Assembly (NCBI RefSeq): GCF_000417875.1
Contig: NW_006920890.1
Coordinates: 1 to 61,741, forward strand
Source: Pseudozyma flocculosa PF-1
Lineage: Eukaryota; Basidiomycota; Ustilaginomycetes; Ustilaginales; Ustilaginaceae
Direction of reading: 5' to 3'
Length of the DNA stretch: 61,741 bases
Shown: positions 1-61,741 of the stretch, piece by piece
How the letters are laid out: every line of letters begins with the position of its first letter
Position numbering within the stretch: the first letter of the stretch is position 1
Program-made: the position numbers and the translations under genes
Notes under the pieces: generated by a model
What the model saw: the letters and a program-made list of their open reading frames with translations, nothing else
Databases searched by the model: none
What the model was told of the DNA's origin: nothing

Positions 1-125
1 TTCCAAGACCCCGAGGGCATAACAGCACCTTCATCACCAGATGATGGTCACCAGCACAAGCTGCAGCAACCTGGCCTGCACCCCTACACACAACCAGGCT
101 TCAGCACAGCAAATGCAGCACATTC

Positions 126-896
126 ATGACAACACTCCACAGCCAACGCTACGCCGACAAGATATCCGAGGAGATCGCGCATGGAATGGTCCTTGCGCTG
201 ACTTTGGCCGCACGTCCTCTGTCGGCCCACGACTCGATTCTCAACGCTGGGCTGCTGCGACACCTCGAGCAAGGCATCGCTCTCGCCAGGGCAAGGGTCA
301 AATACCTTCAGCGCCAAAAGGCGGTCAGCCTCAAGAAGGAGGTGGTTTTGGCTGACCCGGTGTACTGGAAAAGCCTGCCGCCACTCCACAAGAGGCTCGA
401 GTTCTTCCAGGACAACACGGACAAGCTGCATGAAGCCCGGCGATGGCGCTCTGTGGTCATAATCACCCTTTGTCATGGGCCCACAGCGACAATAATGGAC
501 ATAGTGGCTCACCTGGAAGCCTCTGCCCAAATCATAGCTGTTGTCAAGGGCAGGTTCCTACAAGAGATTCTTGCTGCCATCAAACAACTGTACCAACTTG
601 AGGGTTGGCAATGGACTGTCACAGCCCTGGCTACTGCAGCAACAATCCACATTGCTGTGAATGGACAGAAGCCTGCTGGAGACATCCTTGACAGGCTTGC
701 TTATACATGTCAGGCAGGACCTGGGCAGTTGAGCCCCCAAAGCCTAGCTTGTAGGCCTGGATTCAAGGAGTTGGTGTCAAGAAAATGGAGGCTCCCACTG
801 TTGCAGACCATCAGGCTCAAGACCAAGAACTTGGGACTTCGAGTCTGCTTGGCCAAGTCTGATGTCCGGAGAGGAAATTGCCAACAATGTGAGTGA
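126..896 (+). CDS. hypothetical protein, possible mobile-element remnant
   Basis: An ATG-initiated 256-codon frame with no domain I can name confidently. The middle (roughly residues 80-125) has a phrase, PLHKRLEFFQDNTDKLHEA, with the look of fungal transposon or retroelement-associated ORFs; this is an impression, not a match. The DNA here is visibly less GC-rich than the rest of the window, with different codon use (many CTT, TTG, AAT, ACA codons) from the C/G-ending bias of the housekeeping genes. No splice-site-joined continuation was found, and the left part may be cut by the window edge. It could be a fragment of a transposon ORF, a recently acquired gene or a chance frame. Confidence 0.35.
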   Translation: MTTLHSQRYADKISEEIAHGMVLALTLAARPLSAHDSILNAGLLRHLEQGIALARARVKYLQRQKAVSLKKEVVLADPVYWKSLPPLHKRLEFFQDNTDKLHEARRWRSVVIITLCHGPTATIMDIVAHLEASAQIIAVVKGRFLQEILAAIKQLYQLEGWQWTVTALATAATIHIAVNGQKPAGDILDRLAYTCQAGPGQLSPQSLACRPGFKELVSRKWRLPLLQTIRLKTKNLGLRVCLAKSDVRRGNCQQCE

Positions 897-1321
897 TGAA
901 GCCCAGTTGCGACTGCCCACAATCTGGCAGATGGGCGGCGGAGTCTGCTGCTAGCTACGAGTCTGTGGGGAGCTCCTTCTCCACTTGCGAGCTATGGCGG
1001 CAGCAGAAGCAGGCGGCACGCAAGGCGAGGCGAGCAGGCAGAGCGGCAGCTGGGGCAGACTACATGGTGACAAGGGCTTGGGTGTCCGCGACAGTCAAAG
1101 ACCACCTCCTTTTGACGCTAGCTATGATCGTGTAGCCCGGAATGTCGCTGCTGAGGTTGGCAGCTGCTGTACAGAAAACGTGACTTTCCCGGTAATCGCA
1201 GTCACCTGCTTGCCAAAGTTCCTGCTCCTCTTTGACCGGTCGTTGCCATCCCAAAACCAGCTTGTTGCCACGCTGGCGGCGCAAGGGTCTCGGACAGGGC
1301 TAGTGATCACGGCAGGCTACG
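897..1321. other. intergenic, no feature seen
   Basis: Between the left-edge ORF and the stop codon of the chromate transporter. Short overlapping frames on both strands have no recognisable content. No repeat or RNA gene is apparent. Confidence 0.5.
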
Positions 1322-3349
1322 CTAGGAGCTGGTGACGCCGTACCAGGCAAGTCCAGCGCATCCACCGAGGAGGATGGCAAACGCGGGGGCGAGGTTGAAC
1401 CATTCGACCGCGGTGAAGCTCCAGGCCAGGATCACGCCCCACCATGGGTCGGAGGTGAGCGGCCCGGCTGTCGAGGTCGCGGGTGCCTCGCCCGTCGCTG
1501 GCGTGTAAATGTACCCGACTGCAAGTAGACGGGACGAGGGGCAAGCGAGGTTTTGGCGTAGACGGGTGAGACGAGCGCACAGAGAGTGGCGGTCCGCCCC
1601 ACGTTGAGCACTCACCGAGGAACAGCTGCCACACCGCGGTGAAGACGAGGCCGGCGGCAGCCGCGTTCAGTCCCCTGAGAACGGATTTGGCCGGAGCAAA
1701 CTTGCGCCAGCGGTTGTAGAGCGGCAGCAGCGCGAGCTTGGCGAGGATGCCGGGTGCAAAGATGCCAAACCAGCCAAGAAAGGCGCCCAGAACCGGGTTC
1801 GTCGGATTGCTGAGGATGCCCAGGTAGACGGCAAAGTTGAAGTTGGGTCCGGGCATCGCCTGGAGCACCGCGAAGCCGAGAAGAAAGTCGCGCGGTTCAA
1901 TCTGTCGACGAAAGCGTCATTGGGCGGTGGGACGACAGGCGTCAGTATGAGAGGGTGAGGAAGGGTTTGCGGTCGATCCTCGCACCTACCCAGCCTTCAA
2001 AGCCGGACATCCCGTCGAAGTGCGATAGCGCTAGCGTAAGTACGGGCACTTGGACGGACGTTGGGTACGGAAGACGGCGTGCTCACCATAGTCGACGGTG
2101 TAGCCGCGAAGCAATGGGATCACCACGGGTCCCCCTCCAAAGATTGTCACGCCGGCAATGACCATGTTGGTGAGGAAATCAAGCAGTCGTGGCGGATCCC
2201 TGAGCAGCGCGCGCACTACGACGAGGACGACGACGAGCAGCACGAAGAGAAGACCTGACAAGACCGCAGCTTTGGCACCGGGAACCTGGAGCTGCGCCTG
2301 ACGCTGCGTGTCTGGCACGACCTCGACCGGTCCGGCGGGGCCGCTGATGCTGCTGGAAGCAGCCGAACGCTCTGTATGGGCGGCCCTGCTGCGGAGGCCG
2401 ATGGATGCGCTGGACGACGTTGGCGCGAGCTTCTTGTCCGCCCCGTTATCGTCCGAGGGGCCGTTTCGGTCCGCTGCCTGGTCGGCTGCGCTGCCAGGCG
2501 CCTGATCGCTGGGGAGCGCCTCGAGCTCGATGTCATCAGTGGTGTTGGACCCGTCCGGGTCCTGTCGGACATCGTTCTGCCTGCGAGCGGACGAGCGCCG
2601 GGACGAGGCCGCGACGACAGTGGTCCAGATCTTTGCGCGATAGTCGAACACGAGGGTCAAGAGGCCGCCGCAGACGACCAGGGTGGGGTACATCCATGGC
2701 GCGTGGTAGCAGATGCCAAACGAGGCCGAGCCCAGGACGATGATGCGGGTCAAGCGATCGGTAATGGCGCCCCTTGCGAGCTGCATGGCGGCGAGCGCGA
2801 TGAGGCCGACGGCGGCCGAGTTGAGGCCTGTAAAAAGGGCCAGGACGATGGCGGGGAGCTCGTCGGGGAAGGCCTTGACCGCGGCGCCGATGGCAGCCAT
2901 GGCGGCCGCCCCCGGCAGTGACCAGATGAGGAAGGCGAGCAGGCCGGCCAAGGTGCCATGCTTGGCCACGGCAATGGAAAAGGCGAGCTGGGTCGAGCCC
3001 GGACCGGGAAGGGCGTTTCCGAGGGCGAAGAGGTCGGCAAACGTGGTGGCATCGAGCCACTGCAGCCTGTCGACGAAGCGCTTCCGCAGAATGACGACGT
3101 GCACTCCCGGACCGCCGAACTGTCGTCGGGCAGCGGATTGCCATCGTCCGGTGAGGAAGGGGAGGAGCGTGGAGGATACGAGCGACGTCGGCGCCAGGGT
3201 CAGGCCGGATAAGGGACGGCAAGCACGGTCAAAGGCAATGAGGGAGCGAGCGGGTCAAGGAACGGTGTCCTTACCGAGGTAAAGCCAAGGTCCCAAAAGT
3301 GGCGGACCACCTCGATCAAGGGGTTGGGGGGCCTCGCCGAGGTCGACAT
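1322..3349 (-). CDS. chromate ion transporter (CHR family, two-domain)
   Basis: Predicted plasma-membrane CHR-superfamily transporter, linked in other fungi to chromate efflux or sulfate-related anion transport. Five exons join in phase: complement(1322..1518, 1616..1901, 1990..2030, 2087..3119, 3275..3349), giving 543 aa. The N-terminal half carries the family hallmarks GFTSFGGPGVHV, with the intron between S and F, and ALPGPGSTQLAF. The second half carries the paired hallmark QAMPGPNFNFAVYLG, so this is the tandem-duplicated long form. About 10-12 hydrophobic segments are separated by a roughly 150-residue Ser/Asp-rich linker in the middle (about residues 170-300). Exon 3 is only 41 nt; it is inferred because it restores phase and bridges VDY to EGWIEPRDF. 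A TATA-like motif lies 125 nt upstream. Divergent from the NPC1 gene. Confidence 0.88.
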
Positions 3350-3473
3350 CGTCTCGTTGTTGGGCGGCGCCGGGCGCGCTGGGCGATCTGGTGGTGGTGC
3401 AGGCGGTGGCTGGCGGCAGAGGTCGAAGGCAGGAGGTTATGACGGCTTGGCTATTGTGGGAGCGAGGGAGGCC

Positions 3474-3480
3474 CTTTATA
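3474..3480 (-). promoter_or_regulatory. TATA-like box of chromate transporter
   Basis: Minus-strand TATAAAG lies 125 nt upstream of the proposed ATG at 3349. Motif and distance suit a core promoter element, but it is a single short motif with no further support. Confidence 0.35.
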
Positions 3481-3558
3481 CGATCATGGCTGGCCAGAGT
3501 GATCCTTGATTGCATCGCGACGGTCGGGGTCGAAGGGGTCCGGCCCGTCGGCGAAGGC

Positions 3559-3562
3559 CAAG

Positions 3563-3597
<35 letters not shown>

Positions 3598-3634
3598 CAT
3601 CCGAGCAAGCAAGCACAAGCAAGCAAGCAAGCAG
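3559..3634 (+). repeat. AAGC tetranucleotide microsatellite (imperfect)
   Basis: Imperfect runs of AAGC/AGCA units broken by AC and TCCG interruptions, in the divergent promoter interval between the chromate transporter and NPC1 genes. It opens spurious Lys/Gln-rich and Leu/Cys-rich frames on the two strands. The rest of 3350-4176 shows no gene. Confidence 0.85.
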
Positions 3635-4176
3635 CCAGGTTGGGTTCGGCTCTGATAAAGGTGGCCGCGGCCCTTTTTGCGTGCTCTTGTAGCCGGCCTC
3701 TTTGGTGCCAAGCCCACACCGTCCCGTTGGCCCACCAAGCACGTGCGAGGGCCTGCAGATCGTTGGATTTGAACAAAGATGCGAGGCTGCATGCCCCGCA
3801 CAGAGCAGTCGCGCTGGCCTAATATCCGAAATCCGAAGGTCGATCAAGGCGGGGCGGGTGCGTGGTCCGTGACCTCGGTGCAGCCTAGGCCGCTGGCCTG
3901 CCAAGATCCTCCACACAGCGACGGCCGGGCTGACGAGGCCCAGACCCTGGGGAGCCAGGGGCAGGCCAGGCCAGGCCAAAGCCCCTAGCAGACCAGACCT
4001 GCGCCACTTGCCACCACCACCGCCATCATCACCATCAAGGCACTTTCTACCGACCTCTGACCCCAAAACATCCCATCCCTCTGTTCCTTACGGCCGCTCG
4101 CCTCCATCCTCGCGCCGACGGTGCCTTGCACTTCTGCCGCCAAACCACTGTGCCAGTCACCGGCTCGAGGGCGAGC

Positions 4177-7100
4177 ATGACGGCCATGTCTGCTGACGCT
4201 GCCTCGAAGCAGCGTGCGCCCGGGCGGTGCCATATGCATGGTTCGTGCGGTAAGAAGAACGTCTTCAGCCCCAGTCTGCCCTGCTCGGTCCCCGGCATCG
4301 CTGCCCAAGATCCCCAAGATCCGCAGGATCGCACTGCGCTCGTGGATGTGTGCGGCGCCGACTTCGCGACCGGGCCCGTCTGCTGTACTGCCGACCAGGT
4401 AGAGAGTCTGGGGGCCAACCTGCAACAGGCAGAGGCCCTCATCTCGTCCTGCCCCGCCTGCCGCAACAACTTCCGAAGGCTGTTTTGCACCTTTACCTGC
4501 TCGCCCAACCAGTCTCAGTTCCTCGACGTCTCTGCCACGCAAAACGTCACTGGCGACGACGGCAAGCCCTCCATCGCCGTCAAGAGCGTAGAGTACTACA
4601 TCGACCAGGCCTGGAAGGACGCCTTCTTCGACAGCTGCAAGGACGTCAAGTTTGGCGCCAGCAACGGCTTCGCCATGGACCTCATTGGCGGAGGCGCCCG
4701 CGATGCCGACGCCTTCCTCAAGTTCCTGGGCGACGAAAGGCCTTTGGTCGGCAGTCCGTTCCAGATCAACTTTCCTCGCGCAATCAGCAGCGCACTCGCA
4801 GACGCTGGCGCCGATCCTCACCCGGTCGACTCTCTCCGGAACTCGACCCTCCCGCCGCCGTTGCCGTTCAACGAAACCCCACGCCACTGCAGCGACACAG
4901 ACCTCCTGTCTCGCTGTGCGTGCGTCGACTGCCCGTCCACCTGCGCCGCCCTACCGCCTGCGCCTCTTCCACCGACCGGCGGCCCGACATGCGAGCTCGC
5001 GGGCATCTCGTGCTTCGCCTTTGCCGTCTCGCTCGCCTATCTCGTGTTGGCCGTGGCTTTCTTTGTTGGCTATGGCACTGCCACCAGGATGCGGCGGGGG
5101 AGGAGGGGCCCTCAACCGAGGCAGCGGAGCAGTGGATTCAGCGTCTTCAGCGACGCCGGCGACTTTGAACGGGTCCGGCTCACGTCAGAGGACACTCACG
5201 ACCAGGGCATGGGCAGCGTCCGCCTTTCTGGCGAAGCCGCGGCCGCTTCCAACGGGTCCAGTGTCCGCAGCCGCGACCTGATCGGCGCCCGAGGCCTGGG
5301 CCACTATGGCGAGCAGACGTCGAGTTCAAGCTCGGCTCCCGATGGCTTTGGTCGTGGCATCGGCACGGGCATCGGCCTTGGCACCAGCGACGCCCTCTCC
5401 GCCTTGGAAGTGTCTCAGCCGCGCAAGTATGTCCTCAACAATCTGCTCTCGCGCTGCTTCTATCGCCTCGGGCTGTTCTGCGCAAAGAGGCCTTATCTCA
5501 CCTTTATGCTCGCCGCAATCTTCGTCGGCGTCTCTAACATCGGCTGGAACAAGTTCGAGGTCGAGACGGATCCAGTCGGCCTCTGGGTTGCGCCCGACTC
5601 CAAGAGCAAACTTCAGAAGGAATACTTCGACGCCGAGTTCGGCCCCTTTTACCGACCGCAGCAGGCCTTTGTCATGGACTCCTCTACTCGTCAACATCTT
5701 GATCAGCTAGCGGGAGATCCGAGCCAGCCCCTGCTCTCCTCGCTGCCCCCTGCCTTGTCCTGGGACCGCCTCAACTGGATCAAGGACCTCGAGGCCGACG
5801 TCCGCCAGCTCAGTTCGGTCCCCAACGGCTATACGCTCGACGACGTCTGCTTCTCTCCTGCTGGCAAGGGTACGCCTTGCGTGGTCCAGAGTCTGATGGG
5901 CTACTTCCAAGACGACCTGGACGGCTTCGGCCTGACTCCCGACAACTGGCAGTCGACCCTGGACCAGTGCGCCGCTTCTCCCGCCGAGTGCCTGCCCGTC
6001 TTTGGGCAGCCCTTGAAGCAGAACATCGTCCTCGGTGGGATACCAGAGGTGGTCCGTGAGCCGCAACACGACGGTTCCGACAAAGGTGGCGTCGTTCTGG
6101 ACCGACCCGGGCGCGCCAGCGACGCTCGGGCGGCGGTCGTCACCTGGGTCCTCGACAATAGCCTCAACCAGACCGAACTGCGCAAGGCCGAAGAGTGGGA
6201 AGACGCCTTACTGACCTTGCTCCTCCAAGTGTCCGGAGCACAGAAGGTATCGGCCGGCCCGGGGGGTCCTGCCACGGAGCACGACCTGTCGCGCAGACGT
6301 CGCGAACTCGGCCTCGAGCTCTCCTTCAGCACCGGCGTCAGCCTGGAAAACGAGATCGGAAGCAGCAGCAACACAGACGTCGGCATCGTTGTCCTCTCGT
6401 ATCTCTTGATGTTCCTCTACGCAGCCTTGACGCTGGGCGGTGGCGGACCTCGCAACGTCGAGCATGGCACCCGGCCAGACCAAGCCGCAACGGGCCTCGA
6501 GGATACGGCGGCCGCTTCCTCCTCGACTTGGTCATCCGACTTTGTCCTGTACTTGAGGGGTCGCAGGAGAGCCGCTGCAGCTCCGCCGCTCTTCCCGAGG
6601 CCGGCGCCCGGTGCGAGGCCGGCTTCAGGGCTTCTGGCGATCGTTGGGAGCTTCTGCACGCGCTCAAAATTCACCCTCGGGCTCTTTGGCATCGCCATGG
6701 TGCTCGTCTCGGTGTCCTGCGCGGTCGGCATTTTCAGCGCCTTCAACGTCAAGGTCACCCTGATCATTGCCGAGGTGATCCCCTTCATGCTGCTGGCTGT
6801 CGGGGTCGACAACATCTTTTTGCTCTGCAACGAGATGGACAAGCAGGACGTCTGCACAGCTCGCGAGGGCCCTTTCGGAACCGGCAGCTTGCCGCGCTCC
6901 CTCGGAGGCGCCGCAGGGATGTTGCCCAGTAACGCCGGGGCCAGCGACGAACGCGACGAGATACACCTCATCGACGGCGGCGACCAGGTGGGCTATGGGG
7001 GCCCTGGGCACTCCCTTGCCGACGACGGTGTCCGACTCCCATCGCACGAGCGGGCAGCCCGCGCGCTCTCGCGCATGGGTCCCTCGATTCTCCTCAGCGC

Positions 7101-9117
7101 ATCTACGCAGATTGTCGCGTTCCTGCTGGGTGCCATGGTGCCCATGCCGGCGGTGCGTAACTTTGCTCTGTACGCCGCCGGCAGCATGCTGATCGTCGCG
7201 ACGATGCACTGCACCGTCTTCGTTGCCGCCATGGCGCTCGACGCGGATCGGACCGAGAGCGGTAGGATCGACTGTCTTCCGTGCGTCAAGGTTCGACAAG
7301 CAGTCTCATTGCCGGAAGGCAGGTCTGTCGGCGATGCCTCGGGCTCGACCGTGAGTCCTTCGGACCCCGGCCCTCTTTCCCGCTTCATCAAGTTCTCCTT
7401 CGCCCCCGCGCTGTTGCGTCCGACGGTCAAGCGGGCGGTCATCGCGGCGTTTGTCGGCGTCACGGTGCTGGGTGCGATCGGCGTCCGGCGGATCGAAATG
7501 GGCCTGGACCAGAGACTCGCCCTCCCCTCTCAGTCGTACCTCAGGGCCTACTTCGACGCTGTTGATGGCCTGCTGGACGTCGGTCCTCCGGTCTACTTTG
7601 TCGCAGCAGGTGTCGATCCGACCGAGCGCAAGGGCCAGCGGGCGCTCTGCGGCCGATTCACCACCTGCAACGACCTTTCGCTCGCCAATTGGCTCGAGGG
7701 CGAAAGGAGGCGGCCGGAAGCCTCGTTCCTCGCCGAACCGGCAAGCAGCTGGATCGACGATTTCCTGCAGTGGCTCAACCCAGTGTTGGAGGGCTGCTGC
7801 CGCGTTCGGAAACGGGACCCGACCACCTTTTGCGGGCCTACCGAGAGCGAATACGCCTGCCAACCCTGCTTCCAGGACCGCCAGCCGCCATGGAACATCA
7901 CCATGGACGGCCTGCCAGAGGACGGCGAGTTCCTCAGGTACCTGCAGCAATGGCTGCACAGTCCGACCAACGAGGACTGCCCCCTGGGTGGACAGGCAGC
8001 CTACTCGTCGGCGCTCAGCCTCAGGTCGGATGCCGAGCAGCGCGTCACCGGCGTCGAAGCCTCCCACTTTCGCACCTACTTCCGGCCTTTGCGCTCGCAG
8101 GCCGACTTTATCCACGCCCTCGAGGCTGCCGAGCGCATCTCTGAAGAGGTTTCCGCCCGGACCGGCGCACGGGTGTTCCCCTACAGCCTCTTTTTCGTCT
8201 TTTTCGAGCAGTACACCTACCTCGCCTCGATGGCGACGCGGATCCTGGGCGCCGCTGCCGTCGCCATCTTCGCGATCACCACGCTGCTGCTGGGGAGCTG
8301 GCGCACCGGTCTGCTCGTCACCGTCTGCGTCGCCAACGCCGTCTTTGGCGTGGCCGGCATGATGGGCTACTGGGGCATCCAGTTCAACGCGCTGACGCTC
8401 GTCAACTTGAGCGTCTGCTCCGCCATTGGCGTCGAGTTCTGCGCCCACATCGCGCGCGCCTTTATGCGGGCGCCCGGTTCGCTGCCGCGTTCGCACCCCA
8501 TGTCCCAGAAGGAGAGGGACGAGCGGGCCTGGGCCGCTTTGGCCGACGTTGGAGACTCGGTGAGTGTCGCGAGTCATCCATGCGGGGCAGTAGTGCCGTG
8601 CGACGACCCGGCGCAACGCTTTTACGACCGCGACTGCGACCGCGACCGAAGCTGACCCTGGCTCGTCACCCACGTCCCCTCCACGTCCGATGCCGATCAG
8701 GTGGTCAGCGGCATCTTTTCGACCAAGCTGCTGGGTGTCGGCGTGCTCATTTTCACCAAGTCGGACCTGTGAGTGCGGTCCCTTGTCGCTACGCTACGCA
8801 GGCGGGGCCTCGTCACCGCTGACGCGATAAGAAAGCCTTCTTCGTCCGCCGTCTCCCCCCTGTGCCTGGTCCCTGCTTCCAGGCTCAAGCTCTACTACGC
8901 GCGTACGTGGCTGAGCCTCATCGTGCTGGGTTTCTTGCACGGCCTGGTGCTGTTGCCGGTGTTGCTGAGCCTGTTCGGCGGCAGGGGCTGGAGCAACGGC
9001 GAAGACGAGAACGACGTCAAGCGCCGCCTCCTCCGAGCCGGCGACGAGTATCGCCCTCTGTTGGGCGGCGAAGAGGACGAGGCGAGCTCTGACGCGGACG
9101 ACCATGGTGGCCGATAG
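4177..9117 (+). CDS. NCR1: NPC1/NCR1-type intracellular sterol transporter
   Basis: Niemann-Pick C1 family protein, expected in the vacuolar/lysosomal membrane, where it moves sterols. Exons join(4177..8559, 8701..8768, 8883..9117), both junctions in phase, 1561 aa. Cys-rich lumenal N-terminal NPC1 domain at about residues 15-265 (GRCHMHGSCG, CPACRNNFRRLFCTFTCSP), then a TM segment near 276-305. The sterol-sensing/Patched-like membrane block is at about 828-1025 (FMLLAVGVDNIFLL, GPSILLSASTQIVAF). A second Cys-rich lumenal loop and the C-terminal RND-like TM block follow (LTLVNLSVCSAIGVEFCAH; LIVLGFLHGLVLLPVLLSL). The tail ends in an acidic cytosolic stretch. Start choice: the first in-frame ATG before the Cys-rich domain gives no signal peptide, so a short upstream exon may be missing. 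The frame is open upstream from 4126 without an ATG. Confidence 0.93.
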
Positions 9118-9274
9118 CGACTCTGCCGCAGAGAAAGTCCCCCTTCCCTCCTGGGCGCCGTCTCTCGTCCGTCCCCGCACTTGCTATTGCGCTGTCTGGT
9201 TGGCCAGGATCTTTCGCCTTTCTCCCTCGAGCTAGACAGATGAGGCGAGGGCAGTCGATGGTCCGAGTTTCGCA

Positions 9275-10340
9275 TCAGCAAACGGTGTTGGGCATCTCGA
9301 CCGCATCGCCGGCAGTCTGACCAGGCCTCGATCGACCGACCGTACTCACCACCTTGACGACACGATTCCAGCTGTTGGCCTTCGCTTGCGCGCCATTGGG
9401 TATGGGCCCGACGTTGGTGCCGTCGACGAAAGAACGCAGCTGTTGGTGATCCAGGTTCGGCACGTTGGTCGACGCGGGATCGTAGCCGGGACCAGACTGG
9501 TTGCAGGTAGGATGGCAAGACGACGGCGCGCGCGGTGAGCATGCTAGCAAAAGAGGCCTGCTGCTCCACGAGGACCGAACGAGGGCCGTTTGATGCGACT
9601 TACGATGACGACCTCGTCCAGAACGATGATATGTGAGCCATGCCACCTGCATGGCAGCCTGTGGGGGTTGGGTGAGGGATGACAACAACGAAGAAGGCCA
9701 TCAGCAAGCCGCTAGGGTGCGCAAGAAGGCGGGCGCCGGGACGCCGCCGTGGCAGTCTGCAACGGCTGGCTCACGTCTTGCTGAGGGCATCAAATACGAG
9801 CTGGCCGATCTCTGAGACTTCCTTGCCGCCCAGCTTTGCTGCCTTTGTCAGGCTCTGCTTGACGGCGTGCGCCTCCCTGGCCTGGGCCACGGCCAGAGAC
9901 ACGGGATGCGTGGGCGTCAGGCCTTGGGTTGGATCTGGCCGAGGCGCTGCATCGGACTGTGTGCTGGAGCTGTTGGGCTGCTGCTGCTGCTGCTGCTGCT
10001 GCGGTGACGGGATGAATTCGACCTTTTTGATCTCGGAGATTTTGACAATCTTGAAGCCAGTCGAGGCGGGGGCCGATGTGTTGGGCGAGGAGCGATTGCG
10101 AGTGGCGTGGAGGGCAGCGGCGGCGGCGGCGGGTGCCGATGCGAGCAGGGTGGGCAAGGGTTCCGGCGACGTTTCGAGGGCCACTGCGCCGAGGGAGGGA
10201 TCGTAGGCCCAAAGTTTGCCGGTGAGCTGGCGCGCGGGCCGGGAGCCAGCGGGAGGAGAAGAGGAGCTGGGTGCCGCCGCGGGTGGGGAGAGGGTCAAGC
10301 GTACATGGTGGCCGAGGAGCTTGTCGAGGCTGTTTGACAT
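9275..10340 (-). CDS. LSM12: LSM12-like protein
   Basis: LSM12 family, RNA-associated proteins with an N-terminal Lsm-like fold and a C-terminal anticodon-binding-like (AD) domain; roles with ataxin-2/Pbp1 and translation are known in the family. Exons complement(9275..9316, 9350..9496, 9604..9658, 9775..10340), 269 aa. The N-terminus (SLDKLLGHHVRLTL, GKLWAYDPSLGAVALE) reads as the Lsm part. The AD domain is spread over exons 1-3: EVSEIGQLVFDALSKT, then LPCRWHGSHIIVLDEVVI, then a segment ending AKANSWNRVVK. This order matches the family closely and resolves three otherwise unconnected frames. Contains polyQ (eight Gln, CAG-type repeat at about 9979-10002). The last junction is uncertain: reading through it is also open to the same stop. 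Convergent with NCR1 (158 nt gap). Confidence 0.85.
9979..10002 (-). repeat. CAG/CTG trinucleotide repeat encoding polyQ in LSM12
   Basis: About eight consecutive CAG codons on the coding (minus) strand, giving a Gln tract between the Lsm and AD parts of LSM12. It could vary in length between strains. Confidence 0.85.
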
Positions 10341-10936
10341 GGTGAAGGAGAGGGAGCGAGGTGCACGCAGCACAGACCCGGCGGTGGCTGGCCTGGACTG
10401 GAGGGCAACGAAAAGAGTGTCGAGGATCAAGGAGATGGAGCCAAGCGGCGGCAGGCGAGCGAGGCGACGAAAGTGCACGTGGGAGCGGCAGGGTGCAAGG
10501 ATGGGGCGAGCAGAAACGTAGCTGGTCGTTGTCGGGAGCGGGAGTACAAGGGGCTCTGCCAGGACCGAGTTGCAAGAGAGTAAGAGAGAGAGAGGGAGAG
10601 TGGTAGTGAGGTGGTGCGAAGGAAGCAGAGGGGCGTCGCTGGGTCGGGGACTGGACCTGGCTGGTGCGCCCTGGCGCGCAGCAAGTCTCGTCTGGGCTGG
10701 GCTGGAGGCTGGGCTAGCAAGGGGCTGGCTAGCAAGCAAGGCTGGCTGGGCTAGCCTGGCTAGCAAACAGGCCAAGCTCAACGGAACCGAAACGCTCCAC
10801 CCCCGGCCCACGACTACTGGCGCCTGACGTGCCTGCGCACCCAGCCTCGCTACCACCACTCTCCTTCGCCACCTCTCCGTCGGCTGGCCAACCAAACTCG
10901 AGAGCACACAACCGCACTCGCGCTCTGGCCAACAAC
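10341..10936. other. divergent promoter region LSM12/cactin
   Basis: Between the two ATGs. Contains a GA-rich stretch (about 10575-10605, reading CT-rich on the LSM12 strand) and a cluster of GCTAGC/CTAGCAAG/GGCTGG units at about 10690-10775. No gene or RNA is evident. Confidence 0.5.
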
Positions 10937-13540
10937 ATGTCTTCGAGTCGCCATCCCGAACACGAAACTCGCACCGCCACAGCCGGTCGCAGCGGCGGCA
11001 GCTCCGCACACCGACACCACCCCCGCGACAGTGACAATGATCCTGACCCTCGATCCGACCACGACCACCGCCATCACCGACATGAACACCGATCCTCGAG
11101 CCGCAAGCGCAGCCCAGATCCGCACGATGACCGCGACCGCGACCGCGACCGCAAGTCTTCCCGCTCGCACCGCCACGCAGATCGCAGCACCCACCACGAC
11201 ACCCACACCCGCGATGAGGGCACCAGCAGACGGCACCGCGACCATCACCATCGGGACAGGGACGCAGATCGAAGCTCGCATCGCCATTCCACCAGCTCCT
11301 CTAAGCGGAGGGAGACTTCCGAGGAGCGTCGCGAGCGAAAGGCCGCCAAGCGCGCAAAGCGCCGGAGGGAGCTCGACGAGTACAAGCTCGACGACGACGA
11401 CGAAGACTCGGCCGTCGCCCAACGCACCGCTGCAGCCGAGCTCATGATGTACAGCGCAGAGGACAACCCCTTCAACGACGCCAACCTCGGACAGAAGTTC
11501 ACCTGGGGCAAAAAGGAAGAAAAGGATCGCAAGCTCGGCCTCTCAAAGAGGGAGGCCGAGCTCAGAGACGCGCAGCGCAGGCAAGAAGCCATGGCAGAGA
11601 TCGAAAAGCTCAATGCCAAACGCGCAGAGAGGGAGAGGGAGGCGGCCATTCGCGAGGAAGAGGAGGCTCGCATGGCCCGCCTCGCCGAGTCCGCCCAGAT
11701 GGCAGAGTGGGTCGCCAAAGAAGACGACTTCTACCTCGAGCAGTCCAAGCGACGCGCCGCCATCCGGATCAGGGAGAATCGCGCCAAACCCATCGACATC
11801 CTCAGCATCAACCTCAAGTGGGCGGACCCCCACCTCGGTCACCGCAATGCGGGCAAGGCAGCGCAGCTCAACACGAGCGAGGCTCAGGACGTGGCCGAAG
11901 ACGCCGACGATGTCGTCGACGACGACGATGACGACGATGACGAGGCTGGCCTCGAGATCGACCTGGAGGAGCCGTACAACATCTTTGAGGTGAGCCCGAT
12001 GATGACGCACCCACGGATGTGCGAACGAGACCAGTCAGCCCCGAGCAGCCCCGTGCTAAAGTGATGCTGCCTCTGTTCCGGTCAGAATCTCACCTTGGAA
12101 GAGACTCAAGAGCTCCATCAGGACGTCAAGATGTACCTCTCTTTGGAAAAAGTCGAGGCGAACCTCGAGTTCTGGCGGGTGAGTCCTACCGCCATGCAGT
12201 GCCCACGCCGCCGGGTGACGCGGAGGCTGACAGATCGACCCTGTGAATGCCGCGTCCCTCCCGCCGTATTGTCGCCGTTGCTCTCCAGTCGATGCTCATC
12301 GTGTGCGACGACAAGCTCGACGAGCTCAGGGAAGCCGCTGGTCAGGATGCGCCGGGTGGCAGCTTTGCGCCTGGCTCCCGCCTCGACGCCGCGGAAAAGA
12401 CCAAGATCAACGACATGCTCTCTGTCAAGTCGACCGACGAGCTCATGACGCTCCAAGAGCAGGTCCGCTCGAAGCTCGCGTCGGGCGAGCCAGTCGACGT
12501 CGAGTACTGGGAGCGGGTGCTCAAGTCCATCGTCGTATGGCGCGCAAAAGCCAAGCTGCGAGACATGCACGAGGTCGTGCTGTCCAACCGGATCGAGTAC
12601 CTCCAGCGAAAACAGAGGGACGAGGCGCTCCGTCAACAGAGGAACCTTCTCAGCCAGCTGGGCGACGACGCTGTCCGCGACCAGAAGGATGCCGACCGCA
12701 TCGCCGCGGTCGACCAGAGCCTCCAGGCAGAGCGGGACGCGGCCGAGGCGGCCGAGCTCGAGGGGCTGTACGATGCCGACGAGATGGAGCCGGAACCCGT
12801 CGACTACAGCAAGCTGCGCTACGACGACCGACAGCTGCCCGTCTACACTGTCGAAGAGGACCGGAAACGCATCGTCGAGGCGCGCAGGCGGGTCGTCGGG
12901 GCCGCCTTCATTCCCCGGGCTCGCGGCGACGACTCGATCGTAGGCGACGACGGCGATCCGGCCATGGCCATGTTCCGCAAGGAGGCCAACCGTGCGCTCG
13001 ACGTCGAGGAAGAGACGTTCAACGCCGACGAGAACCTGGCGCGCAGGGTCTACCAGTGGGAGGACAAGTACCGGCCGCGCAAGCCGCGCTACTTCAACCG
13101 GGTCCACACAGGCTACGAGTGGAACAAGTACAACCAGACCCACTACGATACCGACAATCCGCCGCCCAAGATTGTTCAGGGCTACAAGTTCAACATCTTT
13201 TACCCGGACCTCATCGACAAGAGCGTCGCGCCGACGTACAAGATCATCAAGGAGCCGGACAACCAGGATACGGTGCTTCTCAGGTTCACGGCGGGACCGC
13301 CGTACGAGGACATTGCGTTCCGCATCGTCAACCGAGAGTGGGAGTACTCGCATCGCCGCGGCTTCCGCAGCAGCTTTGATCGAGGCATCCTGCAGCTCTA
13401 CTGTGAGTGGCTGCTTTAAGCGTCGGCAGCGTTGCGAGAAAACGGCGGCACTGACGCTGACTGGTGCTTTGATCTGCCGTCGGCGGCGCGTTTCCCTGAC
13501 CTTGGCAGTCAACTTCAAGCGCCTTCGATATCGGAAGTAG
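10937..13540 (+). CDS. cactin homologue, spliceosome-associated
   Basis: Cactin family nuclear protein, associated with the spliceosome C complex in other eukaryotes. Exons join(10937..11989, 12086..12178, 12289..13402, 13509..13540), 763 aa, all phases consistent. The first ~150 residues are an Arg/Ser/Asp/His-rich tail (RDRDRDRK) typical of splicing factors. The cactin middle domain follows: YSAEDNPFNDANLGQKFTW, EDLEEPYNIFE-type acidic patch, FWRSMLIVCDDKL. The conserved C-terminal block runs from RYFNRVHTGYEWNKYNQTHY through KFNIFYPDLID to GILQLYFNFKRLRYRK and stop, with the last ten residues on a 32-nt exon. Exon 3 could instead start with a 9-nt micro-exon (IDP); direct joining to SMLIVCDD fits the family better. 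Its 3' end is 76 nt from the convergent ASA1 gene. Confidence 0.93.
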
Positions 13541-13616
13541 AGGCGGCCCCATGGGATGTTGCCGGCGCCAGCGATGCTGCTCCTTGCCGGAACGATGTCC
13601 GGTCCACGGTCCAGCT

Positions 13617-15123
13617 TCAAAATACGTGCCACAGCGAGATCTTGCCGTCCCTGCCACCGGCGGCGAGCGCCGACTGCGTTTGGCTGATTTCGAGCGGACG
13701 CCGCTGCGTGTCTTCCCCGCTGTGGTGTCCGAGGTCGTCTTCGACGTCGTCGTCTGAGTCGACGCCGGGCTGCTGCCCTCTGTGCTCGAAAAAGGCCAGC
13801 GTCTCGACCGTGTCGCGGTGGTAGTCGAGCGAGCCTAGCTCTTGCAGAGTCGCCGACGAGTGGAGGCGTATTCTGTTTTGTCTCGAGGTCGAGGAGATGG
13901 ATGCGGACAGGACAATATGGCGGCTTAGTCCTACCTCGCGCGTGGCCGCTAGTTCGTTGCGTGGCGGGACTGGCCGACTCACCTCCCGTCCCAGCCGGCG
14001 GCTGCGATGACCTTGTCGTCGTTGCGGACAGAGACAGCTGCACGTCCTGGTTTGCCAGTCTCGCTGATTAGGGGCTGGGTGTCGGCGTCCTGGAGACATC
14101 AAGGAGGGAAGCTCTGTCGGCGTTGGTACCGCATCGGTCGGGTGCGGCGTCATAGTGGACCTACCCAAATGCTGAAACGCGATATGCGATCGTCTGCGCC
14201 CACCGAGACGCCATGCTCGCCGTCGTCGGTCAGGGAGATATCCATGACTGGGGCCGCAGGTTGTGAGCACCGCATCCGTCGGTCGGTCAGTCAAGTCGCG
14301 GCAAGAGGGCGGGCGTGGCCGGAGAGTACGGGCGCGACTCACCCGACTCGGAATGAAGGCGGCGCTGCCACGCCAGCGTCCAGCCCGTTGGCTGGTCGTG
14401 GCTCCACAGCTTGACGTAGCCGTCCTCGTAGCCGACCAGGCAGGCGAGCGAGCCGTGCGGGGTTCGGCGTGGCCGCAAGAGGCGCAGCGACATGATGATG
14501 GGTTGGCGGTGGCCCGGCTTGGCAGCAATGTCGGGTTTGGACACGGCCTGGTGGATCCGGTTGCCGGTGGGGAGGTGGAACACGTCGAACCACGCCGCGT
14601 CGAGGGTGTGTGGCACGGCGATGAGCGCTTGGAAGGGAGGGTGGGTGTCGTCGTCGTCGATGGTGGTGGCGGCGTGCGCCGGTGGGTTTGTTAGCAGGAG
14701 GGAGAACCTGGCAAAGTTGAGCGCGTTGACCTCGAGCTGGCAGACGAGGGTGGGGGTTGGGAGTGACTGGACGAGGCGCGAGGGGATCGAGATGCTGTGG
14801 GGGGCGGTGTGATTGGGTATGGCTATGGCATCGGCGCCGGCGGCGGCGGCGGCACGGTGGCCGCGGTGTGTGTTGGCGAGGCGCCAGAGGGCGAGGCGGT
14901 TGTCTCTGCCATGGGTGATTGCGAGGTTGCCGTGGAGGTTTACGCCGAGGATGGAGTCGGAGTGCGGGGACCAGAAGGCGTGCTGGCGGTAGTGGTCGAG
15001 GTGGGTGACCGAGACGCGGCCGATTGCGTCGCCGGCGATGAGGAGCTGGGTGTGTGAGTCGACAAAGAGGTGCTGGATCGAGTGGGGCGAGTGATGGCGG
15101 AGGACCCAGAAGGGGGCGGGCAT
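13617..15123 (-). CDS. ASA1: ASA1-like WD-repeat protein
   Basis: WD40 protein of the ASTRA-associated protein 1/GNB1L family, tied in yeast to the Tra1-Tel2-Tti1 (ASTRA) assembly of PIKK kinases. Exons complement(13617..13872, 13983..14089, 14165..14247, 14343..15123), 408 aa. Start MPAPFWVLRHHSPHSIQHL resembles the family opening, followed by LLIAGDAIGRVSV. Later repeats: CLVGYEDGYVKLW, VSVGADDRISRFSIW, VIAAAGWDGRIRLH and GGRDGKISLWHVF at the very end. Three introns fall between blades, and the AG|A junction reconstructs GWDGRIRLH, strong support for the model. An acidic insertion (DSDDDVEDD) precedes the last blade. The ATG is only 373 nt from that of the divergent SDR. Confidence 0.85.
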
Positions 15124-15496
15124 CGGCACCGTTGCAACAGTGAGGATTATCGCTGGGAGGGCCCAAGGTGTGAGGGGTCGGGCCAAGGTGAGGAATGAGG
15201 TGGCGGTGGTGGTGGTTGGTGGGTCAGAGGCAACAAAGGTCGAGGCGGGCGAGGCAGCGTCAGTCTTTCGTGTTCTTACGAGCACAGAAACAAGAAAGGC
15301 GCCGAGTGTTGGCCTCCCTCCACACGCGTGGCATGCTGGTTGGCGGCCCCCTTTTGCAGGCGGCCATAACGTCGTTGTCGACGGCGTCGCGCGGCCCAAA
15401 GGCGAGAGAGAATCCATCCTCCAACCGCCCATCAACCATCCCGTTGGCACAAGCTCGATAGAAACCTGCCAGCCGACTTGGCAGCCATCCTCAATC
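15124..15496. other. divergent promoter region ASA1/SDR
   Basis: Shared upstream region with no gene and no obvious TATA box. Confidence 0.45.
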
Positions 15497-16946
15497 ATGT
15501 CCATCAACCGCATCACAAAGACCATCGTCGCCACCGGCGGCCACTCGGGCCTCGTGAGGGCCCGCTCGCTCCGCAGCCTCAACCGTCCTCTCTCCTCCGC
15601 CAACGATGCTGACTTTCATCTCAATCATTCCCCGCCTGCCTTGCCTCTCACCCCATCTCCATGGCCCCCCCTCCGCTTCAGGGCCTCGAGGCACTCAAGT
15701 CGCTGCTCAACTCACCCTACACCTCCACGACCAACTGCCACCTCATCCTCTTCGCCAGAGACCCATCGGCAGACCATTGTCAGAGGGCCAGGCGCGAGCT
15801 GCTCCAAAACGCCTCGGCATCCCCAGACAAGAGCCTCACCGTCGATCTGAGGCGCATGGTGAGCGTTCCGCGTCCCCAACGCCTTTCCAAGCCCCCTCGC
15901 CCTCTTTGGCCTCACGTACATGCGGCCATACCATCCCTTCGCGCTCACGGCCCATCTGAACATGTCCCTGCCATCCCGCACTCCAGGACCTCGCCTCGCT
16001 CGCCTCGGTCCGAACGGCCGCTGCTTCGCTCTGCAACGAGCTCAAACAGGCTCACGGCGGCCGCATCGATCTCCTCCTCCTCAACGCCGCCGTCGCAAAG
16101 TCGCAGAGGCTGCTGGTGCAAGATGATGACGACCACTCGGCCCACCCCGACCAGCTCAAGGACGCCCAGGCCCGGTACGAAATGACCGCCTGCGTCAACC
16201 ACGTCGCCCACCTCGTCCTTCTCAAGGAACTCGAGCCGGCCATACTCCGCTTCGCCTCACATCCAGCCTCCATGGCAGGCATCAGCCCTTCGCCGCCAAA
16301 GACGCGCATCGTCTTCACCGGCAGCGCCCTGCACCGCTCCGTCAAGGACACTGCCGCCCTCGACGACCTCTTCGCAGCATCCCAACACGAACGACCCGCC
16401 GCCGACTGGAGCCTGATGCGCTCGTACGGTCACTCAAAGTTCCTACAGATGCTCGGCATCCGCGCCTACCGTCGCAAGCTCGCCCAGACCCTCGAGCAGC
16501 ACGGCAAGTCGAGCCATCGGGCCGTCGACATCGTCGTGGTCCAGCCCGGCTTTGTGCCCTCGACTGGCCTGAGCCGAGAGACGGGGTGGCTCAGCAGGCT
16601 CGCCATGTCGTACATCTTGCCCCTCTTCCCCTTTGCCACTTCTCCAACGCAGGCCGGCTCCTGGATCGCAAGGGCTTGCTACGTTGACCTAGACCAGGAC
16701 GCTGCCACGGCCCAGACCCCGGCAGCCAGCCATGACGGCGACACGGACGGTGACGATGCAGACGGCTGGACGAGCAACGAGGGCACGGTCAGGGCGGCGC
16801 TGCTCGAAAAGGCCGGCCCAGATCAGGCTTTTGCCAGGCCGGACAAGAGGACAGCCGACGTGACGCTCCAGGACAAGTGGTGGCCCACGACCTGCGATTC
16901 CGCCGGCACTGGTCAGCCCGTGTCCCCTGCGGACCCCTTGGGCTGA
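15497..16946 (+). CDS. short-chain dehydrogenase/reductase, extended
   Basis: NAD(P)-dependent SDR of unknown substrate. Exons join(15497..15553, 15682..15858, 15987..16946), 397 aa. The dinucleotide motif TGGHSGLG (residues 13-20) is split by intron 1 between L19 and G20. Next come LLLNAA (the NAG-like motif), a Ser in FTGSALHRS and the catalytic YxxxK as SYGHSK (Tyr225, Lys229), then VVQPGFVPSTGLS, typical of the cofactor loop. At 397 aa it is longer than classical SDRs (about 250); the extra length lies in a loop before the catalytic Ser and in an Asp/Gly-rich C-terminal region. The closest feel is ketosteroid reductase or retinol-dehydrogenase-like fungal SDRs, but no substrate can be assigned. 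Stop is 46 nt from the convergent neighbour. Confidence 0.85.
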
Positions 16947-16992
16947 TCGCAACCTCAACCGCGCCGCAGCTAGGGCTAGATAGGACCCTGCG

Positions 16993-18419
16993 TCAATCGC
17001 CCTCGTCGAGGTCATTTCCGGTGCCGAGGACCGATCCTTCCCTTTCGAGCATCTGTGTGGCAAGCTGGAAGCCCTCGAGTTCGCCATCTTGCCTCTCTGC
17101 AATGTCCTCGGATGGTTCCCGCATCGAGGCGGACTGGTCTGGCCCGGGCAGGGTTGGCATCGGGGCGGGCGTGCCAGCCTCGGTGGCGGGTGTAAGGCCC
17201 CTGAATAGCGGTGTCGAGCCGCGTGCCAGGCTGGCATTTCGGCTGAACCGAGCGGACGGCTCCACTGACGTGAAGCGGCTCTGGGTCGAAGCGGCGCGCC
17301 CGTTGCGGCTGCTGGACGCCAGAGCCCCCGCGGCGACGGGAGCGACGGAGAGCTGGCGCCGCTCTTCGGTCTTTTTCTCGCCAAAGAGGTCGGGATGGTC
17401 GGAGATGTAGCGCTTTGTCGGCTCGACGACGAGGACGAGCAGCTTGCCAAAGATGCGGAAGCCGGCGTACTTGACCGACAGCCTGGGCTTCATCTTTTCT
17501 TCGTCGTCCTGGGTGATTTCAATGGCGTCGTTGTGGCCGGGTGAGTCGGCGAGACTCGCATCCTCGGCCTCGTCCTTGATCTGTACGGGCTCGTTGAGCC
17601 GACGCCGCTTGCTGCGCCTGGGCGCAGGCGCCTGGCCGTCGGGTTCGTCGTCGTAGACCGAGCCTCCGCGAAAGAGGGCTTCGACGCCTTGTTGGCCTGC
17701 GCTCTCGTCCTCATCGGACTCGTGCGGCAAGCGGGCGGGCTCTGCTGCGGGTCCGCGAGCGGGAGGCGGGCGAGGAGCGGAAGGTTCGACGAAGCCATCG
17801 TCGTCATCGTCGTCATCGACGTTTATGGGTGCGCTGGTGGCAGGTTCTGGCTTGACGGCGGCGAATTCGGCGGCGCTCTGTGGCGCGTGGGGGTTGCTGC
17901 TTCTGTGGGGGATGGGTGCGTGGACGTTGCCAGCTTCATCCTCGACCTTGACCTCGGAGAGCGACGGGTCCTGTGGGAACACGAGCGACTTTTCCTGGAG
18001 CAGCAGGCAGGCGGCGAGCCGAGAGTGACGGGGCGGAGGGGAAAGAGGCGGTGTGAGCTGACTTATGCGCGCGCAAGGATGATGGGGATAGGAGAGGGCG
18101 GGCGCACCTTGAGCAGAACGGCATGGCGGTCGTCCATTTTCCTGAAAAAGTAGGCCACCTGCCAGTCTTTTTCGCTGTAGACGTCGACTTTTTCCTTTTT
18201 GCTCATGTTTGCGATTGCGCCCTGCTTGTCTGCCTCTCTGCGCAGCTTTGGCATGATGCGCGACTTGAGGACGGCGAGGAGCATCTTGAGTATGTGCGGG
18301 TTGGCGTTGAACCAGTCGACGTGGCGGTGGTCGAGATAGAGGATGGTCTGGAGCACGGCGTAGGGCGAGGCACGGAGGTAGAAGACATTGCGCTGGGTGA
18401 ACTTGGACATGGACGACAT
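16993..18419 (-). CDS. unrecognised protein, likely nuclear
   Basis: Two exons, complement(16993..17994, 18108..18419), join in phase at AAG|GAA with a GTGCGC donor: 437 aa. I cannot name the family. The first ~105 residues look like a folded, conserved module rich in aromatic and hydrophobic residues (FYLRASPYAVLQTILYLDHR, KDWQVAYFFRKMDDRHAVLL). The middle is disordered: acidic runs (DDDDDDDG), Pro-rich, with a basic NLS-like RRSKRRRL at about residue 235. A second compact block near residue 275 reads KYAGFRIFGKLLVLVVEP, followed by a Ser/Arg-rich tail. Two islands joined by a charged, NLS-bearing linker suggest a nuclear scaffold or chromatin factor (inference). Divergent from the peptidase/PIG-H gene. 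Confidence 0.72.
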
Positions 18420-18832
18420 GGCGGCGACGGGCGTGGGTGTGTGGGCAGGTGGGGCGTGGTGCTGGATTTCTCGCTTGCCCGCGAATGCCACGGGTGTGCG
18501 CGGGAAGAGGATGGTGACGAGGAGACGTGGTGGTGGGGCAAAGGGGAAGGACGACGGGCGTACGACGAGAATCCAACATGGAGCGGCGTTGCCATCATTC
18601 CATCCATCCTCAGAGAGGGCGCATGCCTCCACCTCTGCTCAGCCCAACCTCGGAAGTCGGGTCAGCCAGAAGAAGCATCCATGCACGCAGACCAACAGCC
18701 GCGCGTTTGCAGTCACGGAACGCCGCCTTCCGTCTTGCCAGTTGGGGTCGCATCCTGAAAGCTGGCCCACCACCACCGCCACCACCACCACCACCACCAC
18801 CATCCCCGCGCCCCAGCACACCCTCGCACGCC
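18420..18832. other. divergent promoter region with CCA repeat
   Basis: Intergenic. Just upstream of the peptidase/PIG-H ATG lies a CCA/ACC triplet run (about 18767-18802). No gene seen. Confidence 0.5.
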
Positions 18833-21800
18833 ATGTCAAAGATGCCCGGCGCACAGGCCAAGACCGTCGCGCCCTACGGCACCTGGGACTCGCCCATCTC
18901 CACAGACAGCCTCGCACAGAAGCGCATCAGCTTCGGCGACCTCATCGTCGTCCCAGCCAACGACGACAAACCCGACGACCAACCCGAACTCATCTTTGTC
19001 GAAAACAGGCCACAGGAAAGGGGCAGGGCAGCCCTCGTACACACCACAGGCGGCGGTTCCATCGACGGCGCCCGCGACCTCACTGCGGGCAACCACAACG
19101 CCCGCTCCGGCGTCCACGAGTACGGCGGCGGCGCCGCAGCCCGTCTCGCAGACGGCTCCTTCCTCTTCACAGACTACAACCCCAAATCCTTCGACGTACT
19201 CAGAACCAGCCTCGACACCCAGCCGCACGTCGTCACCCCAGGTGAGCCCAGCCTCGTCCCTCTGCCGCGCTAGTACCAGCTCGACGGCATGACGTCCCGC
19301 TAACCTTATCCTGGTCTCGTGCTCCCCTTGGCCTTTTGCCCTCCCTCCGGTCGACACAGAAAACGCCGCTCACCGCTTTGCCGACTTTGGATCGCACCCG
19401 ACCGACCCCAACCTGGCGCTCGCAATCCTCGAAGACCACACCATCGATGAACCCAGCAAGGTCATCAACAGCCTCGTGTGCATCGACCTGTCAACCACGC
19501 CCGCCACCATCCACACACTGCGCGCCGGAAGGCAGGGTTCCCGCGACGCTACGACGAAGCCCGACGACGGCTCCGACCGCGACTTTTACACCTTCCCACG
19601 CTTCTCGCCAAACGGGAGGTACGTCGCCTGGATCTCGTGGCTCCATCCAAGCATGCCCTGGTGGGGAACCGAGCTCTGGATCGCCCACTTTCACCGGGAC
19701 GGTGACGGCGCGCCCACGCTCTCCCACGCCCAATCGGTCCGCGTCGGGCCCCAGGGCAAGGACGAGGCCCTGCAGCAGCCGGTCTGGGCGATTCCCCGCG
19801 ATCCGCTGCAGAAGTCCTCGGATCTGCTCTTCACCAGCGACGCCACCAACTTCAGCAACCTCTACAGCGTCCACGTCGACGGTGGCGAAGGCGACGAGGC
19901 TCAGCAGCGACTCAGCGTGTCCGAACCCAAGGCCATTCTGCCCGAGCCCGTCAAGAGAGACTTCAGCCCGCCTTGCTGGACCCTCAACAACTCGTCCTTC
20001 GTGCCACTGACCCCCGACCTCCTGGTAGTCACCCTGACAAAGGGCGCCAAGGACGCCATCGGCCTCATCAACCTCCGCAAGCCCCGCGTCATCCAGCTCG
20101 ACAGTCCCTTTGTCGCCGTCTCGCAGCTGCGTCGCTTGACCGCCACGTCCTTCGCTCTGGTCGTCACGCGCGACGACGAGCCCTCGACGCTGGTCACGGT
20201 CGACCTGCGCGGTCTTGCGGCCAGCGGCTACAAGGTGACCGACAGCAACATCCGGGTCATCAAGAGGAGCAGCGACATTGTCTTCGACGGCACAATCTCG
20301 AAGGACCTTCTCAGCGTTGGCGAGGAGATCGAGTTCCCGACCGAGCTGCCGGACGGTACGCCCTCAACCTCGCACGCCGTCATCTTCCCGCCCAAGAACC
20401 CGCGCTACACGGCACCTGCGGGCACCAGCCCACCGTGCATCTTCACCATCCACGGCGGCCCGACGAGCTCGGCACACTCCGGTCTCGCACTGGCAAACCA
20501 GTTCTGGACGTCGCGCGGCTGGATGGTGTGCTCTGTCAACTACGGAGGCAGCACCGGCTACGGGCGCGACTTCATGGACCGACTCTCGGGTCAGTGGGGC
20601 GTCGTCGACGTGCAGGACTGCATCTCTGCAGCCGAATACCTCGGATCCCCCGCGAGCGGCAGCAGCAAGCGTTTCAGCGAACTGTCGGCTGCCGAGGCCG
20701 ATGCGGTCCGCAGGCAGCTCAAGCAGGCACGTCGGGACCGAGCGTCTCTGACCGAGACCAAGACGAGCAATGGCTCGACGCAGGTCACTCTGCGAAACAC
20801 GGCTAGCACATGGAGCTGGATCGATCTGCTGGTCGCTGCAGGTGTGGCAACCTCCTTTGCGACTTCGCTGATCTCGCCGCTCGGTCGTCAGGTGGCTGCG
20901 GGCGGCGCGCTGGTATGGCTGTGGAACAAGCTGCGCCGCGTCGACAGCCAGACCCTCACCGTGATCCCATCCGTCGGGCTGCAGATCTCCACCACCCGAG
21001 GTCTCTCGCTGCCGTTTGCCCCGAGCCTACGCCTCTTCACGACCAAGAGCAGCCGCCTGATCCCACGCGACAGGATCCTAGACGTCTACGTGGGCGAAGG
21101 GTTCCGACGCTGGTCCGTCATCGACTACCTTGCCCTCGTCGAAAAGGATGGCAGGAGAGACGACGTCGAGAAGCCGGGCACAAGGGCCGGGAAAGTCGTC
21201 GACCTCTTTTCAGAACTCTCGCCGAGGCTCTCGGTCGTCGAAAAAGTCTATCGGACCATCTACCCGGCCCTCTTTGGCCAACAGGGCAAGGGTCTGGCAG
21301 AGTCGTCGTCGTCGTCGTCCAAGGGCAGGAAGAAGCGGCTGCCGCTGGCCGATCCGAACGCCATTGTCATCTCGGGTGGATCCGTGAGTCCAGCCTGGTC
21401 TGCGGATAACTCGACAACGTCGTTTGTCTGCCACTGACACGCTCTCCCCCTCTTTGGCGATCCTGACACTCGCTGGCACGCAGGCCGGCGGCTACACTGT
21501 GCTCCTCTCGCTCTGCCTGTCGCGGATCTTCTCGTCGGGCACATCGCGGTACGGCGTGGGCGACCTGAAGCTGCTCGCGGCCGACTCGCACAAGTTTGAG
21601 TCGCAGTATCCGTTCAAGCTGATCGGAGGTACGCCAGACGAGGTGCCGGACGTGTACAGGGACAGGTCGCCCATCTACCTCGCCGACCGGATCGAGGCGC
21701 CGCTCCTGGTCCAGCAGGGCACCGAGGACAAGGTCGTACCGCCCAACCAGAGCGAGGTCATTGTCGACAGCATCAGAAAGCGGGGCGGAAGGGTCGAGTA

Positions 21801-22063
21801 CCTCTTGTTCCAAGGCGAGGGCCACGGTGAGTCGAGCAGAAGTCGTAGGCCCGCCCTCGACGCAGAGCAGAAAAAAGGCGCGGCGCATGCTCCCGCAACT
21901 TTCATCCCGATGCTCACTACCCCGTGCTTGGTCCCGTACACGCGCCCCTGTGCCCTCGTCGCCGACAGGCTTCCGATCCGCCGACAACCAGAAGAAATCG
22001 CTGCAGGCCGAGCTGGACTGGTACAACGACGTCTTGCACCTCTCCCCCACCCAGGGCCAGTAG
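18833..22063 (+). CDS. S9 serine peptidase with inserted PIG-H/Gpi15 domain
   Basis: Domain-in-domain protein of 956 aa; exons join(18833..19241, 19360..21383, 21484..21826, 21969..22063). Residues ~1-480 are a propeller-like N-terminal half as in prolyl oligopeptidase-family dipeptidyl/acyl-aminopeptidases. The alpha/beta-hydrolase starts near 490, with the oxyanion HGGP at about 500, then GSTGYGRDF and GQWGVVDVQDCISAAEYL. The chain then enters a ~234-residue insert (about 565-798): a hydrophobic hairpin (~622-665), then a PIG-H domain (~666-776: LTVIPSVGLQIS, RLIPRDRILDVYVGEGFRRW, VIDYLALVEKDG, LSPRLSVVEKVYRTIYPALFG). It returns to the hydrolase at ADPNAIVISGGS|AGGYT. Triad by motif: Ser811, Asp893 (GTEDKVVPP), His925 (GEGHGFR). 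PIG-H is a subunit of GPI-GlcNAc transferase, the first step of GPI anchors. Exon 2 is one open frame, so both domains share one mRNA. Confidence 0.9.
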
Positions 22064-22409
22064 TAGTGCGGCCGCGCCTCGGGACAACCAGGCAGTACGG
22101 CCCGCCGCCGACACTCGGCGTTTTTGGCGGACCCAGAGCTTGCTCCGACGTCCATGCCGCCGCTGCAGCTTCCTCCATCGCAGTCAATCGGTAAGGGAGT
22201 GCAAGGGAGTGTGCCTCTGATTGTTCTTTGGTCGCGCGAAAGTAGTATACAAGGGAGTGTGATGCGGCTGGAATGGGAATGAAAGGAAAAGGGCGCACGG
22301 CACGGCCGCGTCAGACGACTGCGGCAACCGCGGCCGAGCCCGCAGCGCTCCCTCTGAGAGCGAGATGCGAGGTGCGCGCTGCAGAAGGGCCAGGACGGGC
22401 GCGCGTCGA
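22064..22409. other. convergent 3' intergenic
   Basis: Between the stop codons of the peptidase/PIG-H gene and the kinesin. No feature seen beyond presumed 3' UTRs. Confidence 0.45.
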
Positions 22410-25400
22410 CTAGCGGATCGTGCGCTTGCCCATCGTGGAGGTGTTGAAGCTGTCTTCGCCAATCGAGCCGAGCGTACCGGAGCGCGAGGGTGCGATGCCG
22501 TGCGGCCGACCGAGCGGGTTGCCCGGAGTCGGGAGGCTCAGGTTGACAGTGAGGCTGCTCGCTCTCCGTGCCAGGCGGGCGGCAGTGTTGTTGGGCGGTC
22601 CCGAGGCGGTCCGTGAAGCAGCCGGCTGCGGCGGAAGTGGCGAGGCCGAGGTCGACGGTAGAAGGGGCCCGCTCGAGTTGATGCTGCTCACCCTTGCCTT
22701 GCGGCGAACCGGCCCGACACCGCTGCCCGGGCCCGAGAGCGACTGTCGCGAGTAGGGACCTCGGCGCTCGCTGTTGAACTTGGCACCGCTCAGGTTGAGC
22801 GTGCTCGCCGTGGTCGGGAGCGATCGATTGGCTAGCTCGCCGAACGGCTCTCGCGGCGCCGACGCCGCGTCGCTCAAGAAGCCCGGGATGGTAGGTCGTC
22901 CCAGACCCCCCTCAGAACCTTGATCGCCATCGTCGTCCTCTGTCTCCTGCAGAGCGCCGAGCGCCGACGACGAAGACGATTTTGCGGCGGCGCGCTTGGC
23001 GAGGAAGTTGCGGTCAAACATGCCGGCGGCCCGCTTGGCGACCGGCTTGCCAGCTCCATCGCTAGCATCTGCTGCAGCTGGGCTCGCGCTGCTGGTGGCG
23101 CTTCCATAGTCTTCCCAGTCCGTCCCGCTGGAGCTGTCCTCGGCTTCGACATCACTTGCTAGTCGACTAGCGGGCTGTCGGGCCGGTGCGCGGTGCGGCG
23201 GAACCTGGTCACCGACGCCGGCCGACGCTGCCCCGAGACCGGCTGGAGGCAGAGGCGGCGCAGGTGCCAAGGATTCAGCCGACCCAGTTGGCGGGACAGC
23301 TCGCTTTCCCTTGTCGTCGATCGAGCCCTCGCCTGCTTCATCTGCCCAGCGGAAAGCCTTTTTGGCCTGCGGCGCCGGCTCGACAGGGGGCGGTGGCGGC
23401 CTGTTGCCAAGGCCGACGGCGCTGACCCTGCGAAGACCCACGCTGAGCCGTCGGTTCGTCTTGCGGGGGCTGCTTGCGAAGTGCGCTCTCGCGGGTGCAG
23501 CAGTCGCTGGTGGAGCTTGAACGCCCCGTGATGGAGCCGGCTTTGTCGGCGACGATGGAATCACGCGGCTTCCGCCAGGTGCAAGCGAAGCTCGCCGGAC
23601 GCCTGTTCTCGGAGGCCCCGCGGCTCGCGCCGGGGCCGCGACCGATGCGGAACGGAGTCCGGCGACGAGCGCACCAGGCTGCCCGACTCCAGGTTGGGCG
23701 CTCCCAAACGATCTCCGCGCTCGGCGCAGCACGGTAGAGGCGCCTGTCCGCATCGGTCTGCCCGCGACAGATGCCTGCTGAAGGACACCGCTGCCAGCCA
23801 TGTCCGAGATGTCGAGGTTGTTTGCGTCGGCAAGCCCTCTCATCTGAGCTGCGAGCTCGGCGAGCCTAGAGGCTAGCGGTGGTGCGCCGCCTCCCTTGTT
23901 GAGTTCGCCAGTCTCGTATTCGAGCTGGCCGGCGACGTCGCGCAGAGCCACTGTACTCTTGGCCGCTACGGAGACGAGGCGGGCCAGATCTCGCGAGCTG
24001 TCGCGCAGGACTGCCAGCGCCGCGTCGTACTTCGTCTGGGCCCTTGCCGAGTCGAGGACACTCCGGACCGACTCGCCCAGGCTCTTGACGATCTCGGCGG
24101 CCTGGACGTCGAACTTTTGGTTCTGGCTTGCCACCATCAGCAGGCCCCGGTGCATGGTCAGGCTGTTTTCGAGGCCGTCCGCGCCTGCCTTGAGCTCCGG
24201 ACTGCGAATGATGGACTCCTGCCGTTGCAGCAGCTGTCGCAGGATGTTGCGTTCGCCCTCGAGCAGTTCCGCCTCTGAATCGACCTCAATGGTGGGCGAA
24301 GAGCCCTTCCTGGCTTGACAGCCGCCGAGCTCTGCCTCGACCTCATCGAGTCGCCGCCGCAGCTCGATCGAACGCACCTCGGCCGCTGCGATCTGCGCCT
24401 CGAAGCCGGCCTTTTCGCGTACGAGTCTGCGGACGTTTTCCGTCTTGCTCGAGATCTCGTTCTTGACGACGACCAGCTCCTGTGCCGCCTCGGCTCGTTT
24501 CCGCTTCTCTGCCGCAGACTCGTACGAACCCTTTTCTGACAGCTTGCGCTTGAGCTCTGCCACTTCCTCCTTGAGCTGCGCAATCGTCTGGACGTACTGG
24601 GCCACGTGCCTGTCGACGTTGATCATGTTGCGGCTGACCTTGGTGCGGATATTCTTGGCCTGGTTGGCGTACTTGAGGGCGTTGTGCGTCTCCTCGTAGT
24701 GGGCGCTCGAAGGGCTGACGCAGACAATCATGACGGTCTTGCAGTTGCCGCCGAGCGAGAACTTGAGCAGCCGCGTCAGCTTGCTGTTGCGGTACGGCAC
24801 GTGCTTCCGCAGCCCGCCAGACTGGCACAACGCGTTGATGCAGTTGCCCAGGGCGAGGAGCGACTTGTTGATGTTGGCGCCTTCCTTCATCCGCGCACCG
24901 TTGTTGCGCGTCGCCGAGGCTCGTTCTGACCCGGCCAGGTCGATGATGTTGAGCGAGGCGCTGGTCGTCTCGTCGGTCGTGTCGGCGGTGCGTGGCTTCT
25001 GCGTGACGTTGATCTGGAGCACGGCGTGGCTCCTGGAACTGACGGCATTGGCCTCGGTCGGGCTCATGGTGCGCCTGGCGTTGCCCTCCTGGATGATGTC
25101 GAGCACCGTCTCTGGGCTCTCCGGGACCAGCTCCGTGATGCCCACCACCGAGATCTTGTTGTTGGCATCCTCGCGCAGCGCCAGGCCCTGGCCAGGAGGG
25201 GTGGGTTCCGCGCTGAGGAGGTCCCTGATGGTCTCGTTGTAGATCTCGAGGTAAGAGAGGCGGATGTAGACTTCCGAGTCGGCTCTCGCCTCGTCGATGC
25301 GCTGGTAGAGCTCCTTCATGGTGAGGAAGATGAGGCCGGGGTCCTCGGGCGAGCCAGAAATGGTGTGCGTCTTTCCACATCCGGTAGCCTGCGGAACGGC

Positions 25401-26029
25401 GACGTTACGGCACCAGAGCATCCGTCAGCCAGTACTCCACCGCGTATCGAGGGGCACAGGGTGCGGGGAGCGGGCTCGCGAAACGACGGACTCACTCCAT
25501 AAGCAAAGACGCTGGCGTTGTAGCCGTTGAGGATGCCGTCCATGAGCGGCTTGCATGTCTGCTCGAAGACGTCGCCCTGGGTGCAGGCGCTGTTGAAGAC
25601 GCGATCAAAGGCGTAGCGCATGTCCTTGCTGCGCTTGCCGCCGTGGGTGAGGTGGCTCTGCGAGTAGAGCCTGGAGAGCGGGTTGTTGTCTGGCGGATCA
25701 AAGACGAGGACCTGGTCGTCCATGGGCTTGACGATGGGCCGGATGAACCTGCCGCGCGGCATCCCAGTGGCCGGCATGGGGATCAGGGGCTTGGCCGGCG
25801 AGCCGCCCAGCCCTCCGTCGCCGAGAAAGGGAAGGACATTGTCCTCGGGCGCCAGCAGCGCCGCTTCCTTTTCGCTAAAGGGCCTGATCCTCACTGCGTC
25901 GAGGTGAGCAAGGGCAGCGAAAGGATGACATGGGAAAAGGGTGAGCGCTCGCGAACAAGCTGCAGCGGCGCCCCTAGTTCAAGGTCCAAGAAGTGGCTCA
26001 CCGCAGACTGAGATTGAAGATTCCGCCAT
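22410..26029 (-). CDS. KIP3: kinesin-8 (Kip3/KIF18-type) motor
   Basis: Plus-end-directed microtubule motor, in other fungi a length-dependent depolymerase acting in spindle and nuclear positioning. Exons complement(22410..25388, 25496..25893, 26002..26029), 1134 aa; the 28-nt first exon (MAESSISVC) plus VRIRPFSEKE rebuilds the motor start. P-loop GATGCGKT (142-149), with GATGCGKT rather than GQTGSGKT as is usual in kinesin-8; switch I NAVSSRSH (256-263); switch II DLAGSE (292-297). The neck ends at KYANQAKNIRTKV, then predicted coiled coil (AQLKEEVAELKRKL onward). An insert with VLPFLGDGGLGGSPAKP near residue 30 lengthens loop 2, a kinesin-8 feature. The C-terminal ~450 residues are Ser/Ala/Arg-rich and low complexity. 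Intron 2 interrupts the P-loop after its first Gly. Confidence 0.93.
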
Positions 26030-26967
26030 CGTTGAGGTTTCAGCCGTCCTGAATGCTACCGTAGCAAGCGCGGCGAGCGGTGGGAGCGGTGCAGGCGTCT
26101 ATCAATCGAGGGCGACTGAGCCAGTCAGTCTGGCAGCGCGATGATGGCAAGCGAGGAGCGGAGGGGGTCGTGTCTACTCCGTCAATCACCAGCAGCACGA
26201 GTGCTGTGACATTGACGTTTGAGCGCGAGAGCGGCGGTCGGTCCTTGTTGGGCGACGAGGGGGAAGAAAGGGGGAGCGTATGGGTGGGTGGTGGTCGGGC
26301 AGATGGAGAGGTGGCCACAGGTGGAGCGTCGAAGGTCGGTGTGGAGCCAAGGAGTCTGAATCAGTGGTAGCCCGGAGAGGTGCGGCTAAGGGTGGAGTTG
26401 GTGCCAAACGACGGCGTGTCGACGACGAGTGACGTGATTCGGTGGGCAGGTCTCGGCGACGAGGGAGGTCGAGGAGGCGAGAGAGCAAAGGGGGCGACGG
26501 CGACGCCGACTTGTTGGTGGCAGCGATTTTGGATGATTATTTTCGTGGCTCGAGCTCGAGTGCAGGTTGGAGTTGAAGTGCGCCCCGTGTTGGTCTCTCT
26601 GGCCGCCCCGTCGGTCTGTTGGTCTGCATCGCTCCCTCTGCCATCTGACACGCTCCAGCGGGCCGCCCGCCCGTCCGCCCGCCCGCCCGCCTTGCCTTGC
26701 CTTGCACTGCACCAACTTCGACGCTCGCCATGCCATCCCGTGGCGTGCAATCGCCGCCCTGCGCTCGCAGTATGCTCCACGTATATGACCCCCCTCACCG
26801 CCTGGCCTGGTCATCGTACCGTTCCGGCCCCTTTCCCCAAGGACATCGGTGCAGGTGTCGGCCAGAGGCGCGTGGCCCAGCATTGTCACGTGCCGAGGTC
26901 CCATCGGCTCAAGAAAAGCCAACATCTGAGTATATGATTTTAAACTTTTGACCGTGAAACATCGACT
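26030..26967. other. intergenic between kinesin-8 and tRNA-Pro
   Basis: Several overlapping frames on both strands, none with recognisable content. Includes a CGCC/GCCC-rich run near 26662-26692. No second RNA gene found. Confidence 0.45.
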
Positions 26968-27072
26968 GGCTCTTTGGTCTAGAGGCATGATTTCTCTTTC
27001 GGGCTTAGTCCCCCTTGCAATATTGCGAGGGTCCAATAGAGGAGGTCGGGGGTTCGATTCCCCCAAGAGCCC
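26968..27072 (+). tRNA. tRNA-Pro(CGG) with intron
   Basis: Folds as a cloverleaf. Acceptor stem GGCTCTT (26968-26974) pairs with AAGAGCC (27065-27071); discriminator C27072. The D-arm region carries TGGTCTAG. Anticodon stem TCTCT (26993-26997) pairs with AGAGG (27038-27042, one G-U). Loop TTCGGG has anticodon CGG at 27000-27002. The T arm is GGGGG-TTCGATT-CCCCC (27048-27064). A 33-nt intron (27004-27036) follows G37, the canonical nuclear position, and contains a small hairpin (CCCTTGCAA/TTGCGAGGG). CCA is not encoded, as expected for a nuclear gene. Confidence 0.93.
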
Positions 27073-29151
<2,079 letters not shown>

Positions 29152-30021
29152 TACATGTGGCCCGTCGCAGCAGCCGAACGCATCTGTACGCACTTGCCAC
29201 TTTCCCCCCCTCACGCATCGCGGTGAAGTCAGCGGTTACACGTTATTGCTCTTGATGCGACTGGCCTGGCTGGATCCGCGACGGCAGAGACGGAAAGCCG
29301 GTGCCGGCCTGGTGGACGAAACGCGACGGCTATTAGCCGGGACGGCGGAGTGGCCTGCAAGGCCGCCGTCCGCGCCGGCCGGAGGATGTGCGTTGCGCGT
29401 GTGAGGTTGGACCCACCGAGATCCCGGAGAGAAGCCGGAAGGTCGGCTTAGACGGCTCAGGACCTGGGCGTCCGTCGTCTTGGCCTGCATGTCTGGCGAT
29501 CCGCCGCGACGGCCGCGCGAAGGAGGCCCGGCGGCAGCTCTCGGGGGCGCAGCAGGTGGATCCGACCTGCTGGGCTTGTGGTACGCACCCGACGCCTTTT
29601 CTGCTTGGCAGGACGACGTCGTGTGGCGAGTGCGGGGTAACCCAAGGAAAGGGGAAAGCCGAAAGCGCAAGGTGGACGTGGCAAAAGGCCGAGCGAGGGC
29701 TGGCTCGGGTGGAGGGAGGCGTCGCTGCCTGCCTTGCCTCGGAAGAAGTCGTCCAAAAATTGCGTGCTGGGCCCGGCGCTCCCTGGCCACGGGCACGTTG
29801 GCGCCATTCTCGATTCTCGATTCGAGAGCCCAGAGATAAAGATGCCTCTTCGATGCAACGGTACTGCCCACGACTTCACAGTCTTTGATCCTTCCACCGC
29901 CACCGCCACCGCCACTCACCTCTGCCACATCGACACCGCGATAGAAAGCAACGCAAGGCAGGCCCCACCTTGGCATCGACAGCGCCCCGACCCTTACCGG
30001 ACACCCCGCCAACAGCCGACC
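29152..30021. other. intergenic RPN11/flavin monooxygenase
   Basis: No gene supported. Overlapping minus-strand frames here are GC-rich shadows. TCAC/CACCGCCACCGC-type triplets at about 29897-29920 lie upstream of the next gene. Confidence 0.45.
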
Positions 30022-31914
30022 ATGTCGAGCCCCTATGCGGCCAACGGCGCCGCGGCAGGCGCTGTAGGCCAAAGGATCCTCGTCGTAGGAGGAGGAGCAG
30101 CCGGCCTCGTCACGCTGCGCAACCTGCTCGACGTCAAGACGCCCTCGGGACAGCCAGCCTTTGACGTGACGCTCGTCGAGAGGCGTGACGATGTCGGCGG
30201 AGTCTGGTAAGTCGCAGCGTACCGGATCGAGTCGTAGCATGGCCCGAAACACTGAAGCGGTTCTGCGATCCCACACCCCACGATGCCCCGACGACGCACC
30301 AGGTACTGGAGCGACGAAACCTATCAGCTGGAGCGCAGCCTCTCGCCGGACCGCACCCAGTCCGTCTGGCCGCTCAAGGACCAGAGCGGGCGCCCGCACT
30401 GGCCAAGCCCCGCCTACCTCAACCTCAAGGGCAACGTCCTGCCCGAGTACCTCCAGTTCGCCGGCCACCCGTTTCCTCCGCCGTCTCATGGCGACACCTT
30501 CCCGACGCTCAAAGAGACCCACGACTACCTCCGCTCCTTTGCCAAGCCGCTCGAGTCTCACATCCGGCTGGGCATCGAGGTCCTCCGAGTCGAAGAGCTC
30601 CTCCAAGGGGGCTGGGAGGTCGAGTGGAAGGACTGGAACCGATCCGCAGACCGCCAAGCCGACCGTGCTTCGTCATCCTCGGCACCTTTGCAGCAGACGA
30701 GTGGGCCCAGCCAGGAGACGACGGTGCAGCGCTTCGACCGCGTCGTGGTGGCATGCGGCTGGTACGACACGCCCCTCTACCCAAAGGCCGAGGGGATGGC
30801 CGAGGCCAGGCGGGCGGGCTTCGTCCACCACGCCAAGCACTACCGCGACTCAGCCACCTACCGCGGCAAGAAGGTCGTCGTCGTGGGCAACAACAACTCC
30901 TCCAACGAGGCCGCCGCCCATCTCGCAGTCCACAACACCCGCGAGCAGCCCGTCTACAAGTCGGCCAAGCGGCCACCCGTCGTCAAGTGTCCCTGCCTGC
31001 CCGACGAGCGGATCAGGGACGTCGGCGTCATCGCGAGGTACGAGCTCGTGCCGCAAGAGACGGGCTCTCCGCGGCTGCGAGTTCACATTGAGGACGGCAC
31101 CGTCATCGAGGACGTCGACTATGTCCTCCTCGGCACCGGGTACGGCCACAGCTTCCCCTTTGTCCGCGTGCTGACCGACGAGGCCAGGACAGCGCAGCGG
31201 CAGCAGACGCAAAAGCTCACGCCGCCCGAGCTCCAGGGCGTACGGGTGCCCAACCTCTTCCGCCACATCCTCTTTGCCAAGTCGGCCGACCTCAGCCTGG
31301 CATTTGTCGGCGTGGTCGTGAGCTTCTTCCCCTTCAACATGGCCGACCTCAGCTCGCGCTGGCTCTCGCTCGTGTGGAGCGGCAGGATCCGCTCCGCCGT
31401 CCCCGCCTCGGTCGAGGAGAGGCTGAAGGACGAGCAGGACCGCCTCGAGTACATCTGGACCGACAAGGAGCGCCACCTCGCCGCCCGCAACGGCGGCCGG
31501 CCCGCGGCGACGCTGGACCGGTCGGACCCGATGAATGCCTTTGGCTTCCACACGCTGGGCGGATCGCTCAAGGAGGGCGGGCCGTCGGAGCTCGTCTACG
31601 GCGCGCAGCTGCGGCGCGAAATCGTCGAGGCCGATCCGTCCATGGCCGACTGGTACGACGACTGGGGCGAGGAGCGCGAGCGCAAGCAGTACGAGATGTA
31701 CGACATCAAGCGGCGCTGGCTCCTCGACAACGAGGAGAGGATCAAGTCGGATCCGTTCGACTTGCTCGGGCGCAACTCGGCGTACCGCCACCTCGCCGAC
31801 GAGATGGTGGCACAGCAGAGCGGAGCGGAGCAGGTCGTCGACGATCGGACAACGGCGGCTGCGCCGCCGGCGCCGGTTGCTCCGATGCCTTCGATGAGGA
31901 AGGTGGCAGTCTGA
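30022..31914 (+). CDS. flavin-containing monooxygenase-like protein
   Basis: FAD-dependent monooxygenase of the FMO/dimethylaniline monooxygenase group; substrate unknown. Exons join(30022..30206, 30303..31914), 598 aa; the junction TG|G rebuilds VWYWSDETYQ. The FAD Rossmann motif GGGAAG is at 23-28. The FATGY-type motif is LLGTGYGHSFPF. The FMO signature FxGxxxHxxxY appears as FVHHAKHY (middle Gly replaced by His). The NADPH-binding GxGxxG region reads GNNNSSNEAA (about 257-266), lacking the second and third Gly. C-terminal region with WYDDWGEERERKQYEMYD is charged. It may use NADPH differently or have drifted in function. Convergent with DOM34. Confidence 0.82.
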
Positions 31915-32141
31915 CGTCGATAGAAGTGTAGTGCGATAATAGAAAGCTGGGCAGAGTAGATTGCCGTGGCCTCGCCCGCTCGGCGTGCCCGCTGGGCAGA
32001 CAGCGCTCGCCGTCTGTCCGCCCTGCAGTCGTCTGACCTTTTTCCGATCGCTCTCTGGCCGATGTAACCTCGGCATCAGCAGATGGGCCCGCAATGCTGG
32101 CGCCGCCTTGCTGTCATTACAGAGCTCGATGAGACGAGGCA

Positions 32142-33819
32142 TCATGGCTGGCCGCCGACCGCCTCGCTGCCCTGGGCGTCGGCCGCCTCCTCCTCCTCGA
32201 CCAATTCAATGTCGAGCGGGTAGGTGAGGATGGCGGCGATGCCCGTGAGCGAGTTGAGCTGTCTCCCGCTCTCGTGCATCGAGCTGAAGATGGCCACCTC
32301 GGCGCCCTGCTTGCGCACCTCCTCGACGAGGTCGACAAACTTCCTGCGCCGCGCCGGGTCCGCCGCGCGGAACAGGCCGTCCGAGATGAGCAGCGTGCCG
32401 ATGGCGCCCCGCGATGCGGCCAGCAGGACGTGCTTCTCGCCGTACCACGCCCTCAGCTCGTCGCTGGCCAGCTGCTTCATGAAGCGCTCCAGCAGCTGCC
32501 CCTCTCTTGCGAACTTGGTATCCTTGAGCTGCGCGTTGACCTGTCGGTCGGCAGGAATGGGCCGCGGGTCGTGAACAGCAAAGAAAGGAAGGGTCAGCGG
32601 TGGCTCGCGATCAAGGGAAGAGTCAGCCGGGGCTCGGGACAACGGTGCAGCGGAAACCAGCGACGCTGGCGCCGCGAGTGACGGTAGCGCACCTCTGGGC
32701 TGCGGAGCACCTCCATCAGGGAGTGGACGTGCGGGCTGCTGCAGTGGATCTTGAGGAACTTGCGCCGCGCCTCTCCGCCGATGAGGATCTTGTCGCCTCG
32801 CTTGACGGCCTCTTCAAAGATGTAGTCCATCACCGAGTCCCTCGTGAACCCTGGCGATGCGATGATGATGAGGCGCAGCGCAGGCAGCTGGAGCAGCTTG
32901 ACGACGGCGTTGTAGACCTGGGCGTAGAAGCGCTGCGTTGCCTTGTCGGCCGAAGATGCGGGGATGCCCTTGCGCTTGCGCGGGATGGCCACGTCGATCC
33001 GCTGGCGCACCACGGTCATGTGGCCGGTCAAGAGGCAGACGCTCGCCGTGCCTGCGTGGGATGAGATGGTGGATCTACGTCAGCCAAGGCGGTACGGTGA
33101 GGGCCTAGTTTGGCCGCATGGCCCGACCAGACTCACCTTCGCCGAGCACCACGGCTCCCACCTCTGCCCTCTGGCTGGCGTCGCTGCTCTCGCCCAGACG
33201 TTCGAGATGGACCGAGTCCCAGTTCTCCTTCCAGATGGTCATGCTCCGGTTGACCTCGAGGTCGAGGGTGTGGAACGCGCCCATCTTGACGTGCGGGTTC
33301 TCCTCGACGACGCGACCCGACACCTGGAGCGTGGCCCCCTCGCCGCCCGACGCGCCCACGGCCGCCGCCCTCGACACCTCCCCGGACGTCTCGTCGTTGG
33401 TCGACGACGTCGAAGCTGCGGCCGACGGGTCTGGTGGTGCAGAGCTTCCCGTTGCGTCAAAGGCCGTCTTGACGACCTGGATGGTGAGGTTGAGCTTGAC
33501 ACGGTGCGATTCGATTGACCCCGTCGAGGATTCGGACTGGACGCGGCGGACGGCGGCTGCGCGGATCTTGTCGCCCTCCTCTATGAGGTTGTAGAGATGG
33601 TACATGTCCTCGCTGTTTGCGGAGCGTGCGAGCGGGGATGCCAAAGGATGGACGGCGGGCAGCACATGGCTCGAGGTGAGCAGGGGACTGCGCCTGACTC
33701 GGACTCCGTCCCCCGACGCAGGCAGGGTTTGCGGCGGCGGCCACCACTCACTCTTCCTCTGGCACGAGCGTGACGCGGCCTGAGCCGTCCTTTTCGATGT
33801 GCCTTGATGTGATCTTCAT
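32142..33819 (-). CDS. DOM34: Dom34/pelota ribosome-rescue factor
   Basis: eRF1-like factor that with Hbs1 splits stalled ribosomes in no-go and non-stop decay. Exons complement(32142..32540, 32693..33051, 33137..33612, 33752..33819), 433 aa, all junctions in phase (third donor GTGCGC). Starts [22 protein letters not shown], then [17 protein letters not shown], the classical N-domain opening. A Ser/Ala/Thr-rich insertion (about residues 70-115) separates strands of the N domain and explains the extra length over the usual ~385. Central domain: [41 protein letters not shown] domain: [23 protein letters not shown] and [11 protein letters not shown]. There is no GGQ motif, as expected for pelota rather than eRF1. 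Confidence 0.95.
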
Positions 33820-34576
33820 GGGTGGCGACGATGCGTGCTCGATGGTTGCTGGGCAGAGGGGATGATGTAGGAGGAGGAACGAAGTGGTGTGCAGGTCGAA
33901 GGAGGAGAGGGCACCTCGAGGGAACCCCCCTTCCTCCACACACGGCCACTGACGTCGCCCGAGCGGTTGCTTGCCGGGAGGCAAACCCGGCCGACTGCAA
34001 ACCACCGCCATCACAGAACCCGACCGCCGGGGCTGTCTACAAGCATGGCCGTGGGCAGAAGGCGGATGCCGTCAGACTGGGCATCAGTGTCACCAGCCTG
34101 CGCTTCGCAATCAGCCCATGGTGCTCGATGCCGCAAGCACGGTGCCCAGCTGCCTTGGCCGCGTCAAACACCCACGAGAGCACGCCAGCATATCGAGCGC
34201 AGCACGAGACCCGATGCCCGCAACTTCGACTCAAAGCCTCGCCGCGCGCAGCATGTCGACGCACAGTACAGGCACAAAGCCGGGAGCTTCTCAGGCTGAC
34301 ATCTCCCTCAGCGACTGCCGGAGTATGCAGGCAGGCAGCCATTGAGCGGTGACTCTTTGCCAGAGCGTCGACATGGCAGCAAGGAGCAGCCAAGTCGAGC
34401 CATAGAAGCGGAGCGAAAGAAGAAGGCAGAAAGGCGACGCGCACCAGCCCGTCCAAGAGAGGCCTAGGTTCGTTCAGTGCGGCCACGATAGCCGACGACG
34501 GCTGGCAACGTCTCTGAGCAGAAGTGAAGCGGCTTGGCAGGCGTTGGATTTCCTCGTCGTACGCATCGCAACACAT
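33820..34576. other. intergenic DOM34/NDUFA2
   Basis: No supported gene. A 180-codon minus frame (34037-34576) is Cys/Arg/His-rich without any recognisable pattern and is judged spurious. Confidence 0.45.
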
Positions 34577-35161
34577 TCATGCAGACGAGAGGAGCTCTCC
34601 AAACTTCTTCTCGACCTCCGAGGAGCTCAGTCCGTCGAGCTCGACGTTCTTCTCCACGCCGCGCTCTGCAGACGAGAGCAGGGTGGGGTGGAGCAAAGGA
34701 CGGGAAAGCGGCGGCGAGGGGCGAGACGTGGTCAGTGCCGGGTAAGCTTGGCAGCCGGAGCGCGACCCTCGTCGGCTCAAAGACTCACCGAAGCGAGCAA
34801 AGGCGCGTGCTGGTGTGCCCTGGGCCTCTCGGACGAGGAAGGGGAGGTCCGGGTTGGACTGCTTGAGGGGCTTGTAGTTGGTCTCGAGGAACTTGCTGCG
34901 TACGGGTGCGGCGGGCGAGTGGGTCGGGCAGATTGGACCGACGACATAGGAGAGACCGACGATGGAAGAAAAGGGGAGCGAAAGGGAGGTGAGAGTGTGA
35001 CGATGTTAGCACGGAACGGAGCAGGCGGGGCCAAGGCTGGAGAGCAGGCCACCACGAGGCACTCACCGGGCGCCGGCGCTGCCCTGTCCAGTCTGGCAGA
35101 TGTGAAGGCGGACCTCCTTGAGGGCCTTTGGCAGGGCGCGTGTGAGGGCGTTGGAGGCCAT
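34577..35161 (-). CDS. NDUFA2: NADH dehydrogenase complex I subunit NDUFA2 (B8)
   Basis: Accessory subunit of mitochondrial complex I with a thioredoxin-like (L51/S25/CI-B8) fold. Exons complement(34577..34665, 34789..34895, 35067..35161), 96 aa, matching the family length. Sequence order: ALTRALPKALKEVRLHICQT, then KFLETNYKPLKQSNPDLPFL, then VREAQGTPARAFARFERGVE. The second Cys of the vertebrate disulfide pair is replaced by Ala (REAQG). The gene is rebuilt from three frames, none of which is convincing alone. Confidence 0.92.
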
Positions 35162-35852
35162 GGCGGCGAGCGTGTCCGGGGTGGATCAGGGGGAGGGTGT
35201 GGCGAATGAAGGAGAGTTGGCTGGTGGTGGTGATTGACGGGTCCGGACTGCCAACCCGAATCTGTGGTGACGGAAGGCGGCAGCGGGCGGGCGGCCGTCC
35301 TTCGGGAGAGGTCGAACGGCCATGCGTTTGTGTCATGCTTTGTCAGCAGTCGGCTGGCAACTGGCGAGGTGAGGGCTGGGTTGGCAGGTGGAGCTGGCGG
35401 GGCACGGACGCTGGACGCTGGACGCCTGCCTTGACCCTGCCTTGACTCTCGAAAGTCTGGCTGCACTGGCCAACGAGGCCGGCTGGCCTAACTGGCCTGG
35501 CCTGCCCTGCCCTGCCCTGGCCTGCCCTGGCCTGCCCTGCCCGTTCGAGGCGTGTTGCTCTCCCAGGCGCCCGTTGGACAACCCCTCGAAGACCAACACT
35601 GACCTAGCCTGCCCCGCTGTGCCGTGCCCCGACTTGCCTCCCTTGTCAGCCTGCGTACCGTCAATCGCCCTCTCCTCTTGCAACCTCATCGCTCATCAAT
35701 CCACCACGTGTAGCAAAACTGATCCTCAAGAGCCCTTCAGGCGCCGGGTAGCCGGCCACCTTCTGCTTTTGGCTCGGCCGTGGGCCTGGTCCTGACCGCC
35801 ACCACCACCACCATTACCACCACCACCACCGCTCGGGTCCGCATCGGCCGAA
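35162..35852. other. divergent region with GCCCT repeat
   Basis: Between NDUFA2 and FHIP. An imperfect CCTGC/CCTGG repeat lies at about 35486-35545, and CACCAC-type triplets at 35800-35832 precede the FHIP ATG. No gene seen. Confidence 0.5.
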
Positions 35853-38800
35853 ATGGAGTACCTCAACCGCCTCTCGAGCCTGGTGACCTCGCCCGCAAAG
35901 ACGGCCACCAACCTTGGCGCAGCACGCAGGCGCAAGGCCTCGACCCACATCAACGATGGCTCGCCCGACGCCTTCAGGCGCGATTGGGACGCCGTCAAGG
36001 GCACCCTGCAAAAGCCAGACCAGAGGGCCCTCTTCTTTGGCATCCAACGCACCGACGTCCCAGACGGGCTCAGAAGAATCGTCGACGCACTCGTCTTTGA
36101 AAACAACCGCTCCACCGAGGGTCACACCGGACCTTGCATGGAGCATCTGCTCAAGCACGATCGTGAGTGCCATCTGCCGCGCGCGCGCACGCAGTCCCGG
36201 GCAGTCAGTTCTGTCCCTCGAACCGATGACGAGCACTGACCCGAGCCCCGCACCTCTTGTCCCCTCCTCGACACGCACCTTGCACGCCTATCCAGTGCTC
36301 GAAGAGCTCGTGCAGCTGAGCGCCCAAGACCAGCCATCCGGCATCCTGGGCGAAGTAATCCGAACGCTCACCAACCTCGTCATCCTGCTCGACGAAAAAT
36401 TCTTAAGCCGACAGGCTGCCCATCGGCCAATCTCTATGCTCATCAACCTGTGCATGAACGGTGATGGATCCACAGACGACGACCAGGACGACGATCCTAC
36501 CGGGCAGCGCAGGACGGCACGACGCAGCGTGACCGACCCAGACGCCGAACACAACAGTGACCTCGTCGATCTAATGTGCCACGTCGCCAGCCGCATCCGC
36601 AACACGCCCGACCTCCTCCTCATCTTCTTCACCGACGAGCGGATCAAGGCCACCAGCATGGCAGAGATCGGTGGGGACCCCACAGCCGTCACCATCGCCG
36701 AGCCGGCGGTCGCGGCCGCCGAAACGGGTCGCGAGGTGCGACCGCCTTCCCCAGCGGGTTCGATCGATTCGGTCGCGACGTTGCAGCCGTCGAGGGCCGA
36801 GACCGCGACCGAAGGCGCAGGGATCACCACGTATCGTCGTCTCAGGTTCCCGCTGTTCTCTCACCTGCTCCGCTTTGCCCACCGGGAAGGCCGAACGGGC
36901 GAGCTTGCGCGAGCAGGCCTGCTCTTCCTCATCACCCTCGAGGTCAACACCTCGCCTTCGGCAGGGCCAAGAGCGAGAGGCGGAGCGCCAGCCAAGACCG
37001 AGGGCCAAGACGCCGCCGCGCTGGAGGAAAAGGCTCAGGCCGATGCGCTCAAGACGGCCCTGGCCATCTTCGTGGCCAACTCCGACTTCGCCGATGTCTT
37101 CGGAGCGGGGCTTGGAGCTGCCTATGGCCTGCTGCCGACGAGGATCTACATGGCCCCGGTGCACGATCCTACCCGGGGCCCCCGAAGCGACCTCACGCTT
37201 GGCAGGTCAGACTCTGAGCTCACCCTGGGAAGCGCGACGGCGGCAAGAGAGCCGGAAGACCACTCGTCGACCTCGTTTTCCACCGTCACGCGGAGCGACA
37301 GCCCAGAGCTACAGGCGCAGCTTCGCCTGCTGGTCGACCTGCTCGACTTTGCTCAAGATGTTCTGGATGCCGTCGGCGTCAGCGCCAGGTCGAGCGCGCG
37401 CACGGCCGCATCCGGAGAGCATGAGCCATTCTCTCCCGTGGATTCAATGGTCGAGAAGCTGGCGACGAGCGTGGCCATCGCGGTGCGCGACACCTTCATC
37501 AAGAACGTCGTCTACCCTTCCCTCATGGAGAGCAGCGACGTGGACGGAAGCGCCACCGCCGTCATGAGCTACCTCGAAGTGGTGATGCTTGTGCTTCGCG
37601 AGAGGCACCTGCTCACCGAGGTGGTCCTGCAGTACCTCTTGTGCTACGAGCGTCTGCCGACCAACGACGCCCAGTTCGACGAGGCTGATGCTACGGCGAG
37701 CCGCCTGGCCTACCGCCTTGCCGATGATGGCGCGGATCGCTACAGTCTCAAGGATCTCATCCTCGACAACATGAGCAGCGGACGGACGGTGTCGGCCGCA
37801 ACGGCAGCGATGAAGCTCGCCAGAACCCTCATCGTGTACCATGGGCGGCATGCCAACGATGCTCTGCTCGAGCCCAGAAAGGGAGCGCACCCTTCCGCTG
37901 GGCAGAATGCAGACGGCGAGGACTCTGCCGACTTCGGTTGGGGTGCTCCCACCAAGAACGAGCCGTCGACCCGACCGCTCGAGGCCGTACCACTGCAGAT
38001 CAGCCAGCACGTCAAAGAGATCGACGCATACGCCACCCTGCTCTCCCGTTTCGAGGGTGCAGCCAGTCCCGAGGCGATGCTCAACAGCCTGAGCCCCTAT
38101 CTACTCGACGCCGAGCAGGCGGTCCGACGTGACAGCTGCTTCGAGGCTGCGCTCCGACCTTTCCCGCAGAGGAGGCGGCAGATGCACTCCCACGGCGAGC
38201 GCTGCGACCCAACGCACTGGTTCCAGATCCGTCTGTCCCCCACCGATGTCTTCTTCCAGCAGGTCTGCGAGCTCCTGGCGCGCCTGTTCCGGCAGACCCC
38301 GGAGCAGAACCTGGCGCTTTCGGGCATCATCTCGTCGCTGGCCGTGAGTCCGATTCGCAGCCTCAAGGGGTGGCTCACCTTTGACGGCGAAGAGGACGGG
38401 GCGGGCGCGATCCCAGCGGTGCTGGATCTGCTCTCCCATCTCTCCAGGCAGGTCGGAGGCTATCGCGAAAACATCCCGGACTTTGACCGCTACCTGGCGG
38501 ACCGGCGCAAGGGGCTCCTGCTGGCCGAAGACCTCAGCGATGCGCTCGAAATCAACGAGCTCACCGACGACGACAGCTTCGGTGAAAAGGGCGCCGCCTC
38601 CGATGAGCATGTCGTCGGCAAGGAGGCCTCGAGCAAGAAGCTGGCGCCATCGCTATCCTTGCCGCGCACCCGCCCGCCCAGAGCCGCGCAAGACGCCGAT
38701 GGGGACATCGATGAGGCATCTATGAATGCGCTCAGGATGGTCGACGATCGACGAGAGGAGCTCTCGCCGGAAATGTCCGCAAAAAACCTCGCGACCGCCG

Positions 38801-39282
38801 GCGAAGGGTCCCAGACGGCAGGCACCGCCGACGCCGACGAGGGTACGAGCCCCGCAGCCGCCGCGCCGGATGCGCGGTCGAGCGCGTTGGCGAGGCTCTT
38901 TGGCGGCAGGGCGGTCAAGGCCGGTGCGGCGGTTGCGCAAGCAGGTGCGCAGCCGAGCGGGCGGGACGGCTCAAGAGCGGCAGAGTCGAGCAAGCTGGCC
39001 GCGAGCACCATCAGCCCGTACACGCGCCACTATCAGGAGACGTTGGCCATTTCGGTCCAGGCCACGACGGCGGCGGGGGCCGAGGCGTGGAGAAAGCCCG
39101 TCGAGATCCGGGCCATGGATGCCGGCAAGGAGGACGTCGAGGTTGTGACGCTGTCGAGCGTCCTCGACAACACCATCCTGCTCGAGGAGCTGATCAAGGA
39201 GATTCTGGCCATCATCGAGGTGCGGCGAGCCTGGGGAATCGATCCGGTCTCGTTTCGGGCCGAGGACGAGGCGGCGGTCTAG
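35853..39282 (+). CDS. FHIP (FTS-Hook-FHIP complex) family protein
   Basis: Member of the FAM160/RAI16/FHIP family; in filamentous fungi FhipA works with Hook and FTS to attach dynein to early endosomes. Exons join(35853..36162, 36296..39282), 1098 aa; the junction C|TG restores LLEELVQL. Near residues 95-135 the conserved stretch LLEELVQLSAQDQPSGILGEV is followed by LTNLVILLDEKFLSRQAAHRP. Further alpha-solenoid-like blocks: LLLIFFTDERIK, FPLFSHLLRFAHREGRTGELAR, LEVVMLVLRERHLLTEVVLQ. The C-terminus NTILLEELIKEILAIIEVRR resembles the family tail. Long Ser/Ala/Asp-rich linkers increase the length. Identification is from block order; the FHIP call is good but not absolute. Confidence 0.8.
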
Positions 39283-39633
39283 GTCGAGGTCGGAACTCCC
39301 CCCTTTCCTTGTTAGATGCACACGGGCAAAGGTCACTTTTGATACCCCATCGTGGTCAGATCGGCTCGGACTCCAGCGAGACGCCTCGGTGTGGGCCCGA
39401 CTCCATCGAGACGAGGCGAAGATCTGTGGCGCCTGTCAAAATCCGGCTTTCGGGAAATGGATTAGAAGGCAGCCGGCAGGAAGCGCCGAGCGGGTTGGGG
39501 TCGAGCGGGGGAGCCAGGTCCAGGTCCTTTTTCCCCATCTTCCACACCCTCGCTCGCTCGGCCTTCCCTCCGCCTCCTCCAACGATTGCCACACCCCCAA
39601 CATATCCGCCGCTCCGCCCCAGACCTATTGACC
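39283..39633. other. short intergenic FHIP/ATP12
   Basis: Tandem spacing of about 350 nt. It includes an imperfect inverted/direct pair of TCGGACTCCAGCGAGAC-like units near 39363-39415. No gene. Confidence 0.4.
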
Positions 39634-40804
39634 ATGCTTCGAACAAGTGCACCACAGCTACTTCGCCGCTGCTCAACGCTGCCGCTCTCGACTGCAGCGG
39701 TCCGGGCTTCTCCGTCGGCACGGGCGAGATTCAGCCACAGCGCGATGCGGCTGGAAGCGGGCGGCGAGGCGGCCACCAAGCAGGCGGAACGGACAATGAC
39801 GCGGTTCTGGAAGACGGTCCACCTCGCTCCGGCCACAGAGGCGGAGGCAGAGGCAGGGGAGCGCGGCGCCGGGGGCTACACGGTTAAGCTCGACAAGCGC
39901 GCGCTCAAGACGCCGAGCGGCGCCAAGATGGTCATCCCGCACCAGCGCAGGCTGCTGGCCTCCCTCATCGCTCAGGAGTGGAGCGAACAGACAAAGACGC
40001 TCAAGAGCCACACGCTGCCCCTCGTAAGTCGTCCGAGGGCCCCCGTATCCGACCTGTCAGAGCCTCGCCGACGTTCAGCGCTGATTCCGTTCGCGTCCCT
40101 GCTGCCGCCCGCTGCGCGTCTCCCGCTGCCCCCCCCCCCCCCCCGGGACTCTTTCACAGACCTCGCTGGCGGCTCGTGCCATTGACGGCTGCTCGGATGC
40201 AAAGGAGAGGCAAAAGATCTGCAGCGACCTGCTCAAGTACCTCGAGACGGATACCGTGCTGTGAGTCGACCCGCCCCGTTTCCGCCTCGCCGTCCTCGCA
40301 TGTGCCGCCATGCCGCGGGATTTTTGACGCTGACGGGCCCGTCTCCCCTCTGTCCGCTCCTGGATACCCCTCCCCACACCGACACCGCGCTGCAGGTTCT
40401 ACGAGTCGACGCCGACTTCGCTGGTACGGCTACAGGCCGAGCACTGGGATCCGCTCCTCGCCTGGGCCTCGGAGCGCTTCTCGGTGCCCCTCTCGCCCTT
40501 CACCGCCCTCCTCGGAAACGCCCACGACCCAAAGGTGCTCCCCACTTTTGCCTCGCTCCTCGACAACCTCGACCCCTTCGAACTCGCCGCCTTCGAGAGG
40601 GCCGTCCTCACCACCAAGTCGTTCCTCATCCCCGTCGCCCTCCTCTCCGGTCGCCTCTCCGTCGAGGAAGCCGCACAGGCCGCAGAGGTCGAAGTCAGGA
40701 GCCAGATCGAGCGCTGGGGAGAGGTAGAGGATAGCCACGACGTCGACACGGCGGATCTACGGAGGGTGCTCGGCAGCGTTGCTGCTGCCGTCGTCAAGGA
40801 GTAG
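39634..40804 (+). CDS. ATP12: mitochondrial F1-ATPase assembly factor ATP12
   Basis: Chaperone that binds F1 alpha during ATP synthase assembly in the mitochondrial matrix. Exons join(39634..40023, 40160..40260, 40396..40804), 299 aa. The N-terminus is Arg/Ser/Leu-rich without acidic residues (MLRTSAPQLLRRCSTLPLS), a mitochondrial presequence. Domain blocks: TRFWKTVHL, YTVKLDKRALKTPSGAKM, then LFYESTPTSLVRLQAEHWDPL, ending with IERWGEVEDSHDVDTADLRR, the family's C-terminal signature. Intron 1 contains a run of 16 C just before its acceptor. Confidence 0.94.
40129..40144 (+). repeat. C16 homopolymer in ATP12 intron 1
   Basis: Sixteen consecutive C, about 15 nt before the AG of the intron 1 acceptor, likely serving as the polypyrimidine tract. 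Length is prone to sequencing error and strain variation. Confidence 0.9.
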
Positions 40805-40980
40805 CCAGAAAGGGGAATCGATGCAAAGTCGGGGAGGGGGCGGGGGGCAGAGTGATCTGCTGCTGCTGCTGCTGCTTGACTTTCGATCTGAATTCCGAGG
40901 AAGAGCGCTACAGCTCCCCGTCAATGGGAGACACGGCTGACCACAGCGCTACGACCAACGAGGGGCACCGACCGACCGGA

Positions 40981-43287
40981 TCACGAGTGGGCCGCTTTGG
41001 CCAGGCGCGACTTGAGATCCGCTCGGCCCGCAGTGGGCGAGCCGGGCGAGGCTGGCGAGGGGATGTCGCCCAGGGCGGCCACGTCCGGCGACGCTGCCGC
41101 AGACGACGACGAGGCGGCCTTGTCGACGTCGACGCTCAGACCGGCAGACGCGGCCGTCGGGCTGGCCACATCGGCCCGGTCGCTGACGCCATGGGCCTCT
41201 TCGCCCTTGGCGCCGGCTGCGGTGGTCTGCGACCCGTTGCTCGGGCGCACGACGGGGCTGGACCCGTCGACGGCCTTTTTGGCGCTCGCCTTGTCTCCGC
41301 CGGGCGTTGCGGGGCCATCGACACCCCGCTCCACCAGCTCAATCAGCACCGCCCGCCTCACCCACTTCCTCCTGCGCGTGTAGCGTCCCAGGCCGGCCTT
41401 CTTGCTCATCTTGTCCCATGCATTGTCTCCGTACTGCCAACCATCCGCATCGACGTCCCAGTCCTCGTCCTCCTCGAACGCCAACGGTCCGCCGCTGCTG
41501 GTCAGGGTGGCCGCAGCCGACGAGCCAGCCTTTTCCGAGGACGACGCGGGCGAAGAGGGCAGCGAGCGGGCGCTGCGGATGCGGCTGAGCGCGTCGCCGA
41601 TGTAGCCCTGCTTGGCTGCCGCGATGGCCTCGGCGTCGCCCGTGCTCTTGGCGCTGGCGATGGCGGCCTCCTTTGCGCTGCCCTTGAACGCGGCCGACGT
41701 GGTCGACGGGAACGACGAATGGCTGATGCCAGCCACGGTCCACTCCGGGTCGAGCCACTGCCACTTTACCGTGCGGCGCTGGAACGCCTTTGGGTTGGCC
41801 GCAGTCGGCGACGGCGTCAGCGTGATGCGAGCCGGGGGCAGGCTGAAGGACGAGGGCGGCGAGACGGGGTTGTTGGACTCGTCGGACCAGCTGGGCCGTT
41901 CCTGGGGCAGCAGCGCAGCCGTCCAGTCGAGGCCGACCCACCAGCGCTGGTTCTCGAAGATCGAAAACTGGTAGATGACATCCTCGTGGCGCGTGAAGCC
42001 AGTCTCTTCCTGTGGCGAGACGGCCGCGGCCTTTTGGGCCTCGACCGCCTGCTGCGGGCCCTTCTTGGCGACGTCGGCGGGGATCGCAGATGAACGGAGG
42101 AGGGAGTCTTCGGAGACGGCGTCCCTGGCGAGATCGTCATCGTCGAGCTTGCCCCTGCCCCATGCATCCCGGAAGGGACGCTGGCCGCTGAGGATGCGGC
42201 CGATGCCTCGAGCGGCGCGGCGGATCGTGGCGCTCTTCCAGACGGCCTGCCTGATGAGGCCGCACCAGGGCGAGCACCACGTGAGGGCGAGGGTGCCTCC
42301 GAGGAACATGAGGGATCGGACCGAGAGCGCCGCGATCGGATAAGGTGGCAGCAGCCGGACGGAAAAGTCGGTGCACCTGTCGAGGCGCAGCAGACCGAGT
42401 GTCGACAGGACGGCGCGGTAGACGGTGGGCAAGGGAGTTCGGTGGACGACGCCGGCCAGACGGTCCCAGCTTGCGAGCAGGGGGTCGAGCTGGTGCGACA
42501 GGGCAGCGGCCCGATCGGACCCCATCAGCCGCAGCGCAAAGTCCCTTGCTCCGGCCGCTGCTGCAGCCAGGAAGCCGAGGATGGCAGATCCCGAGACGGG
42601 CAGCAGGAGCCTGGGCAGCTTGAGGTCGTCCCAGGGCAGGAACGCCAGGAGCCAGAGGGGCCATGTCAAGACGAGGAAGGCGGCAACCGCCTTGGTATTG
42701 TTGGGCGAAGGATCCCAGGAGAGCAGCTGGATGGTGGGCACGAGCACCGAACGCCTGGCGACCGAGAAAAAGTCGGCCAGCTCCGAGAGTTCGAGGAGAA
42801 TGGCGTTGATCCTGGCGGCGGATACGACGTCGTGGCGGTCGTAGATTCTCCTGGCGCCTTTTGACGGCCTGGCGGCGCCGAGCTGCTTGCGGGTCCAGGT
42901 ATATGCGATGTAGGCGAGGACGAGGGCCTGGGGGGCGTACCGCAGCACCTCGTAGCCAAAGGCGCAGACGAGCCACCATCCGACTAGGAGGAGCATCGAG
43001 GAGCCGCCAGAGCCCGGCCCGCCGGTCCATGTTGCGAGGCGTATGAATCGGTTGGTGAGGCTGATGGCGGGGCCGAGGGCGGCCAGCACGCGCACCACCG
43101 ACGAGGGGACGCGCTCTAGGACCTCGGCCGACGACAGGGGCTCGAACGAGGCGGCGAGCGAGGCCGAGGCTGCCACCGACGTCGAGGGTGTCTGGGCCGA
43201 CGAGCTGAGCAGTGCCGCGCCCGGGTTCGAGTCGCTGGGCCTGCGCGGCGATGGGCCGACGGCGGCCGCCGCCGAGTCGGAAGCCAT
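40981..43287 (-). CDS. Pex24/Pex30-type peroxin with dysferlin domain
   Basis: Integral membrane protein of the Pex23/24/28-32 family, which controls peroxisome number and ER-peroxisome contacts. Single exon, 768 aa, ATG at 43287. A hydrophobic membrane region lies at about residues 95-250 (MLLLVGWWLVCAFGYEVLRY, AVAAFLVLTWPLWLLAFLPW) with further segments near 320-345. A bipartite dysferlin-type domain follows: FSIFENQRWWVGLDWTAALL (about 438), VKWQWLDPEWTVAG (about 507), DWDVDADGWQYGDNAW and RYTRRRKWVRRAVL (about 606-645). The Trp-Arg-Trp-rich pattern is diagnostic. Ser/Ala-rich termini. Its stop is 176 nt from that of the convergent ATP12. Confidence 0.9.
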   Translation of the reverse strand: MASDSAAAAVGPSPRRPSDSNPGAALLSSSAQTPSTSVAASASLAASFEPLSSAEVLERVPSSVVRVLAALGPAISLTNRFIRLATWTGGPGSGGSSMLLLVGWWLVCAFGYEVLRYAPQALVLAYIAYTWTRKQLGAARPSKGARRIYDRHDVVSAARINAILLELSELADFFSVARRSVLVPTIQLLSWDPSPNNTKAVAAFLVLTWPLWLLAFLPWDDLKLPRLLLPVSGSAILGFLAAAAAGARDFALRLMGSDRAAALSHQLDPLLASWDRLAGVVHRTPLPTVYRAVLSTLGLLRLDRCTDFSVRLLPPYPIAALSVRSLMFLGGTLALTWCSPWCGLIRQAVWKSATIRRAARGIGRILSGQRPFRDAWGRGKLDDDDLARDAVSEDSLLRSSAIPADVAKKGPQQAVEAQKAAAVSPQEETGFTRHEDVIYQFSIFENQRWWVGLDWTAALLPQERPSWSDESNNPVSPPSSFSLPPARITLTPSPTAANPKAFQRRTVKWQWLDPEWTVAGISHSSFPSTTSAAFKGSAKEAAIASAKSTGDAEAIAAAKQGYIGDALSRIRSARSLPSSPASSSEKAGSSAAATLTSSGGPLAFEEDEDWDVDADGWQYGDNAWDKMSKKAGLGRYTRRRKWVRRAVLIELVERGVDGPATPGGDKASAKKAVDGSSPVVRPSNGSQTTAAGAKGEEAHGVSDRADVASPTAASAGLSVDVDKAASSSSAAASPDVAALGDIPSPASPGSPTAGRADLKSRLAKAAHS

Positions 43288-46200
43288 CGGAGAGGGTTGC
43301 GACCGCTGCGGGCGGGATGCCGAGGCTCCGATGCGAGACTGGTGGATCAGAGAGAGGTACGGGTCGGTCAGCTGGCGGGTGGGCGAATCGGCGGGTTGAT
43401 CCGATGGTTGTTGGCAGAGAGGCCAGGACGGGCAAAAGGGCCAAAGGGGCCAAGGGGAGGGAAGGGGGGTGAAGAGGAGCGACCGTGTTGCGTGAGGGGG
43501 AGAGGATGGCAGATCAAAGGGTGTCGGAGGGACCGAGGGTCAACGAGCGTGCCACTTGGTAGCCAGCGCCCAGGCCGCGCGGACGGGCCGCTCCGAAGCC
43601 AGGCCAGGCTGGCCAGGCGGCGCACAAGCTAAGTCTGGCGTCAAGCGGCCAGCGCATGTGGAGAAGGCGAAATGGCCCATCCCTGGGCCTACCTCCCGCA
43701 AGACTCACGGGATGCTCAAAGGCCGCCATGGAGCGAACGGCAGGCGTCGGCCAGCTCGGATGCCTTTCAGTGGTCGAGGGTGGTGTTGGCGATGGTGGCG
43801 GTGGTGGTGATTGGGTGGCAGAGTGCCCGGGGGATGGATGGATCAGACGAGGCGGAAAGCGGGGCCGCGAAGCTCGGGTAGACGCCAGCCCAGCCCAGCC
43901 CAGCCCAGCGCCCAGCCAGCTCTCAGGCCTGGCCCTGATGACGATGCGGGGCGGGTCGCGCGAGCCAGGTCCTCGTGAAAGTAGGCCGCCCTGGCCTGGC
44001 CTGGCTGAGGCTGGGCCCACCTCCGGCCAGACGCTCGGGACCGAAAGCTGTCTGCCGCCGGGCCGGGCGCTCGAGCCCACGTTCACGTCGCCGTGCAGTC
44101 GGCCTGCACTTCTGCTGCCAGGTCGTGCCACGGCCTCACGAGCGTCGCCTGCCACACGCCACCCACCTCGTCGCCGTCTCACAGCCTTCAATCGAGGACG
44201 GTGGTCGCGTCCCACCTCTCTGGCGGAATCGGTGTAGACTGCGACGTTACTTGGCCGGCGTCAAGAGCGCAGCGGGCCTTTCCTACACGGACTTTTGTGG
44301 GAATTTTGGCCTCGATATTCTACGCGCACGAGTCGTGTGTCGGCGCCCTGCCCCTGCCTGGATCGCGGTCGCCTAGGCAGGTAGGCTAGGCTCCTTCGAC
44401 GGTCCAAACGACACGCACGCAAGGTAGGCTCAAGGCGCGCTGCTGCCAGAGGATCGCCGAGGTGCATACATCCGTCGTCCCGCCTGCCCGAGCTGACCGA
44501 GTTCAGCAGCGCGCTCCGTTACGCTCCGCCAGTCGTGAAGGCAAGGGCCGCCAGGCACACGCGCCGACGACATGCATGCTAGACTCGAGAAGCCGCCTCC
44601 TCGACTCGGCCAAGGGCATGGAAAGTGGCGGCCGTAGCGTCGCCTGGCAACTTGGGCCGACAGTCCTAGGCTTGAGCGTCTAACACGGCAAGCAGCAAAG
44701 GTGCGGGCGGCGTACCAAGCGCCGTACTGTACTGTACATGGATGCGGCGCCATCACCAGCGCATCTTCATGGCTGCGCCACCCGTGCGCTGACCTTGCTT
44801 GCACAACAGGCCACCTCGGCGTCACACGCCTCTCTCTACCGATATGGAGCTCGCGAGCGTGGTCTCCGGCCGAGGAGCGGTGGGTCCTAGCCCAGGCTAC
44901 GCTACGGCGGTGGTGCTGCCTGCATGCCTCGCCCTTGCATCCGTGGCACGCTACGCTACGGTACCGACCTCTTTCTGCCTGGTCAGGGGCCAAGCCGCCC
45001 CAACAAGCAAGCAACAAGGCCTGTCTTGTGCCGAGCCCTTCGTTGGTTTGATTTCGCTTGTGTCGAGTCGAGTGCACTTTGTCGAGGGGCCCCGACAGAG
45101 CGGAGCCCACGAGTACGTACGTAGGTGGCAGGCCCCGGCTAGAGGGTGTAACACTCAAGACTACCTAGCCCGTCGTCGGCGGCAAGGGAGGCAGGATCCA
45201 CGCACATGCCTCGCGAGCTCCTCTGTCGCCTCGACGATCCGGCCTCTCCCTCTCTCCTGCTGCGATCGACATGATTTCGCCTGGCCTCTGCCCGCCGGGT
45301 CGCTCGCTGCTGCAACACCTTGGGCCCTTGGCTCGCCATCGCCATCGTCTCGGGGCGTACTGTAGGCTGCTGACGGACTGTCCTCTGTCTGGATGACTCT
45401 TGCACCTACTGCACACTGCGGGGACCTCGCAGGCCACAGGCGGGCCGGGCAGGGCAAGAGGCACAGCAGGCACCTGCACGGCAGGCCAGGCTGTATGTAG
45501 CGCGCGTGCGCCTCGCGCTGTGTATGCAACGTATGGCAGCAAAGTTGACGCACGGGCGCGCCAGATGTCATGCCCGCCCCATCCGCCCTCACGACCATCG
45601 TGACGGTTGCCGCACCACCACCACCACCACCGTACCGTCACCCTCGCCACCTTGCTCGCACTCCGGCAAGCCAGGGGTCGAAGGCGGACCCCCCTTCCCG
45701 TCCTCGTCCTTGACTCCCCTCCTCCCTTCCTCCCTTCCTCCCTTCCTTCCTCCCCTCCTCTCCTGCCCCTTGCTCGCTCGCCTTGCCTCACCGTCCGCCT
45801 ACACCCCTCACCGCCCGCGAAGGCCCGCCTCGCCCTGCGGTACGAGCCGTCAGCTTCTGACCATCAGCATCGTGATCCATCCTGCGCCCCGACAGCTGCA
45901 TCGACCCCAAAGTGACGCCGCGTTGAACCAACATCACACCAACTCGCGCGACGCAGACGCCCCAGGAGACACGACAGCGCCATCGCAAACATCGGCCTCT
46001 GCAGAAGATCCCAGCAGCGTTGAGCGCACCAGAGTGCGTGTCCTTGCATGGACTGCCTCTCCTTGTCGATATTTTCCACGGCCAGTGCCAGCAGCACCAG
46101 CCAGCCTCTCTGTCGGGCCTCGCACCTCTCCAACCAACCCAAACAGTCCCGGTCGTGACTCCCACACTTCCTCCGGCATCCGCCTCCCGATCCGACCCGC

Positions 46201-46449
46201 CAGCATCATCCCATCGTCTTGCGGTCGACCACTATCCAATCTCATCCGACCATCATCGAGCATCCCGACGCTCCGCAAGATTTCAGATCGTCGATTCGCG
46301 ACCCTTCGCGCGACCGCTCGATCTAGCGCTATATCGCTCCATCTCACGAGGCCTGACCGGCATCGACGCGTCGGCCTGCCTGCTTGGTGAAGGTCCAACA
46401 ACCGACGACGCGCTTGCCCATCCGCCCCGCCGCGGAGGGCCACGCCAAG
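43288..46449. other. 3.2-kb gene-poor intergenic region
   Basis: Longest gap in the window. Contains a CAGCC pentanucleotide run (about 43888-43915), twin GCTACGCTACGG units near 44904 and 44950, and a C/T-only tract (about 45708-45772) upstream of the next gene. All frames are short or antisense shadows. It could hold a long 5' UTR or promoter for the 1266-aa protein or an unannotated ncRNA; nothing specific is supported. Confidence 0.5.
45708..45772 (+). repeat. polypyrimidine CTCCCTTCC tract
   Basis: Almost pure C/T stretch of CCTCCCTT-type units, about 680 nt upstream of the 1266-aa gene's ATG. Such tracts are common in fungal promoters and 5' leaders. Confidence 0.7.
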
Positions 46450-49400
46450 ATGTCGGCGGCCACGATGAGGCATCCCTTCAGCAACTCCTTCTACGCCGAG
46501 TCCGAGGCCACCGATCGCAGCAGCTTTGTCGAGCCTATGGCTTCCGGCTCGAACGCCAACAAGACCCGCGAGCTGGCTCGGGCCGTCGGCCGCGACCTGG
46601 CAGGCCCGCCGCCCTCGTTCAGACCGCCCTCTGGCTGGTCTGTCGATGGCAGGAACGCCGATGTGGTCTGGCAGGGCGACGGCCCGCGAGGCGACTCGTT
46701 CCACGAGGACCAGTTCTCAGACGCGGAGAGCTGGGACGCCGACCACGTCGCGGGATCCGCATTCACGCCGGTGATTGACGACGACGGCAGGAGCACCTTT
46801 GGCCACGTCCGCACCTCGAGCGTCGGCAGCTCGGTCTTTGCAGGCCGCGGTGCCCAGCCGGAACGCAAGAGGAAAGAGGCGCCACCGCCGCTGCCGCTGG
46901 TGCCGGCCGAGCACCTGATCAGCGTGGGCAAGTCGGCGGACAGTCCCGTGTTTGCGCTGGTAAGCCCCGCCACCGAGCACAGCATGTACGAGAGCGCCGC
47001 GGATCACGACGGTGGTCCGGCGGAAGGAGATCGCACAGCCCGATCAACCGCTTCGGACCATCGCAGGCCCATCGGCGAGTGGCAGATGCCGCGCTCCGGG
47101 ACGACATCCTTCGTCGGCAAGGACGACGAGGGAAACATCCCCTCGAGGAGCTCCTCGCGTTCGATCGCCTCGATGCGGCGAGTCTCGAGCCGCGAGGCTG
47201 AAGAAACGCAAGGGAGGGTGGCCTCGCACGGCTTTACCGACAACATTGGTGGCGAGGGACAGTCCAGAAGCAGCGCGCACGAGCCCAATGAGCACGCCTC
47301 ATCAACCCCATCTCGAGCAGCGTCGTCTCTGAGCGATGCCGAAGCCGTGCGCCGCTTGCCCGATGGGACCTTGATCCCCAAGATGCCGCCGATCCCGAGC
47401 GCCGATGAAATGCCGCGTCAGCGGTCGACGAGCAAGCAGCGCAACCGCAAGGACCGCTCGCCAATGGTGATGCCCGAAGACGAGGCCGAAGACGAGGAGC
47501 GCAAGTACCTCGAAGAGATCGAAGACCCGAAGCGGATGAGCACGCTGGGGCCCAGACTCAAGAAGAACTCGCCTGCTCCCTGGGAGCTCACGGGCTTGGC
47601 CGAGGAAGAGCCCCTGCCTCGGCCTTCGCTGCGAGATGCGCTCAGGGGTAGCAGCGATGGCCAAGACAGGTCCTTTGGGCGCTTCCGCAGCAGACCCTCG
47701 GTCGAGAGCCAGGCCGCTCCGAGCCGGCACGCAGCACAGACGGCGTCGGGCCTCGGTCGCAACACCACCATCGCTTCGCTCGAGGAAGAGGCGCATGCGG
47801 AGGAAGAACCAGGGCCGCACAACGGCGGGGCAAGCACCGAAGGCGGCTCGTCGTTCCTTGCTTCGCAGCGCGCCAGATCCAAGAGCGTCTCCACCAGCGC
47901 CGCTGCCGGTGTGCTCAAGGGTCTTGGCCTGGCCAGCTCTGCGGGCCCGGCTTCGAAAAAGTCGAAGCTGGTCAAGGCGTTCCGGCTCGGCCGCGAAGAC
48001 AGGAGCAGCAGCACTGACGGCGCTGGCCCAGACCTCCCCCACCCAGCCTCGACGTCAGGGCCGACAGCTCCGTACGCACATCGGCCCCAGCCCCTGGCCC
48101 GGTCGATCGGCTACAAGAAGACGTCGCAGGACAGCGCATCTTCGTTGCCATCACCCACCGACCGTTCCGCCGGTCCGATGGCGGCGGCGAGGAGGCCAAG
48201 TCCCGACCTGGCTCAGCTGATCCAGGCCGCCAACGGCAAGTACCAGGACCAGGCCTACTCGCCCAGCTCGTCGCCGAGTCTGGGCGGACGCAGGCCGCTC
48301 TCGCCTCGCGTCGGCAACGGCGGGCTGTCGCTGCCAACAAATCGATCTCCTGGCTATGTCCCTGCCGGCGGTCTCACGGCGAGCGTCAGCAAGGACAGCC
48401 AGCTTACCGTCTCGCAGCTGCCATTGTCGACGTCGTCGCGATCGCTGGCGGAGGCGGATCGCACCAGTGCACCGCCCCGGCCGGATGCCTCGCAGCAGCC
48501 CGTGGTGTCGACGCGCAGCGGCAGCGGCGAAAGCTCGCGGCCATCGACGGTCTCCGAGAGCAGCACGTCGGCCGGCAAGTCGTCGGGCCCGATGCCCGCG
48601 AGCAGCAAGTTCCCGGGCATTCCCGACGGCGCCCTCCCGCTCTCGAGCAGCGCCTCCGTGGGGTCCGGCGCCGCAGGGCTGCCCATGCCAGGCTTCCACC
48701 ACGGCGTGCAGTACAAGCTGATCTCACTGGAGCAGGCGCGCGAGCAGATGAAACACTCGCACGACCGCTTGGCGCCCTCGCCATCGAACCGCGACCATGG
48801 CCCGCACTCGTCGCCCAACCTCAGCGCCGGAAGCGCCAGTCCGATGCGCCACTCTCCGAGCATGCAGTCCATCCACTCGGCGCACGGGGATGAGCCCCGA
48901 TCCCGGCAGCCCTCCGAGGGCGGCCTTTCTCAGCGGGCCATCAAGAACAAGAAGAGCAGCCTCTTCAGGATGGGCAAGAAGAAGGACAAGGGCTCCCTCC
49001 ACGACATCGACGGTGCTGAGCTAGGCTCGGGCATGGGAGGCGCTCGCGAATTCAGCGGCACCGGCCAGGTCGTCGGACTGATGCCCTCGTTGAGCGTCAC
49101 GGGCTCCGAGCTCGACGAAGGCTCGGCCGCCAACAGGAAAGACGTTCTCGCCGAGACGCCGGCGCTGTCGCTGCGGCCGGTGAGCTCGATGTTCTCTGGA
49201 CTCGGCGCCAACTTCCTCGACTCGTCCATCTCCGACGCTTCTGACATTGCTCCGCACGGCGGGCCCTCGTCGGCCCTGACGGCCGGCACCCGAGGACTGC
49301 TGGCGCCGTACTCGCCGGCGCTGACGTCGCACTCGCAGGAAGGCAGCAACCGATCTTCGACGGGCACCAGCTTCGAGGACGCCTCGGAGAGGCTGCGCAC

Positions 49401-50250
49401 TCCCGTCTCGGCCTCTCCTGCCGGCTCTGTCCGCCGGCCGAGCGTGGCCAATATCTCGCCGACGCCTCACACGGCCGCGGTGCCGGGTCCAGAGGTGCCT
49501 GGATCGGCCGGCAGTCAGATGAGCGTCAAGGCCTCGGTCCACTCGGTCGATCGGATGCCCAGCCTCGACGCCGGAGGCAGCACGACCAGCAGCCACTCGC
49601 GCTTCCACTCGCCAGCCACCTCGCCGCTGACGCCGTCGTTCAACAACGTCCACCATCCCATCCACACCAAGCGCGGAGGTCTCGACGACCATTCGCTGAG
49701 CACGCACCCACGCAGCCGGGCTCGGCCCGATGCTACGACGGTCAACATCCAGAGCATCGCCGAGGCGCGGCCCGAAACGTGGGCCAGCCAGCAGAGTGGC
49801 AGCGGCAGCGGCGAATCGGCTGCTGCGACCGCATCGCACAGCCTCGGCGTGCCCAGCGGCGGCAGCGGCACTGGCAGCCCAAAGCTGGGGCCGGTCCCTG
49901 AGGAGGTGCGGAAGCGGGCGATTGAGATCGAGGTGCAGATCAAGCAGCTGGCCAGCGAGCTGCACCAGCTTCGCGACACCCACCTCTCCACCGTCAGCGC
50001 CGCGAGCTGGGCATCGGCGGTCGCGTCGGCCGCGTCGGACGCCACGATGGCCGAGGGGACCGACGGTGCCTCTGCGCCCATCAAGAGCTGCCCCTGCTGC
50101 GGTTGCGGATGCGCCGAGCAGAGACGCCTCCAGTCGCTCAACGAGGTCGCCGTGCTCAAGGGTCTCGGCGTCCTGGATCGCGGCCGCGCGCTCAAGCCGT
50201 CGTCCAATATGGGCAACACGGGCAAGTTTGGCGGCTACACCAACCGCTAG
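46450..50250 (+). CDS. large Ser-rich protein with C-terminal Cys cluster, unknown
   Basis: Single exon, 1266 aa from the first true ATG (MSAATMRHPFSNSFYAES). No enzymatic domain seen. The body is disordered: Ser/Pro/Arg/Gly-rich, with basic patches (KKSSLFRMGKKKDKG) and many SP/RS sites. Only the last ~110 residues look folded. A helical segment (RKRAIEIEVQIKQLASELHQ) is followed by the Cys cluster SCPCCGCGCAEQRRLQSLNE (six Cys counting a preceding region) and a conserved-looking tail, GVLDRGRALKPSSNMGNTGK. The compact C-terminus on a long tail suggests a scaffold, perhaps cortical or signalling (inference). The 5' region has a 3-kb gap and a pyrimidine tract. Confidence 0.8.
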   Translation: MSAATMRHPFSNSFYAESEATDRSSFVEPMASGSNANKTRELARAVGRDLAGPPPSFRPPSGWSVDGRNADVVWQGDGPRGDSFHEDQFSDAESWDADHVAGSAFTPVIDDDGRSTFGHVRTSSVGSSVFAGRGAQPERKRKEAPPPLPLVPAEHLISVGKSADSPVFALVSPATEHSMYESAADHDGGPAEGDRTARSTASDHRRPIGEWQMPRSGTTSFVGKDDEGNIPSRSSSRSIASMRRVSSREAEETQGRVASHGFTDNIGGEGQSRSSAHEPNEHASSTPSRAASSLSDAEAVRRLPDGTLIPKMPPIPSADEMPRQRSTSKQRNRKDRSPMVMPEDEAEDEERKYLEEIEDPKRMSTLGPRLKKNSPAPWELTGLAEEEPLPRPSLRDALRGSSDGQDRSFGRFRSRPSVESQAAPSRHAAQTASGLGRNTTIASLEEEAHAEEEPGPHNGGASTEGGSSFLASQRARSKSVSTSAAAGVLKGLGLASSAGPASKKSKLVKAFRLGREDRSSSTDGAGPDLPHPASTSGPTAPYAHRPQPLARSIGYKKTSQDSASSLPSPTDRSAGPMAAARRPSPDLAQLIQAANGKYQDQAYSPSSSPSLGGRRPLSPRVGNGGLSLPTNRSPGYVPAGGLTASVSKDSQLTVSQLPLSTSSRSLAEADRTSAPPRPDASQQPVVSTRSGSGESSRPSTVSESSTSAGKSSGPMPASSKFPGIPDGALPLSSSASVGSGAAGLPMPGFHHGVQYKLISLEQAREQMKHSHDRLAPSPSNRDHGPHSSPNLSAGSASPMRHSPSMQSIHSAHGDEPRSRQPSEGGLSQRAIKNKKSSLFRMGKKKDKGSLHDIDGAELGSGMGGAREFSGTGQVVGLMPSLSVTGSELDEGSAANRKDVLAETPALSLRPVSSMFSGLGANFLDSSISDASDIAPHGGPSSALTAGTRGLLAPYSPALTSHSQEGSNRSSTGTSFEDASERLRTPVSASPAGSVRRPSVANISPTPHTAAVPGPEVPGSAGSQMSVKASVHSVDRMPSLDAGGSTTSSHSRFHSPATSPLTPSFNNVHHPIHTKRGGLDDHSLSTHPRSRARPDATTVNIQSIAEARPETWASQQSGSGSGESAAATASHSLGVPSGGSGTGSPKLGPVPEEVRKRAIEIEVQIKQLASELHQLRDTHLSTVSAASWASAVASAASDATMAEGTDGASAPIKSCPCCGCGCAEQRRLQSLNEVAVLKGLGVLDRGRALKPSSNMGNTGKFGGYTNR

Positions 50251-50659
50251 GCATCGACACTGTCCGCTCGACCCCGCTTCGCCCGCTCCCGAGCAGCCTG
50301 CTCTTTGCCGTGCCACCGTCCCTACGCTTCCCCCAACCCCATCCCTCCCCCATCCCTTCCCTCCCCCTAACCCTTCAGAGCAGCGACCTCGTGCCGCCAG
50401 ATCGCATCGCCCGAATCGTTCCTTGCTCCGGTCTATCCCTTGTACCCGTATACCTTCGTTGCCCGCTCTCGATCCTCCATCTCACAAGTTCTGTATCAAT
50501 CCGCACGGCCCGGTCGGACAACGGTCGCAAGTGCGGCGGCGGTCGATCCGATCGCTCCCAGCCACGCCCGTGTCTGGCGCCAGGGGAGTGCAGTTCAGCC
50601 AGAGGCGACTCGAAGGAGGGCAGGGTACAAGTACAGCGGCAGATTGGGAGATCTGCCAT
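50251..50659. other. convergent 3' intergenic
   Basis: Between the 1266-aa protein stop and the cyclophilin stop. C/T-rich CCCTCCCC-type stretch at about 50335-50370. No gene. Confidence 0.45.
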
Positions 50660-51717
50660 CTAATCGACGACGACGGCGAGGGCTTTGTGGATCTTGACTT
50701 CCTCCTTAGGCCTGGATCACAGCGGCGGCACCCAAGGACAGCGAAGGGGTCAGAACGGGGCCCTGCGGAACGGCCGGGATCAGCAGAGGGTACGCACCGG
50801 TCGTTTGAGTCGGTCGCGACGAGGCCGAGCCGCTGGACCACCTTGATGCCATCCGACACGCGGCCAAAGATGGTGTGCTTGCGATCGAGGAAGGGTGTTG
50901 GTGCCAGGGTGATGAACTGGCGGGGCGTAGCCGCATCAGAGGAGAGAGGCGAAGAAGAAAGAGATGGACGGTCAGAGATCTCGCGGAAGGAAAGAAAGGG
51001 CAGTGGCGGAGGGGGGGCTGTCGATGCCAGACGTACGAATTGACTGCCGTTCGTGTTGGGTCCCGAGTTGGCCATGGCAAGGATGCCGGCGCCGACAAAG
51101 CGGAGCGCTGGGTTGATCTCGTCGGCAAACTGAGGGGCGGAGACGGGCCACGATCAGCTATCCGCAAGATCGAGACGGGGCCAAGGGCCGGAGGCTCACC
51201 TTGTCGCCGTAGATGGACGTCCCGCCTCGACCTGTCCCTGTTGGGTCGCCGCCTTGGATCATGAAGTCCGGGATGCTGATCAGACCGGGGTGCAGAGGAG
51301 CGCGATGTGGTGAGTCGCAGGGCCAGGGATCATTGTGCGGAGGATGTCAAGGGTGAGGCCTACATTCTGTGGAAGATCTGCGGGGCAAGGAGGCAGCGTC
51401 GAGGGAGGGGGGTCAGCCAAGTGGCCTCGCTGGCGATGCAGGGCTGGGCGGCGATGACTTACCGTGCCATTGTAGTAGCCCCTCTCTGCTAGCTTGTAGA
51501 AGCTGGTGGATGACGGGATGTAGCGGCAGAGAAGCGATGCGGGCCATCAGCGTCGTTGCACACGGTGAGTCGATGGCAAGGCGAGTAGGTGGTCCGACAG
51601 TGCTACTCACTTCTGGCACGTCTTTGGAGCATGATCCCAGTAGAGCTCGACGGTGATGCTTCCCATGGAAGTCTGTAGCGTCACTGCGCCGCTGTTGATC
51701 TGCTGTTGCGACGCCAT
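50660..51717 (-). CDS. cyclophilin, PPIL1-type peptidyl-prolyl isomerase
   Basis: Peptidyl-prolyl cis-trans isomerase of the PPIL1 group, a spliceosome component in other eukaryotes. Seven exons: complement(50660..50711, 50798..50916, 51037..51129, 51200..51275, 51364..51377, 51463..51502, 51611..51717), 166 aa, the same length as the human protein. Order: VTLQTSMGSITVELYWDHAPKTC, NFYKLAERGYYNGT, IFHR|IIPDFMIQGGDPTGTGRGG, FADEINPALRFVGAGILAMA, NSGPNTNGSQF|FITLAPTPFLD, HTIFGRVSDG. Active-site Arg (FHR), Phe, Gln and Gly of FMIQGGD are present. The 14-nt exon at 51364-51377 is unusually small. Many introns, GTAAGT, GTAGGC and GTACGT donors, contrast with single-exon neighbours. Confidence 0.94.
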
Positions 51718-52041
51718 GTTGTCGTCAGAGAGGGGAACGGAGGATGCAGACCGGTTGTGAGGAGGAGAATGCGGAGGAGCAGGATGAGAGGCAGGTAAAG
51801 GTGAGAAGGAGGGAGGTGGAGTCGAGGCAGGGTCTCGTCTGGGGACTCGGAGCCGGCCATGCTGGAAGGAAGTGCGCACGGGACACGCGACCAGAGAGGG
51901 TTGGGGTATTGGGCCCACGTAGTCGACTCGACGCCTCAACCTCACCTTCCCCTCACCCTTCATCCTTCTCCCTGCTCACCACAACGACAGAGCGCATCGC
52001 CTCTTCAGACCGATTCGGAGGCGCATCGTTCAAGCGCCAGG
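51718..52041. other. divergent promoter region cyclophilin/COG1
   Basis: 324 nt between two ATGs. Purine-rich on the plus strand near 51760-51830; no clear TATA box. Confidence 0.45.
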
Positions 52042-55000
52042 ATGGCGTCCCAGTCGCACGCCTCTGGCTCGTCGAGCCAGCCACACGCCGCCGATGCCGC
52101 CACCTCCTCCTCACCCACCAAATCCAGGCGCGCCAGACATGCCCGCACCCCTGCCTCGCTCACCTCGAGCGCAGGCGCAGCCCCTTCCATCTCGTCAATC
52201 TACGGCAGCGGCTCGCAAACCCACTCCTCCATCTCGGCATCCGAGGCCGTCTTCACCTCCATGGGCCTCAATCCCTTCCGCACCGACCCAGACGAGCTCT
52301 TCAACACCCTTTCGGTCAAGCAGGTCGAGACCTATGCCAACGCCGTGCGCCAAGCTGCCGAGAGGAAGCAGTCGGACCTCCGCACACTCGTAGGGGAGCG
52401 CTACCAGGACCTCTTGGGTACCGCCAACACCATCATCGGCATGGCAAACAGCTCGTCCCAGCTCTGCAAGCGTCTCGACCAGCTGCACGATGGCCTCGTC
52501 GCGACCGGCAAGCGCGCCTCGCAGCAGTCGGAGAGGAGGGTCTCTCGGCGCCTCAGCTCCTTTGCGATACCAAGCGTCGCAGAGCAGCAAAGCCGCGCGC
52601 GCCATGCCAACGACACGGACCACGAGCTCGACGAGGCAGAGCACATGTACCGGCTGGGAGCATCGCTCAAGACAATCATGGACGCTCCCGAGTACGTCTG
52701 GCGAACAATAGAAAAGGGCAAGACGCTGCATGCTGCGTGGGCCTTTATGGTGGCGCGGACAGTATGGTGGGACCTGATGGAGCGGTCGCCGTCCAACGAC
52801 AAGCGATCGAACCCAGCCGAGGGCAATGCGGAGCGGGCGGAGCGGGGCCCGCAGATCGACGTCAAGGCGGCCTTTCCCTTTATCGAGAAGCAATGGCAGG
52901 GTCTAGTCCCGATGCGCAAGCAGATTGTGCAGAGGGCGATCCAGCTCATCGCCGACTGCGACCTCGGCTTCAGTGCCACCGCCGACCAGCTGGCTGCCAT
53001 CGTCCTCCTGGACGGCACACGGCTCGAACAGACGTTTGCCCTGGTGCTCTCACAGCGCAAGAGCACGCTCAAGAGACACGTCCGGCGGCGGTACCCGAGC
53101 GCTGCCTTGGGGCAAAGGCGAGGATTCTCGGACGAGCGTAGACCGTCCAATGTCGCCTTCGACCGGGCCTCGACGGTGCAAGGAGCCAGCGGCATCATCG
53201 ACGGGAGCAGCAGGATCCTCGATCGACAGGAAAAGGCCGAGGAGAAGCAGCTCGAGGCTGTCCTGCACAACGTGGTCCGAGGTGTTTCAAACACCTTGAC
53301 GCATCTCGTCCGTGCCTACTTCCTCCCTCAGCAAGCCAGCGAGGGGTCCCTGCTGCTTTTCGACGAAGATCTCACCAACAAGATGGGTCCGCCGGTACAG
53401 CCATATCTGTACGAGCTGCTGCATCGATTGACGCAGCCGCCCGTCATGGCCGGCGACGATGCTTCCACGTCTCCCGGCCTTGCCAGACGCGCATCGATCC
53501 TGCAGAGTCCGCAAGTGGGCAGAAGCGGACACCAGGGACACTCGCCATCGTCGACAAGCCCAACCGCGCGGCGCAGCGCAGCACGGCGAAGGTCAAGCTA
53601 CGGGTTTAGCCTGCCCCTGCCGTCGACCTCCTCTTCAGCGACAAGGGCAGCTCCCGGCAACTCAGACGATCAGCACGCCGAGACACATCGTCGCCAGAGC
53701 CAGGCCGCGGCCCCGCCGCAAGCGCGGGTCTCGACGTACGAGATCCTGCACTCGCTGCCCAGCTCGCATCTCCTGCTACGCTACCTTCCGCTCTCAGTGC
53801 TGTCATTCGTCCCCTACGTGGAGCTTCATCCGCTCGACGAAGGTGCGCTCGACAGGCTCGCCAGCGAGCTCCGGACGTGGAGTCTTCAGCTGCGAGAGGA
53901 GCTGTTCGCACCGGCTCAAGATGCCGAAGGAAGGCCCGGCGACTCGATCCCGTCGCTGCTGTTGGGTCTTTCGAGGATAGCCTCGGTGGCCAAGCTCAGG
54001 GCCGGGACGATGGCAACGCTGAGCCGCTCCACGAGGACGGCTGAGCGCAAGATGAATGAGGTCCAGCGCACGACGACCGAGCACGGCCGGGCGCAGGGCG
54101 CGGTGCAGCTTTTCAAGGACGAGATGACGTCGCTCAGAGATGAGCTCGACAGGGCCTTTCTTGGCAGGCTTGAGGCGATACATGCCTCGTCCCTCGCTGC
54201 ATGCAAGGCTGATGCCCTGCAAGAGGTTGACGGCATCGTGGCCGATCTGGACGGTCGGGAGACCGGTCGTGGATCGCTCGCTCTGCTCTTCGCCGAAGAA
54301 GGCGACGGAAGCGACGGCAACTACAGCCGGCTGGAAGGACGCAGGACGACGTCCCAAGGACGCAAGTCGCAGGCCATCAAGACGCCCGGTCCGACGCACG
54401 AACAGCTAGCCGTGCTCGATGGTCAGCTACGAGGTCGCTCGGCTGATCTCGACGGCGTGGTCGGCTCCCTTAGCCTCCAGCTCACGGTCATCTCGAGCGA
54501 CACTGATGCCTTCCTGTCGCAGCGCGACTTCGATCCGGCGACCAGGGATGGGATCCGGAGCAAGCTTCGCCAGAGCCTGTCCGAGACGCTGCTTGGTCTG
54601 CTCAGCCAGCTCCAAGGCCGGATATCGACTCCCTCTGCAGCGCACACTCCAGCAATCGGCGGCGGAATCGAGATCGAACCTCGAAGAGCCCTGATGGCCA
54701 AGTTGGCGTCGCTCATGCTGCGAGACGGCGCACTCGCGCAGCTGGTGGCGACTGGGAAGGACTGCCATACGCAGGGCCCAGAGCAATCCCTGACTGCAGC
54801 CGCAAAAGGCTTGGTCGAGGTTTCGCTGCGGGACTGGGCCGATGTCGTGCGGTCTCTCTGCCTTTCGAGGCTATCGTCCACGGACGTCGATAGCGAGGCG
54901 GACGCCGGTGGGCCCTCGCGCCACCTGATCGATGCTCTTTCTCTCCTGGCCGAGGCGACGCTGCGCGCTGGAGTGGGCATCGATCCGGCCTCGATCGACG

Positions 55001-55320
55001 AGATGGTCCGATCCGTGCTGGATGCCCTCCGGCTCCACGTCGCTTCCGCCTCACGGGGTGAAGAGTCGGTCGACGTTGCGATGCTGGATCTGCTGCTGCG
55101 CGGCACGACGGTGGACGACGAGTCGGTGCGGAACAAGGTCGACGAGGCAGTGGCGCGCAGGTGGCTGGTGCTGGCACCGATCTCGGTCGGTGGCACCCTC
55201 GCGGTCAAGGATCGGAAGCGGAACGTGCAGGGACCGGGGCCGGCGGCCACGGTCGAGGATGTGACTCCGCTGGTGGGCAAGACTCAGCTGCCGCGATTCG
55301 AGGCATTGAGCCTGGGATAG
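52042..55320 (+). CDS. COG1: COG complex subunit 1
   Basis: Subunit of the conserved oligomeric Golgi tethering complex for retrograde intra-Golgi vesicles. Single exon, 1092 aa. The N-terminal block at about residues 80-155 is diagnostic: DPDELFNTLSVKQVETYANA, then RKQSDLRTLVGERYQDLLGTAN, then TIIGMANSSSQLCKRLDQLH. The rest is alpha-helical with disordered Ser/Arg linkers (about 480-560). The start at 52042 is preferred: residues before the motif are low complexity and the frame extends upstream without support. Recognition rests on the N-terminal block; the C-terminal two-thirds is poorly conserved, as in other fungi. Confidence 0.9.
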   Translation: MASQSHASGSSSQPHAADAATSSSPTKSRRARHARTPASLTSSAGAAPSISSIYGSGSQTHSSISASEAVFTSMGLNPFRTDPDELFNTLSVKQVETYANAVRQAAERKQSDLRTLVGERYQDLLGTANTIIGMANSSSQLCKRLDQLHDGLVATGKRASQQSERRVSRRLSSFAIPSVAEQQSRARHANDTDHELDEAEHMYRLGASLKTIMDAPEYVWRTIEKGKTLHAAWAFMVARTVWWDLMERSPSNDKRSNPAEGNAERAERGPQIDVKAAFPFIEKQWQGLVPMRKQIVQRAIQLIADCDLGFSATADQLAAIVLLDGTRLEQTFALVLSQRKSTLKRHVRRRYPSAALGQRRGFSDERRPSNVAFDRASTVQGASGIIDGSSRILDRQEKAEEKQLEAVLHNVVRGVSNTLTHLVRAYFLPQQASEGSLLLFDEDLTNKMGPPVQPYLYELLHRLTQPPVMAGDDASTSPGLARRASILQSPQVGRSGHQGHSPSSTSPTARRSAARRRSSYGFSLPLPSTSSSATRAAPGNSDDQHAETHRRQSQAAAPPQARVSTYEILHSLPSSHLLLRYLPLSVLSFVPYVELHPLDEGALDRLASELRTWSLQLREELFAPAQDAEGRPGDSIPSLLLGLSRIASVAKLRAGTMATLSRSTRTAERKMNEVQRTTTEHGRAQGAVQLFKDEMTSLRDELDRAFLGRLEAIHASSLAACKADALQEVDGIVADLDGRETGRGSLALLFAEEGDGSDGNYSRLEGRRTTSQGRKSQAIKTPGPTHEQLAVLDGQLRGRSADLDGVVGSLSLQLTVISSDTDAFLSQRDFDPATRDGIRSKLRQSLSETLLGLLSQLQGRISTPSAAHTPAIGGGIEIEPRRALMAKLASLMLRDGALAQLVATGKDCHTQGPEQSLTAAAKGLVEVSLRDWADVVRSLCLSRLSSTDVDSEADAGGPSRHLIDALSLLAEATLRAGVGIDPASIDEMVRSVLDALRLHVASASRGEESVDVAMLDLLLRGTTVDDESVRNKVDEAVARRWLVLAPISVGGTLAVKDRKRNVQGPGPAATVEDVTPLVGKTQLPRFEALSLG

Positions 55321-56399
55321 TTGTTGGGGTGCAGGGGATGGAGGGATCCCCCCCATGCCCGGCCGCCGAGCAGGCAACTTGTCGCTGCGCAATGCCATGT
55401 CATGCCAAACCGTGCTGTCTGAAGCCGACGTCAGATAGGAAGAGGATCACCAGCACTCGATACAGAGAACGGAAGTCGGAGGCGGGGCCAACGAGGCAGG
55501 ACGAGGGACCGAGCGCAAAGAGATCGAGAAGTGAACGGAGAGAGCGGGTCAGGCGGGTGCTAGACGCGTCGCCCTCTCGGCGGCAGACGAGCAGAGGGGT
55601 CCGGGGCTGGGCCGACGCGTAAAAAGGCAGGCCTCTTGGCTGCAGCTGGGCCTGCCAGACGAGGGGCGGCGGGCAGACGAGGGCGGGCGGGCGAGCGAGG
55701 TTGAACCGCACGGCGCGTTGGAAATTCCGAGGCAGGGCCACGGGCGGGCAGGCCCACCAGAATCGAAAGAGGCAAGGCAGGGCTGGGCCGGGCGGGCCTC
55801 GCCCCTCAGCTACCCTCACTCCACCTCTCGACCACCACCACCACCACCATCACCGCCGACCTGCAGACCCAACGCGACCCAATCATCTTTGCACCACAAT
55901 TTTGCTCTCGATCGCTACTGGCTCCACCAAACGCTACGGCCTCTTGCGCTCCATCTCGGTCACCTTCCTCCTGCAACGTTTCCGGCTCGAATCAGTCTCA
56001 ATTATCGTCGTCGCTCGAGCTCCGCCTCGAAACTCTGCCGTCAGCTCCGCCCAACAAAGGCCATACCGCATCGCCATCTCGTCTCAATTGGACGCACGGA
56101 CCGGCTACAGTCGAGGCGCACAGAGCCCGTGCTCCTCGTCGACCCGTCCTCGCTGCCTCTCCTCCGCCCAGGCAGCGAAAGTCTTCTCAGTTTCGGCGGC
56201 GTCGCCAAGGGTATGAACTCCCATTGAGACGCCCAGAGACGCTTCCGCTTCCGACTGCAGGTCAGCGCAGCAACTTCCGCACCGGCACAACCTCCTGGAT
56301 CTTGTCGTGGCGAGCCTGCCAATCGGAAGGCGCTCGTCGTCGCCATCTAGGTTCGCCGCCTCAGTTTGCCCCACCCAAATTAGCACGCCGGATTGCGCA
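55321..56399. other. intergenic COG1/352-aa ORF
   Basis: No gene supported. CCACCA triplets at about 55832-55856. Likely 3' UTR of COG1 plus 5' region of the next gene. Confidence 0.45.
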
Positions 56400-57458
56400 A
56401 TGGCTACCAGCGCTCCCTCTGCTGGACAGACTTGGCCAATCAATCCCGCTCAGGCCTTCAGTCCTTCGTCGAACCGCTCGAACCGCTCAAGGCAGGTCGT
56501 CAGCCATCACCCTGCCGCTGTCGGCATCAGCGGCATCTCGAGAGACGCCGCCATCCAGACATCGATCGCCAACGATCTCAACCAGATCCGCAGCGTTCAG
56601 GTATCGAGGCCGGCTATCGAGGAATCCGAGCACGTCCGCAGCGGCCGCATCTCGCCATCGAAGCCGCGAAGGCACATCGACAGGAACCTCCTGCTGTCGA
56701 TCCGAGCAGTCCAGCTGCAGAAGCGTCCCGAAAGGCGCAGCTCAGATCGGAGCGTCAAGGCCGAGTCCAGCGAGCCCCCTTCTCGATTCCTCGGGCCCGA
56801 CTTGTCCTCGACAAGACCCGCCTCTGCAGCCGCTGCTTCGCTAGCAACTGGCTCTCCCGCCGTCCCCGACGCTGGCGCCGGCGGTGACGACGAAAAGAAG
56901 GGCCGGCGTCCTCTGTCAGAGAAGCGCGACTGGTTCCAGCTTGCGGTACGCGGCCGCAAGGCGAAGATCGTCGCTCAGCAGATGGAGTCGTCCACGTCTC
57001 CCTTGCTCGATGGCTCCGACGCGGCCGAGCACCGGTCCGACGCCGTCAAGACGGCGGTTGCTCCTGCTGCTGCAACGGCGCCGGCGGACAGCGCATCCAG
57101 CGACCTATCCCTATCCGGTCTGGCGGGGCTGCAGACCGAGGTGATGGGTCCGCCGCCGCAGCTTCCACAGGATGCCGCCTACCCTCCGCTCGACCCCATG
57201 GCAGAGTACCTGGTCCCGGTCCCCGTCGGCAACAAGAAGAAGCCGGCCGCGCCGCCGCCGATGCGGCCAACGGCTCCCGAAGACTACGTCGCTCCCGTCG
57301 GCCGACACGGAAAGATGCCATACGGCCTCGCACTCGCCGTCCAGGAGGCCGAGGCCAAGAAGAGCTCCAAGGCCAAGCAGCCGCAGCCGCAGCAGCAGCA
57401 GAAGACCGCCGCAACGCCGACTCTTGGGTTCAATGGTTCGATGTTACAGGTTGGGTGA
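56400..57458 (+). CDS. unrecognised Ser/Ala/Pro-rich protein
   Basis: ATG at 56400 opens 352 codons to a TGA that overlaps a GTGAGT (57455-57460), so the true gene may splice there and continue downstream. No domain recognised. Composition is Ser/Arg/Ala/Pro-rich with a PolyQ-like QPQPQQQQK and Lys-rich tail (KSSKAKQPQ). One compact segment, EKRDWFQLAVRGRKAKIVAQ, looks like a short conserved motif. Without homology, the reality of the full frame is moderate, though codon use (C/G-ending) resembles genuine genes here. Confidence 0.6.
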   Translation: MATSAPSAGQTWPINPAQAFSPSSNRSNRSRQVVSHHPAAVGISGISRDAAIQTSIANDLNQIRSVQVSRPAIEESEHVRSGRISPSKPRRHIDRNLLLSIRAVQLQKRPERRSSDRSVKAESSEPPSRFLGPDLSSTRPASAAAASLATGSPAVPDAGAGGDDEKKGRRPLSEKRDWFQLAVRGRKAKIVAQQMESSTSPLLDGSDAAEHRSDAVKTAVAPAAATAPADSASSDLSLSGLAGLQTEVMGPPPQLPQDAAYPPLDPMAEYLVPVPVGNKKKPAAPPPMRPTAPEDYVAPVGRHGKMPYGLALAVQEAEAKKSSKAKQPQPQQQQKTAATPTLGFNGSMLQVG

Positions 57459-58608
57459 GTCACAGATACCCATGCTCTGACTTGTGGTTTCGATATGCGA
57501 TTCTCTTGGACGTGGCCCGAACGGGCTGCAGTCGCATCTCGTCTGGCTGGGCTTCGAGGCTCGATGCGTTGTGTGCGGGTGGCCGCAGCTGGCGATCTCT
57601 GGCCGATCCGGATCGACGAGCACCCACCTGCGATGCTCCGACTTGCTCGACTGCATCGCAGGCGATGCCCGCCACCTCGCCCGGCGCTTTGACACCGCCA
57701 ACAGCGATCATGGTCCGCCATTGCACCGGCATTGCTCCTTCCTGAGACAATGGCCGGATGGCAGAGTGGTATAGACACCGGCATCGTGCCATTTCTCTGA
57801 TATCGGTCTCAAGAGAGAGCGGGAGCAGGGGGTACAGCAGGCGGCGGGAGGCGGGGCCGCGCGAGTTTCCAGCCGGATTTCGATTTTTCGGCCGGCCACT
57901 GGGCCGCATCGCGCCAGAGATGAGTCTCTGGGCAGCCGGAAAATTGGGGAGGTGGGGCAGGCGGTCCAGGCGCGCTTTGCTCGATGCACCGCTGGCCACT
58001 TGGGGGGGCCGCTGATGCACCCTGCCTGGCCATGCGAGGCAACCCTTCCACGCCTCGCCAGCGCGGCCCTCGTCTCCTGCCTTCGCCATGGCAATCGCGC
58101 CTCGCCGTTTTCCTCCCACCCTCCTTTTCGTCTTGCTTGCCCATGCCCCCCGCCAGCTCGGCACCACTTCTTGGTCGAGTGTCACGCTTGCACGGCCGCG
58201 GCTTCACCTTTCTCGCTCGCTCGTTGATGGTCGGCGACCGGGTGGCGACACCAGCTTGCCAGACAGACAATAGCCGCTCATTCCGGCCTTTTCAAGCGCT
58301 CGAGATCACCAGGCAGCGGCTGCTTTTTCGCGCCCGCTCCACTTGCTCGTTGCTCTCCTTTGACCCGTGCTGCGACGCCGCTGTCACGAAGTCATCAGTC
58401 TCATCTTATTCCTCCGCACGAGGCTAATCGTCAGCGCTTTGCCCCCCCTCTTTTGCAATTTCGCCGCCCCCTTCTTCACTTTGCCCACTCCGCATCAATC
58501 GCTCACCTCTACGACCACTCCTCTTTCTTCTCTGCTTGGCGTCAAACACCTGCTGCGCTTCCGAACTGGCAATGGCTCTCGAGTAGCGCTGAACAAGTAT
58601 CTGGACAG
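57459..58608. other. ambiguous region: possible exon extensions
   Basis: Several open frames. One (57484-57774) contains LVWLGFEARCVVCGWPQL, and an acceptor (CTGCAG at 57526-57531) would let the 352-aa gene continue. The start of the PHD gene also falls here: its frame is open back to 58360 without an ATG. No clear promoter or RNA gene. Confidence 0.4.
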
Positions 58609-61600
58609 GCAGCTGGTCCTTTCGAAGGTTCATCAGCCCACTCGAGCATCGACCCTCGCAACGCTGTAAACACGGCGGGGAACCGCCCTGCAAACTTCGG
58701 GGTTTCGTCCGAGCTCGGAACCGGATCGGCCTCTACCACGCGGGCTACAACGCCGTCGGTGGCTGGCGGCGTCGTGGACGAAGGCGCATCACAGTGGCTT
58801 GCGTCGCGGGACAAGGATCGGCAGTCTCGCGAGACGTCCGCTGCCGATGGAGGTGGGGCCAACGCGGACGACGCGGCCTCTGCCCAGTCCGAGCCCCTGC
58901 TCGACGGACCGGAACCGATCGAGCTGGATCCGGGGGCGATCACCACCTCGGCGCCTGCGCAGACCCTCGGCGGCGGCGCTGCCGCCTCTTTCGCCCCGGT
59001 CGCGGGTTCGATGGAGATCTCAGCCCCTGCCGTCGTGACGCCGAAACCACCGAGACGCTTTGGCTCAGTCCGCAGCGCATCGCAGCGAGCCACCAACTCG
59101 ATCAGCGAGGCGTACGGAACCTCGGCCGGAGCGAGCCTGAATGGCAGCGTACGCTCATCGTCACCAGCCATGCCGTACGACACTATCGCCGAGCAGCAAG
59201 CTTCGGGCAGCGTCACACCGACGCAGAGCCTCGCAAAAGGCAAGAAGAAGGACAAGGTACTCCGCGTCGAGGCCGACCGCAACCGTCGGTCGGCTTCGGC
59301 GGCGAGTAATGGTCCCAGCACATCGGCGCTGCCTGCGCCGGCCGCAGGGTCTGCTCCCTCGGCAAGGGTCGCAAAGGACCAGCAGCAGCAGATGCTGATC
59401 CCGCCCGGTATGGTCTACGTCGACGGCGTTCTCCGTGTGGCGCCGGGCATCCAGGGTGCGCTAATGCCGCCCCAGGTGCCGCACTCGACGTCTGCATCGC
59501 TGAGCCACAAGATGGAGGACAAGGGCGGCTCCAACAACGACTATTGCGAGGTCTGCCGCGGCAACGGGCGCTTCCTCTGCTGCGACGGATGCCCGCGCAG
59601 CTTCCACTTCTACTGCATGAACCCACCGCTTCAGATTGACGAGATGCCTCCGTCGAACGCCGCCGGCCTCGTGCCGGCCTCGCGGCTATCTGCGAGCAAG
59701 GGCAGCAATGCCAAGGGCAAAGGCAAGGCAAACAATCAACGAGCGACGCCCGACAACGCGGCCGAGGAGAATCTGGAGGAGATGTGGTTCTGCAACGTCT
59801 GCGTAGCAGAGAGGGTGAGTGCAAGGTCGAACGCTGGCCCAGAGAGCGCAGCAAGGGTGCCGCCAGCTTCCTGTGTCGAGAATCTCCTCGCGCTGACGTC
59901 GGATGCTGAGAGCATGGGTGCGCTCCTTTTCCCCGTCCTCAGAACCCCTCGGCTTTCAAGCCTGGCAAGGGCTTCGGGCCTTTTGGCCCGCTGATCCAGC
60001 AGATTCAGCTCGACAACCCGCGCGAGTTCCAGCTGCCTGCCGAGATCCGCACCTATTTCAAAGGAGGTGAGACTTTCATCAGAGGTGCAGGGGCGAGCAC
60101 CGCGCGACGCCCGAAGGCGGGTCGATCCATGCTCATACGCCGCCGGATGCCTTTAACATTGCTGCACGCTCAGTCGCGACGGCCAACGACGGTACCTACA
60201 CCGATGCCAATATGCTCAGACAGCTCAAGCTTACGTGAGTGCCCTGCAAAGCAGCCTGTTCGTTGATCGTCTGCGCAGTTCAGGGGTTGATCATCGTCTT
60301 ACTGTTCTTCCCTCGCCCTCCATCCGCCCCATCGACACCTCCTCGCTGCACAGCAAGCAAGGCTTTCTCGAGGATCGCGACCCCTTTAGGCTCAAGGACA
60401 AGGCCGGCAAGGCAGTCCTCTGCTTCCGATGTGGTTCGTCAGCTCTGCCTCTGCCTTCGACCGGCGGCGGCAGCACCACATCCAAAGCCTCCGAGTCTGC
60501 CAAGGTGGATGCGGCCGTCGCGAGCGGGCAGACGAGCGTCGATCCGACGATCAAGGAGGGCAAGGGGTGGCGCAAGATCGTCAGCTGCGACTTCTGCGCC
60601 TTGCACTGGCACATCGACTGCGTCGACCCGCCCATGGTCAGCATGCCGCACGTGTCCCGAAAGTGGATGTGCCCGGCTCACAGCGACCACGTGCAGCCCA
60701 AACGCCGCGTTCCACGCATCGGCCCAGCCGTGCCCCAGACCATCGATCTGCCGGTGCCGAGCGCTTCCAACATCGGGCCCGGGCGGCACTACCGCACGCG
60801 GGTCCTCAACAACGGCGACATCGACATTATCCCAGATCCGCTCGACACGTTTTTCGGCGCTGAGGGCGTCGGACGAAGCCTCGAAAAGGGCTGGGACGGG
60901 ATCGCGGGTGTCACGGACGCGTACGTCACCAACTCGGGCGGCTCGGTCCTGACGACAAAGTACCGCTACCGCCTGCCGGAGAAGGTCATCCGCACCGATT
61001 TCTGGAACAAGGTCGGCGGTAGCGATCCGGCGAGGATCGGCGACATCTTCTACGTTGCCGCGCAGGACATCGCTTCGGGCCGGCACGGTGCGAGGGTATC
61101 GCTGGCCAGTGATCGCTCCGAGCCACTCGCGGGTACGAGGTATCGGCCATTCGGACAGCGAGACTATCCGCGCTCCGGGCTCGACTCGCTGGCCGACATC
61201 GCGATTGCGCGCCTTCTCAGCGACGAGCTCGCCCACACCGATCACGTCGACTATGTCCGGCCGTCGAGGACGCGCAAGCTGATCGAGACGGCGCTCCAGG
61301 TCGAGATCCCGACCAACGACGAGGTGCCCGAGTCGAGCCTGCGGGCCTCGCTCGAGGAAGAGGAAGAGGATAGGAAGCTGGCGGGCGACGGAGCGGATTT
61401 GGACACTGTGGAGGCAGCCGGAGCGGTGGCAGCAACGATGACGGCGGATCCGGAGCGCCGGGGCGACAGCGCAAGGAACAAGCGCAAGCGGGACGACAAA
61501 GGCGCCGATTCGGACGCCAGCAGCTCGCTCACCGACCTCTCCGACGACGAAGACGACAGTGGCACGGCGTCCACCAGCGTCCAGCAGGCCAAAGCCGTTG

Positions 61601-61741
61601 TTCCGCAGACCCCGCGCAACGCGGCGCCGGCTGCGTCGGCCGGAAGGATGTCGACCCCCCGACGTGGCCTGTCGAAGCGGAGCGCCGCCGCCGCTGCCGA
61701 CGCGGCGATCCAGGCGGGAGGCGGGGGGACAGGCGAACGTG
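58609..61741 (+). CDS. PHD-finger protein, Rco1-like (partial at right edge, 5' end uncertain)
   Basis: Resembles Rco1/Cph-type subunits of the Rpd3S histone deacetylase complex (inference). Exons as read: 58609?..59814, 59943..60066, 60174..60234, 60279..61741 (open at the window end). All junctions are in phase. First PHD finger near 59535-59630: CEVCRGNGRFLCCDGCPRSF, HFYC. Next, LDNPREFQLPAEIRTYFKG, then SKQGFLEDRDPFRLKDKAGK. A second, atypical zinc finger follows: CFRCG, CDFCALHWHIDCVDPP, MCPAH. After it come VPRIGPAV and RTRVLNNGDIDII. In the first exon no ATG precedes 59011 although the frame is open to 58360. The true start is therefore in an upstream exon; 58608 is a plausible acceptor (GACAG). 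Confidence 0.78.

What the first reader, a model, noticed from the sequence alone, without database searches (positions are those of the whole stretch)
18833..22063. Complete PIG-H/Gpi15 domain embedded inside the catalytic domain of an S9 serine peptidase
The chain reads as a prolyl-oligopeptidase-type enzyme up to VDVQDCISAAEYL (about residue 564), inserts ~234 residues with a hydrophobic hairpin and all PIG-H blocks (LTVIPSVGLQIS, IPRDRILDVYVGEGFRRW, LSPRLSVVEKVYR), then resumes at ADPNAIVISGGSAGGYT with the nucleophile elbow intact. Host plus insert minus 234 aa gives about 722 aa, a normal length for the host family. PIG-H belongs to the first enzyme of GPI anchor synthesis, so the gene may couple two unrelated functions. 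I know of no standard description of this architecture.
Basis: partly seen in the sequence, partly recalled or inferred. Interest (0 to 1): 0.93.

Follow-up and report, generated by a model that had tools for sequence, protein, structure and literature searches.

The report
GPI-anchor subunit nested inside a peptidase
In smut fungi and their relatives, the helper protein that starts GPI-anchor synthesis appears to be built into the middle of a peptidase, so one protein seems to carry two unrelated jobs.

Summary
The gene at 18833-22063 (four exons, 956 aa) is PFL1_05801 of Pseudozyma flocculosa. Residues 1-564 and 799-956 form an S9 peptidase; residues 565-798 are a whole PIG-H/Gpi15 unit set between helix alphaB and strand beta5, just before the nucleophile elbow. 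Pfam scores PIG-H at 1.7e-14. AlphaFold2 gives pTM 0.90: the host superposes on puromycin hydrolase 7c72 (1.8 A over 622 residues), and the insert is a PH-like fold with a two-helix hairpin, the arrangement published for EROS and predicted for PIGH.

It is old and fixed. In 36 fused proteins with both flanks (this one included) the insert (197-277 aa) sits at one junction, where 25 aligned unfused homologues have 3-6 residues. The 36 form one side of a host-only tree (SH-aLRT 99), with members in Ustilaginomycetes and Exobasidiomycetes. The Ser-Asp-His triad is intact in all 36. In the window's genome no second PIG-H and no close unfused host were found; [quoted passage not shown]

Most likely this is the sole PIG-H of the GPI-GnT complex, holding a working peptidase on the cytosolic ER face. 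Function and coupling are inferred, not shown. The domain hit exists in automatic annotation; my searches listed no paper describing the architecture.

The parts
18833..19241 (+). exon 1: start of the fused gene (N-terminus, first part of beta-propeller)
   Evidence: gene model; P0001 100% over residues 1-564
19360..20390 (+). exon 2, first part: remainder of the beta-propeller (residues to 480)
   Evidence: superposes on 7c72/3azo
20391..20642 (+). N-terminal half of the alpha/beta hydrolase (residues 481-564), ending with helix alphaB 552-564
   Evidence: mean pairwise identity 0.65 among 36 fused proteins
20643..21344 (+). PIG-H insert, residues 565-798 (234 aa, in frame, within one exon, no Met codon)
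   Evidence: Met absence read from the translation; residues at this place in 25 aligned unfused homologues: 3-6
20748..20795 (+). strands beta1-beta2 of the PH-like fold (residues 600-615)
   Evidence: AF2; the same in the insert-alone model
20817..20933 (+). two-helix membrane hairpin (residues 623-661; helices 623-637 and 643-661)
   Evidence: AF2; hydropathy window from residue 626, 1.7
20940..21305 (+). PIG-H core: strands 664-751 and helix 760-785; Pfam PIG-H match lies within it
21345..21383 (+). return to the hydrolase: strand beta5 and nucleophile elbow; Ser811 codon 21381-21383 is the last codon of exon 2
21484..21826 (+). exon 3: hydrolase C-terminal part; Asp893 codon 21727-21729, His925 codon 21823-21825
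21969..22063 (+). exon 4: C-terminus and stop

Best explanation
One gene makes one polypeptide with two working parts. [quoted passage not shown] Its membrane hairpin dips into the ER membrane from the cytosolic side, so both ends of the insert face the cytosol. The surrounding S9 hydrolase therefore folds in the cytosol around its intact Ser811-Asp893-His925 triad and sits on the ER surface next to PIG-A and PIG-Q. The insertion lies in the alphaB-beta5 loop, on the side of the hydrolase sheet away from the catalytic loops (general topology of the fold, recalled), which explains why the enzyme tolerates it. Inferred: ER localisation, cytosolic placement, membership in the complex, peptidase activity, and that the joined chain is the active form. 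Not shown: that one activity regulates the other.
Against: No expression, localisation or activity data. GPI-GnT membership rests on family similarity. The own-genome search works exon by exon and could miss a strongly split second PIG-H; its 14 control genomes are no positive control for this family (0 of 14). Standalone PIG-H in unfused fungi could not be examined (one search gave nothing and was badly designed). The hairpin is only moderately hydrophobic here (1.7), no more than a buried hydrolase stretch (1.63), and in 2 of 13 proteins checked no window in it reached 1.5; it is less conserved (0.28) than the PIG-H core (0.44). PIG-H was not in the precomputed domain lists of P0139 and P0146. 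The tree was the quick method and no test against other groupings was run.
Confidence: 0.72

Rival explanations
1. The chain is made as one but separated later (alternative splicing of the insert as an exitron, or proteolytic cleavage in the flanking linkers), giving a free PIG-H and a free peptidase.
For: The linker at 777-798 is low in complexity and poorly conserved (identity 0.15), so a cut there would be tolerated. A basic cluster lies at 793-796 in P. flocculosa. One in-frame pair near the borders (20590-21300) has a donor score of 7 of 9, within the range of the real introns. 13 of 36 fused proteins have a Met before the hairpin.
Against: The 20590 pair would also remove the conserved helix alphaB of the host. 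In-frame pairs that keep this helix have donor scores of 3-4 of 9, against 8, 6 and 8 for the real introns; no pair has a branch-point match, though one of the three real introns has none either (GT and AG within 75 bases of the borders only). No Met lies before the hairpin in 23 of 36 fused proteins, and none in the whole insert in 3 of 36. The basic cluster is not conserved. A cut on both sides would leave the hydrolase in two pieces.
Confidence: 0.12
2. The PIG-H role is lost and the insert now serves only as an ER membrane anchor for the peptidase; GPI-GnT runs without PIG-H, as reported for some eukaryotes.
For: [quoted passage not shown]
Against: The hairpin, which an anchor would need, is less conserved (0.28) than the PIG-H core (0.44) and C-terminal region (0.51). 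G676, P705, D707, D711, D725, F753 and P758 are kept in at least 34 of 36. No other PIG-H was found while the four other subunits searched were.
Confidence: 0.07
3. The hydrolase is a dead scaffold kept only because PIG-H sits in it.
For: The essential part could carry the host along once fused; the peptidase itself may be dispensable (reasoning, no call).
Against: Triad intact in 36 of 36 fused proteins with both flanks, and host motifs like those of unfused relatives (HEYGGG 35 of 36, the other lacking that part; HPxMP 36 of 36; HGGP 34 of 36). Hydrolase flanks are the most conserved parts (0.65 and 0.61).
Confidence: 0.06
4. Assembly or gene-model artefact.
For: Automatic annotation often fuses neighbouring genes (recalled).
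Against: The insert lies inside one uninterrupted exon and recurs at the same junction in proteins from other genomes.
Confidence: 0.01

Closest known systems
PIG-H / Gpi15 (Pfam PF10181), subunit of GPI-GnT
   Same: Pfam match above cut-off; PH-like fold with a membrane hairpin between strands 2 and 3, as published for EROS and predicted to be similar in PIGH
   Different: Known PIG-H/Gpi15 proteins are small separate proteins (recalled); here the unit is an internal segment of a 956-aa protein
Puromycin-hydrolysing S9 aminopeptidases (PDB 7c72, 3azo)
   Different: The 25 aligned unfused homologues have only 3-6 residues where the 234-aa insert sits; the aligned chains are 645 and 661 residues long
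EROS/CYBC1 (PDB 8kei chain D)
   Different: 15% identity; a chaperone of NOX2 (abstract of PMC9767466), not a GPI-GnT subunit
Orthologues annotated automatically, e.g. P0122 (Kalmanozyma), P0123 (Moesziomyces), P0003 and P0005 (P. hubeiensis, U. trichophora)
   Same: Same fused architecture and junction
   Different: Named after one half only: 'PIG-H component, conserved domain protein' (P0122), 'dipeptidyl aminopeptidase/acylaminoacyl peptidase' (P0123) or 'Dipeptidyl-peptidase V' (P0003, P0005); no functional study listed in the searches made

Membership tests
PIG-H / Gpi15 (PF10181) | Pfam profile match above gathering cut-off | tested here: met
   53.8 bits vs 25; 40 of 41 insert-bearing proteins match at E<=0.1
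PIG-H / Gpi15 (PF10181) | PH-like fold with two membrane helices between strands 2 and 3 | tested here: met
   AF2 order: strands 600-604, 610-615, helices 623-637, 643-661, strands from 664; arrangement described in PMC9767466
PIG-H / Gpi15 (PF10181) | Present once, alongside PIG-A, PIG-C, PIG-P, PIG-Q | tested here: met
   (own genome, exon by exon; PIG-Y and DPM2 not searched)
PIG-H / Gpi15 (PF10181) | Works in GPI-GnT (complementation or co-purification) | not testable with these tools
   needs experiment
S9 peptidase (PF00326) | Profile match above cut-off | tested here: met
   137.1 bits vs 22.6, two stretches
S9 peptidase (PF00326) | Ser-Asp-His triad in order | tested here: met
   S811, D893, H925; 36 of 36 fused proteins with both flanks
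S9 peptidase (PF00326) | N-terminal beta-propeller plus alpha/beta hydrolase | tested here: met
   622 residues at 1.8 A on 7c72
S9 peptidase (PF00326) | Peptidase activity | not testable with these tools
   needs experiment
Exitron (insert spliced out as an intron) | Usable in-frame splice sites that remove the insert and keep the host fold | tested here: not met
   donors that keep helix alphaB score 3-4 of 9; sequence scan only, no RNA data

The most novel reading that the evidence does not exclude
Ustilaginomycotina have made the first step of GPI-anchor synthesis dependent on a peptidase: the hydrolase domain, locked into the GPI-GnT complex beside PIG-A and PIG-Q, senses cytosolic peptides or acts on a partner, and so tunes GPI production. 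The fusion would then be a lineage-specific regulatory subunit and not a passive joining.
Probability: 0.2. Interest if true: 0.88.

Novelty: new variant of a known kind. Interest (0 to 1): 0.72.

Why it matters
PIG-H is required for the first step of GPI-anchor synthesis, yet its own role is described as unclear (PMC7125958, passage). Here a lineage of fungi spanning two classes appears to carry a PIG-H that lives inside an unrelated enzyme, and in the one genome searched it is the only PIG-H found. That gives a natural handle on what PIG-H tolerates and on which side of the membrane its ends lie. It also raises a testable question: is a peptidase now part of the GPI-GnT complex? As an example of protein evolution it is a nested case: a membrane hairpin inside a PH-like domain inside the catalytic domain of a hydrolase, kept over the split of two fungal classes.

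Tried and rejected
Standalone PIG-H relatives: the insert alignment A2 (8 of the 10 fused proteins then known, with low-complexity linkers) was searched against the protein database. None of 7999 candidates scored E<=1; I suspect that linker words filled the candidate list.

Solved-structure search by sequence with the insert and with A2: no match. NCBIfam gave no match above cut-off for P0001 or the unfused P0151. Weak Pfam matches of the insert to DUF4530 (0.017) and UcrQ (0.18) lie under their cut-offs and were dropped.

Spliced-out insert: GT and AG within 75 bases of each border were paired and the in-frame pairs listed. Those keeping helix alphaB are weak; the one strong donor would remove that helix.

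Apparent unfused members in the fused clade (P0128 Melanopsichium, P0131) and the short P0121 turned out to be models that end inside or just after the insert. Dibasic cleavage at the C-terminal linker: not conserved. The review PMC13296129 was searched for the fold of EROS without a useful passage. EROS likeness of PIG-H is already published as a prediction, so it is not claimed as new. The viral structure library, viral contigs and other genomes were not searched, as they do not bear on a fungal gene.

Full report
What is there. Exons 18833-19241, 19360-21383, 21484-21826 and 21969-22063 give 956 aa, matching the deposited PFL1_05801 of Pseudozyma flocculosa PF-1 (100% over residues 545-830, and 1-564; same length). 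Pfam finds Peptidase_S9 in two stretches and PIG-H at 668-734, 53.8 bits against a cut-off of 25. The insert is residues 565-798, 234 aa; the host without it is 722 aa. The insert lies within one exon, keeps the reading frame and has a coding composition near that of the host (third-position GC 0.79 against 0.86).

How widespread. A search with residues 545-830 gave 247 hits at E<=1, 120 listed; ten of these, this gene included, cover 97-100% of the region and the rest no more than 35%. A search with the host part 1-564 listed 120 of 7813 hits; 40 of these 120 carry the insert, holding ranks 1-39 and 41 (insert lengths). With P0009 this makes 41 insert-bearing proteins, of which 36 have the insert and both flanks and were used for counts. 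I dropped P0009 (partial), P0149, P0128, P0131 and P0121 (broken or truncated models). At the junction the 36 have 197-277 residues; the 25 unfused homologues that I aligned have 3-6. The other 55 of the 80 unfused rows were judged only by their length and domain list. PIG-H is in 40 of the 41 by Pfam at E<=0.1, although the precomputed lists lack it for P0139, P0146, P0128 and P0131. On a tree built without the insert columns, the 36 fused rows are one side of a branch with SH-aLRT 99, needing one change (quick method, root not inferred, long branches flagged, no test of other groupings). Species checked in the taxonomy lie in Ustilaginales and Violaceomycetales (Ustilaginomycetes) and in Exobasidiales, Microstromatales and Georgefischeriales (Exobasidiomycetes). 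Unfused homologues named include Sporobolomyces, Mixia, Calocera, Punctularia, Lachnellula and bacteria. The simplest reading is one insertion in an early Ustilaginomycotina ancestor, kept since. P0150 and P0152, an unnamed long-branch pair among the fused rows, may be Malassezia-like; that is a guess.

Is it the only copy. In the window's own genome (23.0 Mb, 33 contigs, searched exon by exon) PIG-H matches only here. PIG-A, GPI2/PIG-C, PIG-P and GPI1/PIG-Q are each found at one locus; GPI2 and PIG-P as two adjacent matches, one of PIG-P's under its cut-off. PIG-Y and DPM2 were not searched. The genome has nine matches to the S9 family in all, three or more genes among them, but the unfused host from Sporobolomyces (P0151) matches this gene best, and the next gene is 27% identical. 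So both halves appear single-copy and joined. Limits: a second PIG-H broken by many introns could be missed, the control genomes (0 of 14) are no positive control for this family, and other Ustilaginomycotina genomes were not searchable.

Are both halves working. Host: Ser811, Asp893 and His925 are present in all 36, and in 37 of the 41; the other four are broken or truncated models. HEYGGG is kept in 35 of 36 (one row lacks that part), HPxMP in 36 and HGGP in 34. The two hydrolase flanks are the most conserved regions, 0.65 and 0.61 mean pairwise identity. PIG-H: core 0.44 and C-terminal region 0.51, against hairpin 0.28 and linker 0.15; G676, P705, D707, D711, D725, F753 and P758 are kept in at least 34 of 36. 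This pattern suits two constrained domains joined by a loose linker. It does not prove activity.

One product or two. Of the in-frame splice pairs within 75 bases of the borders, those that keep helix alphaB have donor scores of 3-4 of 9, against 8, 6 and 8 for the gene's real introns. One donor (20590) scores 7 but would also remove helix alphaB. No pair has a branch-point match; one of the three real introns also lacks one, so that part of the test is weak. The P. flocculosa insert contains no Met codon (translation); 23 of 36 fused proteins have none before the hairpin, 13 have one, and only 3 of 36 have none in the whole insert. A basic cluster at 793-796 is not conserved. One polypeptide is the best reading.

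How it most likely works. [quoted passage not shown] In yeast, deletion of all GPI-GnT genes other than GPI1 and ERI1 is lethal (PMC6559964, passages). A published AlphaFold3 model of the human complex puts PIGH partly in the membrane and partly in the cytoplasmic portion, associated with PIGA and PIGQ (PMC12182360, passages). A hairpin entering from the cytosol leaves both ends of the insert in the cytosol, so the hydrolase can close around it there. I infer a bifunctional protein: sole PIG-H of GPI-GnT plus an S9 hydrolase held on the cytosolic ER surface. Whether the two affect each other is open.

Novelty. The domain hit is already visible in automatic annotation: one source names P0122 'GPI-GlcNAc transferase complex, PIG-H component', while others name orthologues 'Dipeptidyl-peptidase V'. 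Paper searches (open PubMed Central library, listings and starts of abstracts only) showed no description of the fused architecture. The main texts of two fungal peptidase surveys do not contain the term PIG-H (PMC8469457; PMC5567314). I class it as a new variant of a known kind: a deep, fixed insertion of a membrane-complex subunit into an enzyme's catalytic domain.

Noticed in passing
[not shown]
   Followed up: partly
window 21381-21483: Intron 2 begins immediately after the catalytic Ser811 codon, about 40 bases downstream of the insert; it may be a relic of how the unit entered the gene.
   Followed up: no
P0003, position aligned with G813 of P0001: P. hubeiensis SY62 reads GGSARG where the other P. 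hubeiensis record P0004 reads GGSAGG at the nucleophile elbow; sequencing error or natural variant.
   Followed up: no
P0128, P0131 and P0121: Protein models that end inside or just after the insert; two of them look unfused in automatic domain lists although the insert start is present.
   Followed up: partly
window 22410-25421 (-): Downstream convergent ORF encodes a kinesin motor (PF00225, 3.5e-89); it matches the profile only from position 83, so a 5' exon probably lies upstream.
   Followed up: no
window 16993-18632 (-): Two overlapping ORFs upstream, on the other strand, have no Pfam match at E<=0.001.
   Followed up: no
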